This document shows, in pieces, positions 1 to 64,000 of a DNA stretch of 64,000 nucleotides (position 1 is the first letter of the stretch; each line of letters begins with the position of its first letter). The translations under genes were made by a program, and so were the position numbers. The notes below the pieces were generated by a model, which saw only the letters and a list, made by a program, of their open reading frames with translations, searched no databases and had not been told where the DNA came from. Source of the stretch: Woeseiaceae bacterium (lineage in GTDB: Bacteria > Pseudomonadota > Gammaproteobacteria > Steroidobacterales > Woeseiaceae); contig JASJBG010000001.1 of the NCBI GenBank assembly GCA_030066625.1, positions 28,381 through 92,380 of the forward strand, in the 5' to 3' direction.

Positions 1-495
1 GCCGATCTTGGTCATCGCGAGTTTCGAGTCGGGCAGGTGCTCCAGCACGTGCCGCAGCACGACGACGTCGTACTGCTCGTTGTCCGGGTTCTCGTAATCG
101 AGGAAATTGCCGACGATGACGTCGAAACCCTGGTCCTCGCGAATATTGTTGGCGGCCTCCGCCGACAGCTCCATGCCGCGCACCTGCCAGCCGGCCTCGC
201 GCGCCGGGTACAGGAGGCCGCCCGAGCCGCAGCCGATATCCAGCAGCGTGCCTGGTTCCGGAGCGTGTTTCTGAAGGAAATCGAAGCTCTGACGGTTGTC
301 GCGGTTGTACTTGTGCTCGGTATCGAGCGGGCTCACGTAGGTCTCGGTGTACTGGGTCTGGTCCGTTCCGCAGTCGAGATCGTAATTCCACAGCGTGCAG
401 CGACCACAGCGATAGTAGTCGAGATTGCTGTGGCGCCCGTCGCGCATCCACAGGGTCAGGTCGTCGCTGCCACAGAGTCGGCATTCGGTAAGCAT
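1..495 (-). CDS. Class I SAM-dependent methyltransferase (3' part missing at window edge)
   Basis: The ORF track misses this gene because the frame runs off the left edge. Reading the minus strand from ATG at 495 gives MLTECRLCGS and, about 20 residues later, a second CxxC (CGRC), together a small N-terminal zinc-ribbon-like module. A class I methyltransferase core follows, with SAM-binding motif I LLDIGCGSGGLL and a later VVVLRHVLEHLPD segment. The frame stays open for all 165 codons to base 1. This two-part layout is typical of Methyltransf_11/23-type enzymes acting on small molecules or glycans; the substrate cannot be told. It diverges from the ECF sigma gene, with about 90 bp between the start codons. 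Confidence 0.85.
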   Translation of the reverse strand, partial: MLTECRLCGSDDLTLWMRDGRHSNLDYYRCGRCTLWNYDLDCGTDQTQYTETYVSPLDTEHKYNRDNRQSFDFLQKHAPEPGTLLDIGCGSGGLLYPAREAGWQVRGMELSAEAANNIREDQGFDVIVGNFLDYENPDNEQYDVVVLRHVLEHLPDSKLAMTKIG

Positions 496-584
496 GGCGT
501 GATTTTACACACCGAATGTGACGCAGCTTAAGTTTTCAGGCCCGTTTCCTTGTGCCCGCGCCCCTCGGGGCTAGACTCGGGCGC

Positions 585-1127
585 ATGAGTCCAACCAGCA
601 CCGAGGTCTTCGAACGCGTCGTGCGGCCGCACTTCGACCGGCTGTACCGGCTGGCGTGGCGCCTCGCCGGTAGCAAGGCCGAGGCCGAGGACCTGTTCCA
701 GGAGGTGCTGATCAAGGCCTTCGCGAAGCTCGACGAGCTCGTGACCATCGACGAACCGGGCTCATGGCTGAGCCGCGTGATGTACAACCTGTTCATCGAC
801 GAGCGGCGCCGCTTCAGCCGCCGGCGGCTGGTCATCGTCGAGGAAGGGCAGTTGCCGGGCGACGGCCTGGCCGCCTTCGAGGGCGGACCGACGCCCACCG
901 GCGACCACGAACGCCTCGAGAAATTCGAGCGTCTCGAACGGGCGCTCGACCAGCTCAGCGTCGAACATCGCATCATCGTGCTGCTGCACGACACCGAGGG
1001 CTACAAGCTGACGGAGATTGAAGCGCTGACGGGCACGCCCGTTGGAACGATAAAGTCGCGGCTGCACCGGGCGCGCGCCAGATTACGTCAAATACTCACC
1101 GACGATGGAACCCTTTCGTCGCCATGA
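585..1127 (+). CDS. RNA polymerase sigma factor, ECF subfamily
   Basis: A 180-residue sigma-70 family factor. Region 2 is at residues ~10-75 (LYRLAWRLAG, AEDLFQEVLIKAF, VMYNLFIDERRR) and region 4 at ~120-175 (LDQLSVEHRIIVLL, GTIKSRLHRARARL), with no region 1 or 3, which defines the ECF group. I chose ATG at 585 over the track's GTG at 552 because the extra 11 residues precede the usual ECF start. The next gene, 28 bp downstream, encodes a single-pass membrane protein of the kind that acts as its anti-sigma factor. The sigma factor should direct RNA polymerase to its own operon and other envelope genes; the signal is unknown. Confidence 0.9.
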   Translation: MSPTSTEVFERVVRPHFDRLYRLAWRLAGSKAEAEDLFQEVLIKAFAKLDELVTIDEPGSWLSRVMYNLFIDERRRFSRRRLVIVEEGQLPGDGLAAFEGGPTPTGDHERLEKFERLERALDQLSVEHRIIVLLHDTEGYKLTEIEALTGTPVGTIKSRLHRARARLRQILTDDGTLSSP

Positions 1128-1155
1128 ACGTGTAAGGGGCAAGAGAGCTCACACG

Positions 1156-1698
1156 ATGACTGACAACACGCAAAACACGGACGCCATGGAGCAGGAGCTC
1201 CTGGCATTGCTAAAGGACTACCCGATGCCCGACGCCACCGCAGGATTCTACGACCAGGCCTTGGTCCGCGCCGCCCACGAGGGCACGCGCCGACAGCGGA
1301 ATCGCTGGATCATGACCGGTTTCGGTGGCGCGGTAGCAGCAGGTCTCGCGATCCTCATTGTAAGCGGGACGTTCTTCCAGGCACCCGAAGCACCGGTCGC
1401 CGACCCCGGTATCCCCGGCGTGACGATCGCGCTCGCGGAGCCGCGCACCGTGAATCTCGTGTTTTCGTCAGCCGAGGCGCTCGATACGGCAACGCTGACC
1501 GTATCGCTGCCCCCAGGCATCGAGCTCGCCGGCTTCCCGGGCCAGAGTGAAGTGACCTGGGAGACGAGCCTCGCCGAGGGCAGGAACCTGCTGCCGCTCA
1601 AGCTGCTCGCCGTAACGCCGGCAGGGGGCGAAGTCCTCGCCCGCCTCGAACATGATGATCGTGACCGGACCTTCCGGTTGCGTGTGGACGTGAGTTAG
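1156..1698 (+). CDS. Putative membrane anti-sigma factor with periplasmic beta domain
   Basis: 180 residues from ATG 1156 (track start 1105 lies inside the sigma gene; a purine-rich AAGGGGCAAGAGAG precedes ATG 1156). Residues 1-50 are a soluble N-terminus, then one membrane helix (WIMTGFGGAVAAGLAILIV, ~50-72), then a ~105-residue extracytoplasmic part rich in predicted beta strands (TLTVSLPPGIELAGFPGQ). There is no HxxxCxxC zinc-binding anti-sigma motif. The assignment rests on topology and on its place directly behind an ECF sigma gene; I infer that it sequesters the sigma factor at the inner membrane and releases it on an envelope signal. Confidence 0.6.
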   Translation: MTDNTQNTDAMEQELLALLKDYPMPDATAGFYDQALVRAAHEGTRRQRNRWIMTGFGGAVAAGLAILIVSGTFFQAPEAPVADPGIPGVTIALAEPRTVNLVFSSAEALDTATLTVSLPPGIELAGFPGQSEVTWETSLAEGRNLLPLKLLAVTPAGGEVLARLEHDDRDRTFRLRVDVS

Positions 1699-1745
1699 GG
1701 ACACCGGACAAGGGATTCCGGCCAGAGGTTTTACGGAGCAAGACG

Positions 1746-2393
1746 ATGAAAGAATTCAATATTTTCCTGGCAACGCTGGTACTGACCGCGTTTGCGATGT
1801 ACCCGGCCTCTGCGCTGGCCGACGATCTCGATGATCTCGAGGTCACGATGGAAGTCTTCGACAACGAGGCGAGCTTCGACTCCGATATCGCCGAGATGCG
1901 TGGTCCCGAGGACGACGAACTCGACGACGTCGACGAGGACGACGAAGACGATCGAGAAGACGGCGATGCCGACGATGCTCGCGACGAAGAGGACGACGAG
2001 GACGAGCGCGACGAAGAAGAGTCGGCCGATATCGACGACGAGATGCGCGACGAAGAACGTGACGACGACTTCGAGGACGAGCTCGAAGAAGAGTCCGAGG
2101 AAGACTTCGACGGCGACGAGGACTTCCGTGAGGACGAAGAACTCGACGATAGCGAAGACGATTTCGAGGAAGAGGTCGGCGAAGACCTCGACCTGGAAGA
2201 CGAGTTTGACGATCGCGAAGAGGAAGAAGACGACATGGGCGACGACGATCTCGGCGATGACGAGATGGAAAGCGACATGGACGATTCCGCTGAAAGCGTC
2301 GACGAGCTCGAAGACGAGATGGACGACGATGGGTCGGACGACGACGGTGACGACCTCGGGGATGACGAGAGCAGCGACAGCGCTGACATCTAA
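1746..2393 (+). CDS. Exported polyacidic (Asp/Glu-rich) protein of unknown function
   Basis: Starts MKEFNIFLATLVLTAFAMYPASALA, a convincing Sec signal peptide with an ALA cleavage site, after GGAG at good spacing. By hand count about 119 of the 190 remaining residues are Asp or Glu (~63%), with almost no Lys, no Cys and hardly any hydrophobic residues, so the mature protein should be disordered and strongly anionic. It is third in a run behind an ECF sigma gene and its membrane partner, 47 bp from the latter, and is followed by two hairpins, so it is probably the structural output of that regulon. Cation (Ca2+ or metal) buffering, a matrix component or a biomineral nucleator are possibilities only. 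Confidence 0.8.
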   Translation: MKEFNIFLATLVLTAFAMYPASALADDLDDLEVTMEVFDNEASFDSDIAEMRGPEDDELDDVDEDDEDDREDGDADDARDEEDDEDERDEEESADIDDEMRDEERDDDFEDELEEESEEDFDGDEDFREDEELDDSEDDFEEEVGEDLDLEDEFDDREEEEDDMGDDDLGDDEMESDMDDSAESVDELEDEMDDDGSDDDGDDLGDDESSDSADI

Positions 2394-2402
2394 GGCTCTG
2401 GA

Positions 2403-2433
2403 ACGGCGGTCCGTGCTCTTCCCGGACCGCCGT
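2403..2433 (+). terminator. Perfect 11-bp hairpin behind the acidic-protein gene
   Basis: ACGGCGGTCCG and CGGACCGCCGT pair perfectly around a 9-nt loop, 9 bp after the acidic-protein stop codon. No T-run follows, so it may be an mRNA 3' stabilising structure rather than an intrinsic terminator. Confidence 0.5.
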
Positions 2434-2467
2434 CATTGAGTCGGGCCAGGGACGACCCGGACCATTT

Positions 2468-2500
2468 ATCCCCCGTCAGCTCGCGCTTTCGGGGGATTTT
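2468..2500 (+). terminator. Probable intrinsic terminator
   Basis: ATCCCCCG pairs with CGGGGGAT around a 14-nt loop and runs into TTTTC. It is the second hairpin after the acidic-protein gene and should separate the ECF operon from the TPR-barrel gene. Confidence 0.55.
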
Positions 2501-2573
2501 CTTGCCGGAATCCGGGACTGCGTCATAGTTTTTTCGGGCGCAGACGGTAGTCTTCAAAATCTGACATAACGCA

Positions 2574-4205
2574 TTGTTGTTAATCGCTTGGGGCCGAACG
2601 ATTTGCACGAACGCTAAAATTACCGCGTGGGTCGCGACCTGCCTGCTGTCGCTGCTTTCCGGGGCGGCATTCGCCATGACCGGCCCGCAGTATTTCGACG
2701 ATGGCAACCGCCTGTTTCGCGACGACCTGTACCACGCCGCGCTGCTGCGCTACCGGCAGGCCGCGGAGGCGGGCTACGACACGCCGCTGTTGCACTACAA
2801 CACCGGCGTCGCACACTACAAGGCCGGCCAGCATATCCGCGCGCGCGAGTCCCTGGAGAAGGCTCTTGCGTCGCCGACGCTCAGGGTCGTCACCACGTAC
2901 AACCTGGGCCTGAACGCCTACGCCCTCGGCGACCGCGACGAGGCGCTGAAGTGGTTTCGACTCGCCCGTGACCAGCAGCAGAACGAGCAGATCTCGAAAT
3001 ACGCCCGCATCGCTATCTCACGCATCCAGCGCGTGGAGATCGAGAACGACCCGATCATTCGTGAAGCGCGCAGACGCGAGAAGGAACGCCAGTTCGCGAA
3101 CCTCGAACTGCGTGCCCGTGTGAGCTTCGGCAACGACAGCAACGTATTTCGCAGCCCCAGCGAACCCTACATTGACTTCGCGGACCCGGCGCAGCCGACC
3201 GTCGTCCCGGTGGTGCAGTCGGGCGCCTTCATGCCCGTCTCCATGAGCGCCAAGTACCAGGTCAACGCGTATGAGAAAGAAGGTTTCTTCGGTGCCTACC
3301 GGCTCGCGGGCCGCTATTACCAGGACAAGGAGCTCGACAACGCCAACGAGTTCCTGCACGAACTGAGCTTCGGCAGCGAGTATCGCAATCGCGACGAGGA
3401 AAACGAGCGCGATCGACGCGTTTACTCGGCGTTTCGGATTGCGCAAAACGACGAAGTCTATTTCGACCCGGATGACGGCGGCTCGCGCGTCGTTAACGGT
3501 ACCGACATCTCGGATCGCTTCAAGTACGTTCGCTACGGACCCGAACTGACCTTCCGGCAGTCTTACCGGCGTTTCGCGCTGGGCCTGAAGGTCAAGGGCC
3601 AGCTGTGGGACTACGAAGAGGTCGAGGAGGTCCCTGCCTACGATCACGAGTACTTCCTTTTTGGCGGCTACGGCCAGTACAAGTTCACCCGCACGTCGCT
3701 GCTGCGATTCTCGGCGGACCGCTACACCCGCCGCTACTCGGACCGTCGCGCGCGTGACCTCGACGGCACGATCGACATCGACAACGACAACCTGCGCCTC
3801 GACTACCTCGACCTGGGCGTGACCGCGCGACAGCGCATCACGGACACGATGTGGTTCGGCGTCGAATATCAGCGCCGCGAGCGGACCGACCAATTCGTTG
3901 GTTACAACGACTACACGCGTGACAGCTACGGCGGCGAGATCCACCTGGGTCTCGGCGGGCGCTTCGACCTGGAAGCCTCCGGCTACTACCGCCTGTACAA
4001 CTTCCCGAATGCGTTCGCGTTCAACAACCCGGTCATCGGTGCAAAAACGCTCGAGTCCGTCGACATCAACGTGATCGCCACCTACCGGATGACCCGCAGC
4101 CTGTACCTCGTCTTCGAGGCCTCCGTGGACGAACGCGCGTCGACCGATACGCGCATCCAGTACGACCGCAACCAGTACGTTTTGGGAGTCCGTTGGGAGC
4201 CCTAG
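2574..4205 (+). CDS. TPR-repeat outer-membrane beta-barrel protein (Slam/DUF560-like architecture)
   Basis: About 540 residues. A signal peptide (core WVATCLLSLLSGAAFA) is followed by ~130 residues of TPR-like helical pairs (YFDDGNRLFRDDLYHAALLRY, LLHYNTGVAHYKAGQHIRARESL, YNLGLNAYALGDRDEALKWF). From ~residue 180, starting ARVSFGNDSNVF, come alternating beta strands with many aromatic residues to the C-terminus (YVLGVRWEP). TPR domain plus C-terminal barrel is the layout of surface-lipoprotein assembly modifiers (Slam), which move proteins to the cell surface; that is by architecture only. The start is uncertain: the frame offers TTG at 2574 and 2577 but no ATG or GTG before the signal peptide, and no clear ribosome site. 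Confidence 0.65.
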   Translation: MLLIAWGRTICTNAKITAWVATCLLSLLSGAAFAMTGPQYFDDGNRLFRDDLYHAALLRYRQAAEAGYDTPLLHYNTGVAHYKAGQHIRARESLEKALASPTLRVVTTYNLGLNAYALGDRDEALKWFRLARDQQQNEQISKYARIAISRIQRVEIENDPIIREARRREKERQFANLELRARVSFGNDSNVFRSPSEPYIDFADPAQPTVVPVVQSGAFMPVSMSAKYQVNAYEKEGFFGAYRLAGRYYQDKELDNANEFLHELSFGSEYRNRDEENERDRRVYSAFRIAQNDEVYFDPDDGGSRVVNGTDISDRFKYVRYGPELTFRQSYRRFALGLKVKGQLWDYEEVEEVPAYDHEYFLFGGYGQYKFTRTSLLRFSADRYTRRYSDRRARDLDGTIDIDNDNLRLDYLDLGVTARQRITDTMWFGVEYQRRERTDQFVGYNDYTRDSYGGEIHLGLGGRFDLEASGYYRLYNFPNAFAFNNPVIGAKTLESVDINVIATYRMTRSLYLVFEASVDERASTDTRIQYDRNQYVLGVRWEP

Positions 4206-4254
4206 AACCTGTTAGAATCGCGGGCTTCGCCACACCCTGGTCCGCGTTTCTTAC

Positions 4255-6426
4255 ATGGACGTCACGCCGATACTCGAACACCTGAACGACGCGCAGCGCG
4301 AGGCCGTCACGGCCCCCGACCAGCCGACGCTCGTGATTGCAGGTGCGGGCAGCGGCAAGACCCGGGTACTCGTTCACCGCGCCGCCTGGCTCATCGACGT
4401 CGAAGGCGTCAGCCCGAATGCCCTTTTGGCTGTAACCTTCACCAACAAAGCCGCGGCCGAGATGCGCAGCCGCATCGAGAACCTGCTCGGCATTCCCGTC
4501 CGGCACCTCTGGATCGGCACCTTTCACGGTCTTGCGCACCGGCTGCTCAGGCGCCACTGGCGCGAGGCGAAGCTGCCGCAGAACTTCCAGATCATCGATT
4601 CCGACGACCAGCAGCGACTGATCAAGCGGCTGCTGAGGAACCTGGGCGAGGACGACGGTCGCTGGCCGCCTCGCGAGATCCAGTGGTTCATCAACGCGCA
4701 GAAGGACGAAGGCCTGCGCCCGGAGCACATGGACGACGAGAACGACTCGGACCGGCGACAGAGGATCGTTTTCTACAAGGAATACCAGGCGCTGTGCGAG
4801 CGCGGCGGCCTCGTCGACTTCGCTGAGCTCCTGCTGCGCGCCCACGAGCTCTGGCGCGACAATCCCGAGCTGCTCGCGCACTACCAGCGACGCTTCCAGC
4901 ACCTGCTGGTCGACGAGTTCCAGGACACCAACGCGATCCAGTATGCCTGGCTGCGGCTCCTGGCCGGCAAGGACGGCATTCCCTTCGTCGTCGGCGACGA
5001 CGACCAGTCGATCTACCGCTGGCGGGGCGCCCGCGTCGAGCATATTCACCAATTCCAGAAGGACTTCCCGGGCACGGCAATCGTCAAACTCGAACAGAAC
5101 TACCGTTCGACGGCGACGATCCTCAATGCCGCCAACGCCGTCATTGCGAACAACAGCGCCCGCATGGGCAAGAACCTGTGGACCGAGGGCGCCGAGGGCG
5201 AGCCGATCAAGGTCTATGCCGCGTATAACGAGCGCGACGAAGCCGACTTCGTGATCGGTCGCCTGAAAGACTGGATCGCCCAGGGCAACGCGCGCGCCGA
5301 CGCCGCCATCCTGTATCGCTCCAACGCGCAGTCGCGAGTGCTCGAGGAAGGCCTCATCAACAGCGGCATCCCCTATCGCGTATACGGCGGCCTGCGGTTC
5401 TTCGAGCGCGCCGAGATCAAGGACGCGCTCGCCTACCTGCGGCTCATCGCCAGCCGTGACGACGACGCCTCGTTCGAGCGCGTCGTCAACAAGCCGACCC
5501 GCGGCATCGGTGCGCGCACGGTTGAGCTGATGCGCGAATACGCCCGCGCCAACAGCTGTTCGCTGTGGCGGGCCGCCGCCGCGCTGGCCAGCGACGAGCT
5601 CACCAGCCGGGCGGCCAACGCCGTGCTGGCGTTCATCCACCTGGTCGAGCGCATGGCAAACGAGGTTCGCGACCTCGAGCTCGAGGACAAGGTCGATCAC
5701 GTCATTCATGCCAGCGGGCTCATCGAGTTCTTCAAGAAGGACAAAGGCGAGAAAGGCGAGACCCGGGTCGAGAACCTGCTCGAACTCGTCAGCGCGGCAA
5801 AGAGCTTCGAGCCGGACCCGAACGAGGAGATGCCGCCGCTCGATGAATTTTTGTCGCACGCGGCGCTCGAGGCCGGCGAAGGACAGGCCGGCGCCTGGGA
5901 GGACTGTGTCCAGCTCATGACGATGCACTCCGCGAAAGGGCTGGAGTTTCCGCTCGTATTCCTGTCGGGCATGGAGGACGGCCTGTTCCCGCACCAGCGT
6001 TCCATCATGGACCCGAACGGCCTCGAGGAAGAGCGCCGGCTGTGCTACGTCGGCATCACGCGGGCGAAACAGACGCTGTACGTCACCTACGCCGAGCAGC
6101 GGCGGCTGCACGGCATGGACAACTACTCCGTGCCGTCCCGGTTCATCAACGAGATTCCGGCCGAATACGTAGAAGAAGTCCGACCGCGCGTACAGGTGTC
6201 GCGGCCGATGCCGGCGAGACAGCGCTATACCGGCCGACGCACGCCGGTCGACACCGGCGAGGACCTGGGCGTTCGCCTCGGCCAGCGGGTTCGGCACCAG
6301 AAATTCGGCGACGGCGTCGTGCTCAACTGCGAGGGTCAGGGCGCGCACATGCAGGTGCACGTCAATTTTGAGACAGAGGGCACGAAAATCCTCGTCTACC
6401 GATATGCGAATCTCGAACTGATGTAA
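4255..6426 (+). CDS. uvrD: DNA helicase II (UvrD), superfamily 1A 3'-5' helicase
   Basis: 723 residues, normal for UvrD. Helicase motifs appear in order: Walker A AGAGSGKT (~30), Ia AVTFTNKAAAEM, Ib IGTFHGLAHR, II VDEFQDTN, III VGDDDQSIYRWRGA, IV LEQNYRS, V MTMHSAKGLEFPLVFL, VI CYVGITRAK. The C-terminal ~50 residues (GQRVRHQKFGDGVVL) form the Tudor-like domain used to contact RNA polymerase. It unwinds nicked DNA in mismatch and nucleotide excision repair and clears RecA filaments and stalled polymerase. Rep and PcrA are close relatives, but the C-terminal domain and length favour UvrD. The large minus-strand ORF across it is a shadow. Confidence 0.95.
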   Translation: MDVTPILEHLNDAQREAVTAPDQPTLVIAGAGSGKTRVLVHRAAWLIDVEGVSPNALLAVTFTNKAAAEMRSRIENLLGIPVRHLWIGTFHGLAHRLLRRHWREAKLPQNFQIIDSDDQQRLIKRLLRNLGEDDGRWPPREIQWFINAQKDEGLRPEHMDDENDSDRRQRIVFYKEYQALCERGGLVDFAELLLRAHELWRDNPELLAHYQRRFQHLLVDEFQDTNAIQYAWLRLLAGKDGIPFVVGDDDQSIYRWRGARVEHIHQFQKDFPGTAIVKLEQNYRSTATILNAANAVIANNSARMGKNLWTEGAEGEPIKVYAAYNERDEADFVIGRLKDWIAQGNARADAAILYRSNAQSRVLEEGLINSGIPYRVYGGLRFFERAEIKDALAYLRLIASRDDDASFERVVNKPTRGIGARTVELMREYARANSCSLWRAAAALASDELTSRAANAVLAFIHLVERMANEVRDLELEDKVDHVIHASGLIEFFKKDKGEKGETRVENLLELVSAAKSFEPDPNEEMPPLDEFLSHAALEAGEGQAGAWEDCVQLMTMHSAKGLEFPLVFLSGMEDGLFPHQRSIMDPNGLEEERRLCYVGITRAKQTLYVTYAEQRRLHGMDNYSVPSRFINEIPAEYVEEVRPRVQVSRPMPARQRYTGRRTPVDTGEDLGVRLGQRVRHQKFGDGVVLNCEGQGAHMQVHVNFETEGTKILVYRYANLELM

Positions 6427-6469
6427 AATACCGGCCAGGGCAGGGCTGCCCTAAGGCCTTCTCAGAACA

Positions 6470-7846
6470 ATGAAAATTCTCATACTCGGTGCAGGACAGG
6501 TCGGTTCGTCCGCTGCCTATCACCTGTCCCGCGAGGAAGCGAACGAGGTCACGGTCGTCGACATGCGGCCCGAGGTCCTGCGCGAGCTACAGGACCGTCT
6601 CGATATCCGTACCGTTGTCGGCCACGCCGCCTATCCGGAAGTCCTCGAGCGCGCCGGCGCCAACGACGCCGACATCGTCGTCGCGCTGACCGACACCGAC
6701 GAGACCAACATGGTGGCCTGCCAGGTCGCCTACACGATGTTTCACACACCGACCAAGATCGCCCGCATCCGGGCGGCCGAGTACATGTCGGCGAACAAGC
6801 TGTTTACCCAGGACGCAATACCGATAGACGTGCGCATCAGTCCGGAGCAGCTGGTGTGCGAGTACGTCGAGCAGCTGATCCTGTACCCGGGTGCGACCCA
6901 GGTTCTCGATTTCGCCGACGGTCGTGTGCGTCTCGTCGGCGTTCTGGCGGATCGCGATGGCCTGCTGGTCGGCCAGCGCATTGCGACTCTGAAGGAACAT
7001 ATTCCGAACACGGAAGGCCGTATCGCGGCCATCTACCGCGGCGGCAAGGCGATGTTGCCCGACGGCGATACGGTCATCCAGGAAGGCGACGAAGTGTTCT
7101 TCATCGCGGACCGCAAGGACATTCGCGTTTTCATGAGCGAGATGCGCCGCCTCGAGGACCCGGTCCGCCGCGTGGTCATTGCCGGCGGCGGCAACATCGG
7201 TGTCCGGCTCGCGCTCGCGCTGGAGCAGACCAACCAGGTCAAGATCATCGAACGCGACATGCGGCGTGCGCGGCAGATCTCCGAGCAGGTCAACAAGGCA
7301 ATCGTGCTGGTCGGCGATGCCGCCGACGAGGAGCTGCTGCTCGAGGAGAACATCGACAACGTCGACGTATTCTGCGCGCTGACCAACTCAGAGGAGGCGA
7401 ACATCCTTAGCTCTATGCTCGCCAGGCGTCTTGGCGCGCACAAAGTAATGGCGCTGATCAACCGTGCCTCCTACGTCGACCTTGTCGAGTCCGGCAGCAT
7501 CGACATCGCTATTTCGCCGCAGCAGGTCACGATTGGTTCGCTGCTCGCCCACGTGCGTCGCGGCGACGTCGCGAAGGTACACTCGGTACGCAGGGGAGCC
7601 GCCGAGGCGATGGAAGCTATCGCGCACGGTTCCGAGGAAAACTCAAAGGTGGTAGGGCGCAGCATCGAGCAGATCGAGCTGCCGCCCGGCTCCGCCATCG
7701 TCGCACTGGTTCGCAACGACCGGGTGCTGATCGCGCATCACGACACAGTCATTGAGTCCGATGACCACGTCATCCTGTTCATGACGGATCGCCGCAAGAT
7801 CGAGCGTATCGAACAGCTCTTCCAGGTCGGCGTGTCCTTTGTCTGA
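6470..7846 (+). CDS. trkA: Trk potassium uptake system, cytoplasmic NAD-binding subunit TrkA
   Basis: 458 residues, the full length of proteobacterial TrkA, which is a tandem duplication: two Rossmann (RCK-N) modules, each followed by an RCK-C ligand domain. The first nucleotide motif is LILGAGQVGSS at residue ~4, the second VVIAGGGNIGVRLAL at ~233. It binds NAD(H) and ATP/ADP and gates the TrkH channel. trkH begins 24 bp downstream, so both parts of a constitutive low-affinity K+ importer are encoded together. A short GC hairpin (AGGGCAG/CTGCCCT) lies between uvrD and this start. Confidence 0.95.
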   Translation: MKILILGAGQVGSSAAYHLSREEANEVTVVDMRPEVLRELQDRLDIRTVVGHAAYPEVLERAGANDADIVVALTDTDETNMVACQVAYTMFHTPTKIARIRAAEYMSANKLFTQDAIPIDVRISPEQLVCEYVEQLILYPGATQVLDFADGRVRLVGVLADRDGLLVGQRIATLKEHIPNTEGRIAAIYRGGKAMLPDGDTVIQEGDEVFFIADRKDIRVFMSEMRRLEDPVRRVVIAGGGNIGVRLALALEQTNQVKIIERDMRRARQISEQVNKAIVLVGDAADEELLLEENIDNVDVFCALTNSEEANILSSMLARRLGAHKVMALINRASYVDLVESGSIDIAISPQQVTIGSLLAHVRRGDVAKVHSVRRGAAEAMEAIAHGSEENSKVVGRSIEQIELPPGSAIVALVRNDRVLIAHHDTVIESDDHVILFMTDRRKIERIEQLFQVGVSFV

Positions 7847-7870
7847 GCGCCGGGAGACAGCGACGGGACA

Positions 7871-9322
7871 ATGAACTGGACGGTCGTACAGCGCATTCTC
7901 GGCCTCCTGCTGATGATGTTCAGCTTGACTATGCTGCCGCCCGTGTTCATCAGCCTGTTGTTCGACGACGGTGCCTGGCTGTCTTTTGTCGAAGGCTTTG
8001 GGCTGACGCTCCTGGCCGGCTTCCTTTGCTGGCTACCGGTTCGACGCTCTAAGAAAGACCTGAGGCTGCGGGACGGTTTCCTTGTCGTCGCCGCGTTCTG
8101 GTCAGTCCTTGGCACGTTCGGTGCTGCGCCGCTGTATTTCGACGACTCTATCCAGCTCTCGCTGACCGACGCGGTCTTCGAATCGATGTCGGGTCTGACG
8201 ACGACGGGGGCGACGATCCTGACGGGCCTCGACGAGTTACCCAAGTCCATTCTGTATTATCGCCAGCAGCTGCAGTGGCTCGGCGGTATGGGCATCATCG
8301 TACTGGCCGTTGCCGTGCTGCCAATGCTTGGTGTCGGCGGCATGCAGCTCTACCGCGCCGAGACACCCGGTCCGGTCAAGGACACCAAGCTCACGCCGCG
8401 CATAACCGAGACAGCCAAAGCCCTCTGGTACGTGTACCTCGCTTTCACCATTGCCTGCACGCTTAGCTACCTGGCTGCGGGCATGGGTTGGTTCGACGCG
8501 CTTTGCCACGCGTTCTCCACGGTCGCGATCGGCGGCTTCTCAACGTACGACGCCAGCATCGGTTACTTCGACAGCACGGCCGTCAATCTTGTTGCGATCG
8601 TGTTCATGTTTCTCGCCGGGATCAACTTCTCGCTGCACTTTTACGCTTGGCGCTATGTCTCGGTAAAGCACTACTCTCAAGACCCCGAGTTTCGAGCCTA
8701 CGCAATGATGCTTTTCGGCCTCTCGGTCGTGGTCGTCGCCATCCTGATCAACTACCAGGTTTACGAGTCGCCGGGGCAGAACGTCATCCACGGCGTGTTT
8801 CAGGCCGTATCTATCGCAACAACGACGGGCTTCACCACAGCGGACTTCTCGGCGTGGCCAGTGGCCTTGCCGGTGCTCTTGATACTGTCCAGCTTCGTCG
8901 GTGGCTCTGCTGGCTCGACGGCGGGGGGCATCAAGGTTATCCGCTGGCTGCTCGTCTACAAGCAGGGCATGCGCGAGATAGTAAGACTCGTGCATCCGAG
9001 CGCGGAGATCCCGGTCAAAGTCGGTAACAAGGCGGTCGGCTATCGCGTTGTCGACGCGGTGTGGGGCTTCTTCTCGGTCTACATGATTGTTTACGGGGTA
9101 CTTCTGCTGCTGCTGATGGCGACAGGGCTCGACCAGGTGACGGCATTCTCAGCCGTCGCCGCAACGCTCAATAACCTGGGCCCCGGGCTCGGTGATGTGT
9201 CGTCAGGCTTCATGAGCCTGTCGGACCCGGCGAAGTGGCTGTCGGTCGTTGCCATGCTGCTCGGCCGTCTCGAGATATTCACACTGCTCGTGCTCATCAC
9301 CCCGACCTTCTGGCGCACCTGA
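7871..9322 (+). CDS. trkH: Trk potassium transporter, membrane subunit TrkH
   Basis: 483 residues with many membrane helices and the four pseudo-repeated selectivity-filter loops of the SKT superfamily: SGLTTTGATIL, VAIGGFSTYD, ATTTGFTTADF and LNNLGPGLGD. The central Gly of each loop lines the K+ pathway. It is the inner-membrane pore partner of TrkA and lies 24 bp downstream of it. Its TGA stop overlaps the ATG of the TRAP small-permease gene by one base (TGATG), suggesting translational coupling of a K+ importer to an unrelated carrier. Confidence 0.95.
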   Translation: MNWTVVQRILGLLLMMFSLTMLPPVFISLLFDDGAWLSFVEGFGLTLLAGFLCWLPVRRSKKDLRLRDGFLVVAAFWSVLGTFGAAPLYFDDSIQLSLTDAVFESMSGLTTTGATILTGLDELPKSILYYRQQLQWLGGMGIIVLAVAVLPMLGVGGMQLYRAETPGPVKDTKLTPRITETAKALWYVYLAFTIACTLSYLAAGMGWFDALCHAFSTVAIGGFSTYDASIGYFDSTAVNLVAIVFMFLAGINFSLHFYAWRYVSVKHYSQDPEFRAYAMMLFGLSVVVVAILINYQVYESPGQNVIHGVFQAVSIATTTGFTTADFSAWPVALPVLLILSSFVGGSAGSTAGGIKVIRWLLVYKQGMREIVRLVHPSAEIPVKVGNKAVGYRVVDAVWGFFSVYMIVYGVLLLLLMATGLDQVTAFSAVAATLNNLGPGLGDVSSGFMSLSDPAKWLSVVAMLLGRLEIFTLLVLITPTFWRT

Positions 9323-9840
9323 TGCGGAACGGGGACGAGACTCCGAACCTGGTTGACCGCTTTAGCACGCTCACCGGCCATCTCGTGAGCTGGCTGACGC
9401 TGGCGATGGTTATCGTCACCTTTATCGTCGTTGTACTCCGCTACGTCTTCGATGCGGGCCAGATATGGCTGCAGGAGTCGGTAACGTGGATGCACGCCGT
9501 CGTGTTCATGCTCGGCGCGGCATACACGCTCAAGGAGGATGAGCACGTGCGCGTCGATATTTTCTATCGCGGCATGTCGGCCACGGGCCGAGCCTGGGTA
9601 GACCTGCTCGGCGTGATCCTGTTCCTGTTGCCGCTTTGCGTCTTCATCGCCTGGGAGTCGGTCGGATTTGTCGAGACCTCTTTCCAGCTTCGGGAAGCAT
9701 CCCGCGAATCCGGTGGCTTGCCCTACCCGATGCTGCCGCTACTGAAGACCGTGCTCGTCTTTATGCCGATCGCGCTTTCGCTTCAGGGCATTTCGCTCGC
9801 GCTGAAGTCGTTGCGGACGATAAGAAGCAGAGACCGCTAA
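9322..9840 (+). CDS. dctQ: TRAP transporter small permease (DctQ family)
   Basis: 172 residues from ATG 9322 (track start 9235 lies inside trkH). Four membrane helices are visible, with the DctQ-like segments LRYVFDAGQIWLQESVTWMH and KEDEHVRVDIFY, where the family has conserved R/E and H-V-R-V-D residues. It forms the small membrane subunit of a tripartite, sodium-driven importer for carboxylates. The large permease starts one base after its stop codon, and the binding protein lies convergently beyond that. Confidence 0.9.
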   Translation: MRNGDETPNLVDRFSTLTGHLVSWLTLAMVIVTFIVVVLRYVFDAGQIWLQESVTWMHAVVFMLGAAYTLKEDEHVRVDIFYRGMSATGRAWVDLLGVILFLLPLCVFIAWESVGFVETSFQLREASRESGGLPYPMLPLLKTVLVFMPIALSLQGISLALKSLRTIRSRDR

Positions 9841-9841
9841 C

Positions 9842-11215
9842 ATGGAGTGGGTTGCCGCACTATTGTTCATTACGGTGGTGCTAGCCCTGCTGGCGGGATT
9901 CCCGGTCGCGTTCACGCTGGGCGGCACCGCGCTGATTTTTGCCGGCGCGGGTGTTCTGCTTGGGGCGTTCAACGAGGCATTGCTGCTAGGCCTGCCGAAT
10001 CGCATTTTCGGCATCATGACCAATGAAACATTGGTCGCCGTGCCGCTATTTGTTTTCATGGGCGTTACGCTTGAGCGGGCGCGCATCGCCGAGGAACTGC
10101 TCGAAACGCTGAGCCTCTTGTTCGGGCGCCTGCCCGGAGGGCTAGGCATCTCCGTGACGATTGTCGGTATGCTGCTCGCCGCTAGCACCGGCATCGTTGG
10201 CGCAACGGTAGTGACCATGGGATTGCTGTCGTTGCCGACGATGCTCAAGCGCGGCTACTCTCCCGACATCGCCGCAGGCACGATATGCGCGTCCGGGACG
10301 CTCGGCCAGATTATCCCGCCATCTATCATCCTCGTGATGCTTGGTGACGTCATGACCTCGGCGTACCAGCAGGCGCAGCTCGACATGGGCATCTTTTCGC
10401 CGAAAACAGTGTCGGTCGGTGACCTGTTCGCCGGCGCACTGCTCCCCGGGCTGCTGCTGGTCGCTCTCTACATCGTTTATCTCTTGATCACCGCGGCCGT
10501 GTCGCCGTCACGAATGCCCGCGTTTGATCGCGATTCGGATAACAAAGTGACCGTCCTGAGGGTCTTGAAGGCTATTACACCACCTTTGATGCTGATCTTC
10601 GCAGTGCTGGGCTCGATCCTGGCCGGGCTGGCGACGCCGACCGAGGCTGCCGGCGTCGGCGGCATGGGCGCGCTGCTGCTGGCTATTGCTCGCCGCGAGC
10701 TCGACCTCGAACGCCTCCGCGACATCATGCGGACTACGCTGAAGATCAGCAGCATGGTGTTCATGATCCTGATCGGCGCCTCGGTGTTTTCGCTCGTTTT
10801 CCGCGGCTACGGCGGTGACGAGGGCGTCCAAACGGTACTCGAAGCGCTGCCGGGCGGTGTGATCGGCGCCGTGATCGTCGTCATGATCGTGATGTTTCTG
10901 CTCGGCTTCGTGCTCGACTTCATCGAGATCACCTTCGTCGTCGTGCCGATCGTCGGGCCCGTGCTGCTGGCGATGGGTCTCGACCCGGTCTGGCTCGGCG
11001 TTATGATTGCGATCAACCTGCAGACCTCGTTCCTGACGCCGCCGTTCGGATTCGCGCTTTTTTACTTGCGCGGCGTCGCGCCACCGGAAGTCGGCACAGC
11101 GGATATCTATCGCGGCGTCATACCATTCGTTGCCATCCAGGTTCTCGCGCTGATCCTGCTCGCGCTGTTCCCCGAACTGGCAACCTGGCTGCCGGGCAAG
11201 ATCTACGGCGACTAG
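9842..11215 (+). CDS. dctM: TRAP transporter large permease (DctM family)
   Basis: 457 residues, hydrophobic throughout with 11-12 predicted helices and the DctM hallmarks: ALLAGFPVAFTLGG near the N-terminus, ASTGIVGATVVTMGLLSLP, CASGTLGQIIPPSIILVMLGD, GLATPTEAAGVGGMGAL and TSFLTPPFGFALFYLRGV. This subunit is the ion-coupled carrier that accepts substrate from the periplasmic DctP protein. It reads directly on from dctQ. Its TAG stop shares the palindrome CTAG with the convergent dctP stop. Confidence 0.95.
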   Translation: MEWVAALLFITVVLALLAGFPVAFTLGGTALIFAGAGVLLGAFNEALLLGLPNRIFGIMTNETLVAVPLFVFMGVTLERARIAEELLETLSLLFGRLPGGLGISVTIVGMLLAASTGIVGATVVTMGLLSLPTMLKRGYSPDIAAGTICASGTLGQIIPPSIILVMLGDVMTSAYQQAQLDMGIFSPKTVSVGDLFAGALLPGLLLVALYIVYLLITAAVSPSRMPAFDRDSDNKVTVLRVLKAITPPLMLIFAVLGSILAGLATPTEAAGVGGMGALLLAIARRELDLERLRDIMRTTLKISSMVFMILIGASVFSLVFRGYGGDEGVQTVLEALPGGVIGAVIVVMIVMFLLGFVLDFIEITFVVVPIVGPVLLAMGLDPVWLGVMIAINLQTSFLTPPFGFALFYLRGVAPPEVGTADIYRGVIPFVAIQVLALILLALFPELATWLPGKIYGD

Positions 11216-12306
11216 GTCTCGCGCGTCTCGAGGAAGGCGCCCTCGGTGATCCGCTGGTTGAGCTTCGACTTCTCGCGGAACGCGTTGAAGGACTCGTAGA
11301 TCTTCGCGGACTTCGGATCGCTCGCGACCAGTTCGTCGATGACCTCTGTGCTGATCTGCTGGAGGTAGTCGAGGACTTCGGCCGGGAACTGGCGTAGTTC
11401 GACATCCGGGTCGGCGGTCAGCTCGGCGAGAGCATTGACGTTGCCGTGCGTGTATTCGGCCGCGACGTCATCATTGATCGCCTGGCACGCCAGTTCGACG
11501 GTCGCCTGCAGATCCGGCGGCAGCGTCGCCCACGCATCCTTGTTGATGATGCACTCGAGCGTCGGGCCCGGCTCCTGCCAGCCCGGGTAGTAGTAGTACT
11601 TCGCGGCTTTCTGCAGACCGAAGGCGAGATCGTTGTAAGGTCCAACCCATTCCGTCGCGTCTATGGCACCCGTCTGCAGCGACGTAAAGATCTCGGAGCC
11701 GGGCAGTGTGACCGGCGTACCGCCCGCGCGCCTCAGGACCTCGCCGCCGAGGCCGGGGATGCGCATCTTGAGCCCCTTCAGGTCGTCGATGGAATTGATC
11801 TCCTTGTTGAACCAGCCGCCCATCTGAACGCCGGTATTGCCGCACGGAAACGGGATCAGGTTGTAGGGCTCGTAGAGCTCGCGCCACAGCTCGAGGCCGC
11901 CGCCGTAATACAGCCAGCCGTCCATCTCGGCGTTGTTGAGCCCGAACGGAATGGCCGTGAAGAACTGCGCCGCGTCGAGCTTGCCCTTGTGGTAGTAGGA
12001 CGCGTCGTGGCCCATCTCGACCGTACCCCGGCTGACCGCGTCGAACACCTCGAAGGCCGGCACGAGTTCGCCCGCCGCGTAGACCTTGATCGTCAAGCGG
12101 CCATTGGTTGCGGCTGCGATCCTGTCGGCAAGGTTGTAGACGGCGATACCGAGTCCCGGGTAACGGGGCGGCCAGGAGGTCACGGCAGACCACTCGAAGG
12201 TCTCGGTGGATGCGGCCGCGCCGGGCGCGCAGTCCTCGGCCGATTTCGAACAGGCGGCGAGGCCGGCGGCAGCGGCGATACCGCCCACGAAGTGTCTGCG
12301 TTTCAT
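11212..12306 (-). CDS. dctP: TRAP transporter substrate-binding protein (DctP family, TakP-like)
   Basis: 364 residues. The N-terminus MKRRHFVGGIAAAAGLAAC combines a twin-arginine-like RRHFVGG with a lipobox-like LAAC, so it may be a Tat-exported lipoprotein. The rest is a DctP-type binding protein: MRIPGLGGEVLRRAGGTPV, a GAIDATEWVGPYNDLAFG stretch and KYYYYPGWQEPGP, all features of the TakP branch that binds 2-oxo and other monocarboxylic acids. The substrate is not determinable. It is on the opposite strand, tail to tail with dctM (4-bp overlap), so it must have its own promoter and is not co-transcribed with its permeases. Confidence 0.9.
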   Translation of the reverse strand: MKRRHFVGGIAAAAGLAACSKSAEDCAPGAAASTETFEWSAVTSWPPRYPGLGIAVYNLADRIAAATNGRLTIKVYAAGELVPAFEVFDAVSRGTVEMGHDASYYHKGKLDAAQFFTAIPFGLNNAEMDGWLYYGGGLELWRELYEPYNLIPFPCGNTGVQMGGWFNKEINSIDDLKGLKMRIPGLGGEVLRRAGGTPVTLPGSEIFTSLQTGAIDATEWVGPYNDLAFGLQKAAKYYYYPGWQEPGPTLECIINKDAWATLPPDLQATVELACQAINDDVAAEYTHGNVNALAELTADPDVELRQFPAEVLDYLQQISTEVIDELVASDPKSAKIYESFNAFREKSKLNQRITEGAFLETRET

Positions 12307-12693
12307 TGACTGTCCCGTTTCAAGTGCGACGAGGTAGTGTATTGGGGCTTGCGGGGGATGCCAATGGGGTTATGATCTCCACGATAAGGTGATTCTAGGC
12401 TTGATGGGACCCATTATTCCCACTTTTCTTTGAATTGTCTGTTTGTGGACTTCAGAATCCGCAAAGATCGATTCTCGGGGGCTTAGTGGGACCTTCACTA
12501 ACGTCGCGGTCCGCCCGGCGGGTCGCGGTGCAGGCCTGCCGTCCCTGGAGCCCGCGCCGCGCCGGGGAATCTCCCCGCCCGCCGGTCGGTGCCTGCAGCT
12601 TGTCACCGCTGGCCTCCCAGCCGGGCATTGCGTATCTGGCGCGTGCGTGAATAAATGCCGTCTGCCGAACGATTCCGGGGAAACCCGCCAGTT
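12307..12693. other. 387-bp structured region without a recognisable gene
   Basis: This gap between divergent dctP and dtd holds no protein I can support. It contains TGGGA..TCCCA (near 12402), TGGGACC again near 12487, a perfect CGGGGA-ATC-TCCCCG hairpin (12563-12577) inside a very GC-rich stretch, and TGCAGGC/GCCTGCA arms enclosing that stretch. dctP and dtd promoters must lie here. An unrecognised structured RNA or leader is possible; it lacks the signature motifs of SRP RNA and RNase P RNA. Confidence 0.4.
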
Positions 12694-13134
12694 ATGATCG
12701 CGCTCCTGCAACGAGTCTCCGAGGCAGCTGTCCATATCGGCGGCGAGCCCGTCGGGACCATCGGCCCGGGCCTCATGGTGCTGGTCGCCGTGCACCGCGA
12801 CGACGAGCCCCGCGATGTCGAGCGGCTTTCCGAACGAATCCTCGGCTACCGCGTGTTTCCCGACGAGGCGGGGCGCATGAACCTGAGCGTCGCGGACACG
12901 GCCGGCGGGCTGTTGCTGGTCCCCCAGTTCACCCTCGCGGCGGACACGAAGAAAGGCACGCGGGCAAGCTTCACGAGGGCGGCCGCGCCGGAAAAGGGCG
13001 AGGCTTACTTCGACGATCTTGTTGCGATATGCCGGCAGCGACATGCACAGGTCGAGACGGGCCGCTTCGGCGCTGACATGCAGGTATCGCTCACCAACGA
13101 CGGGCCCGTGACATTCTGGCTTGAAACTCGCTAG
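12694..13134 (+). CDS. dtd: D-aminoacyl-tRNA deacylase
   Basis: 146 residues from ATG 12694 (MIALLQRVSEAAV), the same start and length as the E. coli enzyme; the track start at 12655 adds 13 unrelated residues. It hydrolyses D-amino acids from mischarged tRNA in the cytoplasm. The C-terminal Gly-cisPro motif is intact (NDGPVTFWLE), as are ERILGYRVFPD and GRFGADMQVSL. The other family signature is usually SQFTLAAD; here it reads PQFTLAAD, so the conserved Ser is Pro. It stands alone, upstream of the tat operon. Confidence 0.92.
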   Translation: MIALLQRVSEAAVHIGGEPVGTIGPGLMVLVAVHRDDEPRDVERLSERILGYRVFPDEAGRMNLSVADTAGGLLLVPQFTLAADTKKGTRASFTRAAAPEKGEAYFDDLVAICRQRHAQVETGRFGADMQVSLTNDGPVTFWLETR

Positions 13135-13241
13135 AACGCCCAAAACTCAGTATTTACAATGGTTTGAGCTGGCCTCGCTTGGGCAAAGTGCGACGCCGGT
13201 CCTGTGTTCCGCGGCATAGAAGTGAAATAGTTGCATGAGAT

Positions 13242-13270
13242 TGCGCGGCTCGCTCTAACGTGCCCATAAT
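13242..13270 (+). promoter_or_regulatory. Candidate sigma-70 promoter for tatABC
   Basis: TTGCGC, a 17-bp spacer, then CATAAT, in the 206-bp gap between dtd and tatA. The start point would be near 13277, leaving a ~64-nt leader. That leader contains a TGGGGC-AAA-GCCCCA hairpin (13313-13327) just before the tatA ribosome-binding site. Confidence 0.4.
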
Positions 13271-13340
13271 GCGTGCCCGATTGTGCTCGCGTAATCGTTA
13301 CAATCATCGTTTTGGGGCAAAGCCCCAGGAGAGGAAAGAG

Positions 13341-13574
13341 ATGTTGTCCCAAATCGGCCCGGTTCAGCTCCTGATCGTGCTCGTGATCATCCTGGCGATC
13401 TTCGGCACCAAGAAGCTGCGTACTCTAGGCTCCGATCTCGGCTCCGCCGTGAAGGGCTTTCGCAGTGCCGTGAATGAAGCCGAGCAGACGACCGAGCAGC
13501 TCAGCGAGTCGACGAAACCCGACGCGGACTTCGACAACACGCCGGCTGAAGAGTCCCGCAAGGAAGGCCAGTAG
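13341..13574 (+). CDS. tatA: Sec-independent protein translocase subunit TatA
   Basis: 77 residues from ATG 13341 after a strong AGGAAAGAG site; the track's 13260 start adds an unlikely basic extension. One N-terminal membrane helix ([12 protein letters not shown]), the [14 protein letters not shown] hinge and amphipathic helix, then an acidic tail. TatA multimers form the pore for folded proteins bearing twin-arginine signals. It is first in a tatA-tatB-tatC operon. Likely clients in this window are the FAD oxidase (RRQFC) and DctP (RRHFV). Confidence 0.93.
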
Positions 13575-13598
13575 ACCCCCTGCCCGCGGACGTCTGAC

Positions 13599-14042
13599 GT
13601 GTCCGGTATCGGTTTCTTCGAGTTTCTAATACTGTGCATGATCGGGCTGGTCGTGCTCGGACCGAAGCGCCTGCCGCAGGTGGCGAGCCAGCTCGGTAGC
13701 TGGGTCGGCCAGGCACGGCGCCTGACGCGCAGCCTGAAGCGCCAGCTCGAGGAAGAGCTGGATTTCGAAGAAGAACTGAACCTCGGCCCGACCATCCATT
13801 CACGATCCACGCCGCCGGCGAGCCACCCGCCGCCGCGCGACGACGACACCTATTCCCCCATGCACGAGCCTTCGCCATCCAGCATCGATCTCGACAGCGA
13901 TGGTTCGGGCGAACGCGACGAATTCGACGTCGAGCCCGACTTCGATGACGAGGATATAGCAGCCGTGGAAGCCGCCGCAGAACCGGCGGAGAAGCCGGAA
14001 GACCCTTCAGCCGACGAAGACGATGGACAGCGAAGCACCTGA
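13599..14042 (+). CDS. tatB: Sec-independent protein translocase subunit TatB
   Basis: 147 residues with a GTG start 24 bp after tatA. The N-terminal helix has the TatB form, GFFEFLILCMIGLVVLGPKRLP, followed by an amphipathic helix (VASQLGSWVGQARRLTRSLKRQ) and a long disordered, very acidic tail. TatB pairs with TatC as the receptor for twin-arginine signal peptides. Its last 20 bases overlap the start of tatC. The tail is unusually rich in Asp and Glu. Confidence 0.93.
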   Translation: MSGIGFFEFLILCMIGLVVLGPKRLPQVASQLGSWVGQARRLTRSLKRQLEEELDFEEELNLGPTIHSRSTPPASHPPPRDDDTYSPMHEPSPSSIDLDSDGSGERDEFDVEPDFDDEDIAAVEAAAEPAEKPEDPSADEDDGQRST

Positions 14043-14811
14043 AGGCGGCACAGAGGAGGATCTCGCCGAGGGTACGCTGCTGTCGCACCTCGTCGAGCTG
14101 CGCAATCGCATTCTCAAAGCGTTTGCCGCGGTGATGATCATTTTCGTGCCGCTGATGTTCTTCAACAAGAAGATCTTCGAGATCGTTTCGGCGCCGTTGC
14201 GCGCGGCCCTCGACACGGGCCAGCAGATGATCGCGACGAACCCGATCTCCGTCGTGTTCACGCCTTTCAAACTCACGTTCATCGTAGCCCTGTGTCTCGC
14301 AATGCCGTTCGTGCTGTACCAGGTCTGGGCGTTTGTCGCACCGGGTCTGTACAAGAAGGAGAAGCGCTTCGCGTTCCCGCTGCTCGCGTCGAGCATCGTG
14401 CTGTTCTATGCGGGCGTCGCCTTCGCCTATTTCGTGCTGTTCCCGCTTGTCTTCAACTTCCTCGTCGCTTTCGCGCCCGACGTCATCGAGCTGATGCCGG
14501 ATATCGCCGCCTACGTGAGTTTCGTCGTAACGATCTCCTTCGTCTTCGGTCTCGCCTTCGAGGTACCCGTCGCGACGGTTCTGATCGTCTGGACCGGGAT
14601 TACGACGCCCGACAAGCTCGCCAAGGCCCGGCCCTACGTATTCCTCGCGGCATTCATCGTCGGCATGTTCCTGACGCCGCCCGACGTCTTCAGCCAGACC
14701 CTGCTCGCCATTCCCGTCTACCTCCTCTACGAACTCGGCCTCGTGATGTCGCGGGTCTTCATCACCAATCGCCGCGAAGAAGAAGACGAGCCTGTCGCCG
14801 CCGACAGCTAA
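14023..14811 (+). CDS. tatC: Sec-independent protein translocase subunit TatC
   Basis: 262 residues, six membrane helices. Conserved features: LLSHLVELRNRILKAF at the N-terminus (cytoplasmic signal-binding face), FKLTFIVALCLAMPFVLYQVWAFVAPGLYKKEK, FGLAFEVPVATVLI and the FLTPPDVFSQTLLAIPVYLLYELGL block. TatC recognises the RR motif of the substrate. It overlaps tatB by 20 bp and closes the operon. Confidence 0.96.
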   Translation: MDSEAPEGGTEEDLAEGTLLSHLVELRNRILKAFAAVMIIFVPLMFFNKKIFEIVSAPLRAALDTGQQMIATNPISVVFTPFKLTFIVALCLAMPFVLYQVWAFVAPGLYKKEKRFAFPLLASSIVLFYAGVAFAYFVLFPLVFNFLVAFAPDVIELMPDIAAYVSFVVTISFVFGLAFEVPVATVLIVWTGITTPDKLAKARPYVFLAAFIVGMFLTPPDVFSQTLLAIPVYLLYELGLVMSRVFITNRREEEDEPVAADS

Positions 14812-15002
14812 TCCGCTGAAACCAAACATAATTCTCGAGGTCCACTAGCGTGGCGACCGGGTTTTCGCCAGTAGCGGAACGGGCTTGAGTGGTGTAAGTT
14901 GCGTGACCGGCCGGTAGAAAAACGGTCCCGAGCGGGGGGTTTCGGGACACCAACATAACGACCAGTCCGCGCCCGGCCCAAAGTCCGATAAAGAGAGCTT
15001 CT
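14812..15002. other. Intergenic region upstream of the POT transporter gene
   Basis: 191 bp with no gene. It includes a GTCCCGA/TCGGGAC hairpin (14925-14948) with no T-run, so a leader element is as likely as a terminator. Confidence 0.3.
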
Positions 15003-16529
15003 ATGACAGCGACGAGCGCGCCAGCGGCGCAGCCGGCCGACACGACATTCGGCCACCCGAAGGGTCTGATGACCCTGTTCTTTACCGAACTCTGGGAACG
15101 CTTCAGCTACTACGGTATGCGGGCCTTCCTGATCCTTTACATGACCGACGTCGCGGGTGGACTTGCGATGGGCACCGAGATCAGCGGCGCCGTATACGGT
15201 CTGTACACCTTCGGCGTCTACGCACTCGCCTTGCCCGGCGGCTGGATTGCCGACCGCATCGTCGGCCAGCGCCAGGCCGTCTTTATCGGCGGCGTCATCA
15301 TCGCGCTGGGCCACTTCACGCTGGCTGCACCAATCTTCATCCCGGGCTCCGACTTGTGGTCGTTCTACCTGGGATTGCTGCTCGTCGTCATAGGCACGGG
15401 GCTGCTCAAGCCTAACGTCAGCGCCATCGTTGGCGACCTGTACACGAACGATACGCCGGAGCGACGCGACGCCGGATTCTCAATTTACTACATGGGCATC
15501 AACATCGGCGCGTTCGCAGGCCCGATCGTCTGCGGCTACTTCGCCGAAAACGTTGACTGGCACCTGGGCTTCAGCCTCGCCGGCTTCGGCATGGTGCTCG
15601 GCCTCGTGCAGTACGTGTACGGCACGCCGAAACTCAAAGGCGCCGGCGAGCTGACGGGTGAAGCCGCTGACCCGGCGCTCGTCAGCGTCGCAAAGAAGCA
15701 GCTCATGATAGGCCTCGGCATCACCGCGGCGCTTGTTGCCGTTGTTTACGGGCTGATCGCATCCGGCGTGCTCGCATTCGGAATCGTCGGTTTCGCACAG
15801 ACGACCGGCCTGATCGTTGTCGTAGTTGCCGCGCTCTACTTCGCATACGTCATCGCCTTCGGCTGCCATGACAAGACCGAACGACACCGGGTATTCGTGA
15901 TCTTCCTGCTGTTCGTCGGCGCCGCCATGTTCTGGTCGGGCTTCGAGCAGGCCGGCTCATCGATGAACATTTTTGCCCGGGACTTCACGAATCGCGTGAT
16001 CTTCGGTTGGGAGGTGCCAACCAGCTGGCTGCAGTCGGTCAACCCGATCTTCATCATCCTGCTGGCGCCGGTCATGGGCATGGTGTGGGTCAAGCTGGCG
16101 GAGAAGAGCCCGTCTATTCCAGTCAAGTTCGGTTTCGGCCTCGTCATGCTCGGCGTCGGCTTCCTGGTGCTCGCCTGGGGCTCGCTGTACGTGCCCGAGG
16201 GCGCGGCCGACAATCCGGCCGCCGGGGTCGCGATGACCTGGTTGGTCGTGACCTACTTCTTCCACACCGTAGGCGAACTCGCGCTGAGCCCGGTCGGCCT
16301 GTCAAGCGTCACCAAGCTTTCACCGCACCGCCTGGTCGGCCAGATGATGGGTACCTGGTTCATGGGTGCGGCGCTCGGCAATCTCGTCGCCGGCCTCGTG
16401 TCCGGTCGCATCGAGAGCCTGCCGCCGGAACAGCTGTTCACGGTCGTGGCCAGCATCGTGATCGGAGCAGGCGTGCTGTTCTGGCTGTTCTCACCGATTA
16501 TCAATCGCATGACGCACGGCGTGAAATAA
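15003..16529 (+). CDS. Proton-dependent oligopeptide transporter (POT/PTR2 family)
   Basis: 508 residues, major-facilitator fold with about 14 helices. The POT signature is clear: ELWERFSYYGMRAFLILYMTD near the N-terminus holds the ExxER proton-coupling motif, GGWIADRIVGQRQAV follows, and YYMGINIGAFAGPIVCGYFAE matches the second PTR2 signature. It imports di- and tripeptides with protons across the inner membrane. With the AbgT carrier next downstream and several exported peptidases in the window, it fits peptide scavenging. Confidence 0.92.
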   Translation: MTATSAPAAQPADTTFGHPKGLMTLFFTELWERFSYYGMRAFLILYMTDVAGGLAMGTEISGAVYGLYTFGVYALALPGGWIADRIVGQRQAVFIGGVIIALGHFTLAAPIFIPGSDLWSFYLGLLLVVIGTGLLKPNVSAIVGDLYTNDTPERRDAGFSIYYMGINIGAFAGPIVCGYFAENVDWHLGFSLAGFGMVLGLVQYVYGTPKLKGAGELTGEAADPALVSVAKKQLMIGLGITAALVAVVYGLIASGVLAFGIVGFAQTTGLIVVVVAALYFAYVIAFGCHDKTERHRVFVIFLLFVGAAMFWSGFEQAGSSMNIFARDFTNRVIFGWEVPTSWLQSVNPIFIILLAPVMGMVWVKLAEKSPSIPVKFGFGLVMLGVGFLVLAWGSLYVPEGAADNPAAGVAMTWLVVTYFFHTVGELALSPVGLSSVTKLSPHRLVGQMMGTWFMGAALGNLVAGLVSGRIESLPPEQLFTVVASIVIGAGVLFWLFSPIINRMTHGVK

Positions 16530-16583
16530 GATCGGGCCGTCAACAGCCTGATAAACCAAAAGAACGACTTCAGGGGGATCGCC

Positions 16584-18134
16584 ATGTCGGCGGAAAGCGT
16601 TAACACGAACAAGAACTCGGGGTTTTTGGGCGCCGTCGAACGGGTTGGCAACGCGCTGCCGGACCCGGCCGTGCTGTTCATCGCCCTGCTGGGCATCGTC
16701 TGGCTGCTGTCGTGGCTGCTCTCTTACATCACCTTCGACGTCTTCCACCCTGCAACCGGCGAGCGCATCGTCGTCGTCAATCAGCTCGCCGGCGAGAACT
16801 TCGTCCAGTTCATGGCGACGATGGTCAATCGCTTCATGACCTTCGGCCCAATCGGCGTCGTGCTCGTTGCGATGCTCGGTATCGGCGTCGCGGAACACTC
16901 CGGCTTCATTACAACCGCGATCCGTGCGCTCCTGAACGTAACGCCGCAGAAACTGCTGACGCCGATGGTTATCCTCGTCGGCATCGTCAGCCATTCGGCC
17001 GTCGACGCAGGCTATGTGCTCGTCATCCCGATTGGCGGCGTCATCTTTTATGCGGCCGGCCGGCATCCGCTGGCGGGTATCGCGGCAGCCTTCGCCGGTG
17101 TGTCCGGCGGCTTCTCGGCGAACTTCGTACCGTCGTCACTTGACCCGCTGCTACAGGGCCTGACGCAGCAGGGCGCGCAGCTCCTCGACCCCACTATCGA
17201 GGTCAACACGCTCAACAACTACTTCTTCACCACGGCTTCGTCAGTCCTGATCACCGGCCTCGGCTGGTACCTGACCGACAAGGTCGTTGAACCGCGCCTC
17301 GCCGGCACCGAGGTCGACGGCGACGAAAACGACCTGCCCGAACTGCACCCAATCGAACCCCACGAGCGCAAGGGCCTGCGCTGGGCACTGGCGTCGATGG
17401 TGCTGGGCTTAGTAGTCCTTGCGTTGACGCTCATGCCGGCAGACTCGCCGTGGCGCGATGAGAGCGGCACGCTCGTCTCCTTCGGCGCGCCGATCATGCA
17501 ATCGATCGTCTCGCTGATCTTCTTCCTGTTCATCATCCCCGGCATCGTATACGGACGCGTCGCCGGCACGATGTCGGGAATGAAGGACATGATCGAGGGC
17601 ATGACCAAGGCAATGAGCGACATGGCCTACTACCTGGTCATCATGTTCTTTATCGCCCAGTTTGTCATCGCGTTCGGCCAGTCCGGCCTCGGCACGCTGC
17701 TCGCGATCTCGGGCGCCCGCGGTCTCGAGGCGCTGGGCCTGCCGATCTCGGTGACGATCGTCGGTATCGTGCTGCTGACCGGCTTCATCAACCTGTTCGT
17801 CGGTTCGGCGAGCGGCAAGTGGGGCCTGCTTGCGCCGATCTTCGTGCCGATGCTCATGGTCCTCGGCGTGTCCCCGGACCTGACCCAGGCCGCCTACCGC
17901 GTCGGCGACTCGAGCACCAACATCATCACGCCCCTGATGCCGTATTTCCCGCTGGTCGTCATCTACTGCCAGCGCTACGTGAAGAGCACGGGCATCGGTA
18001 CGCTCGCCGCAATGATGCTGCCGTATTCGATCACGTTCATCATTGCGTGGACGCTCTTCCTGCTCGTGTTCTACTGGCTGAAGATTCCGCTCGGTATCCT
18101 GTCGAGCTACGAATACGTGCCGGCAACGCCGTAG
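16584..18134 (+). CDS. AbgT family transporter (p-aminobenzoyl-glutamate/antimetabolite carrier family)
   Basis: 516 residues, start ATG after AGGGGGATCGCC. Characteristic AbgT segments: AVERVGNALPDPAVLFIALLG at the N-terminus, HSAVDAGYVLVIPIGGVIFYAAGRHP, GGFSANFVPSSLDPLLQG, NLFVGSASGKWGLLAPIFVPM and YRVGDSSTNIITPLMPYFPL. The family imports p-aminobenzoyl-glutamate in E. coli, while MtrF/YdaH members export sulfonamides; which applies here cannot be told. It ends 21 bp before the ATPase gene. Confidence 0.92.
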   Translation: MSAESVNTNKNSGFLGAVERVGNALPDPAVLFIALLGIVWLLSWLLSYITFDVFHPATGERIVVVNQLAGENFVQFMATMVNRFMTFGPIGVVLVAMLGIGVAEHSGFITTAIRALLNVTPQKLLTPMVILVGIVSHSAVDAGYVLVIPIGGVIFYAAGRHPLAGIAAAFAGVSGGFSANFVPSSLDPLLQGLTQQGAQLLDPTIEVNTLNNYFFTTASSVLITGLGWYLTDKVVEPRLAGTEVDGDENDLPELHPIEPHERKGLRWALASMVLGLVVLALTLMPADSPWRDESGTLVSFGAPIMQSIVSLIFFLFIIPGIVYGRVAGTMSGMKDMIEGMTKAMSDMAYYLVIMFFIAQFVIAFGQSGLGTLLAISGARGLEALGLPISVTIVGIVLLTGFINLFVGSASGKWGLLAPIFVPMLMVLGVSPDLTQAAYRVGDSSTNIITPLMPYFPLVVIYCQRYVKSTGIGTLAAMMLPYSITFIIAWTLFLLVFYWLKIPLGILSSYEYVPATP

Positions 18135-18155
18135 CGGCGGAAGGAGACGGTCGAC

Positions 18156-20549
18156 GTGCACGATTTTGAAAAACTCGGCGCGTTCTACCTCGGCAAGCGC
18201 TACGACGATGATGCCGGCGCGCTGACCGACGATCTGGTCCTCTACGATTCCAAGGACCTGACGACCCATGCCGTGATCATCGGCATGACCGGCTCTGGCA
18301 AGACCGGCCTCGGCGTCGGCATCCTGGAGGAGGCCGCGCTTGATCACATCCCGGTTATTGCGATCGACCCGAAAGGAGACATGGGCAACCTGCTGCTCAC
18401 GTTTCCGAAGCTCGCCGCCGAGGACTTCCGGCCGTGGATCAACACGCGGGCGGCCACCGACAAAGGCCAGACGCCCGACGAATACGCGGCCGCGCAGGCT
18501 GCGCTTTGGAAGAAAGGGCTTGCGGGCTGGGGTCAGGACGGCAAGCGCATTCGCAAGCTGCGCAGCAACGTCGACCTTGCAATTTACACGCCCGGCAGCA
18601 ACGCAGGGCTGCCTGTGTCGGTACTACAGACCTTCGCGGCACCGGAGGCCGAACTCATCGACGACGTGGACCTGTATCGCGAGCGCGTGCAGGCAACGGC
18701 AACCAGCATACTGACGTTGATCGGTATTGATGCCGACCCCGTCGAAAGCCGTGAGCACATTCTCATCTCCCGGCTGCTGGACAACGCGTGGCGCGAGGGC
18801 CGCAACCTCGATGTAGCCGGCCTCATCGGCGAAATCCAGGACCCGCCGATCACGAAAATCGGCGTCATGACACTCGATGCGTTCTTCCCGGCGAAGGAAC
18901 GGTTCGCGCTTGCGATGCGCCTCAACAACCTGCTGGCCGCACCCGGCTTCGAAGCCTGGATGCAGGGCGAACCGCTTAGCGCGAAGAACTTGCTGTACAC
19001 GGCCGACGGCAAGCCGCGTATCTCGGTCATGTCGATCGCCCACCTTGACGATGCGGAGCGCATGTTCTTCGTGTCCATGCTGCTCAACGAGCTCATCGCC
19101 TGGATGCGCGCACAGCCGGGTACCTCGAGCCTGCGCGCGATCCTGTACATGGATGAGATCTTCGGCTACATGCCGCCGGTCGCAAACCCGCCGTCGAAGA
19201 AACTGTTCCTGACGCTGCTCAAACAGGCGCGTGCCTACGGCCTCGGCCTCGTACTCGCAACACAGAACCCGGTCGACCTTGATTACAAGGGCCTGTCCAA
19301 CACGGGCACCTGGTTCATCGGCCGCCTGCAGACAGAACGCGACAAGGCCCGGGTCATGGAGGGCCTCGAGGGCGCCAGCGACGGTGACTTCGACAAGCAG
19401 GCGATGGAGCGGACCCTCGCCGGGCTTGGCACGCGGCGCTTTCTCCTGCACAACGTGCACGAAGACGAGGCCGTCGTGTTCGGCACGCGCTGGGTGCTGT
19501 CCTACCTCGCTGGCCCGCTCACCCGCGAACACATTCGGACGCTGATGGGCAAGGCGCGCAAGGTGCTCACAGAGTCGCTTGCGGGCAAACCGGTCGCGAG
19601 GAAAAAGACCGTCGACGCCGCGCCGGCCCTGCCGCCAGATGTACCGCAGTTGTTCGTACCTGCCGTGACTGACGATATTGTTTACCACCCGCGGCTGCTG
19701 GCGGCGGCCGACATCGTCTTCTCCAACGCTCGCTATCACATCGAAGACGAGCGCGAGGCGCTCTATGCCGTTGAGTTCGAAGACGGTCCGGTTGACATCG
19801 ACTGGGACGCGGCCGAGCCGATGGCTATCTCGCTCGACGACCTCGATGACGACGGCGAAGACGACGCCCGCTTCGCCGAGCTACCCGCCGCCGCGGCTAA
19901 ACCCAGGGCATACGCGGCGTGGCGCCGCGAGTTCAAGCGCTGGGTGCGGCAGACGGAGACCATCTCGATCTACCGCAACAAGCGCTTCCGGCTGAATTCG
20001 AACCCGGGTGAGACCGAGGGCGAGTTTCGGGCCCGGCTGCAGGATGTTGCGAGCGAGAAACGCGACCTTGCGATCGCGAAGCTCCGCAAACGCTATGCGA
20101 CGAAGGTTACGACGCTCGAGAACCGGCTCATGCGGGCCAAGCAGGCCATCGACCGGGAGCGCCAGCAGTCGACGAAGAAAAAACTCGATACGGCCGTGTC
20201 ATTGGGCACCGCCATACTCGGCGCCGTGCTGGGTCGCAAGAAGCTCTCGAGCACTACCGCAACGAAGATCGGCACCGCGATCAAAACCGCCGGCGGCACG
20301 GGCAAAGAGGCTGCGGACGTTGAGCGCGCCGAGCAGACGGCCGCCAAGGTCAAAGCCGATCTCGCTGCGCTCAATGCGGCGCTGGAGAAAGAAGTCGCCG
20401 CGTTGGATACGAGCTTCGATGCGCAGAACGAGGAACTCGACGAGATCATCGTTCGCGCCAAGACCACGGACATCCACGTGCCCGCAATCGGTCTCGCCTG
20501 GCTACCTTACGCGAAGGATGAGAGGGGTCGCCTGCGACCCGCCTGGTAA
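18156..20549 (+). CDS. HerA-like (DUF87/DUF853 type) ATPase with C-terminal coiled coil
   Basis: 797 residues from GTG 18156 after GGAGACGG. Walker A is GMTGSGKTGLGVGILEEA (~45) with AIDPKGDMGNLLLTFP behind it. Walker B is LRAILYMDEIFGYMPP (~330), followed by KQARAYGLGLVLATQNPVDLDY, the sensor-like segment of HerA/FtsK/VirB4-type ATPases. The last ~250 residues are charged and helical (KRYATKVTTLENRLMRAKQAIDRERQQ) with long coiled coils. Members occur as stand-alone ATP-binding proteins in many phyla with undefined roles. No NurA nuclease gene or secretion genes adjoin it. Confidence 0.75.
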   Translation: MHDFEKLGAFYLGKRYDDDAGALTDDLVLYDSKDLTTHAVIIGMTGSGKTGLGVGILEEAALDHIPVIAIDPKGDMGNLLLTFPKLAAEDFRPWINTRAATDKGQTPDEYAAAQAALWKKGLAGWGQDGKRIRKLRSNVDLAIYTPGSNAGLPVSVLQTFAAPEAELIDDVDLYRERVQATATSILTLIGIDADPVESREHILISRLLDNAWREGRNLDVAGLIGEIQDPPITKIGVMTLDAFFPAKERFALAMRLNNLLAAPGFEAWMQGEPLSAKNLLYTADGKPRISVMSIAHLDDAERMFFVSMLLNELIAWMRAQPGTSSLRAILYMDEIFGYMPPVANPPSKKLFLTLLKQARAYGLGLVLATQNPVDLDYKGLSNTGTWFIGRLQTERDKARVMEGLEGASDGDFDKQAMERTLAGLGTRRFLLHNVHEDEAVVFGTRWVLSYLAGPLTREHIRTLMGKARKVLTESLAGKPVARKKTVDAAPALPPDVPQLFVPAVTDDIVYHPRLLAAADIVFSNARYHIEDEREALYAVEFEDGPVDIDWDAAEPMAISLDDLDDDGEDDARFAELPAAAAKPRAYAAWRREFKRWVRQTETISIYRNKRFRLNSNPGETEGEFRARLQDVASEKRDLAIAKLRKRYATKVTTLENRLMRAKQAIDRERQQSTKKKLDTAVSLGTAILGAVLGRKKLSSTTATKIGTAIKTAGGTGKEAADVERAEQTAAKVKADLAALNAALEKEVAALDTSFDAQNEELDEIIVRAKTTDIHVPAIGLAWLPYAKDERGRLRPAW

Positions 20550-20563
20550 GTCAAACCCGCCGG

Positions 20564-21451
20564 CTACTCGCCAAGACAGGCGCCCGCGTATGCCTTGATG
20601 ACGCCCGCGTTCTCGAGCTGGCACTCGTTGTCGTAGGTCACGCCGTCGAGGCCGCAGACCGGCGCGTACTCGCGCGGGCAGTTGCGGCCCTGGTCTTCGC
20701 AGACGCCGGCGTAGTCGATGCGGATACCGCGGCGCTCCGCCTGGCAGGCATTCGAATAAGTCATGCCGTCTGCCCCGCACACGGGCACGAACAGGTTAGG
20801 ACACGGCCGGACGTTGCAGATACCTTCCGTGAACGTCGAGATGCCTGCTTTGTCGGCGTGACACGCGTTATCGTAGGTGAAGCCATCGTCACCGCACACC
20901 GGCGCGAAGACTTTCGGACAGTTGTCGATGTCGCAGGCGCTCGCTCGCTGCACGGGCACGCGCTGCATGTTCGCCTCGCAGCGATTGATGTAGGTCCTGC
21001 CGTTCATTCCACAGACGGGCTCGCGGATACTGGGGCAACCACTGGCTGTGCACGCCCCCAGGCCGGCGATCTGCACGCCCGACTTCTCCGCAAAGCACTC
21101 GTTGATATAGGTGTTGCCATCAACGCCGCAGACCGGGTCGAAGCTCTCGGGGCAGCCCTCGCCCTCGGTCGACGCGTCCGGGCACGGCCCTTCGGCGACG
21201 ACCTCGATCCCGGCCGCTTCGGCGACGCAGGTGTTCGAGTAGGTCTGGCCATCGGCACCGCAGACCGGCCGGAAGTCCGCCGTGCACGGCGTTTCGGCAG
21301 CGGCCGGGGCGTCGGCGGCGGCAGTGGCGTCACCCTGGTTTCCGGTCTCGGCCTGGGCGAGCACGATGTCAGCGAACCTGACCGTGGTGTCGCTGGCGGT
21401 CGCTGTTGCCGGCAGGGCGACGGCGGCTAGAAGAAGGAGGTATTTACGCAT
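20564..21451 (-). CDS. Secreted six-domain Kazal-type serine protease inhibitor
   Basis: 295 residues: signal peptide (MRKYLLLLAAVALPATATAS), a ~35-residue Ala-rich spacer, then six Kazal modules at C56-C90, C100-C134, C139-C173, C178-C212, C217-C251 and C258-C292. Each is exactly 35 residues from first to last Cys with a C-x7-C-x10-C pattern (for example CPREYAPVCG, then VTYDNEC). Four of the six classical Cys are kept; the missing ones correspond to the C1-C5 disulfide. The predicted P1 residues, two after the first Cys, differ in every module: A, E, S, K, N, R. It should inhibit secreted or host serine proteases. It is tail to tail with the ATPase gene and upstream-adjacent to yibQ. Confidence 0.9.
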   Translation of the reverse strand: MRKYLLLLAAVALPATATASDTTVRFADIVLAQAETGNQGDATAAADAPAAAETPCTADFRPVCGADGQTYSNTCVAEAAGIEVVAEGPCPDASTEGEGCPESFDPVCGVDGNTYINECFAEKSGVQIAGLGACTASGCPSIREPVCGMNGRTYINRCEANMQRVPVQRASACDIDNCPKVFAPVCGDDGFTYDNACHADKAGISTFTEGICNVRPCPNLFVPVCGADGMTYSNACQAERRGIRIDYAGVCEDQGRNCPREYAPVCGLDGVTYDNECQLENAGVIKAYAGACLGE

Positions 21452-21538
21452 GCTGACTGGATCGTCCTCGAGGTCCGATTCCCTTTAGAGTCCCCGAGTC
21501 CGAATAGTATCCCGGCAATTGTGACGCTGCACGGTCGA

Positions 21539-22318
21539 TCAGCGGCCGGTCAGCTCGCTGATCGGCACGAGCTCGATGCCCTCGGCGGCAAGGCGGGGCA
21601 ATTCTCGCTCGAGCAGGTCCAGCGTCGCGTCGTAGGGATGGCCGATAGCAACGGCCACGCCGCGCTCATGCGCCAGCCGCTTGAGGCGGGCGAACTCACG
21701 CTCGACCGTCTGCGCCGACCGGTCCGGGTCGAGGAACACGTCGCGCTTGATGGCGGGAACACCCGTCTCCGCGGCGATCTGCAGCGCGACGCTCAGGTGC
21801 GTCGTGTAGCTGTCGACGAAAAACAGCTCGTCCCGTGCGCTGAGCTCCTCCATGAGCCACTGCATGTGGCCGGGGTGCCGCGTCAGCAGGCTGCCGCGAT
21901 GGTTATTGACACCGATAGCGTGCGGCACCGATTCGAGCGCGGCGTCGAAGGTCTCGGCGAACGCCCGCCGGCTCATGTCGAGCGTGATGCTGTCAGGTTC
22001 ATCCTTGCCGTCCGCCTGGGTGGCCTGCATCGGCAGGTGCAGCAGAACTTCCTTGCCGCGGTCGGCGGCCGCGCCGGCGAGGCGTGTCGCCGCCGGCGTG
22101 CCGGGCAGGATGGCGCAGGCGACCGGACCCGGCAGATCCACGGCGCGCTGGCCGTTGCCAAGCGCGTAGCCGAGGTCGTCAATGATGATCGCGATACGAG
22201 CCACGGGCTCGGTCGCATCGGGCTGCATCGTCTCCAGCCTGGCCGTGGGGTCGGCGGCAGCGAGCACGGGCAACAGCGCCGCGAGCATCGCGGCCGGGCG
22301 AATGAAACGCAGGCTCAC
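21539..22318 (-). CDS. yibQ: Divergent polysaccharide deacetylase family protein (YibQ/DUF610)
   Basis: 259 residues, GTG start. Signal peptide, then a NodB-like barrel of the YibQ branch: IAIIIDDLGYALGNGQRAVDLPG, CAILPGTPAATRLA, EVLLHLPMQA, GVNNHRGSLLTR, FFVDSYTTH and VAIGHPYDATLDLLE. The DD and HRGS positions match the family's metal-site residues. YibQ genes sit with envC and ctpA across gammaproteobacteria, pointing to periplasmic peptidoglycan or glycan metabolism, though the substrate is not established. The start codon overlaps the ctpA stop by four bases (GTGA). Confidence 0.88.
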   Translation of the reverse strand: MSLRFIRPAAMLAALLPVLAAADPTARLETMQPDATEPVARIAIIIDDLGYALGNGQRAVDLPGPVACAILPGTPAATRLAGAAADRGKEVLLHLPMQATQADGKDEPDSITLDMSRRAFAETFDAALESVPHAIGVNNHRGSLLTRHPGHMQWLMEELSARDELFFVDSYTTHLSVALQIAAETGVPAIKRDVFLDPDRSAQTVEREFARLKRLAHERGVAVAIGHPYDATLDLLERELPRLAAEGIELVPISELTGR

Positions 22319-23535
22319 TGGGCGTTGGAGTGCATGACGCCGCGGCGATGCAGGCGGTCGAGTGCCTCGACGAGCTGCGCATCGGCTTCGCGGCTGACTT
22401 CGCCGGTCAGGCTCAGGTTCGGGAAGCCCGGCGTGTCCTCGACGTAGACGTCGGGCGTAATGCCGGTCTCGTGGATCGAGTCGCCGGAGGGCGTGTAGTA
22501 GCGCGAAGTCGTGAGCTTGATCGCGCGACCCTTGGACAGGGGCATGACCGTCTGCACGAGGCCCTTGCCGAAGGTCTCTGTCCCCACGATTACCGCGCGG
22601 CCATGGTCCTGCAGGGCGCCGGCCACGATTTCCGATGCCGATGCAGAGCCGTTGTTGACGAGGACGACGATGTCGGCGCCGTCGAGGACGTCGCCGCGAT
22701 GCGCCGAGCGCGCGAAGCGCGCCTCGCTGGTGCGCCCGTCTGCGGACACGATCAGGCCAGCGTCGAGAAACAGGTCGGAAACGTCGACGGCGGCATCGAG
22801 TACGCCGCCGGGGTTGTTGCGCAGGTCGAGGATCAGCCCGTCGAGCATGCCCTCGTTCTCGTCCGACATCGTGTCGATGGCGCGACTGAGTTCGCGGGCC
22901 GTAGTCTCGCTGAACTGGTTCAGCCGCACGTAGCCGAAGGACGGTGACAGCAATTCGTGATGCACGCTCGCGACCCGCACGATCTCGCGGCGCATTTCGT
23001 GCAGGATCGCCTCGTCATCCCTCAGGACCGTGACGCTGACCTCCGAGCCGGGGCGGCCGCGCATGCGGCTCATGGTCTCGGAGAGCTTGCCGGGTTCGAC
23101 CGAGTGGCCATCCACGGCGATGATCTGGTCGCCCGAGCGGATACCCGAGCGCGCCGCCGGCGAACCGACGATGGGTGAGATGACCCGTATCGTGCCGTCG
23201 ATCTCGCCGACTTCGATACCGATGCCCGTGTAGCTGCCGGTGGTCGAGATGCGGATGTCGCGGTATTCCTCGGCGTCGAGGTACTGCGAGTGAGCGTCCA
23301 GGTCCGCGACCATGCCGCGAATCGCACTTTCCAGGAGTTCGGCGTCGTCGAGTGGCTCGACGTAGTCACGCTTGACGCGCTCCATCACCTCGGCGAACAG
23401 GCGCGCCTGCTCCCAGGCGAGTTCCTCGTCCTCGACGACGCGCTCGGCCGACAGCAGGCCGCCGCCGAGCGACAGGCTCAGGCCCATCACGGTCCCGATC
23501 ACGATAACCAGAATCGCTCTGGTTTTCAGTGACAT
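22315..23535 (-). CDS. ctpA: Carboxyl-terminal processing peptidase, S41 family
   Basis: 406 residues: N-terminal signal or anchor (ILVIVIGTVMGLSLSLGGG), a PDZ domain (~95-175, including GIRSGDQIIAVDGHSVEPGKL) and the S41 catalytic domain. The Ser-Lys dyad lies in NNGSASASEIVAGALQ (Ser) and GTETFGKGLVQTV (Lys); GLILDLRNNPGGVLDAAVDV is the conserved support strand. It trims C-termini of periplasmic or peptidoglycan-modifying proteins. It is the middle gene of envC-ctpA-yibQ, with 108 bp to envC that hold an ACAGGCGC/GCGCCTGT hairpin (23552-23569). Confidence 0.95.
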   Translation of the reverse strand: MSLKTRAILVIVIGTVMGLSLSLGGGLLSAERVVEDEELAWEQARLFAEVMERVKRDYVEPLDDAELLESAIRGMVADLDAHSQYLDAEEYRDIRISTTGSYTGIGIEVGEIDGTIRVISPIVGSPAARSGIRSGDQIIAVDGHSVEPGKLSETMSRMRGRPGSEVSVTVLRDDEAILHEMRREIVRVASVHHELLSPSFGYVRLNQFSETTARELSRAIDTMSDENEGMLDGLILDLRNNPGGVLDAAVDVSDLFLDAGLIVSADGRTSEARFARSAHRGDVLDGADIVVLVNNGSASASEIVAGALQDHGRAVIVGTETFGKGLVQTVMPLSKGRAIKLTTSRYYTPSGDSIHETGITPDVYVEDTPGFPNLSLTGEVSREADAQLVEALDRLHRRGVMHSNAQ

Positions 23536-23643
23536 ACATTACTCCCCGATCACAGGCGCGAGCGCCTGTACGCTTGGTAAAACAACATAGCACACGATTC
23601 CGCGACCGCCTACCGACAGCACCACGGAATAGCCGGCACGCGT

Positions 23644-24813
23644 TCAGTTGCCGGGGCGGCGAGTGACCCAGGTACGCGGATTGACCGGCTGAGTGCCCTT
23701 GCGGATCTCGAAATAGAGCCCGGCACGCGGCTGGCCGCCCGAATCGCCGACCGTCGCGATCGCGTCGCCCGGGGCCACCCAGTCGCCGGCGTTTTTCAGG
23801 ATCGTTTCGTTGTAACCGTAGAGCGTCATGTAGCCCTCGCCGTGATCGACGATGACGAGCAGGCCGAGGCCGGCAAGCCAGTCGGCGAAGGCGACGCGGC
23901 CATGGTAGACCGCACGGACCTCGCGGCCGCGCGGGGCTTCGAGCACGACGCCGTTCCACTTCAGCGAGTCACCGACGCGCGGCTGGCCGAAGTCGTGAAC
24001 GAGCGTGCCCGCGACCGGCCAGGTCAGGCGGCCGCGGTGCTGGCTGAACGGGTCCTCGGACGTGATCGGATAGTCGGAGAGAATGCTCGTCAACTCGGCG
24101 ATCAGCCGCGCGAGATCCTGCTCCTCGGCAGCCAGCCGATCGATCTCGCGACCCTCGTCGGCGATCCGTGTCTTCAGCGAGACGAGCAGCGTCTTTCGCT
24201 CCTCCTGCGCCGCATCGAGCGTCGACAGCTCGGCGTAACGTTCGCGGGCGATTTCCTCGAGCCTGGCCTCCTCGGCGGCAACCTCGCCGCGCAGCCGCGC
24301 GAGCTCGTTGATGCGGTCGCGGACCAGCTCGATGTTGCCGGCGCGATAGTCGTTCAGGTAGCCGTACCAGGTCATCAGCCGGCCCAGCGTTGCCGGGTCC
24401 TGCTGGTTGAGCATCAGCTTGACGCGCTCCTGCCCGCCGCTCATGTAGGCCGCCCGCAGTTGGTCGCCCAGCGTCTGCGACTCTTCAGCGAGCTCGGCTT
24501 CACGCTCGTCGATGGTCCGGTCCAGCTCGACACGCCGATTCTCGGTGTAGGACCGCTCGCGTTCGAGCTCCTTCAGGCGGATACGCCGGGTCGAGATCGT
24601 AACCTCCGCCTTCTCGAGCTCGGCCGTCAGCCGGTCGCGTTCCCGCGCCGCCGAGTCCATGCTCTGCTTGAGCTCGCTGATGCGCTCCCGCACCTCCTCG
24701 AGCTCCTGCTCCTTGATCTTGGCGAGCTCGGCCTCGTCCGCACTGGCGGCTCCCGGGATCGCCTGCAGGAGGCCGATGGCGACGGTGGCGCAGGCGACAA
24801 GGCGTAGCTTCAT
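23644..24813 (-). CDS. envC: Murein hydrolase activator EnvC
   Basis: 389 residues from ATG 24813; the track's longer frame starts on the other side of yibN. Signal peptide, ~220 residues of coiled coil (AELAKIKEQELEEVRERISELK), then a LytM/M23-like domain (RLTWPVAGTLVHDFGQ, AVYHGRVAFADWLAGLGLLVIVDHGEGYMTLYGYNE, GLYFEIRKGTQPVNP). The metallopeptidase zinc ligands are degenerate (LYGYNE where active enzymes have LYGHN, and no HxH), as expected for an activator of the AmiA/AmiB amidases at the septum rather than a hydrolase. Confidence 0.93.
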   Translation of the reverse strand: MKLRLVACATVAIGLLQAIPGAASADEAELAKIKEQELEEVRERISELKQSMDSAARERDRLTAELEKAEVTISTRRIRLKELERERSYTENRRVELDRTIDEREAELAEESQTLGDQLRAAYMSGGQERVKLMLNQQDPATLGRLMTWYGYLNDYRAGNIELVRDRINELARLRGEVAAEEARLEEIARERYAELSTLDAAQEERKTLLVSLKTRIADEGREIDRLAAEEQDLARLIAELTSILSDYPITSEDPFSQHRGRLTWPVAGTLVHDFGQPRVGDSLKWNGVVLEAPRGREVRAVYHGRVAFADWLAGLGLLVIVDHGEGYMTLYGYNETILKNAGDWVAPGDAIATVGDSGGQPRAGLYFEIRKGTQPVNPRTWVTRRPGN

Positions 24814-24829
24814 GGGCGCAGAGTAGGGG

Positions 24830-24835
24830 TATAAT
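24830..24835 (+). promoter_or_regulatory. Candidate -10 element for the yibN-grxC-secB-gpsA run
   Basis: A perfect TATAAT lies in the 79-bp divergent gap between envC and yibN, about 58 bp before the yibN start. No good -35 is visible at 17 bp, so strength is unclear. Confidence 0.35.
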
Positions 24836-24892
24836 GCCGCTTTTGCCACCCGAGCGGCGCGGAATCCCGCCCGCGGAATTCGACACATACCC

Positions 24893-25336
24893 ATGGACAG
24901 ACTGTTGGAGTTTGCCGGCAACAATACGCTGCTGGTCTTCGCACTCGTGACCAGCTTTTTCCTGGTCATCGTCACGGAACTCAGGCGCAAGGCCGGTGAA
25001 GTGACCTCCGTGCTTGCCGGGGATGCCGTCAAGCTCATCAACAATGACGCCGTCGTCGTCGATCTCCGCAGCGCCGAATCCTATGCACGCGGTCACATCG
25101 TCAACGCCCGCAACATTCCGTTCGACGAACTCGACGCCCGGCTCGACAAGCTGTCGAATCTGAAGGGCAAGCCGGTCGTCGCCGTGTGTGATGCCGGGAT
25201 TACGTCGACGAAGGCCGTCGACAAGCTCAAGAAAGCCGGCTTCGAAAGCGTCTACAGCCTGAAGGGCGGTATGACGGGCTGGAGCCAGGACGGTCTGCCC
25301 ATCGTCACCGGCAAGAAGACCAAGCAAAAGAAATAG
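24893..25336 (+). CDS. yibN: Membrane-anchored rhodanese-like protein (YibN)
   Basis: 147 residues: an N-terminal membrane helix (NTLLVFALVTSFFLVIVTEL), then one rhodanese domain (VVVDLRSAESYARGHIVNARNIP, active-site loop CDAGITSTKAV with the catalytic Cys, YSLKGGMTGWSQDGLP), and a Lys-rich tail. YibN commonly sits upstream of grxC and secB, as here; recent work ties it to the membrane insertion and secretion machinery. The Cys suggests sulfur transfer, but the in vivo substrate is unknown. Confidence 0.9.
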   Translation: MDRLLEFAGNNTLLVFALVTSFFLVIVTELRRKAGEVTSVLAGDAVKLINNDAVVVDLRSAESYARGHIVNARNIPFDELDARLDKLSNLKGKPVVAVCDAGITSTKAVDKLKKAGFESVYSLKGGMTGWSQDGLPIVTGKKTKQKK

Positions 25337-25340
25337 CACG

Positions 25341-25598
25341 ATGAGCGCGATCAAAATCTACGGCAACGATATGTGCGCCTACTGCGGTGCGGCACGCATG
25401 CTGCTGACGAAGAAAGGCGTCAGTTTCGAGGACATCCTCATCAACAAAGACCCCGACGCACTGGCCGAACTGCGCTCGAAGACCGAACGGACCTCGGTGC
25501 CGCAGGTCTTCATAGGTGACGTCCACGTCGGTGGATTCGACGATCTCTGTGAGCTGGACAAGTCCGGCGAACTCGACAAGCTGCTCGCGGCGCTGTAG
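25341..25598 (+). CDS. grxC: Glutaredoxin 3
   Basis: 85 residues, the standard GrxC length. It has active-site CAYC near the N-terminus (YGNDMCAYCGAARMLL), the cis-Pro TSVPQVFIGD and the GSH-contact GGFDDL. It reduces disulfides and glutathionylated proteins in the cytoplasm. Only 4 bp separate it from yibN, so the two are co-transcribed, with secB 33 bp downstream. Confidence 0.95.
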   Translation: MSAIKIYGNDMCAYCGAARMLLTKKGVSFEDILINKDPDALAELRSKTERTSVPQVFIGDVHVGGFDDLCELDKSGELDKLLAAL

Positions 25599-25631
25599 CC
25601 GCGGGCCTCAAGACCAACCAGGAAAGTACCA

Positions 25632-26108
25632 ATGGCTGAAGAACAGGACGACAAGCGCCTCTCGATTATCAAAATCTACCTGAAGGACTTCTCCTTCGAA
25701 TCGCCGCAGTCGCCCGGCGTGTTTCGTGCGGACGAGTGGTCGCCCAAGACCAATCTAAACCTGCGCAGCTCGCAGTCGGTGGTCGAGGACGACTATCACG
25801 AGATAATCCTCACCATTACCGTCGAGGCGAAAGACAAGGACTCGGACAAGACTCTGTTCCTCGTCGAGCTGCAGCAGGCAGGCCTTTTCGAGATCAAGGG
25901 CTACACGCAGGAAGAGTTCGGCATGCTGGCCGGCAGTTTCTGCCCCAACATCCTGTTCCCTTACGCGCGTGAGTCCATTGCCGGCATCATCCAGAAGGGC
26001 GGCTTCCCCGAGTTCGTCCTGCAGCCGATCAACTTCGACGCGCTGTACCAGCAGGGCCAAGAGCAGCAGGCCGCCGACGCGGTCGCCGGCGGCCAGTCGG
26101 TCAACTAG
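25632..26108 (+). CDS. secB: Protein-export chaperone SecB
   Basis: 158 residues. SecB landmarks: IIKIYLKDFSFESPQSPGVF at the N-terminus, NLNLRSSQSVVEDDYHEIILTITVEAK, QAGLFEIKGYTQEEFGMLAGSFCPNILFPYARE and GGFPEFVLQPINFDALYQQ. The tetramer keeps preproteins unfolded and delivers them to SecA. The grxC-secB-gpsA order matches E. coli. Its TAG stop is immediately followed by the ribosome-binding site of gpsA. Confidence 0.97.
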   Translation: MAEEQDDKRLSIIKIYLKDFSFESPQSPGVFRADEWSPKTNLNLRSSQSVVEDDYHEIILTITVEAKDKDSDKTLFLVELQQAGLFEIKGYTQEEFGMLAGSFCPNILFPYARESIAGIIQKGGFPEFVLQPINFDALYQQGQEQQAADAVAGGQSVN

Positions 26109-26117
26109 GGGGCGCCG

Positions 26118-27131
26118 ATCGCTGAGCCATCGATTGCGGTCCTGGGCGCCGGCTCATGGGGCACGGCGCTGGCGCTGCAGTTCGCGCGCTCAGGCGCCGA
26201 GGTCCGGCTATGGGGCCGTGACCCCGGCCAGATTGCCGCAATGGCGGGCGCGCGCGTCAACGAACGCTACCTGCCCGGCGCCGTTTTTCCCGACAACTTG
26301 ACGCCTGTCGATTCCCTCGAGCGCTGTCTCGACGGAGTGCGCGACGTGCTCGTGTCGGTGCCGAGCCACGCGCTTCGCGAGACGCTCGTCGCCTGCGAAC
26401 CGCTCCTGGCCGAGGACGCCCGCGTCTGCTGGGCGACCAAGGGCTTCGAACTGCACACGGGCAAACTGCCGCACCAGGTTGTTGCCGAGGTGCTGGGCGA
26501 AGACCGGCCGATGGCCGTGTTGTCAGGCCCGACCTTCGCGGCCGAAGTCGGCGAAGGCCTGCCGACGGCGATGACCGTTGCGGGCAACGACGAAGACTTC
26601 GCGCAGGCGCTCGCCGTTGCGCTGTCGAGCGAGCGCTTCCGCGCCTACACCTCGAACGACATGATCGGCGTCGAGGTCGGCGGCGCCGTCAAAAACGTGC
26701 TGGCGATCGGCGCGGGCATGTCCGACGGACTCGGTTTCGGCGCGAATACACGTATCGCACTGATCACGCGCGGGCTCGTCGAGATGACCCGGCTGGGCGT
26801 CGCGCTCGGTGCCTCGCAGGAGACTTTCATGGGGCTCGCGGGCATGGGCGACCTGGTGCTGACGTGCACCGATAATCTGTCGCGGAACCGGCGCATGGGC
26901 CTGGCGCTCGCCAGCGGCAAGACCACCGAGGAAGCGCAGATCGAGATCGGCCAGGTCGTGGAAGGCGTCATGGCGGCGGAAGCCGTGCACGAGGTCGCGG
27001 ACGAGCTCGGTATCGAGATGCCGATCTGCCAGCAGGTCTACCGAATCCTCTACGAGGGGCTGTCGCCACGCGAAGCAGTGGGCGCACTCATGAACCGCGA
27101 GCTCCGCGCGGAGAGCGACGAACCGGCGTAG
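26118..27131 (+). CDS. gpsA: Glycerol-3-phosphate dehydrogenase [NAD(P)+], apparent non-canonical ATC start
   Basis: The track begins at an internal ATG (26241), which would cut off the nucleotide fold. In the same frame the sequence upstream reads AEPSIAVLGAGSWGTALAL, the canonical GpsA N-terminus with GxGxxG. No ATG, GTG or TTG exists between the in-frame secB stop (26106-26108) and this motif; ATC at 26118 lies 5 nt after AGGGGG and gives a 337-residue protein of normal length (ATT 26133 is the alternative). Other landmarks: LSGPTFAAEVGEGLPTAM, VGGAVKNVLAIGAG and GMGDLVLTCTDNLSRNRR. It makes sn-glycerol-3-phosphate for phospholipids. Confidence 0.93.
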   Translation: MAEPSIAVLGAGSWGTALALQFARSGAEVRLWGRDPGQIAAMAGARVNERYLPGAVFPDNLTPVDSLERCLDGVRDVLVSVPSHALRETLVACEPLLAEDARVCWATKGFELHTGKLPHQVVAEVLGEDRPMAVLSGPTFAAEVGEGLPTAMTVAGNDEDFAQALAVALSSERFRAYTSNDMIGVEVGGAVKNVLAIGAGMSDGLGFGANTRIALITRGLVEMTRLGVALGASQETFMGLAGMGDLVLTCTDNLSRNRRMGLALASGKTTEEAQIEIGQVVEGVMAAEAVHEVADELGIEMPICQQVYRILYEGLSPREAVGALMNRELRAESDEPA

Positions 27132-27139
27132 GAGAAAGC

Positions 27140-28084
27140 ATGGCTTTCCGCATCACGGCGATAGTCTTCGCGACGGTCTTGTTCACGGCACCCGCCGGCG
27201 CACAGCGCAGCTATGACACCGACATCCTGGCGGAGACCTTCGGCTTCGACGCCGACACGAAAAAGAGCGTCAGCCTCGACGACCTGCACCAGGGCTGTCC
27301 TGCCCGCGACTGCATCCCGTCGATAGACGAGCCGAAGTTCGTTGCCGCCGCAGACGCTGACCACATCGATGTCGATGCCGTCGTCATTGCCATCGAGCTG
27401 GACGGCGATGCGCGCGCCTATCCGGCACGAATCCTCGATCATCATGAGATCGTCAATGACACGATTGCCGGCCAGCCGATCGCGATTACCTGGTGCCCGC
27501 TCTGCGGTTCGGCCGTCGGCGTGCGCCGCGAAGTAGGCGACGAGATCACAGAGTTCGGCGTCTCGGGGGTGCTCTACAACTCGGACCTCGTATTCTACGA
27601 TCGCCGGACCGAAACGCTCTGGGACCAGATCGAGGCCAAAGGTATCGTCGGTCCGGAGACCGGCACGAAGCTCGACCTCGTTCCGGTAACGATGACGACC
27701 TGGGGCCGCTGGCAAAAGGCGCACCCCGACTCCCGCGTGCTGTCGACGGATACGGGCTTCGAAAAGGACTACAGCCAGGACCGCTACGACAAGTACCGCG
27801 ACTCGGTGTCGCTGATGTTCCCGGTCGGCAAACGCGACGACCGCGTGCACCCGAAGAGTGTCGTGTTCGGCTTCGAGTTCGACGGCAGGTCGCTCGCCTA
27901 CACCGAAAAGCTGCTACAGCAGCAAGGCACCTACACGCACGAACTCGATGGCAAAGCGGTGGCGGTCACGCTCGCCGACGACGGCCGCGTCGAGCTAACT
28001 ACCGGCGGCGAAACTTACGCCCCGATCCGGCTGTTCTGGTTTGCCTGGTACACGTTCCATCCCGACACGGAACTGTTCGAGTAG
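27140..28084 (+). CDS. Exported DUF3179 domain protein
   Basis: 314 residues, signal peptide MAFRITAIVFATVLFTAPAGA, then a DUF3179 domain over nearly the whole length. Recognisable segments are IPSIDEPKFVAAADAD, YPARILDHHEIVNDTIAGQPIAITWCPLCGSAVGV, DLVFYDRRTETLWDQ and FWFAWYTFHPDTELF. The conserved WCPLCGSA pair of Cys could bind metal or form a disulfide. Function is unknown in the family. It follows gpsA by 8 bp and abuts the convergent serine hydrolase gene. Confidence 0.85.
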   Translation: MAFRITAIVFATVLFTAPAGAQRSYDTDILAETFGFDADTKKSVSLDDLHQGCPARDCIPSIDEPKFVAAADADHIDVDAVVIAIELDGDARAYPARILDHHEIVNDTIAGQPIAITWCPLCGSAVGVRREVGDEITEFGVSGVLYNSDLVFYDRRTETLWDQIEAKGIVGPETGTKLDLVPVTMTTWGRWQKAHPDSRVLSTDTGFEKDYSQDRYDKYRDSVSLMFPVGKRDDRVHPKSVVFGFEFDGRSLAYTEKLLQQQGTYTHELDGKAVAVTLADDGRVELTTGGETYAPIRLFWFAWYTFHPDTELFE

Positions 28085-29365
28085 TCAGTCGTTGATCGCC
28101 TGGTAGACCGCAACGCGGTACCTGGCCAGCAGTTCGACGCCGTACGGATAGTGCTGCGTCATCAGCACGGCGACGAGCTCTTCTTCGGGATCGATGAAGT
28201 AGTCCGAGTTGAAGAAACCACCCCAGAACAGTCGTCCCGGAGAACCGATCTGCCCGGTCGCGGACGGGCCACCATCGTGACCGAAGGCCAGCGCGAAACC
28301 CGGCGTGCCCGCTTCGGCGAGCCCCATGCGCGCCGACTGGTCACTGGTCATAAGCTCGACGGTCTTGCGGCCGAGCAGCCTTTCACCATCGAGCGTGCCG
28401 CCGTTCAGGATCATCTGCAGGAAGCGTGAATAGTCCTGTGCGGTCGACGACAGTCCGCCGCCGCCAGACAGGAAGCCGCGAACGCCGTCATAGGGATAGT
28501 CGACTGCGTAGCGTGTCGGCCCGTCGTCGATGACGCCGGGCGGCACGACCTCGAGTGCACCGTCCTCGTCCAGCCGGTGAACGGCCGCCATGCGCGCGAC
28601 CTTGGCCTCGGGTAGCTCGAAGTACGTATCGCGCATGTCGAGTGGGGTGAATATGCGTTCGCGAAAAAAAGCGTCGAGCGACTGACCGGTCACGACCTCG
28701 ATGAGCCGACCGAGCACGTCGATGTTGAGGCCGTAGCTGACGCGCTCGCCCGGCTCGTGCAGGATCGGCAGCGATGCCAACCGCGGCATGAACTCGGCCA
28801 GCGTCTCGGTCTCACCCGCCAGCCCGTCGCTGATATCGTTGTCGATGTACAGCTCGCCGACCGGCCCTGTATTCATGAAGCGATAAGAGATGCCGGATGT
28901 GTGCGTCAGCAGGTGACGAATCGTGATTGCGGTCTCGGCAGGTACCAGCTCGTAGCCGTCCTCGGTCGGCTTTGCTATCTGCATCTCGCGATCGAACTCG
29001 GGCAGGTAGTTCCCGACCGGGTCGTCGAGCAGGAAGTGGCCATCCTCGAACAGGATCATGACGCCCGTCGCCGTTATCGCCTTGGTCATCGACGCAATCC
29101 TGAAGATGTCGTCGCTTCGCATGGCACGACCCGCCGCCAGGTCCGCCTGTCCGAACGCCTTCAGGTACGCGAGCTCGCCGCGTCGCTGCACCAGCACGAC
29201 AGCGCCGGCGACCTGGCCGGTCTCCAACGCACGTTCGACGGCGGCGTCGATCCGATCGAGTCGGTCGGCGGAAAATCCAAGCGTTTCCGGGTCCGCGGGC
29301 AATTCGCGTGCTGACAGCGCGCCCGCGAACAGCAGCAAAATGATGCCAAGCCATTGTTTCTTCAT
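28085..29365 (-). CDS. Exported beta-lactamase-fold serine hydrolase (class C/EstB-like)
   Basis: 426 residues with signal peptide (WLGIILLLFAGALSA). Beta-lactamase family motifs: SxxK as SMTKAITATGVM (~92), YxN as YGLNIDVLGRLIEV, and an HDGGPSATGQ region where class C enzymes have KTG. Such proteins are often esterases, DD-peptidases or D-aminopeptidases rather than true beta-lactamases; nothing here proves resistance. It diverges from the FAD oxidase gene with 86 bp between starts. Confidence 0.85.
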   Translation of the reverse strand: MKKQWLGIILLLFAGALSARELPADPETLGFSADRLDRIDAAVERALETGQVAGAVVLVQRRGELAYLKAFGQADLAAGRAMRSDDIFRIASMTKAITATGVMILFEDGHFLLDDPVGNYLPEFDREMQIAKPTEDGYELVPAETAITIRHLLTHTSGISYRFMNTGPVGELYIDNDISDGLAGETETLAEFMPRLASLPILHEPGERVSYGLNIDVLGRLIEVVTGQSLDAFFRERIFTPLDMRDTYFELPEAKVARMAAVHRLDEDGALEVVPPGVIDDGPTRYAVDYPYDGVRGFLSGGGGLSSTAQDYSRFLQMILNGGTLDGERLLGRKTVELMTSDQSARMGLAEAGTPGFALAFGHDGGPSATGQIGSPGRLFWGGFFNSDYFIDPEEELVAVLMTQHYPYGVELLARYRVAVYQAIND

Positions 29366-29451
29366 GTTTGTCTCCGCTGGCGGATTCGCCCCGCTCTTCT
29401 ATATTTTTAGTGTACACGGGGCAGTTAGTCACAACGACGAGGGGGGACACC

Positions 29452-30945
29452 ATGGACCGCAGGCAGTTCTGCAGAACGACGCTGGCCGCGACGATCGCGG
29501 GCAGCTTTCCATACCTGGCCGGGTGCGGCGAGAAAGCACCGGTCGCAACCAAGGCCGACACGAGTATTCCGGCCGTGTCACTGGACGGCGCCGAGATTGA
29601 GCTCGAGAAGGCCGCCATTCATGAGCTCGGACAGGCGCTCGACGGCCCGGTGATGCTCTCCGGGCATCCCGAATACGATATCGCCCGCAGGATCTGGAAC
29701 GGCATGCACGACAAGCGGCCGGCGCTGATCGCGAAGGTCGCGAGCGCGGCGGACGTCAGCGAAGCCATAAGTTTCGCCCGCGACAACAACCTGCTCGTCG
29801 CGGTCCGCGGCGGCGGCCACAGCTGGCCGGGCAAATCCGTTTGCGAGGGCGGCCTGATGATCGACCTCTCCGGCCTCAACAAGGTCATGGTCGACGCGTA
29901 CGATCGACGCGCCTATTGCGGCGGGGGCGCGCTGCTCAACAACCTCGACACGGCGGCGCTCGAACACGGCCTCGTCACGACGGCCGGGGTCGTGTCGCAC
30001 ACGGGCGTCGGCGGCTACACGCTGGGTGGGGGCTTCGGTCGCTTGAATCGCAAGCACGGGCTTACGATCGATAACCTGCTCGGCGCTGAAATCGTGACGG
30101 CGGACGGCCAGGTCCGCCACGTCTCGAATGACGAAGACGCCGAGCTTTTCTGGGCTATTCGTGGCGGCGGCGGCAACTTCGGGGTCGTTACCCGCTTCGA
30201 GTTCCAGCTGCACCCGTTCGACCGCAACGTGTTATCCGGCATGATCGCGTGGCCGATTGACCAGGCTCGCGACGTGCTCGACTTTTACGGCGGCTGGTAC
30301 CAGGGCCTCTCTGACGACCTGTACGTCGGTCCGGCGATGGTGACGATGCCCGACGGCACGAGCGTCGTCGCGATGGAGGTCGTCTACGCGGGCGACCCGG
30401 CCGCGGGCGAAAAGGAACTGGCACCGCTGCGCAGTATCGGCAAACCGCTCGACGACGGCGTCAAGGTGCAGGACTACATGGTCATGCAGACGCAGGAAGA
30501 TGCGGCGCTCGCGCACGGCATCCGCTCGTATGCGAAGAGCGGCTTGGCGAAAGAGATCACGCCGGAGCTGGTCGACACGCTGGTCGAAGCATTCGTAGCC
30601 GATCCCCGGATTGCGTTCTTCACCCACACCGCCGGCGGCGCGGTCAAACAGGTCGGCGAACTCGATACCGCGTTCCCGCATCGCAACGCCGAGACGATGC
30701 TTCTGGTCGCTTCCTTCTGGGAAAACCCGGCGGACGACGAGGAGTGGATGGCGAAGAGCCGTGAGTGGTTTGCGGCGATCGAACCGCATACCGGCGGCTA
30801 CTACGACAACATCGATTCGGACGGTGAAGGCGCGGCGGGCAACTACGGCCCGGCCTACGATCGCCTGAGCCGCATCAAGGCCCGCTACGACGCCGGCAAC
30901 CTGTTTCGGCTGAACAGCAACGTCAGGCCGGCAGCTAGCGCCTGA
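29452..30945 (+). CDS. Tat-exported FAD-linked oxidase (berberine-bridge-enzyme family)
   Basis: 497 residues from ATG 29452; the track start 29368 adds 28 unlikely residues. The N-terminus MDRRQFCRTTLAATIAGSFP is a twin-arginine signal ending in LAGC, a possible lipobox. The FAD-binding PCMH domain has VAVRGGGHSWPGKSVCEGG, whose His is the usual covalent FAD site, and GVGGYTLGGGFGRLNRKHGL. The BBE C-terminal signature NYGPAYDRLSRIKARYDAGNLFR is intact. The second covalent Cys of bicovalent BBEs appears absent (VVSHTGVGGY). Substrates are typically sugars, alcohols or phenolics; unknown here. Confidence 0.88.
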   Translation: MDRRQFCRTTLAATIAGSFPYLAGCGEKAPVATKADTSIPAVSLDGAEIELEKAAIHELGQALDGPVMLSGHPEYDIARRIWNGMHDKRPALIAKVASAADVSEAISFARDNNLLVAVRGGGHSWPGKSVCEGGLMIDLSGLNKVMVDAYDRRAYCGGGALLNNLDTAALEHGLVTTAGVVSHTGVGGYTLGGGFGRLNRKHGLTIDNLLGAEIVTADGQVRHVSNDEDAELFWAIRGGGGNFGVVTRFEFQLHPFDRNVLSGMIAWPIDQARDVLDFYGGWYQGLSDDLYVGPAMVTMPDGTSVVAMEVVYAGDPAAGEKELAPLRSIGKPLDDGVKVQDYMVMQTQEDAALAHGIRSYAKSGLAKEITPELVDTLVEAFVADPRIAFFTHTAGGAVKQVGELDTAFPHRNAETMLLVASFWENPADDEEWMAKSREWFAAIEPHTGGYYDNIDSDGEGAAGNYGPAYDRLSRIKARYDAGNLFRLNSNVRPAASA

Positions 30946-30956
30946 GGCTCAGGCGC
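30938..30956. terminator. Bidirectional hairpin spanning two convergent stop codons
   Basis: GCGCCTGA-GGC-TCAGGCGC is a perfect 8-bp stem with a 3-nt loop that contains the oxidase TGA and, on the other strand, the trmL TGA. No T-tracts flank it. Confidence 0.45.
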
Positions 30957-31413
30957 CGCCGGCGTAGCCCTGCTGCCGCCAGGCCTCGTAGATGACGACG
31001 GCGGCGGAGTTGGACAGGTTCAGGCTGCGCGAGCCTTCGCGCATCGGCAGCCGGAGCCGCTGCTCCGCCGGCTCCGCTTCGAGCACGGCGTCGGGAAGGC
31101 CGCGCGTTTCCGGCCCGAACAGGAATGCATCGCCGGGGATGTACTTCGGCGTGTCGTAGCGGGTCCGACCCCGCGTGCTCAGCGCGAAGACGCGCGGGTC
31201 GCCCAGCGCCTGCCGGCATTCGGCCAGCGAGTCGTGGACGACGACGTCGGCGAACTCGCGGTAGTCGAGGCCGGCCCGCTTCAGGCGCGTGTCGTCGAGC
31301 TCGAAGCCGAGCGGCCGGACGAGATGCAGCGCGGTGCCGGTATTGGCACACAGCCGGATGATGTTGCCGGTGTTCGGCGGTATCTCCGGCTGGAACAGGA
31401 TGATCGAGAACAT
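30949..31413 (-). CDS. trmL: tRNA (cytidine(34)-2'-O)-methyltransferase TrmL
   Basis: 154 residues from ATG 31413 (MFSIILFQPEIPPNTGNIIRLCANTG), the normal start and length; the track start adds 11 residues. SPOUT family motifs: IPPNTGNIIR (motif 1), FLFGPETRGLP (motif 2) and RSLNLSNSAAVVIYEAWRQ (motif 3, the knot). It 2'-O-methylates the wobble base of tRNA-Leu. It is divergent from the dihydroorotate dehydrogenase gene with only 21 bp between starts. Confidence 0.95.
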   Translation of the reverse strand: MFSIILFQPEIPPNTGNIIRLCANTGTALHLVRPLGFELDDTRLKRAGLDYREFADVVVHDSLAECRQALGDPRVFALSTRGRTRYDTPKYIPGDAFLFGPETRGLPDAVLEAEPAEQRLRLPMREGSRSLNLSNSAAVVIYEAWRQQGYAGGA

Positions 31414-31434
31414 TCCTGTAGAATGCCGCATCCG

Positions 31435-32370
31435 ATGAGCACGCAAAACCAGTCCAGCCTCACGACCGACCTCTGCGGTCTGTCCATGACCTCACCGATC
31501 GTTCTCCTGTCCGGCTGCGTAGGCTTCGGCGAGGAGTACACGCGCGTCGAGGGATTCTCGAACAATGACGTGGGCGGCGTCGTTCTCAAGGGCACGACGG
31601 GTGATGCTCGTCTCGGCAATCCGCCGCACCGCGTCTTCGAGACGCCACAGGGCATGCTCAACGCGATCGGCCTGCAGAACCCCGGCGTGGACGCGGTGGT
31701 CGACGATATCCTGCCGGGCCTTGATTTCAAGGAAACGCGCTTCCTTGCCAACGTCTCCGGGTCGACGATCGAGGAGTACGAGCGCGTTACGAAGCGCTTC
31801 GACGACTCGCCGATCGACGCGATCGAGATCAATATCTCCTGCCCGAACGTGAAGGAAGGCGGCGTGCAGTTCGGCAACGACCCCATCATGTCCGCGCGCG
31901 TCGTCGAAGCCTGCCGCGCGCAGACGACGAAACCGATCATCACCAAGCTGTCGCCGAACCAGACCGACATTCGCGAGAACGCCCGGCTGTGCATCGAAGC
32001 CGGCAGCGACGGTTTTGCGGTCATCAATACGCTGATGGGCATGGCGATCGATATCGAAAATCGCGTGCCCGTGATCGGCAATCGCCAGGGCGGGCTGTCG
32101 GGACCGGCGATCAAACCGATTGCGCTGCTAAAGGTCCACCAGGTCTACGAGGTGGCGAAGGAGCACGACGTGCCGATCATCGGCCAGGGCGGCATCACGA
32201 CGCCGAACGACGCTATCGAGTTCCTGGTCGCGGGTGCGACGGCGATCGGTATCGGCACGGCGCTGTTCTACGATCCACTCGTCTGCAGGAAGATCAATGA
32301 CGGAATCGCCGCGTATCTCGAGCGGCATTCGATGTCTTCCATTACCGAGCTCGTTGGCTCGCTGGCTTGA
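31435..32370 (+). CDS. Class 1 dihydroorotate dehydrogenase-like protein
   Basis: 311 residues from ATG 31435 (MSTQNQSSLTTDLCGL); the track start lies inside trmL. An FMN-binding TIM barrel: MTSPIVLLSGCVGFGEEY, VLKGTTGDARLGNPP, AIEINISCPNVKEGG with the catalytic Cys of class 1 enzymes, VIGNRQGGLSGPAIKPIAL and IIGQGGITTPNDAIEFLVAGATAIGIGTALF. Class 1B enzymes work with a PyrK iron-sulfur subunit, which is not present here; class 1A or a related flavoprotein such as dihydropyrimidine dehydrogenase is possible. Gammaproteobacteria normally use the class 2 membrane PyrD, so the physiological role is uncertain. Confidence 0.82.
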   Translation: MSTQNQSSLTTDLCGLSMTSPIVLLSGCVGFGEEYTRVEGFSNNDVGGVVLKGTTGDARLGNPPHRVFETPQGMLNAIGLQNPGVDAVVDDILPGLDFKETRFLANVSGSTIEEYERVTKRFDDSPIDAIEINISCPNVKEGGVQFGNDPIMSARVVEACRAQTTKPIITKLSPNQTDIRENARLCIEAGSDGFAVINTLMGMAIDIENRVPVIGNRQGGLSGPAIKPIALLKVHQVYEVAKEHDVPIIGQGGITTPNDAIEFLVAGATAIGIGTALFYDPLVCRKINDGIAAYLERHSMSSITELVGSLA

Positions 32371-32380
32371 TCGACCCGAT

Positions 32381-32479
32381 TCAGCGCTCGTAGACACGCT
32401 CGCCGTTCATCCACGTCTCGCGCACTCGCGCCCGCTTTGACCACCATTCGTCGAGAGCATATTTCAATGGATAGCCTGA
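32381..32479 (-). pseudogene. Possible remnant: C-terminal tail of an amidohydrolase-like protein
   Basis: The minus strand reads ALDEWWSKRARVRETWMNGE then RVYER and a stop, closed upstream by an in-frame stop about 32 codons back. The VRETWMNGERVY ending resembles the last strand of metal-dependent amidohydrolases (xxTWVxGxxV). No start codon or body of the enzyme is present, so I read it as the surviving 3' end of a deleted gene. An AGCCTG/CAGGCT hairpin (32473-32490) lies at its border. Confidence 0.35.
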
Positions 32480-32492
32480 TTACGCAGGCTCG

Positions 32493-32984
32493 CTAGTCCA
32501 GGTCGCCGTGTTTTCGCCAGCTGTGCTCGTCGTCATCCGGCGCCCAGCGGCCCGACAAAACCGGTGTCTTGCCGACCCTCGTGCGCGCATACAGGACAAG
32601 AAACGCCGCCGAGCTCAGGAACAGGCTCACGAGCGGTACCTGCTGGCGCCAGTCGAGCGCCTCGTCATAGGCGCGGGCGACAATCCACATCGCCATCTCG
32701 CCGGCAATGAACAGGGAATTCAGCAGCACGAACGCAAACACGAGCCATTGGGGCATGGCCTGCCAGAGCCGGCCGAGCCCGTCCCGCCAGCCCCAGGCCG
32801 AAACGAACAGCAGGGTGACAAAAGCGATCACCGCGATCGCGAACGGTATCGCCGCGGCCTGCACGTACATCATGCCCTCGAGGTCAGGCGCCGACTGGCC
32901 GCCGCCCATGAACAGGACCATGAGCGAGAAAAGCGTCGAGACAACGATCATTGCGAGAACGGCGAGGGTCAGGGGAGTAATCAC
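32493..32984 (-). CDS. Small four-helix inner-membrane protein, function unknown
   Basis: 163 residues, not recognised. Four hydrophobic helices are visible: TLAVLAMIVVSTLFSLMVLF, AIPFAIAVIAFVTLLFVSAW, WLVFAFVLLNSLFIAGEMAM and VPLVSLFLSSAAFLVLYA. A ~25-residue charged cytoplasmic tail (SGRWAPDDDEHSWRKHGDLD) ends it. No catalytic motif is seen. It is the first of several minus-strand genes running back from ntrC. Confidence 0.7.
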   Translation of the reverse strand: MITPLTLAVLAMIVVSTLFSLMVLFMGGGQSAPDLEGMMYVQAAAIPFAIAVIAFVTLLFVSAWGWRDGLGRLWQAMPQWLVFAFVLLNSLFIAGEMAMWIVARAYDEALDWRQQVPLVSLFLSSAAFLVLYARTRVGKTPVLSGRWAPDDDEHSWRKHGDLD

Positions 32985-33032
32985 GGCGAGGCTCGGAACC
33001 TGGTGTCGTCGTAGTGTACGTCGGCCGAAATG

Positions 33033-33059
33033 AAAAAGGGGCCCGGTGTGCGGGCCCCT
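33033..33059 (-). terminator. Strong intrinsic terminator
   Basis: On the minus strand GGGGCCCG and CGGGCCCC pair perfectly around a 5-nt loop and run into TTTTTC, 16 bases after the stop of the small secreted-protein gene. Confidence 0.85.
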
Positions 33060-33074
33060 GCGTCTTGCGTGGGG

Positions 33075-33476
33075 CTACCTTCTGACCCTGGTGATGTAGA
33101 ACGACTGTGTCGAGAAGCCGATCCGGGTGCACTCGCCGTCCTCATTGTAAGAGAACGTGACGAACGAGAAGTCGGACACCGTCCGTATTTCGTCGAGCAG
33201 GCCCGCGTCCGATGTGTTGCAGAATGCCCTTTCTCCATCGGCATCCTCCGCCTGGCAGAATCCGAAGCGGAACACCCCGCCGGCGCCGTCGGAGATCGAG
33301 CGACTGCCGCAGCCGATGAACTCGTTATCGTTCCTGGCGTTTGCGGCCGTCAGCATATCCCCGCTAGCCGTCAGGTTGACCAGGTCGACGTCGACCGGAA
33401 ATGGCGTTTTTTGGCCGGCGTATGCGGCCGTCGATAACAACGCGATCGCTGTCGCGACCATGATCTTCTGTTTCAT
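33075..33476 (-). CDS. Small secreted protein with four cysteines, function unknown
   Basis: 133 residues: signal peptide MKQKIMVATAIALLSTAAYA, then a ~110-residue mature domain with four Cys (IGCGSRS, GFCQAE, AFCNTS, GECTRIG), enough for two disulfides, and a C-terminal SFVTFSYNED and STQSFYITRV beta pattern. Not a family I can name. It has its own intrinsic terminator and 35 bp of upstream spacer, so it may be monocistronic. Confidence 0.7.
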   Translation of the reverse strand: MKQKIMVATAIALLSTAAYAGQKTPFPVDVDLVNLTASGDMLTAANARNDNEFIGCGSRSISDGAGGVFRFGFCQAEDADGERAFCNTSDAGLLDEIRTVSDFSFVTFSYNEDGECTRIGFSTQSFYITRVRR

Positions 33477-33511
33477 CTGGTTTTCTCCCTGTTGGTTATT
33501 CGTTGTCGTTC

Positions 33512-34003
33512 TTAAAGGCGCCCGTCTATGGCGCCCGTGTTCAAGTGGCGGAAGAGCCGCTTGAGCATTTCGTCGCGGTCCTCAGGCCTGAGCCTCGCGA
33601 TCTCGGTCTGCAGCTGAACCATCTCGGCCTCGTTGATTCGCCCGACCTGAGAAAAATAGTCGAGCCGTTGCGAAACCGCCTCGCGACGCTGTTCGTACTC
33701 GAGGGCCATCTGCGGATCCATCGGCAATTCCTGCGGAACGGGTTGAGCAGCGGATGGCAGGGAGCCAGCGCGCGCGAACTGCCATTCGAGTTCCTCGCGG
33801 ACGATCTGGCGCAGACGGTCTTCGTCCACCGTCCCGGATCCCGTGCCAGCGGCGACCGAGGGCATATCGAAAGGCTGCAGGTTGTCGACAGCCACCGGCG
33901 TCGCAGTGCTGTCAGGAATTCGTCGTTCCAGATCGACAATGCGGGCAAACAGGAGTCCCAGCAGCACTAGCTGGACGATCGCGATTACCGTCAGCAGTCT
34001 CAT
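33512..34003 (-). CDS. Membrane-anchored periplasmic protein with helical C-terminus, function unknown
   Basis: 163 residues from ATG 34003 (MRLLTVIAIVQLVLLGLLFARIVDLERRI); the track's 24-residue N-terminal extension looks non-coding. A single N-terminal membrane helix runs into a short linker, then a charged helical domain (VDEDRLRQIVREELEWQFA, EYEQRREAVSQRLDYFSQVG, EAEMVQLQTEIARLRPEDRDEML). It resembles small hypothetical proteins near ntrBC but I do not recognise a family. It ends 35 bp before the start of the small secreted-protein gene. Confidence 0.65.
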   Translation of the reverse strand: MRLLTVIAIVQLVLLGLLFARIVDLERRIPDSTATPVAVDNLQPFDMPSVAAGTGSGTVDEDRLRQIVREELEWQFARAGSLPSAAQPVPQELPMDPQMALEYEQRREAVSQRLDYFSQVGRINEAEMVQLQTEIARLRPEDRDEMLKRLFRHLNTGAIDGRL

Positions 34004-34081
34004 CGGTCGGGTGCACCGCTCGGGTCGATCCGCAGGGGGCCTGCAGTATATCGACAGGCGCCATGGCGGCGCCATATCTGG

Positions 34082-35485
34082 TCAATCGAGGTGCAGCGCC
34101 TTCATCTTGCGAGCAAGCGTGTTACGTCCCCAGCCCAGCAGTTTGGCCGCAGCCTGGCGATGGCCATTGGTCTGGCTCATCGCCTCGCGAATCAGCGTGC
34201 GCTCGAACTCGGGCAAAGCCGTGTCCAACAGCGGCGTCTGGCCGCTGCCAAGCTGGGTCTGCGCCCAGGCAGCCAGGCTGCGGGTCCAGTCCTGCACCGC
34301 GCGCTCCGATGCGGCTTCGCCGCCGAGGTCGGCCGGGATGTCGTCGACGGTGATGACGCCGCCCGGCGCCGTCACCGTCAGGCGACGGGTGGCGTTGACG
34401 ACCTGGCGGACGTTACCGGGCCAATCGTAGCTTCTGAGCACATCCAGCGCATCGGTATCGATCGTCTTGACCGGCGTGTTGAGTTCCTTGGCCGCCTCGT
34501 TGAAGTAGTGCTCCAGCAGCAGGGGAATGTCCTCGCGGCGCTGCCGCAGCGGCGGCGTGTTGATGCGGATCACGTTGAGGCGATGGAACAGGTCCTCGCG
34601 GAAGCGGGCCTCGGTAACGGCGCGCGCCAGGTCCTGGTTGGTTGCGGCGATTACCCTGACGTCGACCTTGATCGAGGTCTGTCCGCCTACGCGATAGAAC
34701 TCGCTCTCGGCGAGTACCCGCAATAGTCGCGTCTGTAGCGCCGGCGACATGTCGCCGATCTCATCGAGGAACAAGGTGCCGCCATTGGCCTGCTCGAAGC
34801 GGCCGATGCGTCGTGAGTCTGCACCGGTGAACGCGCCTTTTTCATGGCCGAACAATTCTGATTCGAGCAGCTCGGACGCGATCGCCGAGGTATTTAGCGC
34901 AACGAAGGGCTTGTTGGCGCGCGGACTGTGTTCGTGCAGCGCGCGGGCAACAAGCTCCTTGCCGGTACCCGACTCGCCCGTGATCAACACGGTCATGCTC
35001 GAGCCGGCGAGGCGTCCGATCGAGCGGAAGACTTCCTGCATCGCGGGTGCCTGCCCGATCAGGGACGGGATGGCACCAGGACCGGTGCTGTCACCACCGG
35101 CAGCGTCGAAGCCGTTCTGGTGTGCCGCCTTGTGAACCAGCTCGACGGCCTCGTCAATATCGAAAGGCTTCGGCAGGTACTCGAATGCGCCGCCCTTGTA
35201 AGCCGCGACCGCGTTCTCCAGATCGGAATGCGCGGTAATGACGATGATTGGCAGATTCGGAAGGCTGCCGTGCAGACGTTCGAGCAGCGTGATCCCGCTC
35301 ATGCCGGGCATGCGCACGTCGGTGATGAGGACGTCCGGAGCGTCGTCCCCCAGCGCGTCGAGCAGATGCTCGGCCCGTTCGAAGCTCTGGGTTTCCATGC
35401 CAGCCTGGCGCAGGGCTTTTTCCAGTACCCAGCGGACAGACTGGTCGTCGTCGACCACCCAGACCTGTAACGCCCGGTCAGCCAT
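34082..35485 (-). CDS. ntrC: Nitrogen regulation response regulator NtrC (sigma-54 activator)
   Basis: 467 residues, standard NtrC length. Receiver domain 1-120 (VWVVDDDQSVRWVLEKAL, phospho-Asp in LITDVRMPGMSG); AAA+ domain ~145-380 with ITGESGTGKELVARALHEHS (Walker A), ESELFGHEKGAFTGA (sigma-54 contact loop), GGTLFLDEIGDM (Walker B) and YDWPGNVRQVVN; Fis-type HTH at the C-terminus (NGHRQAAAKLLGWGRNTLARKM). Phosphorylated by NtrB, it activates glnA from the enhancer sites found near 38.75 kb. Its ATG overlaps the end of ntrB by 8 bp. Confidence 0.97.
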   Translation of the reverse strand: MADRALQVWVVDDDQSVRWVLEKALRQAGMETQSFERAEHLLDALGDDAPDVLITDVRMPGMSGITLLERLHGSLPNLPIIVITAHSDLENAVAAYKGGAFEYLPKPFDIDEAVELVHKAAHQNGFDAAGGDSTGPGAIPSLIGQAPAMQEVFRSIGRLAGSSMTVLITGESGTGKELVARALHEHSPRANKPFVALNTSAIASELLESELFGHEKGAFTGADSRRIGRFEQANGGTLFLDEIGDMSPALQTRLLRVLAESEFYRVGGQTSIKVDVRVIAATNQDLARAVTEARFREDLFHRLNVIRINTPPLRQRREDIPLLLEHYFNEAAKELNTPVKTIDTDALDVLRSYDWPGNVRQVVNATRRLTVTAPGGVITVDDIPADLGGEAASERAVQDWTRSLAAWAQTQLGSGQTPLLDTALPEFERTLIREAMSQTNGHRQAAAKLLGWGRNTLARKMKALHLD

Positions 35486-36550
35486 CCGTTGATGCCTCCT
35501 GGTCCAGCGGGATCCGGACCATGAAGACGGTCCGCCCGGGTCGGCTGTCGAACTCGATCAGGCCTCCGTGGCGGCTGATCAGCTCCTGTGCGGCAGGCAG
35601 GCCGAGGCCTGTGCCCTCGGGCCGGCTCGTGACCAGCGGATAAAACACGGAGTCCGCCAGTTCCGGTGGTATTCCAGGGCCGTCGTCCTCGATTTCGATG
35701 CTGGCAATGACCCGGTGGCGAATGTCGCCAATGGTGAAGTTGGTCGCGGCACGCGTCCGGAGCACGATCGTGCCCTGACCGTCGAGCGCGGCAACGGCGT
35801 TGCGAACGATGTTGAGCAGCGCCTGCACGAACTGGTCGCGATCGAGCGCGATCAACGGCAATCCGGGATCGTAGTCGCGATTCACTCGCAGGGACTTCCG
35901 GTCTTCAGCCTCGACGATACGAACGACGTACTCGAGAAGTTCATGAACGTTTTGCGGCTGCTTGTTCGGCGGGCCGCCGGGTCCGAGCAGCGTGTCGACC
36001 AGTGCAGCGAGTCGATCCGTCTCGCTGATTACGACGCTCGTGTACTCATGCTGTTCGGGGTGCTCCAGCTCGCGGGCCAGGAGCTGGGCCGCACCGCGAA
36101 TCCCGCCCAATGGGTTCTTGATCTCGTGTGCGAGCTGGCGAACCATCTGCCGGCCCGCGCCGTGCTGGATGAGCAGCGCATTTTCGCGGCTGATCCGCGA
36201 GCGTCGCGTTGCATCGGTCAGTTCCACCAGCAGCTGGTCGTCGCGGTAGGGTGAGACCCTGCAATCGACGATTCGCTCGTCGGGATTGACCTCGGTCGGT
36301 GCGAGCTTCAGCTCATTCGCGTAGTGGTCGCCCGTCTGGCTGACGCGGCCGAGGATGTCGCCGAGTTCCGGATCGTCGTCGAGAAGCTGGAGCAGCGACT
36401 CGCCACGGGCGCGCTCTTCGGAGATGCCGAGCAGATGCTCGGCTGCCGGATTCAGGTAACGAATCAACAGCGCGCCGTCGAGCACGACGATGCTGGTACT
36501 CAGCGAGTCGAGAATTGCGTCGGGATTTTGCGTCCTGCCGCCGGTGTCAT
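35478..36550 (-). CDS. ntrB: Nitrogen regulation sensor kinase NtrB (5' end apparently frameshifted)
   Basis: The kinase is clear: PAS domain (AILDSLSTSIVVLDGALLIR, YLNPAAEHLLG), H-box RQLAHEIKNPLGGIRGAAQLL, N-box LLNIVRNAVAAL, G1 EIEDDGPGIPPELA and G2 GTGLGLPAAQELISRHGG. The track runs the frame back to 36815 inside the DUF4124 gene, which is implausible. The only sensible start, ATG at 36550 two codons before the expected N-terminus length, is one base out of frame; one more A in the AAAA run at 36529-36526 would give MTPAAGRKNPDAILDSL, a typical NtrB start. Either a sequencing deletion, a real frameshift or a non-canonical start. Confidence 0.88.
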
Positions 36551-36571
36551 CGTGACCGGCGCGTTCGTCGT

Positions 36572-37084
36572 CTAGAAGTTGACCGTGTTCTGCTGAACGT
36601 AGAACCGGTTCGTCTCGCTCCGGATCATGAGCTTGCCGCCCTCGTCCAGGATCTCCGCCTGGATGTTGTGGACTCCACGCCAGACTTCGTCGATCTGGAA
36701 GCTCAAGCCGCTGACCATCCGCGGCTGCCCATCGAAATACACCCGCACCTGGTGCCCCGGCTGTAACGCCGGGCTCACCGCGAGCGATACGTTCAGGACG
36801 CCCTCGATGTTCCATAGCGTTTCTTCAGCGGCCGGCGATGAGATCGCCAGTGATTCATAGGCAAACGGCTGCTGGGTCGTTGCCTCAGGCTCGTCAGCGG
36901 CCCGCGCGGGCGAACGTCGGAGGTTGGTGACGTTGGCTTCGGGGATCTGGATTTGCTCTGCTCCCGGTCGCGGACGATCGGAGAAATGGACAACGCCGTC
37001 CTCGTCCACCCAGCGGTACGCCTGGGCGAACACGGCAGTCGCGGCGAAGAGGCTCGCGACCAGCAAAATTGCACGTTTGTCCAT
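36572..37084 (-). CDS. Exported DUF4124 domain protein
   Basis: 170 residues: signal peptide MDKRAILLVASLFAATAVFA, then the DUF4124 motif AYRWVDEDGVVHFSDRPRPGAEQI directly after cleavage, a Ser/Pro/Ala linker and a ~90-residue beta domain (NVSLAVSPALQPGHQVRVYFD, RGVHNIQAEILDEGGKLMIRS). A DUF4124 gene between glnA and ntrB is common in Pseudomonas-like bacteria. Function is unknown; a periplasmic envelope role is usual guesswork. Its stop codon lies 22 bases before the presumed ntrB ATG, so the two are likely co-transcribed. Confidence 0.88.
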   Translation of the reverse strand: MDKRAILLVASLFAATAVFAQAYRWVDEDGVVHFSDRPRPGAEQIQIPEANVTNLRRSPARAADEPEATTQQPFAYESLAISSPAAEETLWNIEGVLNVSLAVSPALQPGHQVRVYFDGQPRMVSGLSFQIDEVWRGVHNIQAEILDEGGKLMIRSETNRFYVQQNTVNF

Positions 37085-37126
37085 AGGGTTAGCATAGCAA
37101 TCCAGACCCCGTCGAGGCCAGTGAAG

Positions 37127-37147
37127 GGGCGGCGAAAAACGCCGCCC
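37127..37147 (-). terminator. Hairpin behind glnA
   Basis: GGGCGGCG-TTTTT-CGCCGCCC on the minus strand, a perfect 8-bp stem 20 bases past the glnA stop. There is no T-run after it, so it may attenuate rather than end transcription into DUF4124-ntrB-ntrC. Confidence 0.5.
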
Positions 37148-37167
37148 AGTTCACAGTTTTGGCGCTT

Positions 37168-38577
37168 TTACAGGCTGTAATACATGTCAAATTCGACCGG
37201 ATGGGTCGTCATGCGCAGGCGCGTGACGTTCTCCATCTTTAGGTCGATGTACGCATCGATCAGGTCGTCGGAGAACACGTCGCCCGCCTTCAGGAAATCA
37301 CGATCCTCGTCAAGCGCGACCAGTGCCTCGTCGAGCGAGAACGCGACCAGGTCGAGTTCTTTCTCTTCCTCAGGCGGCAGGTCGTAGAGGTCCTTGTCCA
37401 TCGCATCGCCCGGGTGAATCTTGTTAATGATTCCATCGAGGCCCGCCATCATCAGCGCCGAGAAGGCGAGGTACGGGTTCGCCATCGAGTCCGGGAAGCG
37501 AACTTCGATGCGACGCGCTTTCGGGTTGGCTACGTACGGGATACGAATCGATGCCGACCGGTTACGGGCCGAGTACGCGAGTATCGTCGGCGCCTCGAAG
37601 CCGGGAACGAGTCGCTTGTAGCTGTTCGTCGCCGGGTTCGTGAACGCGTTGATCGCCTTCGCGTGCTTGATGATGCCGCCGATGTAGAATAGCGCCGTGT
37701 CCGACAGGCCGCCGTAACCGTCACCCGAGAACAGGTTTTCGCCATCCTTCGACAGCGACTGGTGAACGTGCATGCCGTTACCGTTGTCGTTGACGAGCGG
37801 CTTCGGCATGAAGGTCGCCGTCTTGCCGAACGCATGAGCGACGTTGTGTACGACGTATTTCAGGATCTGTACTTCGTCAGCCTTCTGCACCAGCGTGGCG
37901 AACTTGACGCCGATTTCGCACTGGCCTGCGGTCGCAACTTCGTGGTGATGCACCTCTGTAACCAGGCCCATGTCCTCGAGGGCGAGACACATCGCGGAGC
38001 GAACGTCGTGCAGCGAGTCGACCGGCGGAACCGGGAAGTAGCCGCCTTTGACGGTCGGGCGATGGCCGGTGTTGCCGTCCTCGAGCGAGCGGTTGGTGTT
38101 CCACGCGCCTTCGTCCGAGTCGACCTTGTAGAACGCGCCCTGCATGCTGTCATCCCACGCAACGCTGTCGAATACGAAAAACTCGTTCTCGGGACCGAAG
38201 AACGCCGTGTCGGCGACGCCGGTCGATTTCAGGTAGGCCTCGGCGCGCTCGGCGAGCGAACGCGGGCAGCGATCGTAGCCCTGCATCGTTGCCGGCTCGA
38301 CGACCGTGCAGCGAATGTTCATCGTCGTTTCTTCGGTGAAGATGTCGAGAACGCTCGTCGCCGGGTCCGGCATCAGGATCATGTCCGACTCATTGATACC
38401 CTTCCAACCGGAGATCGACGAACCGTCGAACATCTTGCCTTCTTCGAACAGGTCTTCATCGACCGTATGCGCGGGCACGGTTACGTGTTGTTCTTTGCCT
38501 TTCGTGTCCGTGAAACGAAAGTCGACGAATTTAACCTCATTCTCTTTGAGGCTGCTCAATACCTCTGCGGGCGTCAT
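37168..38577 (-). CDS. glnA: Glutamine synthetase type I
   Basis: 469 residues, the size of GSI-beta. Landmarks: [62 protein letters not shown] (nucleotide site), [27 protein letters not shown] and the adenylylation Tyr in DLYDLPPEE. It makes glutamine from glutamate, ammonia and ATP. The upstream region holds tandem NtrC sites and sigma-54 elements, so it is nitrogen regulated; the retained Tyr also implies GlnE-type covalent control. Confidence 0.97.
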
Positions 38578-38643
38578 GTGGATTACTCCTCCGGTTGTAA
38601 GCGTTTATCTCGGCGGCCATTGGCGCCGCGGTTCCCTGTCGTT

Positions 38644-38660
38644 TGCAGCATTTGTGCCAA
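38644..38660 (-). promoter_or_regulatory. Candidate sigma-54 promoter of glnA (proximal)
   Basis: On the minus strand TTGGCACAAATGCTGCA fits the -24/-12 consensus, with GG-N10-GC exact. The start point would fall near 38633, about 56 bases before the glnA ATG. Confidence 0.7.
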
Positions 38661-38671
38661 TTTGGTGCCAC
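38655..38671 (-). promoter_or_regulatory. Overlapping second GG-N10-GC element upstream of glnA
   Basis: On the minus strand GTGGCACCAAATTGGCA also keeps GG-N10-GC and overlaps the proximal candidate by 6 bp. The proximal element has the better -12 half, so this one may be a decoy or alternative site. Confidence 0.4.
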
Positions 38672-38721
38672 TCACAAATGTCTGAAATAATTAGAGTTTC
38701 TATTGAAACACCACGAGCGGC

Positions 38722-38738
38722 TGCACTATATGTGTGCA
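38722..38738. promoter_or_regulatory. NtrC enhancer site 1
   Basis: TGCACTATATGTGTGCA, a 17-bp TGCAC-N7-GTGCA palindrome. Centre 38730, about 97 bp upstream of the predicted glnA start point. Confidence 0.75.
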
Positions 38739-38752
38739 CGGCCCCTTGGTGG

Positions 38753-38769
38753 TGCACCATACTAGTGCA
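38753..38769. promoter_or_regulatory. NtrC enhancer site 2
   Basis: TGCACCATACTAGTGCA, the second TGCAC-N7-GTGCA palindrome. Its centre is 31 bp (about three helical turns) from site 1, close to the spacing of the two strong sites at E. coli glnA. It lies between divergent glnA and glyQ. Confidence 0.78.
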
Positions 38770-38853
38770 TCACGCCCGGCGGCGCACGGGAAAACGACGT
38801 ATCCGCCGCGAAACTCGTTATACTTCGCGCCTTTTAGCGACCCCCAAAGCCCG

Positions 38854-39789
38854 ATGACCAGCGATACGGCGCGACCGCGCCTGACCTTCCAGGACCTGAT
38901 CCTCACGCTCCAGCAGTTCTGGGCAAAGCAGGGCTGCGTGATCCTGCAGCCCTATGACAAGGAGATGGGCGCCGGCACCTTCCACCCGGCGACGTTCCTC
39001 CGTGCGGTCGGGCCCGAGCCCTGGAGTGCCGCCTACGTGCAGCCGAGCCGGAGGCCAACCGATGGCCGCTACGGCGACAACCCGTTCCGGCTGCAGCACT
39101 ACTATCAGTACCAGGTGGTCATCAAACCGTCCCCGGACGATATCCAGGACCTTTACCTGGAATCGCTGAAAGCCATAGGCATCGATCCGACGATTCACGA
39201 TATCCGCTTCGTCGAGGACAACTGGGAGTCGCCGACGCTGGGCGCATGGGGCATCGGCTGGGAGGTCTGGCTGAACGGCATGGAGATCACGCAGTTCACC
39301 TACTTCCAGCAGGTCGGCGGCCTCGAGTGCCGTCCGGTCACGGGCGAGATCACCTATGGCCTCGAGCGCCTCGCGATGTACCTGCAGGACGTCGAGAGCA
39401 TCTTCGACATTGTCTGGGCGGACGGGCCGCTCGGCCGGATCACCTACCGCGACGTCTACCACCAGAACGAGGTCGAGCAGTCGAAGTACAACTTCGAGGA
39501 GGCGGATATAGACGCATTGTTCAATGCGTTCGACCACCGAGAGCACGACTGCGAGCGGCTGATCGAGGCGGGCCTCGCTCTGCCCGCCTATGAGCGCATG
39601 CTGGAGGCGTCGCACCTGTTCAACCTGCTCGATGCCCGCCAGGCCGTGTCGGTCAGCGAGCGCCAGCGCTTCATACTGCGCGTTCGGACGATGGCGCGGG
39701 CCGTTGCCGAGGCGTATTTCGCAAGCCGCGAGGAGCTCGGCTTCCCGATGGTTGAATCCGTCAAGGCGGCCGCCGGAGCGAGCTCATGA
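38854..39789 (+). CDS. glyQ: Glycyl-tRNA synthetase alpha subunit
   Basis: 311 residues from ATG 38854 ([20 protein letters not shown]); the track start adds 40 residues that overlap the NtrC sites. Class II catalytic subunit of the bacterial alpha2beta2 enzyme: [77 protein letters not shown] and [22 protein letters not shown] -10-like element lies at 38819-38824. Its stop overlaps glyS by four bases. Confidence 0.97.
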
Positions 39790-41867
39790 GCGCGGACTTT
39801 CTCGTCGAGATCGGCACCGAGGAGCTGCCGCCGAAGGCGCTGCGTTCACTCATGGAGGCGTTTGCGGAGAGCCTTGGCGGCGCCGTTGCCGATGCGCGCC
39901 TCGAGCACGGCGACGTTCGTGCTATCGCCAGCCCACGTCGGCTCTCCGTAATCATCGAGTCGCTGGCCGACGGCCAGGCAGATCGCAAGGTGGCACAGAA
40001 GGGGCCGCCGGTCAGTGTCGCCTTCGATGACGATGGCAATCCGAAGCCGGCCGCCGAGGCCTTCGCGAAGAAATGCGGTGTTGCCGTCGCCGAGCTTGGC
40101 CGGACGAAGACGGACAAGGGCGAGTGGCTGACCTACGAACTGGCGGAGCCAGGCCGGACCGCCGCCGAACTGCTGCCGGAGCTCGTCGAGCGAGCGCTTT
40201 CTGAGCTGCCGATTCCACGGCGCATGCGCTGGGGTGACGGCGACATCGAGTTCGTGCGGCCCGTGCACTGGGTGGTCATGCTGCACGGCGACCAGGTGAT
40301 GGACGCCGAGATCATGGGTGTCCGCACCGGCAACGTATCCCGCGGCCACCGATTCTTGAGCGACGGCGACGTGACGATCGAGAGTCCCGGCCAGTATCTC
40401 GAGGCACTCGAGGAGCCCGGCTACGTCATTGCCGACTTCGAACGACGCCGTGAACTCGTCGCGAGCGGCGTCGCGAAAGCGGCCAGCGACGCGGGCGGCA
40501 GGATCGTCGACGGCGAGTTGCTCTATGACGAAGTAACGGCGCTCGTGGAATGGCCGGTGCCGGTCGTCGGCACGTTCGAAGACAAGTTTCTCGATCTGCC
40601 GCGCGAAGTCGTCATCTCCACGTTGACCGGCCACCAGCGTTATTTCCCGGTCGAGGATGAGAACGGCGAACTGCTGCCACGCTTCGTCACGGTCGCGAAC
40701 CTCGAAAGCAAGGACCCCGAGCAGGTACGCGACGGTAACGAGCGCGTTATCCGGCCACGGCTCGCGGATGCCGCGTTCTTCTGGGAGACGGACCGTCGCA
40801 ATTCCCTCGCCAACCGTGAGGACGCGCTGCGGGAGGTCGTCTACCAGCGCGGCCTCGGCAGCCTGCACGACAAGGCCACTCGGACGGCAGGCATCGCCAA
40901 GGCGCTCGCGGACATGCTCGACAGCGAGGACGCGAACGTCGCCCGTGCCGCAATGCTCGCAAAATGCGACCTGTTGACCGGGATGGTGGGCGAGTTCCCC
41001 GACCTGCAGGGACTCATGGGTCGCTACTACGCCGAGCTCGACGGCGAGCCACCCGCGGTTGCGCAGGCGATCGGCGAGCACTACCAGCCGCGCTTCGCCG
41101 GCGACGACCTGCCGGCCTCGACCGACGGCCAGGTGCTGTCGATTGCCGACAAGCTGGACACGCTGGCCGGCGTATTCACGATCGGCAAGAAACCCTCGGG
41201 CAATCGCGACCCGTTCGGGCTGCGCCGCGCCGCGCTCGGCATCATCCGCATACTTGTCGAATGCGAGCTGGACGTGAACCTCAAGGCGCTGATCGACGCC
41301 GCGGCGTTGGCGCAACCCAAGGGCAGGATCGATGCCGCAGAGGTTGCCGCTGAGCTCTACTCGTTCATCACCGACCGCCTGCGCCGCTACTTCCTCGACC
41401 GCGATGCGTCGCTCCGGACCGAAACCTTCGACGCCGTGCTGGCGCAGGCGCCGGCCTCGCTCGTCGACTTCGACAACCGCCTGCACGCCGTGCAGGCATT
41501 CACGGCGCTCGACGCGGCGGAAAGCCTCGCAGCCGCGAACAAGCGGATCGAGAACATCCTCAAGAAAGCCGAGGTTGACGACCCGGGTGCGGTTGTCGAG
41601 AAGCGCCTCACCGACGCTGCCGAAAAGGCCCTCCACTCGGCCCTGGACGGCGCCGCCGCAAAAGTCGAGCCGCTGCTCGCCGACAGGCACTATGAGGCCG
41701 CGCTGACCGAACTGGCCGCGCTCAAGGCCCCCGTCGACGAATTCTTCGACGAGGTCATGGTGATGGCCGATGACGAGACGCTTCGAAACAATCGTTTAGC
41801 GCTTTTAGGCGCTGTTCGTGAACTTTTCCTGCAAATAGCCGACATTTCGCGGCTTTCGATCGACTAG
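39786..41867 (+). CDS. glyS: Glycyl-tRNA synthetase beta subunit
   Basis: 693 residues. It opens [21 protein letters not shown], the usual GlyS N-terminus, with [55 protein letters not shown] and [24 protein letters not shown] further on, then the HD-like region and a C-terminal anticodon-binding domain. It binds tRNA-Gly for the alpha subunit. Four-base overlap with glyQ; gmhB starts 2 bp after its stop, so a glyQ-glyS-gmhB-plsC operon is likely. Confidence 0.97.
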
Positions 41868-41869
41868 AA

Positions 41870-42427
41870 ATGGCTCGCGACGAGGCGCCGCTCGTCATTC
41901 TCGACCGGGATGGCGTGATCAATCAAGACTCGAAGGAGTTCGTGAAAAATACCGACGAATGGCAGCCTATTCCCGGCAGTATCGAAGCAATTGCCCGCCT
42001 TTCGCAGGCCGGGTTCACCGTGGCCGTCGCCTCTAACCAATCGGGCCTCGCGCGCGGCCTTTTCGACCAGGTGGCATTGGACGGGATGCACGTGAAACTC
42101 CGGGGGATGGTCGCGGCCGCGGGCGGCCACGTGGACCGGATCGTCGTATGCCCGCACGGCCCCGACGACGGCTGTGACTGCCGCAAACCAAAGCCGGGAT
42201 TGCTGATGCAGCTGGCTGAGCACTACGGACAGCCGCTCGACGGCGTGCCGGTCGTCGGCGACTCGCTGCGCGACCTCGAGGCCGCTGCCGCCGTAAACGC
42301 CCGGCCGATTCTGGTCCGCACCGGGAACGGCAGCCGAACGGAACCGTCGCTGCCGCCAGGCCTCGCCGGAATCGACGTGTTTGATAGTCTTGCCGACGTC
42401 GCCGATCACCTGGTAGCCGGGGGCTGA
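41870..42427 (+). CDS. gmhB: D-glycero-beta-D-manno-heptose 1,7-bisphosphate 7-phosphatase
   Basis: 185 residues, HAD superfamily. Motif I LVILDRDGVINQDS (catalytic Asp pair), motif II VASNQSGLARG, the zinc loop CPHGPDDGCDCRKPKP, and motif IV VVGDSLRDLEAA. The zinc loop and length identify GmhB, which acts in ADP-heptose synthesis for the lipopolysaccharide core. The glyS-gmhB-plsC order is common in gammaproteobacteria. Confidence 0.94.
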   Translation: MARDEAPLVILDRDGVINQDSKEFVKNTDEWQPIPGSIEAIARLSQAGFTVAVASNQSGLARGLFDQVALDGMHVKLRGMVAAAGGHVDRIVVCPHGPDDGCDCRKPKPGLLMQLAEHYGQPLDGVPVVGDSLRDLEAAAAVNARPILVRTGNGSRTEPSLPPGLAGIDVFDSLADVADHLVAGG

Positions 42428-42430
42428 CCC

Positions 42431-43189
42431 ATGCTGGTACTCCGTTCCCTCGCTTACAACATCTTCGGATTCGGCTCGATCATCGTTGCTGCGACGATCG
42501 TGCTCGTGACGTTCTGGGCACCGTACCGGTTTCACTGGGCTCTATGTGTCGGCTGGTGCCGGCTTGCCGTCTGGGGCGCCGACTTTTTCTGTGGCATCAA
42601 GACCGAGGTCGAAGGCGTCGAGAACCTCCCGGATACCCCCAGCGTCATCATGATCAAGCACACGTCGACGCTCGAGACCCTTTGGCAGGTCACGTATTTT
42701 CCACAGACGACCTGGGTGCTCAAGCGCGAGATCCTGTACGCACCGATCTTCGGCTGGGCGATCGGACTGGCGCTGAAACCGATCGCCATCAACCGCGGCG
42801 CCGGCAGCACCGCGGTTAAACAGGTCATCCAGCAGGGCAAGCAAAAGCTCGAAGAAGGCGTCTGGGTGACGATCTTCCCGGAAGGCACGCGCATGCCGCC
42901 GGGCGAGACGCGCAAGTACGGCATCAGCGGTGCGGCCCTCGCCCGCGAGGCCAACGTGCCGATCGTGCCCGTTGCCCACAACGCCGGCGACATCTGGACC
43001 CGGCGTTCATTCACGAAACGCCCGGGAACCGTTCGCTTCGTCATCGGTCCACCCGTAGACCCGAGCGGCCAGGACCCGAAAGAGACCAATCGCATGGTGC
43101 AGCGCTGGATCGAGGACAAAATGCTCGAGATCAGCACGGTCTACCAGGAAAAACACGGCGCCCCGGCCCCAACATCTTCCGACGACTGA
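42431..43189 (+). CDS. plsC: 1-acyl-sn-glycerol-3-phosphate acyltransferase
   Basis: 252 residues with an N-terminal hydrophobic segment (FGFGSIIVAATIVLVTFWAPY). Acyltransferase block I is MIKHTSTLETLWQ, an HX4E form of the HX4D motif that is common in the KHxSxxET branch of this family; block II is LKREILYAPIFGWAIG; block III is WVTIFPEGTRMPPGE; block IV is VPIVPVAHNAG. It acylates lysophosphatidate to phosphatidate at the inner membrane. It follows gmhB by 3 bp. Confidence 0.93.
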   Translation: MLVLRSLAYNIFGFGSIIVAATIVLVTFWAPYRFHWALCVGWCRLAVWGADFFCGIKTEVEGVENLPDTPSVIMIKHTSTLETLWQVTYFPQTTWVLKREILYAPIFGWAIGLALKPIAINRGAGSTAVKQVIQQGKQKLEEGVWVTIFPEGTRMPPGETRKYGISGAALAREANVPIVPVAHNAGDIWTRRSFTKRPGTVRFVIGPPVDPSGQDPKETNRMVQRWIEDKMLEISTVYQEKHGAPAPTSSDD

Positions 43190-43196
43190 GAGATTC

Positions 43197-44876
43197 ATGA
43201 CAAAACGGCTGAATGGCGTCCTGCTCGCCATGCTCTGCATTGCGGCCGCTGCCTGCAGCGGCGACACGGAGACAATGGTCGCGCCGTCCGAAGAGGGCAG
43301 CGCGCTCGACCTTGTGACGATCGAGCAGCTCAAGGCGCACTATGAGTTTCTCGCGGACGACGCACGTCAGGGCCGCATGACCGGCGAGCCCGGATACGAC
43401 GAATCGGCGGACTACGTTGCCGCCCAGTTCGAATCGATCGGCCTCGAGCCCGGTGGCGAGGAGGGCGGCTGGTTCCAGCAGGTGCCGCTCGTTTCCTACC
43501 GCGTCGACACCGAATCGACGCAGGTCATCACGCACCGCGATGGAATCGACTCCACGCTCAAGTACCGCGACGACTACGGCATGAACGGCGACAAGGTCCG
43601 CGAGGAAGATACGATTCGCGCCGAGGTCGTCTACGTCGGCTTTGGCGTGCACGCACCCGAACTCGGCTATTCGGATTACGACGGCGTTGACGTCGACGGC
43701 AAGATCGTCGCGATGTTCGGCGGCGCGCCCGCGATCTTTCATCACAACGAGCGCGCGTACTACGCGTCGTCACGTACCAAGGCGACCGAGGCCGTTGCGC
43801 GCGGGGCCGTCGGCGCGATCAGCCTGCGCTCGCGCAAGGCCCAGAGGAACATGCCGTGGGAGCGCTTCAAGAAGCTCACCGGCACGCGGCCGGGCATGGC
43901 CTGGATCAACCTGACCGGTGAGGCGAACGACTACTTCCCCGAGCTGCGCGGTTCGATCACGATCAGCGCGGTAACCGCGACCGAACTGATGGCGGGTACG
44001 CCGATCAGCTTCGAGGAGGCGCTCGACGCCATCGACGATTCACGAGCCTCGTCGACGCCGCTCGGATTCGAGGTCACGATGGCGCGGCGGACGAACCACC
44101 AGAACATCACGAGCCCGAACGTCATTGGCATCGTTCGCGGCACAGACCCCGAACTTCGCAACGAGTTCGTCGTTTACTCAGCGCACCTCGACCACCTGGG
44201 CGTCGGCGTCGAGGAGAATGGCGATAGCATCTACAACGGCGCCTATGACAACTCTATGGGTATTGCGTTGATGATCGAAACGGCGCGCGCCATTGCAGCA
44301 TCGCCACCGCGACGCTCTGTACTGTTCGTCGCCGTCACGGCCGAGGAACGCGGACTGCTGGGCTCCGATTACTTCGCGCACTATCCGACGGTGCCTAGCG
44401 ATTCTATCGTCGCGAACGTCAACCTCGACATGCCGCTGTTCCTGTCACCTGTAGCGGATCTCGTCGCTTTCGGCGCGGAACATTCGTCGCTGCAGGCGCC
44501 GACCGACTCGGCCGCGCAGGCCGAGGGTTTCACGCTGTCACCCGACCCGTTCCCGGAAGAGAACATCTTCATCCGCTCGGACCAGTACTCGTTCGTGCGC
44601 AAGGGCGTGCCTTCTATCTACCTGATCCCGGGCTTCGGCTCGCTGGACCCGGAGGTCGACGGCGAAGCGCTGTTCCGGCACCACCTGCTGAACTACTATC
44701 ACCGCCCGTCGGACGACCTGTCGCGGCCGGTGCACTGGGAATCCGCTCGACGTTTCGCCCGTGCGAATGCACGTATCGGGCTCAACGTCGCCGACGCCGA
44801 TGAGCGGCCAACGTGGAACGAGGGTGACTTCTTTGGCGAGCGCTTCGGCAGCTCGAGAGGCGCCGGCGGCGGCTAG
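43197..44876 (+). CDS. M28 family metallopeptidase, exported lipoprotein with PA domain
   Basis: 559 residues. Lipoprotein signal (LLAMLCIAAAACSGD). Residues ~125-260 form a PA insert (GFGVHAPELGYSDYDGVDVDGKIVAMF). The catalytic domain carries VVYSAHLDHLGVG (first Zn His), NGAYDNSMGIALMIE (bridging Asp), VTAEERGLLGSDYF (general-base and ligand Glu), NVNLDMPLF and YHRPSDDLSR (last His). Such enzymes are aminopeptidases of the periplasm or cell surface. The bridging motif reads GAYDNSMG rather than the usual GADDNASG. It follows plsC by 7 bp. Confidence 0.92.
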   Translation: MTKRLNGVLLAMLCIAAAACSGDTETMVAPSEEGSALDLVTIEQLKAHYEFLADDARQGRMTGEPGYDESADYVAAQFESIGLEPGGEEGGWFQQVPLVSYRVDTESTQVITHRDGIDSTLKYRDDYGMNGDKVREEDTIRAEVVYVGFGVHAPELGYSDYDGVDVDGKIVAMFGGAPAIFHHNERAYYASSRTKATEAVARGAVGAISLRSRKAQRNMPWERFKKLTGTRPGMAWINLTGEANDYFPELRGSITISAVTATELMAGTPISFEEALDAIDDSRASSTPLGFEVTMARRTNHQNITSPNVIGIVRGTDPELRNEFVVYSAHLDHLGVGVEENGDSIYNGAYDNSMGIALMIETARAIAASPPRRSVLFVAVTAEERGLLGSDYFAHYPTVPSDSIVANVNLDMPLFLSPVADLVAFGAEHSSLQAPTDSAAQAEGFTLSPDPFPEENIFIRSDQYSFVRKGVPSIYLIPGFGSLDPEVDGEALFRHHLLNYYHRPSDDLSRPVHWESARRFARANARIGLNVADADERPTWNEGDFFGERFGSSRGAGGG

Positions 44877-45038
44877 TCACTTTGGAGGTGCAGCGACGTC
44901 TAGTCTCTCCGGTGGGCCATATATGCGCTAGCAGATACATATAGACGGTGCTCCTGTCGTGCTGTATAAGCCGAGGAGAGGTGAAGCCGAAGAGCCTCGA
45001 GTCCCAGTTATTCGAACCAACACTATTGGCAACAGCAA
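44877..45038. other. Intergenic border of the lower-GC cassette
   Basis: 162 bp between the M28 peptidase and the first cassette gene. No tRNA, integrase or direct repeat that I can see. GC falls from about 65% in the peptidase gene to near 50% over this stretch. Confidence 0.4.
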
Positions 45039-45860
45039 ATGTCTCGCGACGAAGGTTCTGCAGCAAGAGTCCCGAAAGTAGCCTTCGGCGTAATTTTGAT
45101 TGTTGCGGCTGGATTGCTGTACACCATCTTGCAAAAACCATTCAGCCCAACGACACGGCCAGAACCGGTACTAGACATCAACAAAGCCCGCGGCGTTGGC
45201 AACGAAGACTTGGCGGCGACCGAGGAGGAGGAGGTCGCAAAGCTCGAGGAGCTTTTCTTTGCAGAGCCCGTGGAGGGCCGAAGATCGTGGGAGTTAGAGC
45301 ACGGCTATTATCGTGAGCTCCCTTCCGGCCCTGGGATCGTTTACCCAAGCCATTCCTACGAGAGCCTGACCACGGATTCCCTAGAAGACCTCGTTGACGC
45401 GAATGACGCGTTGGCAGCAGCTGTTCTTGCCGATCGATTTGTTGGGTCTCTAGATCCCGCCGTCGTCCAGAAAGGCCTCGACCTGCACAAGCGGGCGGTT
45501 GCACTGGGATCGAGTTACTCCGCCAACATCATTGGTTCGCACTACATAAGCAAAAATATTGCGAGCGACGACCCGTCAAGTACCGTCGAGAGGTTTACCG
45601 AGGGTCTTGCTTGGTTTCTTGTTGCCGCCGATGCCGGGGACCCCGGAAACAGAATGGCGTTCTACCTGCAGGTCCGCGACAGAGACGTTTCAGCAGAGGG
45701 ATTCGCAGCCGTGTGTGCACGAGCCGAAGAAATAGCTGGAGAAATTGACGCGGTTCGAAATAGCGTAGGGCTCAAACCGAGGAAGGTTGATCCAATGCCG
45801 GGCTTTGAGGATCTTTCCGGAACACCGCGCAAGTTTTCTGATCCTTGCAGCTTGATGTGA
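45039..45860 (+). CDS. Membrane-anchored Sel1/TPR-like repeat protein, function unknown
   Basis: 273 residues, not recognised as a named family. One N-terminal membrane helix (VAFGVILIVAAGLLYTIL), an acidic stretch (AATEEEEVAKLEELFF), then helical pairs that look like Sel1 repeats: NDALAAAVLADRFVGS, GLDLHKRAVALGSSYSANIIGSHYI and EGLAWFLVAADAGDPGNRM. Sel1 proteins are usually adaptors. It is first of three genes whose composition is lower in GC than the flanking genes, suggesting transfer. Confidence 0.6.
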   Translation: MSRDEGSAARVPKVAFGVILIVAAGLLYTILQKPFSPTTRPEPVLDINKARGVGNEDLAATEEEEVAKLEELFFAEPVEGRRSWELEHGYYRELPSGPGIVYPSHSYESLTTDSLEDLVDANDALAAAVLADRFVGSLDPAVVQKGLDLHKRAVALGSSYSANIIGSHYISKNIASDDPSSTVERFTEGLAWFLVAADAGDPGNRMAFYLQVRDRDVSAEGFAAVCARAEEIAGEIDAVRNSVGLKPRKVDPMPGFEDLSGTPRKFSDPCSLM

Positions 45861-45886
45861 TTCTTTCTCAGAACCGGGGGAGAGCT

Positions 45887-46558
45887 TTGCGAACACTGAC
45901 GCTAACCATTGGAATTGCTTTATTCATGGCCTCCGCACAAGTGATGGCTCAGGTTCCGACTCTGATTAGCGGAGATTCAGACCCCTCCGACGGCATCCAA
46001 GTCACAATCGGTGTTGTACTCTCGAGGAACCAGCTCAAGCTCCCTGATGAAGCACGGGCCACCATTATTTCTGGCCAAGTCGTGGACATAATGAACACTC
46101 ACTTTCCGCCTGAGTCAACGCCTGGGGGAGTGTATGACATTCGAGTAATCGCTACTGTCGGGAGAATCCCAGCCATTCAGGTCCCACTGGTGGGTGATAG
46201 AAACACCGGGGAAAAGTGGGAAGATATCTTGCCCGGGTCACTCCTTGAAGCGATCGTCGGTCAAGTGTCCCAAGCACCACAAATCGTTGCTCTAAATTTC
46301 GACGGGTGTAATGGCTCGTTGAATCTTTTTACCGGAACCTTTGACACTATCACGTATGATCCTGGCACCATTTTCGAGGCCGAGCGCCGATTGGGAGGCT
46401 CGTGGCAGCCATGGTACGACGGTGATGAAACATGCTTGCCAAGCCCGACGAGCAGTCCCCAAATGGAGATGCGCGTACGGACACTAAGCATTTTCGGGCC
46501 ATCCGCTTGGGTGATCAAGGTCGCAGTTGGGAACTGCGGTGGAGGGTCACAATGGTAA
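45887..46558 (+). CDS. Secreted protein of unknown function
   Basis: 223 residues from TTG 45887, chosen because GGGGGAGAG lies just upstream and the result is a clean signal peptide (MRTLTLTIGIALFMASAQVMA); the track's TTG 45845 and GTG 45857 are alternatives. The mature part looks beta-rich (VYDIRVIATVGRIPAIQVPL, IVALNFDGCNGSLNLFTGTFD, MEMRVRTLSIFGPSAWVIKV) with Cys at three positions. I do not recognise a family. It is between the Sel1-like gene and the I9-like gene and overlaps the latter by 7 bp. Confidence 0.6.
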   Translation: MRTLTLTIGIALFMASAQVMAQVPTLISGDSDPSDGIQVTIGVVLSRNQLKLPDEARATIISGQVVDIMNTHFPPESTPGGVYDIRVIATVGRIPAIQVPLVGDRNTGEKWEDILPGSLLEAIVGQVSQAPQIVALNFDGCNGSLNLFTGTFDTITYDPGTIFEAERRLGGSWQPWYDGDETCLPSPTSSPQMEMRVRTLSIFGPSAWVIKVAVGNCGGGSQW

Positions 46559-46989
46559 AGGTCGTTAAAGTCGCTGCACTATGCTTAATTTTCTTGGGCG
46601 GAGTCGCCCCAGCCACGCCTACGCTCGACGAGATAGTAATCTATCGTTCGATTGACGGTGATTTGACCGAAGAATCGAAAACGAGCCTGAAGCGTTTGGC
46701 AATTGAGGCCGAAAAACGCGGTCTTATCACTCTTTGGATTACCTTTGATATGGACTTCGAAGGTATCCCCGAGCGCCGTACGAACGAGGTCATCGCACTG
46801 GAATTAGCCAACAAGCAAAAGCTCATTGCGTCCGTGGTTTCCATGCTTGGATCGCAGGGGTTCCTCGAGGAAACGCCGACTTCTTTGAGTGAAGCCCCAG
46901 GTTGTTTGATTTCAGTCAATCGTAGCGGCCTTTTACAGTTGGCCGAAAACATGAATGTAAAACACATTACGTACTGGCCATCCCGGTAG
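46552..46989 (+). CDS. Secreted small protein resembling a peptidase propeptide/inhibitor (I9-like) fold
   Basis: 145 residues from ATG 46552 after GGAGGG; the track start lies inside the previous gene. Signal peptide VVKVAALCLIFLGGVAPA. The mature part follows the order of the subtilisin propeptide: strand ITLWITFDMDF, helix VIALELANKQKLIASVVSML, strand FLEETPTSL, strand GCLISVNRSG, helix LLQLAENMN, strand VKHITYW. The last stretch mirrors the common vdxxgLxxLaxxpxVxxI ending of I9 domains. No protease domain follows, so it could be a free inhibitor. This is a fold guess from pattern only. Confidence 0.5.
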   Translation: MVKVVKVAALCLIFLGGVAPATPTLDEIVIYRSIDGDLTEESKTSLKRLAIEAEKRGLITLWITFDMDFEGIPERRTNEVIALELANKQKLIASVVSMLGSQGFLEETPTSLSEAPGCLISVNRSGLLQLAENMNVKHITYWPSR

Positions 46990-47009
46990 GGGCGAAGCCC
47001 AGTGCTCTG

Positions 47010-47672
47010 TCAGGTTCGACCGAGAGCCGTGCCCGTTCGCGCCCGAAGTCGCTCGAGCTTTGACGTGTCCGGCGCGGCGGGTTCCAGTTCGAGCAAGCGG
47101 CTTACCGCGGTGTCGAGCGATTCGATGGCGGTTCGTGAGTCTTCGTCGAGCTCTACAGTTTCACCCTCGGTGTAGTCGTCGAGCAAAAACTCGAAGTCAC
47201 CGACCACTGCGCGATACATATGCGTGGCCCTGTCGACATTGCCAAGTCGCTCCTGGCAATCAGCGTTGGCGAGCATCGCCGGACCGACCATGTGGTGGTA
47301 GTGCGAGCAGACGGCAAGGACCGCTTTCGCCCACAGCGCACTGGCATTCTCTGCCCGTTGTAGCCAACCCGACCGCTCAAAGTGCTCGTACAGCGCGCAG
47401 CTCAGGTCAGCGAATCCGACCCCTTCCATCCAGTCCGTCGCCGCCATTCCGCCGCGTTTCGGGTAGCCCTTCGCGGCCCTGCGAATGCGATTGATCTCGT
47501 CGTTCAGGCGCTCAAGGACGGCGACGACCTGCTCGTCGACTGCGTCCCGGTCAGCGTCGGAATCGACGGGGGTTGCGAGCAGCTTCTCGACGTCCGGCTT
47601 GATCGCGTCGAATTGATCGCTGCCGCCGCGACTGAATATCGAGCGGATCCAGCGCCAGACGGACTGGCTCAC
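47010..47672 (-). CDS. Protein of unknown function, third gene of SMI1/DUF2314 operon
   Basis: 220 residues from GTG 47672, overlapping the DUF2314 gene by four bases (GTGA). No signal peptide or membrane helix; mostly helical (DRDAVDEQVVAVLERLNDEINRI, NASALWAKAVLAVCSHYHHMVG, NVDRATHMYRAVVGDFEFLLDDY), with a TPR-like look around LANADCQERLGNVDRATHMY. I do not recognise a family. Tight coupling suggests it acts with the DUF2314 and SMI1 proteins. Confidence 0.65.
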   Translation of the reverse strand: MSQSVWRWIRSIFSRGGSDQFDAIKPDVEKLLATPVDSDADRDAVDEQVVAVLERLNDEINRIRRAAKGYPKRGGMAATDWMEGVGFADLSCALYEHFERSGWLQRAENASALWAKAVLAVCSHYHHMVGPAMLANADCQERLGNVDRATHMYRAVVGDFEFLLDDYTEGETVELDEDSRTAIESLDTAVSRLLELEPAAPDTSKLERLRARTGTALGRT

Positions 47673-48277
47673 GCCAGCTCCGGATCGTCCAGGTCGACGA
47701 AATTCGAAAGGCCCTGTTTGATCGCGTAGGGCACATAGCCCTTGTCGCGCTTGTAGATCTTCGCCATCGCGATCTGCGTGAAGCCGCCTTCGAGGGACTC
47801 GTCGTCGTTGATCAGAATCCAGTCCTCGATGTCTTTCTCCGGGATGCGTTTGCGCTCGACTTTGTCATCGTATTGGCCCACGGGCTGGCTGGCCAGCGAG
47901 GTCACGACATCGTCGCCGTCGAACGCGTGCGCGATCGCCCAGACGTGCTCGTTCTCGCCGTAGCCAGTCTTGATCGCGTACTTGATCAGCGCCTCCTTGC
48001 GACCCTCAGCGACACCCTGTTTGAAGCGGCCGAGCTCGCGCTGCGCGCGTTCCATCGCGGCGTCCATCAGCGGCTCGTCGTTGCCGATCGCAAGCGGCGG
48101 CTGGCCGGGGAACAGGCGTGCAAGTCCGAACAGGCCGAGCGCGACGCCGGCGAGCAGGCTGAGCAGGTAGCCCCATCGCCATTCGGAGAACATCGAGCTC
48201 AGCACATCGTAGAACAGGAACAGTCCGAGGCCGATCATGACGGCGCCGAGAGTGCGGCTCAGGATCTCGCGAATCAC
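47669..48277 (-). CDS. Membrane protein with DUF2314-like domain
   Basis: 202 residues from GTG 48277, whose GTGA overlaps the stop of the SMI1 gene; the track's start at 48427 lies inside that gene. Two membrane helices (RTLGAVMIGLGLFLFYDVL and YLLSLLAGVALGLFGLARLF) precede a cytoplasmic DUF2314-type domain: DAAMERAQRELGRFKQGV, GENEHVWAIAHAFDGDDVV and the IEDWILINDDESLEGGFTQ segment. DUF2314 proteins are of unknown function and often sit near polymorphic-toxin immunity genes. Confidence 0.65.
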   Translation of the reverse strand: MIREILSRTLGAVMIGLGLFLFYDVLSSMFSEWRWGYLLSLLAGVALGLFGLARLFPGQPPLAIGNDEPLMDAAMERAQRELGRFKQGVAEGRKEALIKYAIKTGYGENEHVWAIAHAFDGDDVVTSLASQPVGQYDDKVERKRIPEKDIEDWILINDDESLEGGFTQIAMAKIYKRDKGYVPYAIKQGLSNFVDLDDPELA

Positions 48278-49188
48278 TTGACGAACTCCCACTCGATAAT
48301 CTCGTGTACTGGGCCGAGCAGGCCGAAGCCGCGGCGCGGGCCGATGCGTATCGTTACGCGCAGCATCTGGTTGAAATTCGAGCCACGAAGCGAGCCGCGC
48401 AGCTTGATTGCGCCACCACGAATCCATAGCTCACAGCGATCGCCTTTGACGGTTCCATGTCGGGCACCGACGACCTGGGCTGTGTCGCCAGTCGCCATTC
48501 CTGCAAGGTCTTCTTTACCGGGCGCCTCGTCGAAGGCGGCATGCACCATCGCCGCCGCGGCCTCTTCTTCCGGGTCATACGGCTCCTTGGTCGCAAGGCC
48601 GTCCTGGACTTCGTACTCACCGGCTTCCAGGGCCTCGACGTACTCGCGGAAGAAGGTCTCGAAGTCTGGCGCGACGACGCTCCAGGAGCCGCATTCCGGG
48701 TCCATCCGGATTACCTGCCCCGGTTGACCGCCCTCGGCGGGCTCATAGTCGAGCGCCCAGTAAACATCACCGTTGCAGACCAGGATCGGCAGCCAGTGCG
48801 GACTCCAGGGTAGCGGCCGAACGGGGCCCTCGACGTCGATCAGATCCTCCGCAAGCTGCTCGGCAAGCTCTGCCTCGTTGAACTTGCGCCGCTCCCGCGC
48901 GGTGATCTGCAGGAGCATCTGCCAGTTTTCCACAGTCCCTGCCGTGTCGAGATAGTCGCCCATGTCCGCGAACACGCGACACGGCCAGCCGTCATGCTCG
49001 CCGTTGTGCGTCGCGAGGCTATCGCGGTATGGCTTCGGTAGCGCGTGACCAAACGCCTCTTCAAGGGCGTCGATCTCGTCTTCGCTGGCACCGGGGTTCA
49101 ATTCCTTGAGCATTTCGGCCGCATTGTTGGCCTCTGCCCACGTCTCTAGCCGCTGCCAGAGACCTGCAATCGTGTTGGCATCGTTCAT
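48274..49188 (-). CDS. SMI1/KNR4 family protein with C-terminal extension
   Basis: 304 residues from ATG 49188 (MNDANTIAGLWQRLETWAEAN); the track start adds 21 residues that run through the terminator. Residues 1-190 follow the SMI1/KNR4 (SUKH) pattern: GASEDEIDALEEAFGHALPKPYRDSLATHNGEHDG, LPILVCNGDVYWALDYEP and SWSVVAPDFETFFREYVEAL. The last ~100 residues are a separate domain (CELWIRGGAIKLRGSLRG, GLLGPVHEIIEWEFVK). SUKH proteins are frequent immunity factors; no toxin gene is visible beside it. Confidence 0.75.
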   Translation of the reverse strand: MNDANTIAGLWQRLETWAEANNAAEMLKELNPGASEDEIDALEEAFGHALPKPYRDSLATHNGEHDGWPCRVFADMGDYLDTAGTVENWQMLLQITARERRKFNEAELAEQLAEDLIDVEGPVRPLPWSPHWLPILVCNGDVYWALDYEPAEGGQPGQVIRMDPECGSWSVVAPDFETFFREYVEALEAGEYEVQDGLATKEPYDPEEEAAAAMVHAAFDEAPGKEDLAGMATGDTAQVVGARHGTVKGDRCELWIRGGAIKLRGSLRGSNFNQMLRVTIRIGPRRGFGLLGPVHEIIEWEFVK

Positions 49189-49207
49189 TTGCCGTCCTCT
49201 CGAGGCA

Positions 49208-49238
49208 AACAAAAAGGGCGCCCTATGAGGACGCCCTT
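49208..49238 (-). terminator. Intrinsic terminator of the M13 peptidase gene
   Basis: On the minus strand AAGGGCG and CGCCCTT pair around an 11-nt loop and continue into TTTGTTTG, about 20 bases after the M13 peptidase stop. Confidence 0.75.
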
Positions 49239-49258
49239 CGAGTCTAGCCAATGCGCGG

Positions 49259-51307
49259 CTACCAAATCTTGACGCGTTCCTCAGGTGGGAGATAAAGCGC
49301 GTGCTGCTCGCTTACGTCAAATGCCTCGTACCACTCGGGAACATTGCGGACGGCACCGTTTGCCCGGTACTTCGACGGTGCGTGCGGGTTCGTCTGGATC
49401 TGGTTCCTGAGCGCCTCGTCGCGGTACTTGTTGCGCCAGACCTGAGCGTAGCCCAGGAATACGCGCTGGATTCCCGTGTAGCCGTCTATGACCGGCGCCT
49501 CTTCGCCATCGAGCGACATCTGGTAGGCCAGGAGCCCGATCGTGATGCCGCCGAGGTCACCGATGTTCTCGCCCAGCGTAAACTCGCCGTTGACGTGCAG
49601 ATCATCGAACGGTGCGAACGCGTCGTACTGCGAGATGAGCTTGCCGGTGCGCTTCTCGAACTCGGCGCGGTCGTCGTCGGTCCACCAATTGCGCAGCTTG
49701 CCGTCGCCGTCGAAGGTGCTGCCCGTGTCATCGAAGCCGTGGCCGATTTCGTGGCCGATCACGGCACCGATCGCGCCGTAGTTGACGGCATCGTCAGCCT
49801 CGAGGTTGAAGAACGGCGGCTGCAGGATGGCGGCCGGGAAGACGATTTCGTTCAACGCCGGGCTGTAGTAGGCGTTGACCGTCTGCGGCGTCATGCCCCA
49901 CTCGGTCCGGTCGACCGGTCCGCCCTGGCGCTCGAGCTGGCGAGCGTACTCGGCTATCGTCGCACGCTCCAGGTTGCCGTACAGGTCGTCGGCGCGGATG
50001 TCGAAGTCGTACTCGCGCCACTCGTCCGGGTAGCCGATCTTCGGCGTGAACTTGGACAGCTTGTCGAGTGCCTCCACCTTGGTTGCCTCACCCATCCAGT
50101 CGAGCTCGTTAATGCTCTTCTCGTAAGCGAGAATCAGGTTGTCGACCAGCTCGCCCATGCGCGCCTTGGCCTCGGGCGGGAAGTGCTCTTTGACGTACAC
50201 CTTGCCCACGACTTCTCCGAGCGTGCCGTTGACCGTGGTGACGGCGCGGCGCCACATCGGCCGCTGCTCCTCGGTGCCGGCCAGTACGCGACCGTAGAAC
50301 TCGAAGTTTTGCTTGTCGAAGCTCTCGTCGAGCCGGCTCGCCATGGTGTTGAGCGCAACCCAGTTGAGATAGGTCTTCCACGTGTCGAGGTCCGTGTCGA
50401 CGATAATGCCGTCGAGCGCGGCCATGTGATCGTTCATCAGGACGACGAGGCCGTCGATGTCGCCGATGCCCGCTTCCGCAATGTAGCCGTCCCAGTTGAA
50501 GTTCGGCATCAGCTCGCCGAGCTCGTCGAGCGGTATCTTGGAATAGTTCTTCGCGAAGTTACGCGCCTCTTCCTTCTTCATGTGCGCGCCGGCCATGCGA
50601 GTTTCAAGCGCCATGATCGCCTGTGCGGCGGCGCCGGCGTCTGCCTGGCCAGCCATATCGAGCATCTTCTCGACGTGGGCTACGTACTCGTCGCGAATGT
50701 CGACGGACTTCTCGTCCTCGTTGAAATAGAACTCGCGATCGGGGAGCCCGAGTCCGGACTGCCACGTGTAGATCATGTAGTACTCGGGGTCTTTCATGTC
50801 CGCGTACTGGCCTAGCACGAACGGTACGCCGATGCCGCGCTTGACGGCCGCGGCGAAGTAGACCGCAAGGTCCTCGTAGCTTTCGATGGAGGCGATACGG
50901 TCGAGCTCGGGCTGCAGCGGTCCGAGGCCCTTGTCGTTGCGCGTCTCCATGCCGAGATAGGACTTGTACAGGTCGCCGACCTTCTGCTCGTCGCTGCCGA
51001 CCGGGAAATCGCCGCTCGCCGAGCGCTCGATGATGGCTTTGACGTCTTCCTGAGCGTCGTCGCGCAGGATTCCGAAGCCGCCGTACGTCGCGCGGTCGGC
51101 CGGGATTTCCGTGTTATCGATCCACGCGCCGTTCATGTAGCTGAAAAAGTCGTCGCCCGGATGGACTTGCTTGTCCATGTTCTCGAGCGCGAGCCCGGAG
51201 ACTAGCGTTTCGGCCATCGCCGTGGCTTCGGTTGCGGGCTCGCCGCCCTGCTGCCCACAGGCAGCCAGTGCTATCAGTGCGACAGCAGCTGTCATTAGTC
51301 GTTTCAC
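49259..51307 (-). CDS. pepO: M13 family metallopeptidase (PepO/neprilysin-like), lipoprotein
   Basis: 682 residues. Lipobox LIALAAC in the signal peptide, then the M13_N domain (QVHPGDDFFSYMNGAWIDN) and M13 catalytic domain with the zinc motif VIGHEIGHGFDD (HExxH), the third ligand in GENIGDLGGI, the substrate-binding NAYYSPALNEIVFPAAILQ and the ending NVPEWYEAFDVSEQHALYLPPEERVKIW. It degrades peptides in the periplasm or at the surface. It is last in a minus-strand run after the two small lipoproteins and has its own terminator. Confidence 0.96.
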   Translation of the reverse strand: MKRLMTAAVALIALAACGQQGGEPATEATAMAETLVSGLALENMDKQVHPGDDFFSYMNGAWIDNTEIPADRATYGGFGILRDDAQEDVKAIIERSASGDFPVGSDEQKVGDLYKSYLGMETRNDKGLGPLQPELDRIASIESYEDLAVYFAAAVKRGIGVPFVLGQYADMKDPEYYMIYTWQSGLGLPDREFYFNEDEKSVDIRDEYVAHVEKMLDMAGQADAGAAAQAIMALETRMAGAHMKKEEARNFAKNYSKIPLDELGELMPNFNWDGYIAEAGIGDIDGLVVLMNDHMAALDGIIVDTDLDTWKTYLNWVALNTMASRLDESFDKQNFEFYGRVLAGTEEQRPMWRRAVTTVNGTLGEVVGKVYVKEHFPPEAKARMGELVDNLILAYEKSINELDWMGEATKVEALDKLSKFTPKIGYPDEWREYDFDIRADDLYGNLERATIAEYARQLERQGGPVDRTEWGMTPQTVNAYYSPALNEIVFPAAILQPPFFNLEADDAVNYGAIGAVIGHEIGHGFDDTGSTFDGDGKLRNWWTDDDRAEFEKRTGKLISQYDAFAPFDDLHVNGEFTLGENIGDLGGITIGLLAYQMSLDGEEAPVIDGYTGIQRVFLGYAQVWRNKYRDEALRNQIQTNPHAPSKYRANGAVRNVPEWYEAFDVSEQHALYLPPEERVKIW

Positions 51308-51324
51308 GTTGGTTTACCTCTGGA

Positions 51325-51756
51325 TTACTTCTCGTCTTCGTCAGGTATGAAGACTTCCTCCCCCGGTGCATCGCCGAGGTCTTTCAATTCCTTGCGCTGA
51401 GCGTCGGTGATCTCGTAGAACGCCCCGATCGGGCAGCCGCGGATCGTATCGAAACGCGCCCTTAGAACGTTGGTGTCCTGGCGCCGGTCGACCATCTCGT
51501 AGGTGAAGTCCTGGCGCCGAAGCTCGAAGCAGTCGCGCCGGAGTTCGACCAGGTAGTCGGCCTTGCGCGTCTTGATGATGACGTAGCGGTCGTTAACGTA
51601 GCTGTAGCTCAGCTGCCGAACCCGGATCTGGTCGACGGGCTCGAGCTCGGCGGCGGAGACAAAATCGCGTACGGCCTCGATTTCCTGCGGGTCGTAGCCG
51701 GTGGAACAAGCGCCCACGGCGAGTGTCGCGGCGAGGATGAGCACGGGTTTCTTCAT
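51325..51756 (-). CDS. Small lipoprotein, DUF6491-like (copy 2)
   Basis: 143 residues, signal peptide with lipobox AVGAC. Conserved features: IRVRQLSYSYVNDRYVIIKT, LVELRRDCFELRR, VDRRQDTNVLRARFDTIRGCPIGAFYEIT. Two mature Cys (RRDCFEL and IRGCPIG) probably pair. It is a paralogue of the next upstream gene, sharing the layout C..LR..D....DRR....RxR...DTIRGCxIxxxY. The family name is from memory and is tentative. The start overlaps the upstream stop by four bases. Confidence 0.7.
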   Translation of the reverse strand: MKKPVLILAATLAVGACSTGYDPQEIEAVRDFVSAAELEPVDQIRVRQLSYSYVNDRYVIIKTRKADYLVELRRDCFELRRQDFTYEMVDRRQDTNVLRARFDTIRGCPIGAFYEITDAQRKELKDLGDAPGEEVFIPDEDEK

Positions 51757-52229
51757 TGGGGCTCCTGCGAGTCTCCGTCTTCAGTCGGCGTAGTGATCTG
51801 ACCCGGATCGCGGCCGGGGGTTTCGTCGAGTGGCGGCAGTTTGTAGATGTTTTCGATCCGGCAACCGCGAATCGTATCAATGCCGGCGCGAATTCGCCCG
51901 CGGATACTGCGGCGATCCGCCATGTCGGCGAAGATATCCGGGGACCTGAGTGGGCGACAAATGGTCTCGAGCTCCAGCAGGTAGCGGTCGCCCTGGCTCT
52001 CCATCAGCACGTACATGACGTTGATCACCTCGTAACGAAGCGGCTCGATGTAGCTCAGCGAGAATACCTTTTCCGGCTGCACGGTCTGCAGGTAGATCTT
52101 GGTTTCCTGCACTTTCGGCGGCAGCTCGTCGAACTCCAGCTGTTCTTGCTCGAATAGCGCGCAGCCGGACAGCAGGGTCGTTGCGATGCATCCCGCGATC
52201 ACCGCGCCACCCGATGAAAGTGCGGGCAT
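51753..52229 (-). CDS. Small lipoprotein, DUF6491-like (copy 1)
   Basis: 158 residues from ATG 52229, which overlaps the GST-like gene's TGA by one base; the track start at 52304 lies inside that gene. Lipobox LLSGC. Same plan as the downstream copy: VMYVLMESQGDRYLLELETICRPLRSPD, ADRRSIRGRIRAGIDTIRGCRIENIYKLP. Both copies probably arose by tandem duplication and have diverged strongly outside the DTIRGC core. Function unknown. Confidence 0.7.
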   Translation of the reverse strand: MPALSSGGAVIAGCIATTLLSGCALFEQEQLEFDELPPKVQETKIYLQTVQPEKVFSLSYIEPLRYEVINVMYVLMESQGDRYLLELETICRPLRSPDIFADMADRRSIRGRIRAGIDTIRGCRIENIYKLPPLDETPGRDPGQITTPTEDGDSQEPQ

Positions 52230-53179
52230 CACGTCGCGGGACCGCTGCGGCTTTCGTACAGCGCCTCGATCCAACGGACGACTCGCGGGTGGTCCTCCGA
52301 CCACTTGTCGATGTCCGCTCGCATTCCCGGGGTTGCCTCATCGTAATTGATGCGGACCGCGTCAGCGCGACCGCCACCATAGTTGTCCGGCTGCAGCCAT
52401 AGGCCGCTGATCGCCGCAAAGGCGTAATCGGTGTAGTTGAGCTCGTCGCCGCCGAGTATCGATGCGCGGCCATCGGCGAGTTTCAGGTCGACGTCCGCAA
52501 GCAGTTCGTCGATATGGTGACGCGATTTCTCAACGTGATCGGGCGTGATGCGAAACGACCGGCGGATGAGCGAGGCCTGCACGGGAAACAACAGCGTCAA
52601 CAGCCAGCGCTGCCACCCGGGTACATCCGGACTGTTCGCACCCCAGGCTTTCAGGGTCAGCTCGCGATCGACGAGCAGGTGATGGTAGACCCAGACCTGC
52701 AGGTTGGCGCCGTAGCGGTCGATGCGTTTTTCGAAGTCGATACGGTCGGCCGTGGGTTCGAGGTGTGCCGCCCGCTCGCCGAGTTTGCTGCCGTAGGCTC
52801 CCCAGAGGTAGCGCAGTATTTCGGGCGAGTTGCCGATCTGCGAGCGCACGGCGCCGGTGCGGAAGTTCAGCCGCGGCACCGTTCGGCCAAGGTAGAACGC
52901 GCCAAGGGTGCCGCCAGCGGGTCGTTCCGTGTACTCGATGCCGGCGACGTCCTTGTTCCAGCGCACTTTTTCGACGAAGTGCGAGGCCGAGATTGTCTCG
53001 AGCTCGAGCGCCGGCCGCTGCGCAGGCTTTACCCAGTGGCTCATGACGATCAGCCAGCGCCAGGCCAGCAACAGGATGACGAGCAGGACCGCAGCCGGCA
53101 CGCTCCATCCATACGCGGCCACGATGACCGGCGCAAGGAACAGGACGATCGTGTGAACGAGCGTACGGTTGAATGGCAT
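52229..53179 (-). CDS. Membrane-anchored glutathione S-transferase-like protein
   Basis: 316 residues. Two N-terminal membrane helices ([33 protein letters not shown]) lead into a cytoplasmic GST-like region: an N-terminal thioredoxin-like part ([36 protein letters not shown]) and a helical C-terminal part ([40 protein letters not shown]). Glutathione use is not proven. It follows gyrB by 20 bp and leads the lipoprotein-pepO run. Confidence 0.72.
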
Positions 53180-53199
53180 GGAAACGTCAGACGGTGAGC

Positions 53200-56849
<3,650 letters not shown>

Positions 56850-56866
56850 GGCCGGTCAGTTGTCTC

Positions 56867-57961
56867 CTAAAGCCTCATCGGCATGACGACGAACTTACTG
56901 TCGTCATTGCCCGGCTCGCGAACCAGGCAGCTCGAGTTGCTGTCGACGACCGACAGCGTCACGTCGTCCCCGTCAACCGCGCCGATCGCATCCAGCAGGT
57001 AGTTAACGTTGAAGCCGATTTCGATGTCGTCCCCACTGTACTCGACTTCGACCTCTTCCTCGGCTTCTTCCTGCTCCGGGTTGTGCGCCTGAAGGACCAC
57101 GCCACTGTCTCGGATAATCAAGCGTATCCCCCGGTATTTCTCGTTTGACAGGATCGCCGTTCGCTGCAATGCGCTTCGCAATACGCCTTTGTCGGAGCTC
57201 AACTGATTGCTCGACTCCTGCGGGATCACACGCTCATACTCCGGGAAACGACCATCGATCAGCTTCGAAGTGAAGCGAATTCCGTCTAACTGGATACGAA
57301 CATGATTAGCACCCAGTTCGATGTCAACGTTACCTTCGCCGCTCAACAGGCGCTGCAGCTCGAGCACACCCTTCCGCGGCACAATGACCTGCTGTTCCGT
57401 CAGCGAACCATCCAGCGTCGCTTGGCAAAGCGCCAGCCGATGTCCATCGGTCGCTACCGCTCGCAGGTAACTGCCCGCCGTCTCGAGGAGCATGCCGTTC
57501 AGGTAATAGCGAACATCCTGCTGCGCCATCGAAAAGTGCGTCTTCTCGATCAGCCTGCCCAAAACGTCTTGCGGAACCGTAATGGTCTGCCCGGCTTTGA
57601 TGTCCTCCACCGTAGGAAACTCTGCCGCGGGCAGCGTCGCCAGGGAGAACTTGCTCCGACCCGAACGCACGCCCATTTTCTCGCCGCTGACGGAAACAGA
57701 GATCTCGGCGCCATCCGGCAGTGCTTTGACGATATCAAGCAGCTTCCGGCCAGATACAGTGATTTCACCGCCCGTTTCGACATCGACTTCCGTCTTGGCG
57801 ACGAGCTCGACCTCGAGATCCGTCGCCGTTACGGAAAGTTCTCCGTTCCTGGCAACCAGCAGGACGTTCGACAGTATCGGCATCGTCTGTCGACGCTCCA
57901 CGACCCCGATCACCGCCTGTAACGGCCTCAGGAGCACGTCGCGCGAAGCGCTCAATTTCAT
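56867..57961 (-). CDS. dnaN: DNA polymerase III beta sliding clamp
   Basis: 364 residues from ATG 57961 (MKLSASRDVLLRPLQAVIGVVERRQTMPIL); the track adds three residues. Three clamp domains: VLLVARNGELSVTATDLEVEL, VPRKGVLELQRLLSGEGNVDIEL, and the C-terminal LVREPGNDDSKFVVMPMRL, the classic DnaN ending. An acidic insert (EQEEAEEEVEVEYSGDD) extends a loop in domain 3. The dimer encircles DNA and tethers polymerase III. Confidence 0.97.
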   Translation of the reverse strand: MKLSASRDVLLRPLQAVIGVVERRQTMPILSNVLLVARNGELSVTATDLEVELVAKTEVDVETGGEITVSGRKLLDIVKALPDGAEISVSVSGEKMGVRSGRSKFSLATLPAAEFPTVEDIKAGQTITVPQDVLGRLIEKTHFSMAQQDVRYYLNGMLLETAGSYLRAVATDGHRLALCQATLDGSLTEQQVIVPRKGVLELQRLLSGEGNVDIELGANHVRIQLDGIRFTSKLIDGRFPEYERVIPQESSNQLSSDKGVLRSALQRTAILSNEKYRGIRLIIRDSGVVLQAHNPEQEEAEEEVEVEYSGDDIEIGFNVNYLLDAIGAVDGDDVTLSVVDSNSSCLVREPGNDDSKFVVMPMRL

Positions 57962-58169
57962 AGGTTCCACCTGTTAATAAATATTGGAAATAGACTATTT
58001 ATAGTAATTATTAAGCCCGGCAATGCCTGTGTATAACTTTACTAACTCTATTTAAATCAGTAGCTTAGACTAACAAAGTCGGGTTTGAAAAATCGGGATA
58101 CACGGCTGATGCGCTGTGCGTAGCCTGTGGATTGTTTTTCGCTGCAGCGTTATTCACCGCTTATCCACA
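57962..58169. other. oriC: Probable chromosomal replication origin (oriC)
   Basis: 208 bp between dnaA and dnaN, strikingly AT-rich for this genome: a ~40-bp A/T run (57974-58014) can act as the unwinding element. DnaA boxes: TTATACACA on the minus strand (58028-58036), TTATCCACA (58161-58169) abutting the dnaA stop, TTATTCACC (58150-58158, one mismatch) and a weak TGTGGATTG (58126-58134). Genes point away on both sides (dnaA-gyrB minus, rpmH-yidC plus). The rpmH-dnaA gap has no boxes. Confidence 0.75.
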
Positions 58170-59510
58170 CTATCCTGTCAAAGTTCTCAACAAATTCAAA
58201 TAATCGTCATCAACACGCTTGTCCGTCTCGCGCAAGGACTCGATTCGCCGGCAACCGTGCAGCACCGTTGTGTGATCGCGACCACCAAACGCATCACCGA
58301 TTTCAGGCAAGCTGTGGTTAGTCAGCTCCTTCGCCAGTGCCATTCCGACCTGGCGTGGCCTGGCAATTGACCGGCTGCGCTTCTTCGACAACAGGTCCGC
58401 GACGCGGATTTTGTAATAATCCGCGACGGTTTTCTGAATGTTCTCGATCGATACGAGCCGGTCCTGCAGTGCGAGCAGGTCCCGAAGCGCTTCTTTTGCA
58501 AAATCGAGGTTAATCGGCCGGCCGGTGAATCGCGAGTTTGCGATCACGCGTCGCAGTGCGCCTTCGAGTTCCCGAACGTTCGAACGGATTCGCTTGGCGA
58601 TAAAGAACGCGACTTCCTCGGGGAGCTCGACTCGCTCCGCCGCAGCCTTGCTCATGAGGATGGCCACCGAGGTCTCGAGTTCCGGTGGCTCGATCGCGAC
58701 CGTCAGCCCCCAGCCGAAGCGTGACTTGAGCCGTTCCTCCAGGCCATTGACCTCCTTCGGATAGCGATCGCAGGTCAGCACAATCTGTCGCTGACCTTCC
58801 AGCAGCGCGTTAAACGTGTGGAAAAACTCCTCCTGGGAGCGTTCCTTGCCGGCGAAAAACTGGATGTCGTCAATGAGCAGCGCATCGAGCGATCGGTAGG
58901 AGCGCTTGAACTCGGATATTTTGTTGTGCTGCAGGCCTTTGACCATGTCACCCACGAATCGCTCCGAGTGCACGTAGGCCACCCGCGCATCGGGCTTTGC
59001 GTCGAGTATCGAATTGCCGACCGCGTGCATAAGGTGGGTTTTGCCGAGGCCAACACCCCCGTAAATGAACAGCGGGTTGTAAGACTTGCCCGGGTTCTCC
59101 CCGACCTGGCTGGCCGCTGCCCTCGCGAGCTGGTTGCTCTTGCCCTCGACGAAGGTCTCGAATGTGAAACTCGGGTTCAGCCGCGACGCGACGGTGGGGG
59201 CCGCGGTTCTTATTTTGGTCGGTTGTGGCCGCGGTGACCCGGAAGCCGCAGGCTCGGCAGACGGCTCCCTGGAGCCGACTTCGACGACCACCTCCGCATC
59301 CGCGCCGGCGCCGTTCACGATCTCGAGAATCCGGCCTATGTAATGTTCCTGCAGCCAGTCGACCACGAAGCGGTTGGGCGCCAGAAGCCGGATCTGACCA
59401 TCCTGCTCAACCGCCTGCAGCGGCCGGATCCAGGTGTTGAACTGTTGCTCGGGCAGCTCCGCCTGCAGATTGCGGATGCAACGAGTCCATAAGCTTGATT
59501 CGCCCGGCAA
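58170..59510 (-). CDS. dnaA: Chromosomal replication initiator DnaA
   Basis: 446 residues from TTG 59510 ([24 protein letters not shown]), picked because GGGGGA lies at proper distance and the usual DnaA N-terminus follows; the track's 34 extra residues are not DnaA-like. Domain [21 protein letters not shown]; domain III Walker [19 protein letters not shown] and [24 protein letters not shown]; domain [37 protein letters not shown], the DNA-binding signature. It opens oriC, which lies at its 3' end. Confidence 0.97.
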
Positions 59511-59662
59511 CGGAGTCCCCCAAAACCAGCGCCAACAAAAGTGCGCGCTAAGGCACAATTTCAGCGCAGAAAGACCGGGCAGTCTATACGGCTTTTCCCG
59601 GCCCCGCCACACGCCTCGCGGCGCCGAATACCCCGGCGAAAACCGAATAATGACGGGCTCTA

Positions 59663-59691
59663 TTGACTCTTTCTGAGTGCCCGCGTACCCT
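59663..59691 (+). promoter_or_regulatory. Candidate sigma-70 promoter of rpmH-rnpA-yidC
   Basis: TTGACT, an exact 17-bp spacer, then TACCCT. The start point would be near 59698, about 50 bases before rpmH. It lies in the 238-bp dnaA-rpmH gap, in which I see no gene and no DnaA boxes. Confidence 0.6.
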
Positions 59692-59748
59692 TGCCGCCCT
59701 TTCGTCGAGACGGGCCGGATTGCCCGCCGAAATTCAGGGTAAAGGCCA

Positions 59749-59883
59749 ATGAAACGTACCTATCAGCCCAGCAAACTGAAGCGCGCCCGGACGCACGGTT
59801 TCCGCGCCCGTATGGCGACGAAGGCCGGCCGCCTCGTGCTTAAGCGCCGCCGCGCCAAGGGCCGTGCCAAGCTGACGCCGTAG
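59749..59883 (+). CDS. rpmH: 50S ribosomal protein L34
   Basis: 44 residues, too short for the ORF track. ATG 59749 gives [20 protein letters not shown], then [20 protein letters not shown], ending KLTP; this is L34 along its whole length. Small basic protein of the large ribosomal subunit. It opens the conserved rpmH-rnpA-yidC run and lies 38 bp before rnpA. Confidence 0.98.
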
Positions 59884-59921
59884 ATCCACGCGCTCGTCGG
59901 ACGGCACCCCCAGAAACCGAT

Positions 59922-60305
59922 TTGGAACGCCGCAATCCGTACCGGTTCAGACGCTCAAACCGGCTCACGGATTCTGTGGCGTTTTCGCGTGTCTTTGAGA
60001 AGGCTCGCCGCAGCAGGGACCGTTACTTCACCGTCCTGTGCCGGCCGGCCGAAGCGGACCAGGCTCGACTCGGTCTCGCGATATCGAAGAAACACTGCCG
60101 CAAGGCGAGCGGACGTAACCGCCTGAAGCGCATCGTCCGCGAGTCATTCCGGCACCACAAGGAAGCACTGAAAGGCCTGGACATCGTCGTCATGAACCAG
60201 CCCGCCGCCGCCGAGACCGGCAACCGCGAGCTGTTCCGGAGCCTCGAAACCCACTGGCGCCGGTGCCGCGCCCCGGCGCAAGATAAGAAGGCACATAAAA
60301 ACTAG
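59922..60305 (+). CDS. rnpA: Ribonuclease P protein component
   Basis: 127 residues with a TTG start. Landmarks: YRFRRSNRLTDSVAFSRVFE, RYFTVLCRPAEADQARLGLAISKKHCRKASGRNRLKRIVRESFR (the RNR motif) and DIVVMNQPAAA. It binds RNase P RNA and helps mature tRNA 5' ends. It starts 38 bp after rpmH and ends 6 bp before yidC; the yidD gene usually found here is absent. Confidence 0.95.
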   Translation: MERRNPYRFRRSNRLTDSVAFSRVFEKARRSRDRYFTVLCRPAEADQARLGLAISKKHCRKASGRNRLKRIVRESFRHHKEALKGLDIVVMNQPAAAETGNRELFRSLETHWRRCRAPAQDKKAHKN

Positions 60306-60311
60306 GGTCAC

Positions 60312-62036
60312 ATGGACAATCAACGACTTCTAATCTGGGGTTTCTTCGCCATCATGGCGTACCTGACCTGGCAGACCTGGATGGAGGACTACGGCCCGCA
60401 GCCGGTCCCGCCCGCACCTGCCGTCGAGGAAACCGTCGATCCGCTGGCCCCGGTCGATGACCTGCCCGCCGTTTCGTCGACCGATGACACGCTGCCGGCT
60501 GTCGGTACGCCGCAGGCCCCCGTCGATGCGACCATCACCGAGACCGCCGAACCGCAGCCGATCATTACCGTCCGAACCGACGTTCTCGAGATTGAGATAA
60601 ACCCGGTCGGTGGTGTGCTGCAGCGCGCCGTTGTGCTCCAGTACCCGGTTGCCAAGGACGACCCGGATACGCTGGTCGAGCTCTTGTCTCCGCAAATAGA
60701 CGACCTCGGGCTTATTCGCTCGTGGCTGCGAGCCGTCGATGGCCAGGCGGCCCCTGACCGCGCAAGCGTCTTTGAGACGACGGGCGAGTCCTTCGAACTC
60801 GGTGACGACGACGAGATCGTCGTGCCGCTGACCTGGCAGCACGAAAGCGGGCTGACGGTCGAAAAGCGATTTACGTTTCGGCGTGACAGCTACGCGATTG
60901 GCGTCGAGCAGACGGTCACCAATGGCACCGATTCAGCCTGGGTCGGCGACCAGGTGACGCAGGCGCTAAGGCGCTCGAGGGACCCGGAGCGCTCGATGTT
61001 CAACGTCGACTCCTACTCGTTCGACGGCCCGCAGGTCTTCGACGGCAAAGGCGCCGAGAAACTCGACCGCGACGATCTGCGCAAGGAAACTTTCCAGATC
61101 ACGACGGACGATGGCTGGGTGGCCTCGTTGCAGCACCACTTCCTGAGTGCCGTCGTCCCCGCAGAGGGCACGACCAATACGATCCAGGTACAGGTTCGCG
61201 ACGACATCATGACCGCGAGCGTCATCGAATCGCCGGCACGCAGCATCGCACCCGGCGCATCCGACACGTTCACGCGTACGCTGTTCGTCGGCCCGAAGTT
61301 GCAGGCACAGCTACGCGAAGTCCATCCGCGGCTTACGCTGTCCGTCGACTACGGCTGGCTGACGATACTGTCGCAGCCCATGTTCTGGCTCCTGTCGTGG
61401 ATCTACAAGTTCGTGGGCAACTGGGGCTGGGCCATCATCGGCGTAACGATCGTCATCAAGCTCGTCTTCTACCGACTGAGTGAGTCGAGCGGCCGCTCGA
61501 TGGCGAAGATGCGCGAACTCCAGCCTCGTATGAAGGCTCTGCAGGATCGCTACAAGGACGACCGCCAGGCGCTGTCGCAGGCCATGATGGACCTGTACAA
61601 GCGCGAGAAGATCAATCCGGCGGCAGGTTGCCTGCCGATACTCATCCAGATGCCGTTCTTCCTGGCGTTCTACTGGGTGCTCGTCGAGTCCGTCGAGATG
61701 CGCCAGGCTCCGTTCGCGCTGTGGATCACGGACCTGTCCTCGCGTGACCCGTTCTTCATCCTGCCGCTGATCATGGGTGCAGCCATGCTGTTCCAGCAAA
61801 AGCTCAACCCGGCGCCGGCCGACCCGGTCCAGGCGCGGGTCATGCAGATCATGCCGATCATGTTCACGGCGTTCTTCGCGTTCTTCCCGTCGGGCCTGGT
61901 GCTCTACTGGGTAACGAATACGCTCTTGTCGATTGCCCAGCAGTGGAAGATCAACAAGGTCGTGCACCAGGAGGCGCTCGACAAGAAGTCCGGCAAGGAC
62001 CGCAAGGGTAAGAAAAAGAAGAAGGAAACTGAGTAG
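60312..62036 (+). CDS. yidC: Membrane protein insertase YidC
   Basis: 574 residues. N-terminal membrane helix (RLLIWGFFAIMAYLTWQTW), a ~300-residue periplasmic beta domain (TVRTDVLEIEINPVGGVLQRAVV, SGLTVEKRFTFRRDSYAIGVEQTVTN), then the five-helix core: MFWLLSWIYKFVGNWGWAIIGVTIVIKLVFY, MKALQDRYKDDRQALSQAMMDLYKREKINPAAGCLPILIQMPFFLAFYWVL and MQIMPIMFTAFFAFFPSGLVLYWVTN. A Lys-rich tail may bind ribosomes. It inserts membrane proteins alone or with SecYEG. Confidence 0.97.
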   Translation: MDNQRLLIWGFFAIMAYLTWQTWMEDYGPQPVPPAPAVEETVDPLAPVDDLPAVSSTDDTLPAVGTPQAPVDATITETAEPQPIITVRTDVLEIEINPVGGVLQRAVVLQYPVAKDDPDTLVELLSPQIDDLGLIRSWLRAVDGQAAPDRASVFETTGESFELGDDDEIVVPLTWQHESGLTVEKRFTFRRDSYAIGVEQTVTNGTDSAWVGDQVTQALRRSRDPERSMFNVDSYSFDGPQVFDGKGAEKLDRDDLRKETFQITTDDGWVASLQHHFLSAVVPAEGTTNTIQVQVRDDIMTASVIESPARSIAPGASDTFTRTLFVGPKLQAQLREVHPRLTLSVDYGWLTILSQPMFWLLSWIYKFVGNWGWAIIGVTIVIKLVFYRLSESSGRSMAKMRELQPRMKALQDRYKDDRQALSQAMMDLYKREKINPAAGCLPILIQMPFFLAFYWVLVESVEMRQAPFALWITDLSSRDPFFILPLIMGAAMLFQQKLNPAPADPVQARVMQIMPIMFTAFFAFFPSGLVLYWVTNTLLSIAQQWKINKVVHQEALDKKSGKDRKGKKKKKETE

Positions 62037-62052
62037 CCGCCGAAGCGGCTAC
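62033..62052. terminator. Hairpin between convergent yidC and the lipoprotein gene
   Basis: GTAGCCGC-CGAA-GCGGCTAC: perfect 8-bp stem with a tetraloop, starting inside the yidC stop codon. No T-tract on either side, so its role as terminator is tentative. Confidence 0.45.
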
Positions 62053-62063
62053 CCGGCAACTTG

Positions 62064-63989
62064 CTACTGCGCGTTACCGCCCGCGTCCAGGCGCCGCATA
62101 AATGAGTCTTCCCCGCCAATCGTGGCACCAGGGAACAACTCACCGGAAATCCAGCCCGTCAGGTACAAAAGCCCCTGCGAGTCTTCGACAATGCTGCCGG
62201 CAAACTGCTCGGCACCCGTGCCATCGTTGCGGACGGCCGGGAACTCGCGACGGAACACGACCGCTCCCGCCGTTGTCAGCTTGGTTACCAGCGTATCTGC
62301 CACCTCCAAACCCGTTATCGGGTCCGGGTCACGGATGATCCTGCTGTACACCAGTATGCCGCCGTCAGAGGCGACATAGGCCGGCGTGAAGATTGTCGAT
62401 TCGTCGCCGCCGGTGTCGTCGCAATAGCTCCAGTTGAGCGCCGTTGCATCCGCATTGTAGTTGGCAACCAGGCCGTTGCCGCTGCCGACGAACGGGTCGG
62501 TAAAGCCGATCATGACCAGCGAGCCATCGGCAAGCACCGTCGAGCGGTAGTACCGGAAACTGGTAACCGTGCCGCAGGCCGTGGTCGCAACCGACGGTAT
62601 CTCGCGGGACCAGAGCAGGTTGCCATCGGTGTCGATGCTGGCGATGAACGTACAGCTGTTGCCGCAGCCGCGGGTCGCGTTGTTCGGGTCTTCAAAGAAG
62701 TTGCCGGTCAGGATCAGGTTGCCCGCCGCGTCCGGGTCGATGCCGCGCAGGAAGATGCGGTCCGAATCCGTGAAGAACGGCGTCATCGCGTTGAAGGTCG
62801 AAGCATCGAACGCAACGGTCCAGATCTCGGTGCCGTCGTCCCCGTCCACGCGAGTGATAACGCTGCTTTGCGCTTCGTCCGTCCAGGAGATGACGTAAAG
62901 GTCGCCGTCGTTGCCCAGCGTCGACCAGTAGCCGCTGCTGAACAGGGCGCCGCTGCCAACGCCAACCGGCGCGGTCCATAGCACATTGCCATTGTCATCG
63001 ATGCGGTAAACGGTCGAGGTCGATGGGTTCGCTGCAGAGATCGACGATTCCGGGCTCGACGTGAGCAACGCGTAGACACCGTCGCCGCCGGGGTCGGCCA
63101 GTACGCTTCGGAAAAACTCGCTCGCCGCCGTGCCGACGCGGTAGGTCCAGACCTCGGTGCCGCGCCGGTCCAGCTTGCGAACGTAGGCGTCACGCAACCC
63201 GGCGTTGGCGGCACCATTGATATCCCCGTCGCTGGCGCCACCGAAGATCTTGCCACCGTCCGGCGTGACCATGATGCCGCCAGTCGTCGTAATGTCGTCT
63301 TCGATCGTGCCGAACTGCAGGGTGCCGCCCCAGCGGAAGATCTCGACATCAACGGTTGCCTCGACGGAGTCCTGGAACGCGTCAGACGCCGTAACGCCGA
63401 AGCTGTCGAGCCCGTCCTCGGCGGGGTCCGGTGTGTAGGTGAAATCGCCGGTGGCCGCGTCGAACGCGGAGACAGTGCCCTTGGTCGGCGGCGTCGTGAC
63501 CGCAAAAGTGACCGCGTCGCCCTCGGCGTCGGTCGCCGAGACGCTGCCGTCGATCGCAACGATGTCGCTGGTCGAGACGCTCGCACCGGCTGCGACCGGC
63601 CTGGCATTGACGTTAATCGTGACCGTTGCCGCGGCGGAGGTATCCGTGCCGTCGGAAGCGGTAAAGGTAAATGTATCCGCGCCGCCGAAGCCGGGGTCGG
63701 GCGTGTAGATGAAATCAGCCGCCGTCAGCGATACCGATCCCGAGGCGGGCGGGGTCGCGATTGCAAAGGTCAGCGTGTCGCCGTCGGCATCGGTGGCCAG
63801 CAGCGTACCGGGAACGGCGGTGGCCGGATCGGTTGCCACTGACTGGTCGCTGGCAACCGGGACACTGTTGGCGGGCGGCGGCGGCGGCGGCGGTGGTGGC
63901 GGGGGCGGCGAACTGCTGCCACCGCCGCAGGCCTGCACCAGCAGACCTGAAAAAAGAATCGTGATTACCGCGCGCAGTCGTGTCCGCAT
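62064..63989 (-). CDS. Large surface-type lipoprotein with cadherin-like repeats and beta-propeller-like domain
   Basis: 641 residues. Signal with lipobox (SGLLVQAC), then a low-complexity linker with 12 prolines, two tandem Ig/cadherin-like modules (~45-220) each with the DADGDTLTFA or DAEGDAVTFA core and a FTYTPDP strand, and a ~400-residue part of repeating WxxxxG-type blades (GNVLWTAPVGVG, GTEIWTVAFDAS, GNLLWSREIP, GAVVFRREFP) resembling SBBP/PQQ-like propellers. Likely anchored to the outer membrane and facing outwards; ligand unknown. It occupies the place after yidC where mnmE often sits. Confidence 0.75.
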   Translation of the reverse strand: MRTRLRAVITILFSGLLVQACGGGSSSPPPPPPPPPPPPANSVPVASDQSVATDPATAVPGTLLATDADGDTLTFAIATPPASGSVSLTAADFIYTPDPGFGGADTFTFTASDGTDTSAAATVTINVNARPVAAGASVSTSDIVAIDGSVSATDAEGDAVTFAVTTPPTKGTVSAFDAATGDFTYTPDPAEDGLDSFGVTASDAFQDSVEATVDVEIFRWGGTLQFGTIEDDITTTGGIMVTPDGGKIFGGASDGDINGAANAGLRDAYVRKLDRRGTEVWTYRVGTAASEFFRSVLADPGGDGVYALLTSSPESSISAANPSTSTVYRIDDNGNVLWTAPVGVGSGALFSSGYWSTLGNDGDLYVISWTDEAQSSVITRVDGDDGTEIWTVAFDASTFNAMTPFFTDSDRIFLRGIDPDAAGNLILTGNFFEDPNNATRGCGNSCTFIASIDTDGNLLWSREIPSVATTACGTVTSFRYYRSTVLADGSLVMIGFTDPFVGSGNGLVANYNADATALNWSYCDDTGGDESTIFTPAYVASDGGILVYSRIIRDPDPITGLEVADTLVTKLTTAGAVVFRREFPAVRNDGTGAEQFAGSIVEDSQGLLYLTGWISGELFPGATIGGEDSFMRRLDAGGNAQ

Positions 63990-64000
63990 TCGATGTCCCC

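Follow-up and report, generated by a model that had tools for sequence, protein, structure and literature searches.

Few kinds of stress switch are as common in bacteria as ECF systems, and many of their outputs are unknown. In the window (the whole 64,000-nucleotide stretch of DNA analysed here, from a marine sediment bacterium of the family Woeseiaceae), a secreted protein made up largely of Asp and Glu is encoded downstream of genes for an ECF sigma factor and a membrane anti-sigma-like protein, raising the question of what such a protein is for and which partners it has. The first-pass annotation took it for the dedicated product of the sigma factor, buffering divalent cations or seeding mineral. 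The window opens on the end of a methyltransferase-like gene (minus strand), followed by a plus-strand four-gene module and then by uvrD, trkA and trkH. The module runs in the order sigma factor, anti-sigma with an Ig-like periplasmic domain, secreted low-complexity protein (gene 3) and TPR plus beta-barrel outer-membrane protein (OMP). The last of these genes (2574–4205), an ECF promoter and an N-terminal motif in gene 3 are additions to the earlier picture.

The sigma, anti-sigma and acidic genes

The sigma gene (585–1127, plus strand) encodes a protein of 180 residues, and this short length, together with Pfam matches to regions 2 and 4 only (Sigma70_r2, 2e-13; Sigma70_r4_2, 2e-14), identifies it as an ECF factor. 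Its dN/dS was 0.06–0.14 (about 0.09 in close pairs), and dN/dS indicated purifying selection on all four module genes. The anti-sigma-like protein (1156–1698, plus strand; also 180 residues) has no Pfam match in the window and was recognised from alignments, an AF2 model, Foldseek and a group profile. One membrane segment, at about residues 52–74, could be read from the sequence; the AF2 model, of low confidence in the membrane part, displays two short cytoplasmic helices and a periplasmic domain of Ig-like form, and Foldseek likewise found this domain to resemble Ig-like domains.

Over its cytoplasmic part, the group profile matches RsiW (E = 8.5e-4). As in RsiW-SigW-type ECF/ZAS pairs, a two-domain ECF sigma factor thus adjoins an anti-sigma with a single membrane segment, and relatives of the window protein carry the zinc motif HxxxCxxC: it is present in 48 of 49 cassettes of non-window type and in more distant window-type loci. 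Alignment showed this motif, which marks ZAS proteins, to be missing from the window anti-sigma and its near relatives. Without the zinc-finger part, its control of the sigma factor may be altered. In three cases (G027:C16, G034:C26 and G813:C4) the anti-sigma profile continues upstream of the present start across stop codons, a pattern suggestive of recent decay of the zinc-finger part within the window lineage. The module further departs from RsiW-SigW-type pairs in that its Ig-like periplasmic domain belongs to no Pfam family and its output includes a low-complexity polyelectrolyte.

The acidic gene (1746–2393, plus strand) lies directly behind these two genes, as first annotated. Composition and orthologue comparison indicate a secreted polyacidic protein of 215 residues, which begins with a Sec-type signal peptide of 25 residues (1746–1820) ending in ALA. 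By eye, the predicted cleavage falls between MKEFNIFLATLVLTAFAMYPASALA and DD, and both the signal and the sequence ADD are kept in orthologues. The mature protein contains 71 D and 48 E in 190 residues (119; 62.6%), in exact agreement with the first-pass count, along with 8 K/R and no Cys. It opens with a conserved motif (DDLDDLEVTMEVFD...IAEMRGP; 1821–1916), also found in gene 3 of non-window-type cassettes, and its tail is predicted from composition to be disordered. The window gene matched no Pfam, NCBIfam or PADLOC model, and gene 3 of three other loci matched nothing in Pfam; a defence system was rejected, there being no PADLOC match.

Low-complexity coding sequence may be an artefact of simple-sequence DNA, which yields long open reading frames in other frames as well, and the acidic frame could in principle make no product. 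This reading is scarcely credible, as frame, signal peptide, motif and acidity are all kept under purifying selection. In close pairs, dN/dS of the acidic gene was 0.10–0.25, 64% of substitutions fell at codon position 3, and D-to-E or E-to-D replacements accounted for 112 of 359 amino-acid changes. Directly downstream of the orthologous anti-sigma gene, 26 of 27 loci (at least 50% identity) have an acidic gene by a D/E cut-off of 30%; the gene in that place at the remaining locus has 28% D/E. A 263-residue Ser-rich open reading frame on the minus strand (1598–2389) is a mechanical mirror of the D/E codons and no gene, and is seen opposite the acidic gene at other loci too.

A predicted ECF promoter with a rigid spacer

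We searched blindly for paired words upstream of the sigma gene in non-window-type cassettes, and recovered GGAA(CC)...CGTG in 14 loci; shuffled sequences gave it in 6 at most. GGAA(CC)...CGTG is the textbook ECF promoter pattern. At this sigma-upstream position 20 of 48 non-window-type regions have at least 9 of 10 matches (0.9 expected), while no excess of the pattern was found between gene 3 and the OMP gene in the non-window-type cassettes scored.

A genome scan revealed a second copy of the site directly before the anti-sigma gene. In the window, this predicted promoter, GGAACC-N16-CGTGTA (1107–1134, plus strand; GGAACCCTTTCGTCGCCATGAACGTGTA), matches at 10 of 10 positions, lies partly within the 3′ end of the sigma gene and reads into the anti-sigma and acidic genes. 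Its −35 part overlaps sigma codons, and its −10 lies after the sigma stop codon (1125–1127), so coding constraint alone does not explain its conservation. Among 64 related loci, chiefly of window type, the site before the anti-sigma gene is perfect in 52, with 0.1 expected, and the spacer is exactly 16 in all 58 loci scoring at least 9. Its strict form (GGAACCNTTT-N12-CGTGT) has a single match in the whole 3.88-Mb genome, at this locus. A GGAAC-type −35 with a rigid spacer is a further likeness to RsiW-SigW-type pairs and to published ECF promoters, such as the GGAAYA with rigid spacer of the M. tuberculosis ECF factor sigma-H (PMC6411747).

Upstream of the sigma gene itself, window-type loci have a different element: a canonical ECF promoter was rejected there (1 of 55 loci, 0.75 expected), and this position instead holds a conserved promoter-like element with sigma-70-like spacing, CCTTG-N19-TASACTC (548–580, plus strand). 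It scores 10 or 11 of 11 in 25 of 55 window-type loci; shuffled sequences gave about 0.3. The strict element occurs in 5 of 36 genomes searched.

Elsewhere in the genus, too, most strict ECF-promoter matches fall at this locus. Among the genes preceded by the few others are DUF4382-like lipoproteins (L292 and L293; recognised by eye), which also adjoin paralogous cassettes at three loci (L033, L036 and L040) and are a possible second regulon member. One further strict match (L300) precedes a secreted low-complexity protein with IEKPEVEKP-like repeats, followed by a second signal-bearing open reading frame, in a genome that carries the cassette.

A perfect, rigidly spaced and genome-unique promoter makes the acidic gene well backed, at the level of sequence, as a main output of the ECF factor, and in this respect the first-pass proposal is supported. 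The idea of a dedicated output leaves out the OMP, which is kept with the acidic gene where sigma and anti-sigma have been lost (see below). Transcription of the acidic gene independently of the sigma factor, named at first pass as counting against the proposal, must occur in these relatives without a sigma gene; in the window it need not.

Since the ECF promoter is followed first by the anti-sigma gene and gene 3, a median of 12 nt apart, gene 3 might encode a periplasmic feedback or sensor subunit that binds and tunes the Ig-like domain of the anti-sigma, with the OMP as the sensed client. CpxP and RseB act in this way in their own systems, and the short strand-like motif conserved in gene 3 could add to a beta-sandwich. 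We regard this arrangement as unlikely, as it does not explain why gene 3 is retained after at least eight losses of sigma and anti-sigma, described next.

An outer-membrane protein retained with the acidic gene

The fourth gene (2574–4205, plus strand; start uncertain, TTG as called) encodes an OMP of 543 residues with Pfam matches to TPR and, weakly, BBP2_2. Its AF2 model (mean pLDDT 90.4) combines a TPR domain, presumably periplasmic, with a barrel of 16 strands. A periplasmic TPR domain and a 16-stranded barrel are also the architecture of the BcsC/PgaA exporters (the PgaA barrel has 16 strands; PMC8406197), and the nearest folds include E. coli BcsC, the best PDB match, as well as AlgE and PelBC. 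The OMP might then be an exopolysaccharide export pore of the BcsC, PgaA or AlgE type, gated or guarded by gene 3. That seems very doubtful: the match to BcsC is loose (TM about 0.35) and therefore reflects architecture rather than homology, the barrel is without strong sequence similarity, its partner is a protein gene, and no glycosyltransferase or polysaccharide synthase adjoins it in the window, where its neighbours are uvrD, trkA, trkH and the upstream methyltransferase-like gene (uvrD and trkA being neighbours in related loci as well).

Two other known systems share part of this arrangement. In type XI secretion (Slam/NilB, DUF560), a TPR plus barrel OMP is likewise encoded beside a Sec-exported protein; however, the window OMP is modelled with 16 strands rather than 14, its partner is of low complexity and without a TbpB-type domain, and neither it nor five other cassette OMPs matched DUF560/SlipAM in Pfam at E up to 1. 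On domain content and strand number, we therefore did not assign the module to T11SS. FecI-FecR-FecA signalling also brings together an ECF sigma factor, a membrane anti-sigma and an OMP, but the window OMP contains TPR and is not a TonB-dependent receptor, with only TPR and BBP2_2, and no receptor domain of that type, found in it by Pfam.

Between the acidic and OMP genes lies an intrinsic terminator (TCCCCC-loop-GGGGGATTTT; 2469–2500, plus strand), which is conserved in an alignment of 58 loci and matched by a regular expression in 44 of 73 regions. It is followed by a conserved element, GTCATAGTTTT...CTGACATAAC (2522–2569, plus strand), present in 40 of 73 loci; 11 of 36 genomes contain one strict site each, and the reversed control gave 0. 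This element is probably the OMP gene's own promoter or operator. Identity with a Pho box was rejected, the half-sites being about 38–40 nt apart and not 11. Two loci without a sigma gene, L108 and L112, retain the element, and the terminator stands between it and the acidic gene; expression of the OMP therefore appears independent of this ECF factor here, and the pair is not strictly co-transcribed in the window lineage. At two other loci (L180 and L040), genes 3 and 4 overlap or abut.

The two genes are nevertheless kept together. Eight loci with uninterrupted contigs lack sigma and anti-sigma, and the acidic gene still precedes the OMP gene there; on the OMP tree, these losses require at least eight separate changes, with the acidic gene and OMP retained throughout. 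An anti-sigma remnant is still recognisable in one case (L126, E = 0.004). The genomes of the two sigma-less loci with the OMP element, G019 (matched to L108 through that element) and G008 (matched likewise to L112; 64% complete), contain neither an anti-sigma match nor a strict ECF promoter match. No OMP gene without an acidic gene was found among the loci of this group that have enough upstream sequence. Gene 3 and its motif thus outlast sigma and anti-sigma repeatedly, which argues for a role without them. The motif also persists where no OMP was found (L200 and L205) and beside a barrel without TPR (L193 and L196), so the TPR domain cannot be the only partner of gene 3.

We also considered whether the charges of tail and OMP are matched. 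In the window OMP, strand residues predicted by alternation to face inward comprise 28 K/R and 16 D/E (net +12), and the raw data from 42 non-window-type cassettes correlated tail charge with that of the TPR domain (rho −0.60). The anti-sigma control also correlated with tail charge (−0.42, raw), and the relation was lost under independent contrasts (r −0.21, p 0.09); charge matching was dropped.

The motif shared by gene 3 and a proposed role

The search for the sigma, anti-sigma and acidic triad in other genomes, proposed at first pass, found it as part of a wider four-gene module. Of 60 related genomes, 31 have a match to the anti-sigma gene. Window-type Woeseiaceae loci keep the order sigma, anti-sigma, acidic gene, TPR-barrel, uvrD, trkA as far as their contigs reach. 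Related genomes also hold paralogous cassettes of the same order, with DSED repeats (type B) or moderately charged tails (type C). The anti-sigma profile retrieves full-length relatives in many families of Gammaproteobacteria, the one class to which all genomes listed in our phylum-wide survey belong. All four genes are present in 44 of the 49 non-window-type cassettes surveyed (sigma 49, HxxxCxxC 48, gene 3 49, TPR-OMP 44), whose class-survey genomes span 24 families; of the five without a TPR-OMP, two have a barrel without TPR, one sits at the end of its contig, and no OMP was found near the other two. The module's named records include Microbulbifer hainanensis, a Woeseia sp. MAG and an Aquisalimonas MAG. 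In Microbulbifer hainanensis (L140) the sigma gene occupies 3066–3662, the anti-sigma gene 3652–4272 and the acidic gene 4323–4856, with the OMP gene from 4941. Genes may be hidden in MAG assemblies, and regulation was read from sequence throughout.

What gene 3 has in common across these lineages is a short N-terminal motif, DLDVTMEVxD...I..xIELP, and not acidity. Typically, D-L-D-V-T-M-x-V-x-D right after the signal peptide is followed, 5–15 residues on, by I-x-x-x-I-E-L-P; the second half reads EMRGP in the window lineage. The D/E fraction of the whole protein ranges from 0.27 to 0.67 in 63 loci and from 0.05 to 0.46 in the 49 non-window-type cassettes, and the estimated mature net charge from −111 in the window to +14 (L200). 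With motif and gene position unchanged, tails in other lineages are of mixed charge, Q/P-rich or even net-positive. The locus at the positive extreme, where a K/R-rich tail reverses the usual charge, has no TPR-OMP nearby.

This variation bears on the suggestion that the acidic tail itself binds Ca2+, Mg2+ or metals, as a buffer or a mineral-nucleating polyanion. The charge of the window protein, the prevalence of D-E exchange as the commonest amino-acid change and an acidic motif near the C-terminus of window-type proteins (DFEDGEDVDDDEFD; strict pattern in 37 of 58 orthologues) are consistent with it; as tails elsewhere are often not acidic, cation binding is unlikely as a family-wide role, and this part of the first-pass proposal is not supported as a general function. 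We consider this explanation quite unlikely overall, although a derived role could remain in Woeseiaceae, where cation binding may matter. An EF-hand identity for the C-terminal motif was rejected by eye on its mismatched spacing.

We instead propose, with belief and doubt about evenly weighed, that the locus is an ECF-regulated envelope module, in which a sigma-induced secreted polyelectrolyte works with the neighbouring OMP. The sigma factor would be held by the inner-membrane anti-sigma and, once released, would transcribe the anti-sigma gene from GGAACC-N16-CGTGTA, providing negative feedback. The same transcription would yield the Sec-exported, disordered polyelectrolyte, composed of the conserved N-terminal motif and a low-complexity tail whose acidity is extreme in this lineage. 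The adjacent TPR plus 16-stranded barrel OMP, separately transcribed here, would be its partner, most likely capturing the acidic protein and either exporting it or exposing the tail on the outside. That the OMP is probably involved in such export or display is suggested by co-retention, gene coupling and fold, and the cell may thus acquire a charged surface or extracellular layer when its envelope is stressed.

More tentatively, and with somewhat more doubt than belief, these cassettes may represent a widespread and so far undescribed system of the outer membrane under ECF control. In it, a TPR plus barrel protein would export or display a disordered polyelectrolyte that is recognised by a short N-terminal motif, leaving tail chemistry free to differ between lineages. 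We found no published description of the module in the open-licence literature searched. As Microbulbifer hainanensis is cultured and has the full gene set, the module is open to testing. In at least 24 families of Gammaproteobacteria, it joins a third gene without a match in Pfam or NCBIfam to a promoter and a motif that are both defined and to a modelled OMP partner; if the OMP does export the low-complexity protein, this would constitute a protein-export route undescribed in that literature.
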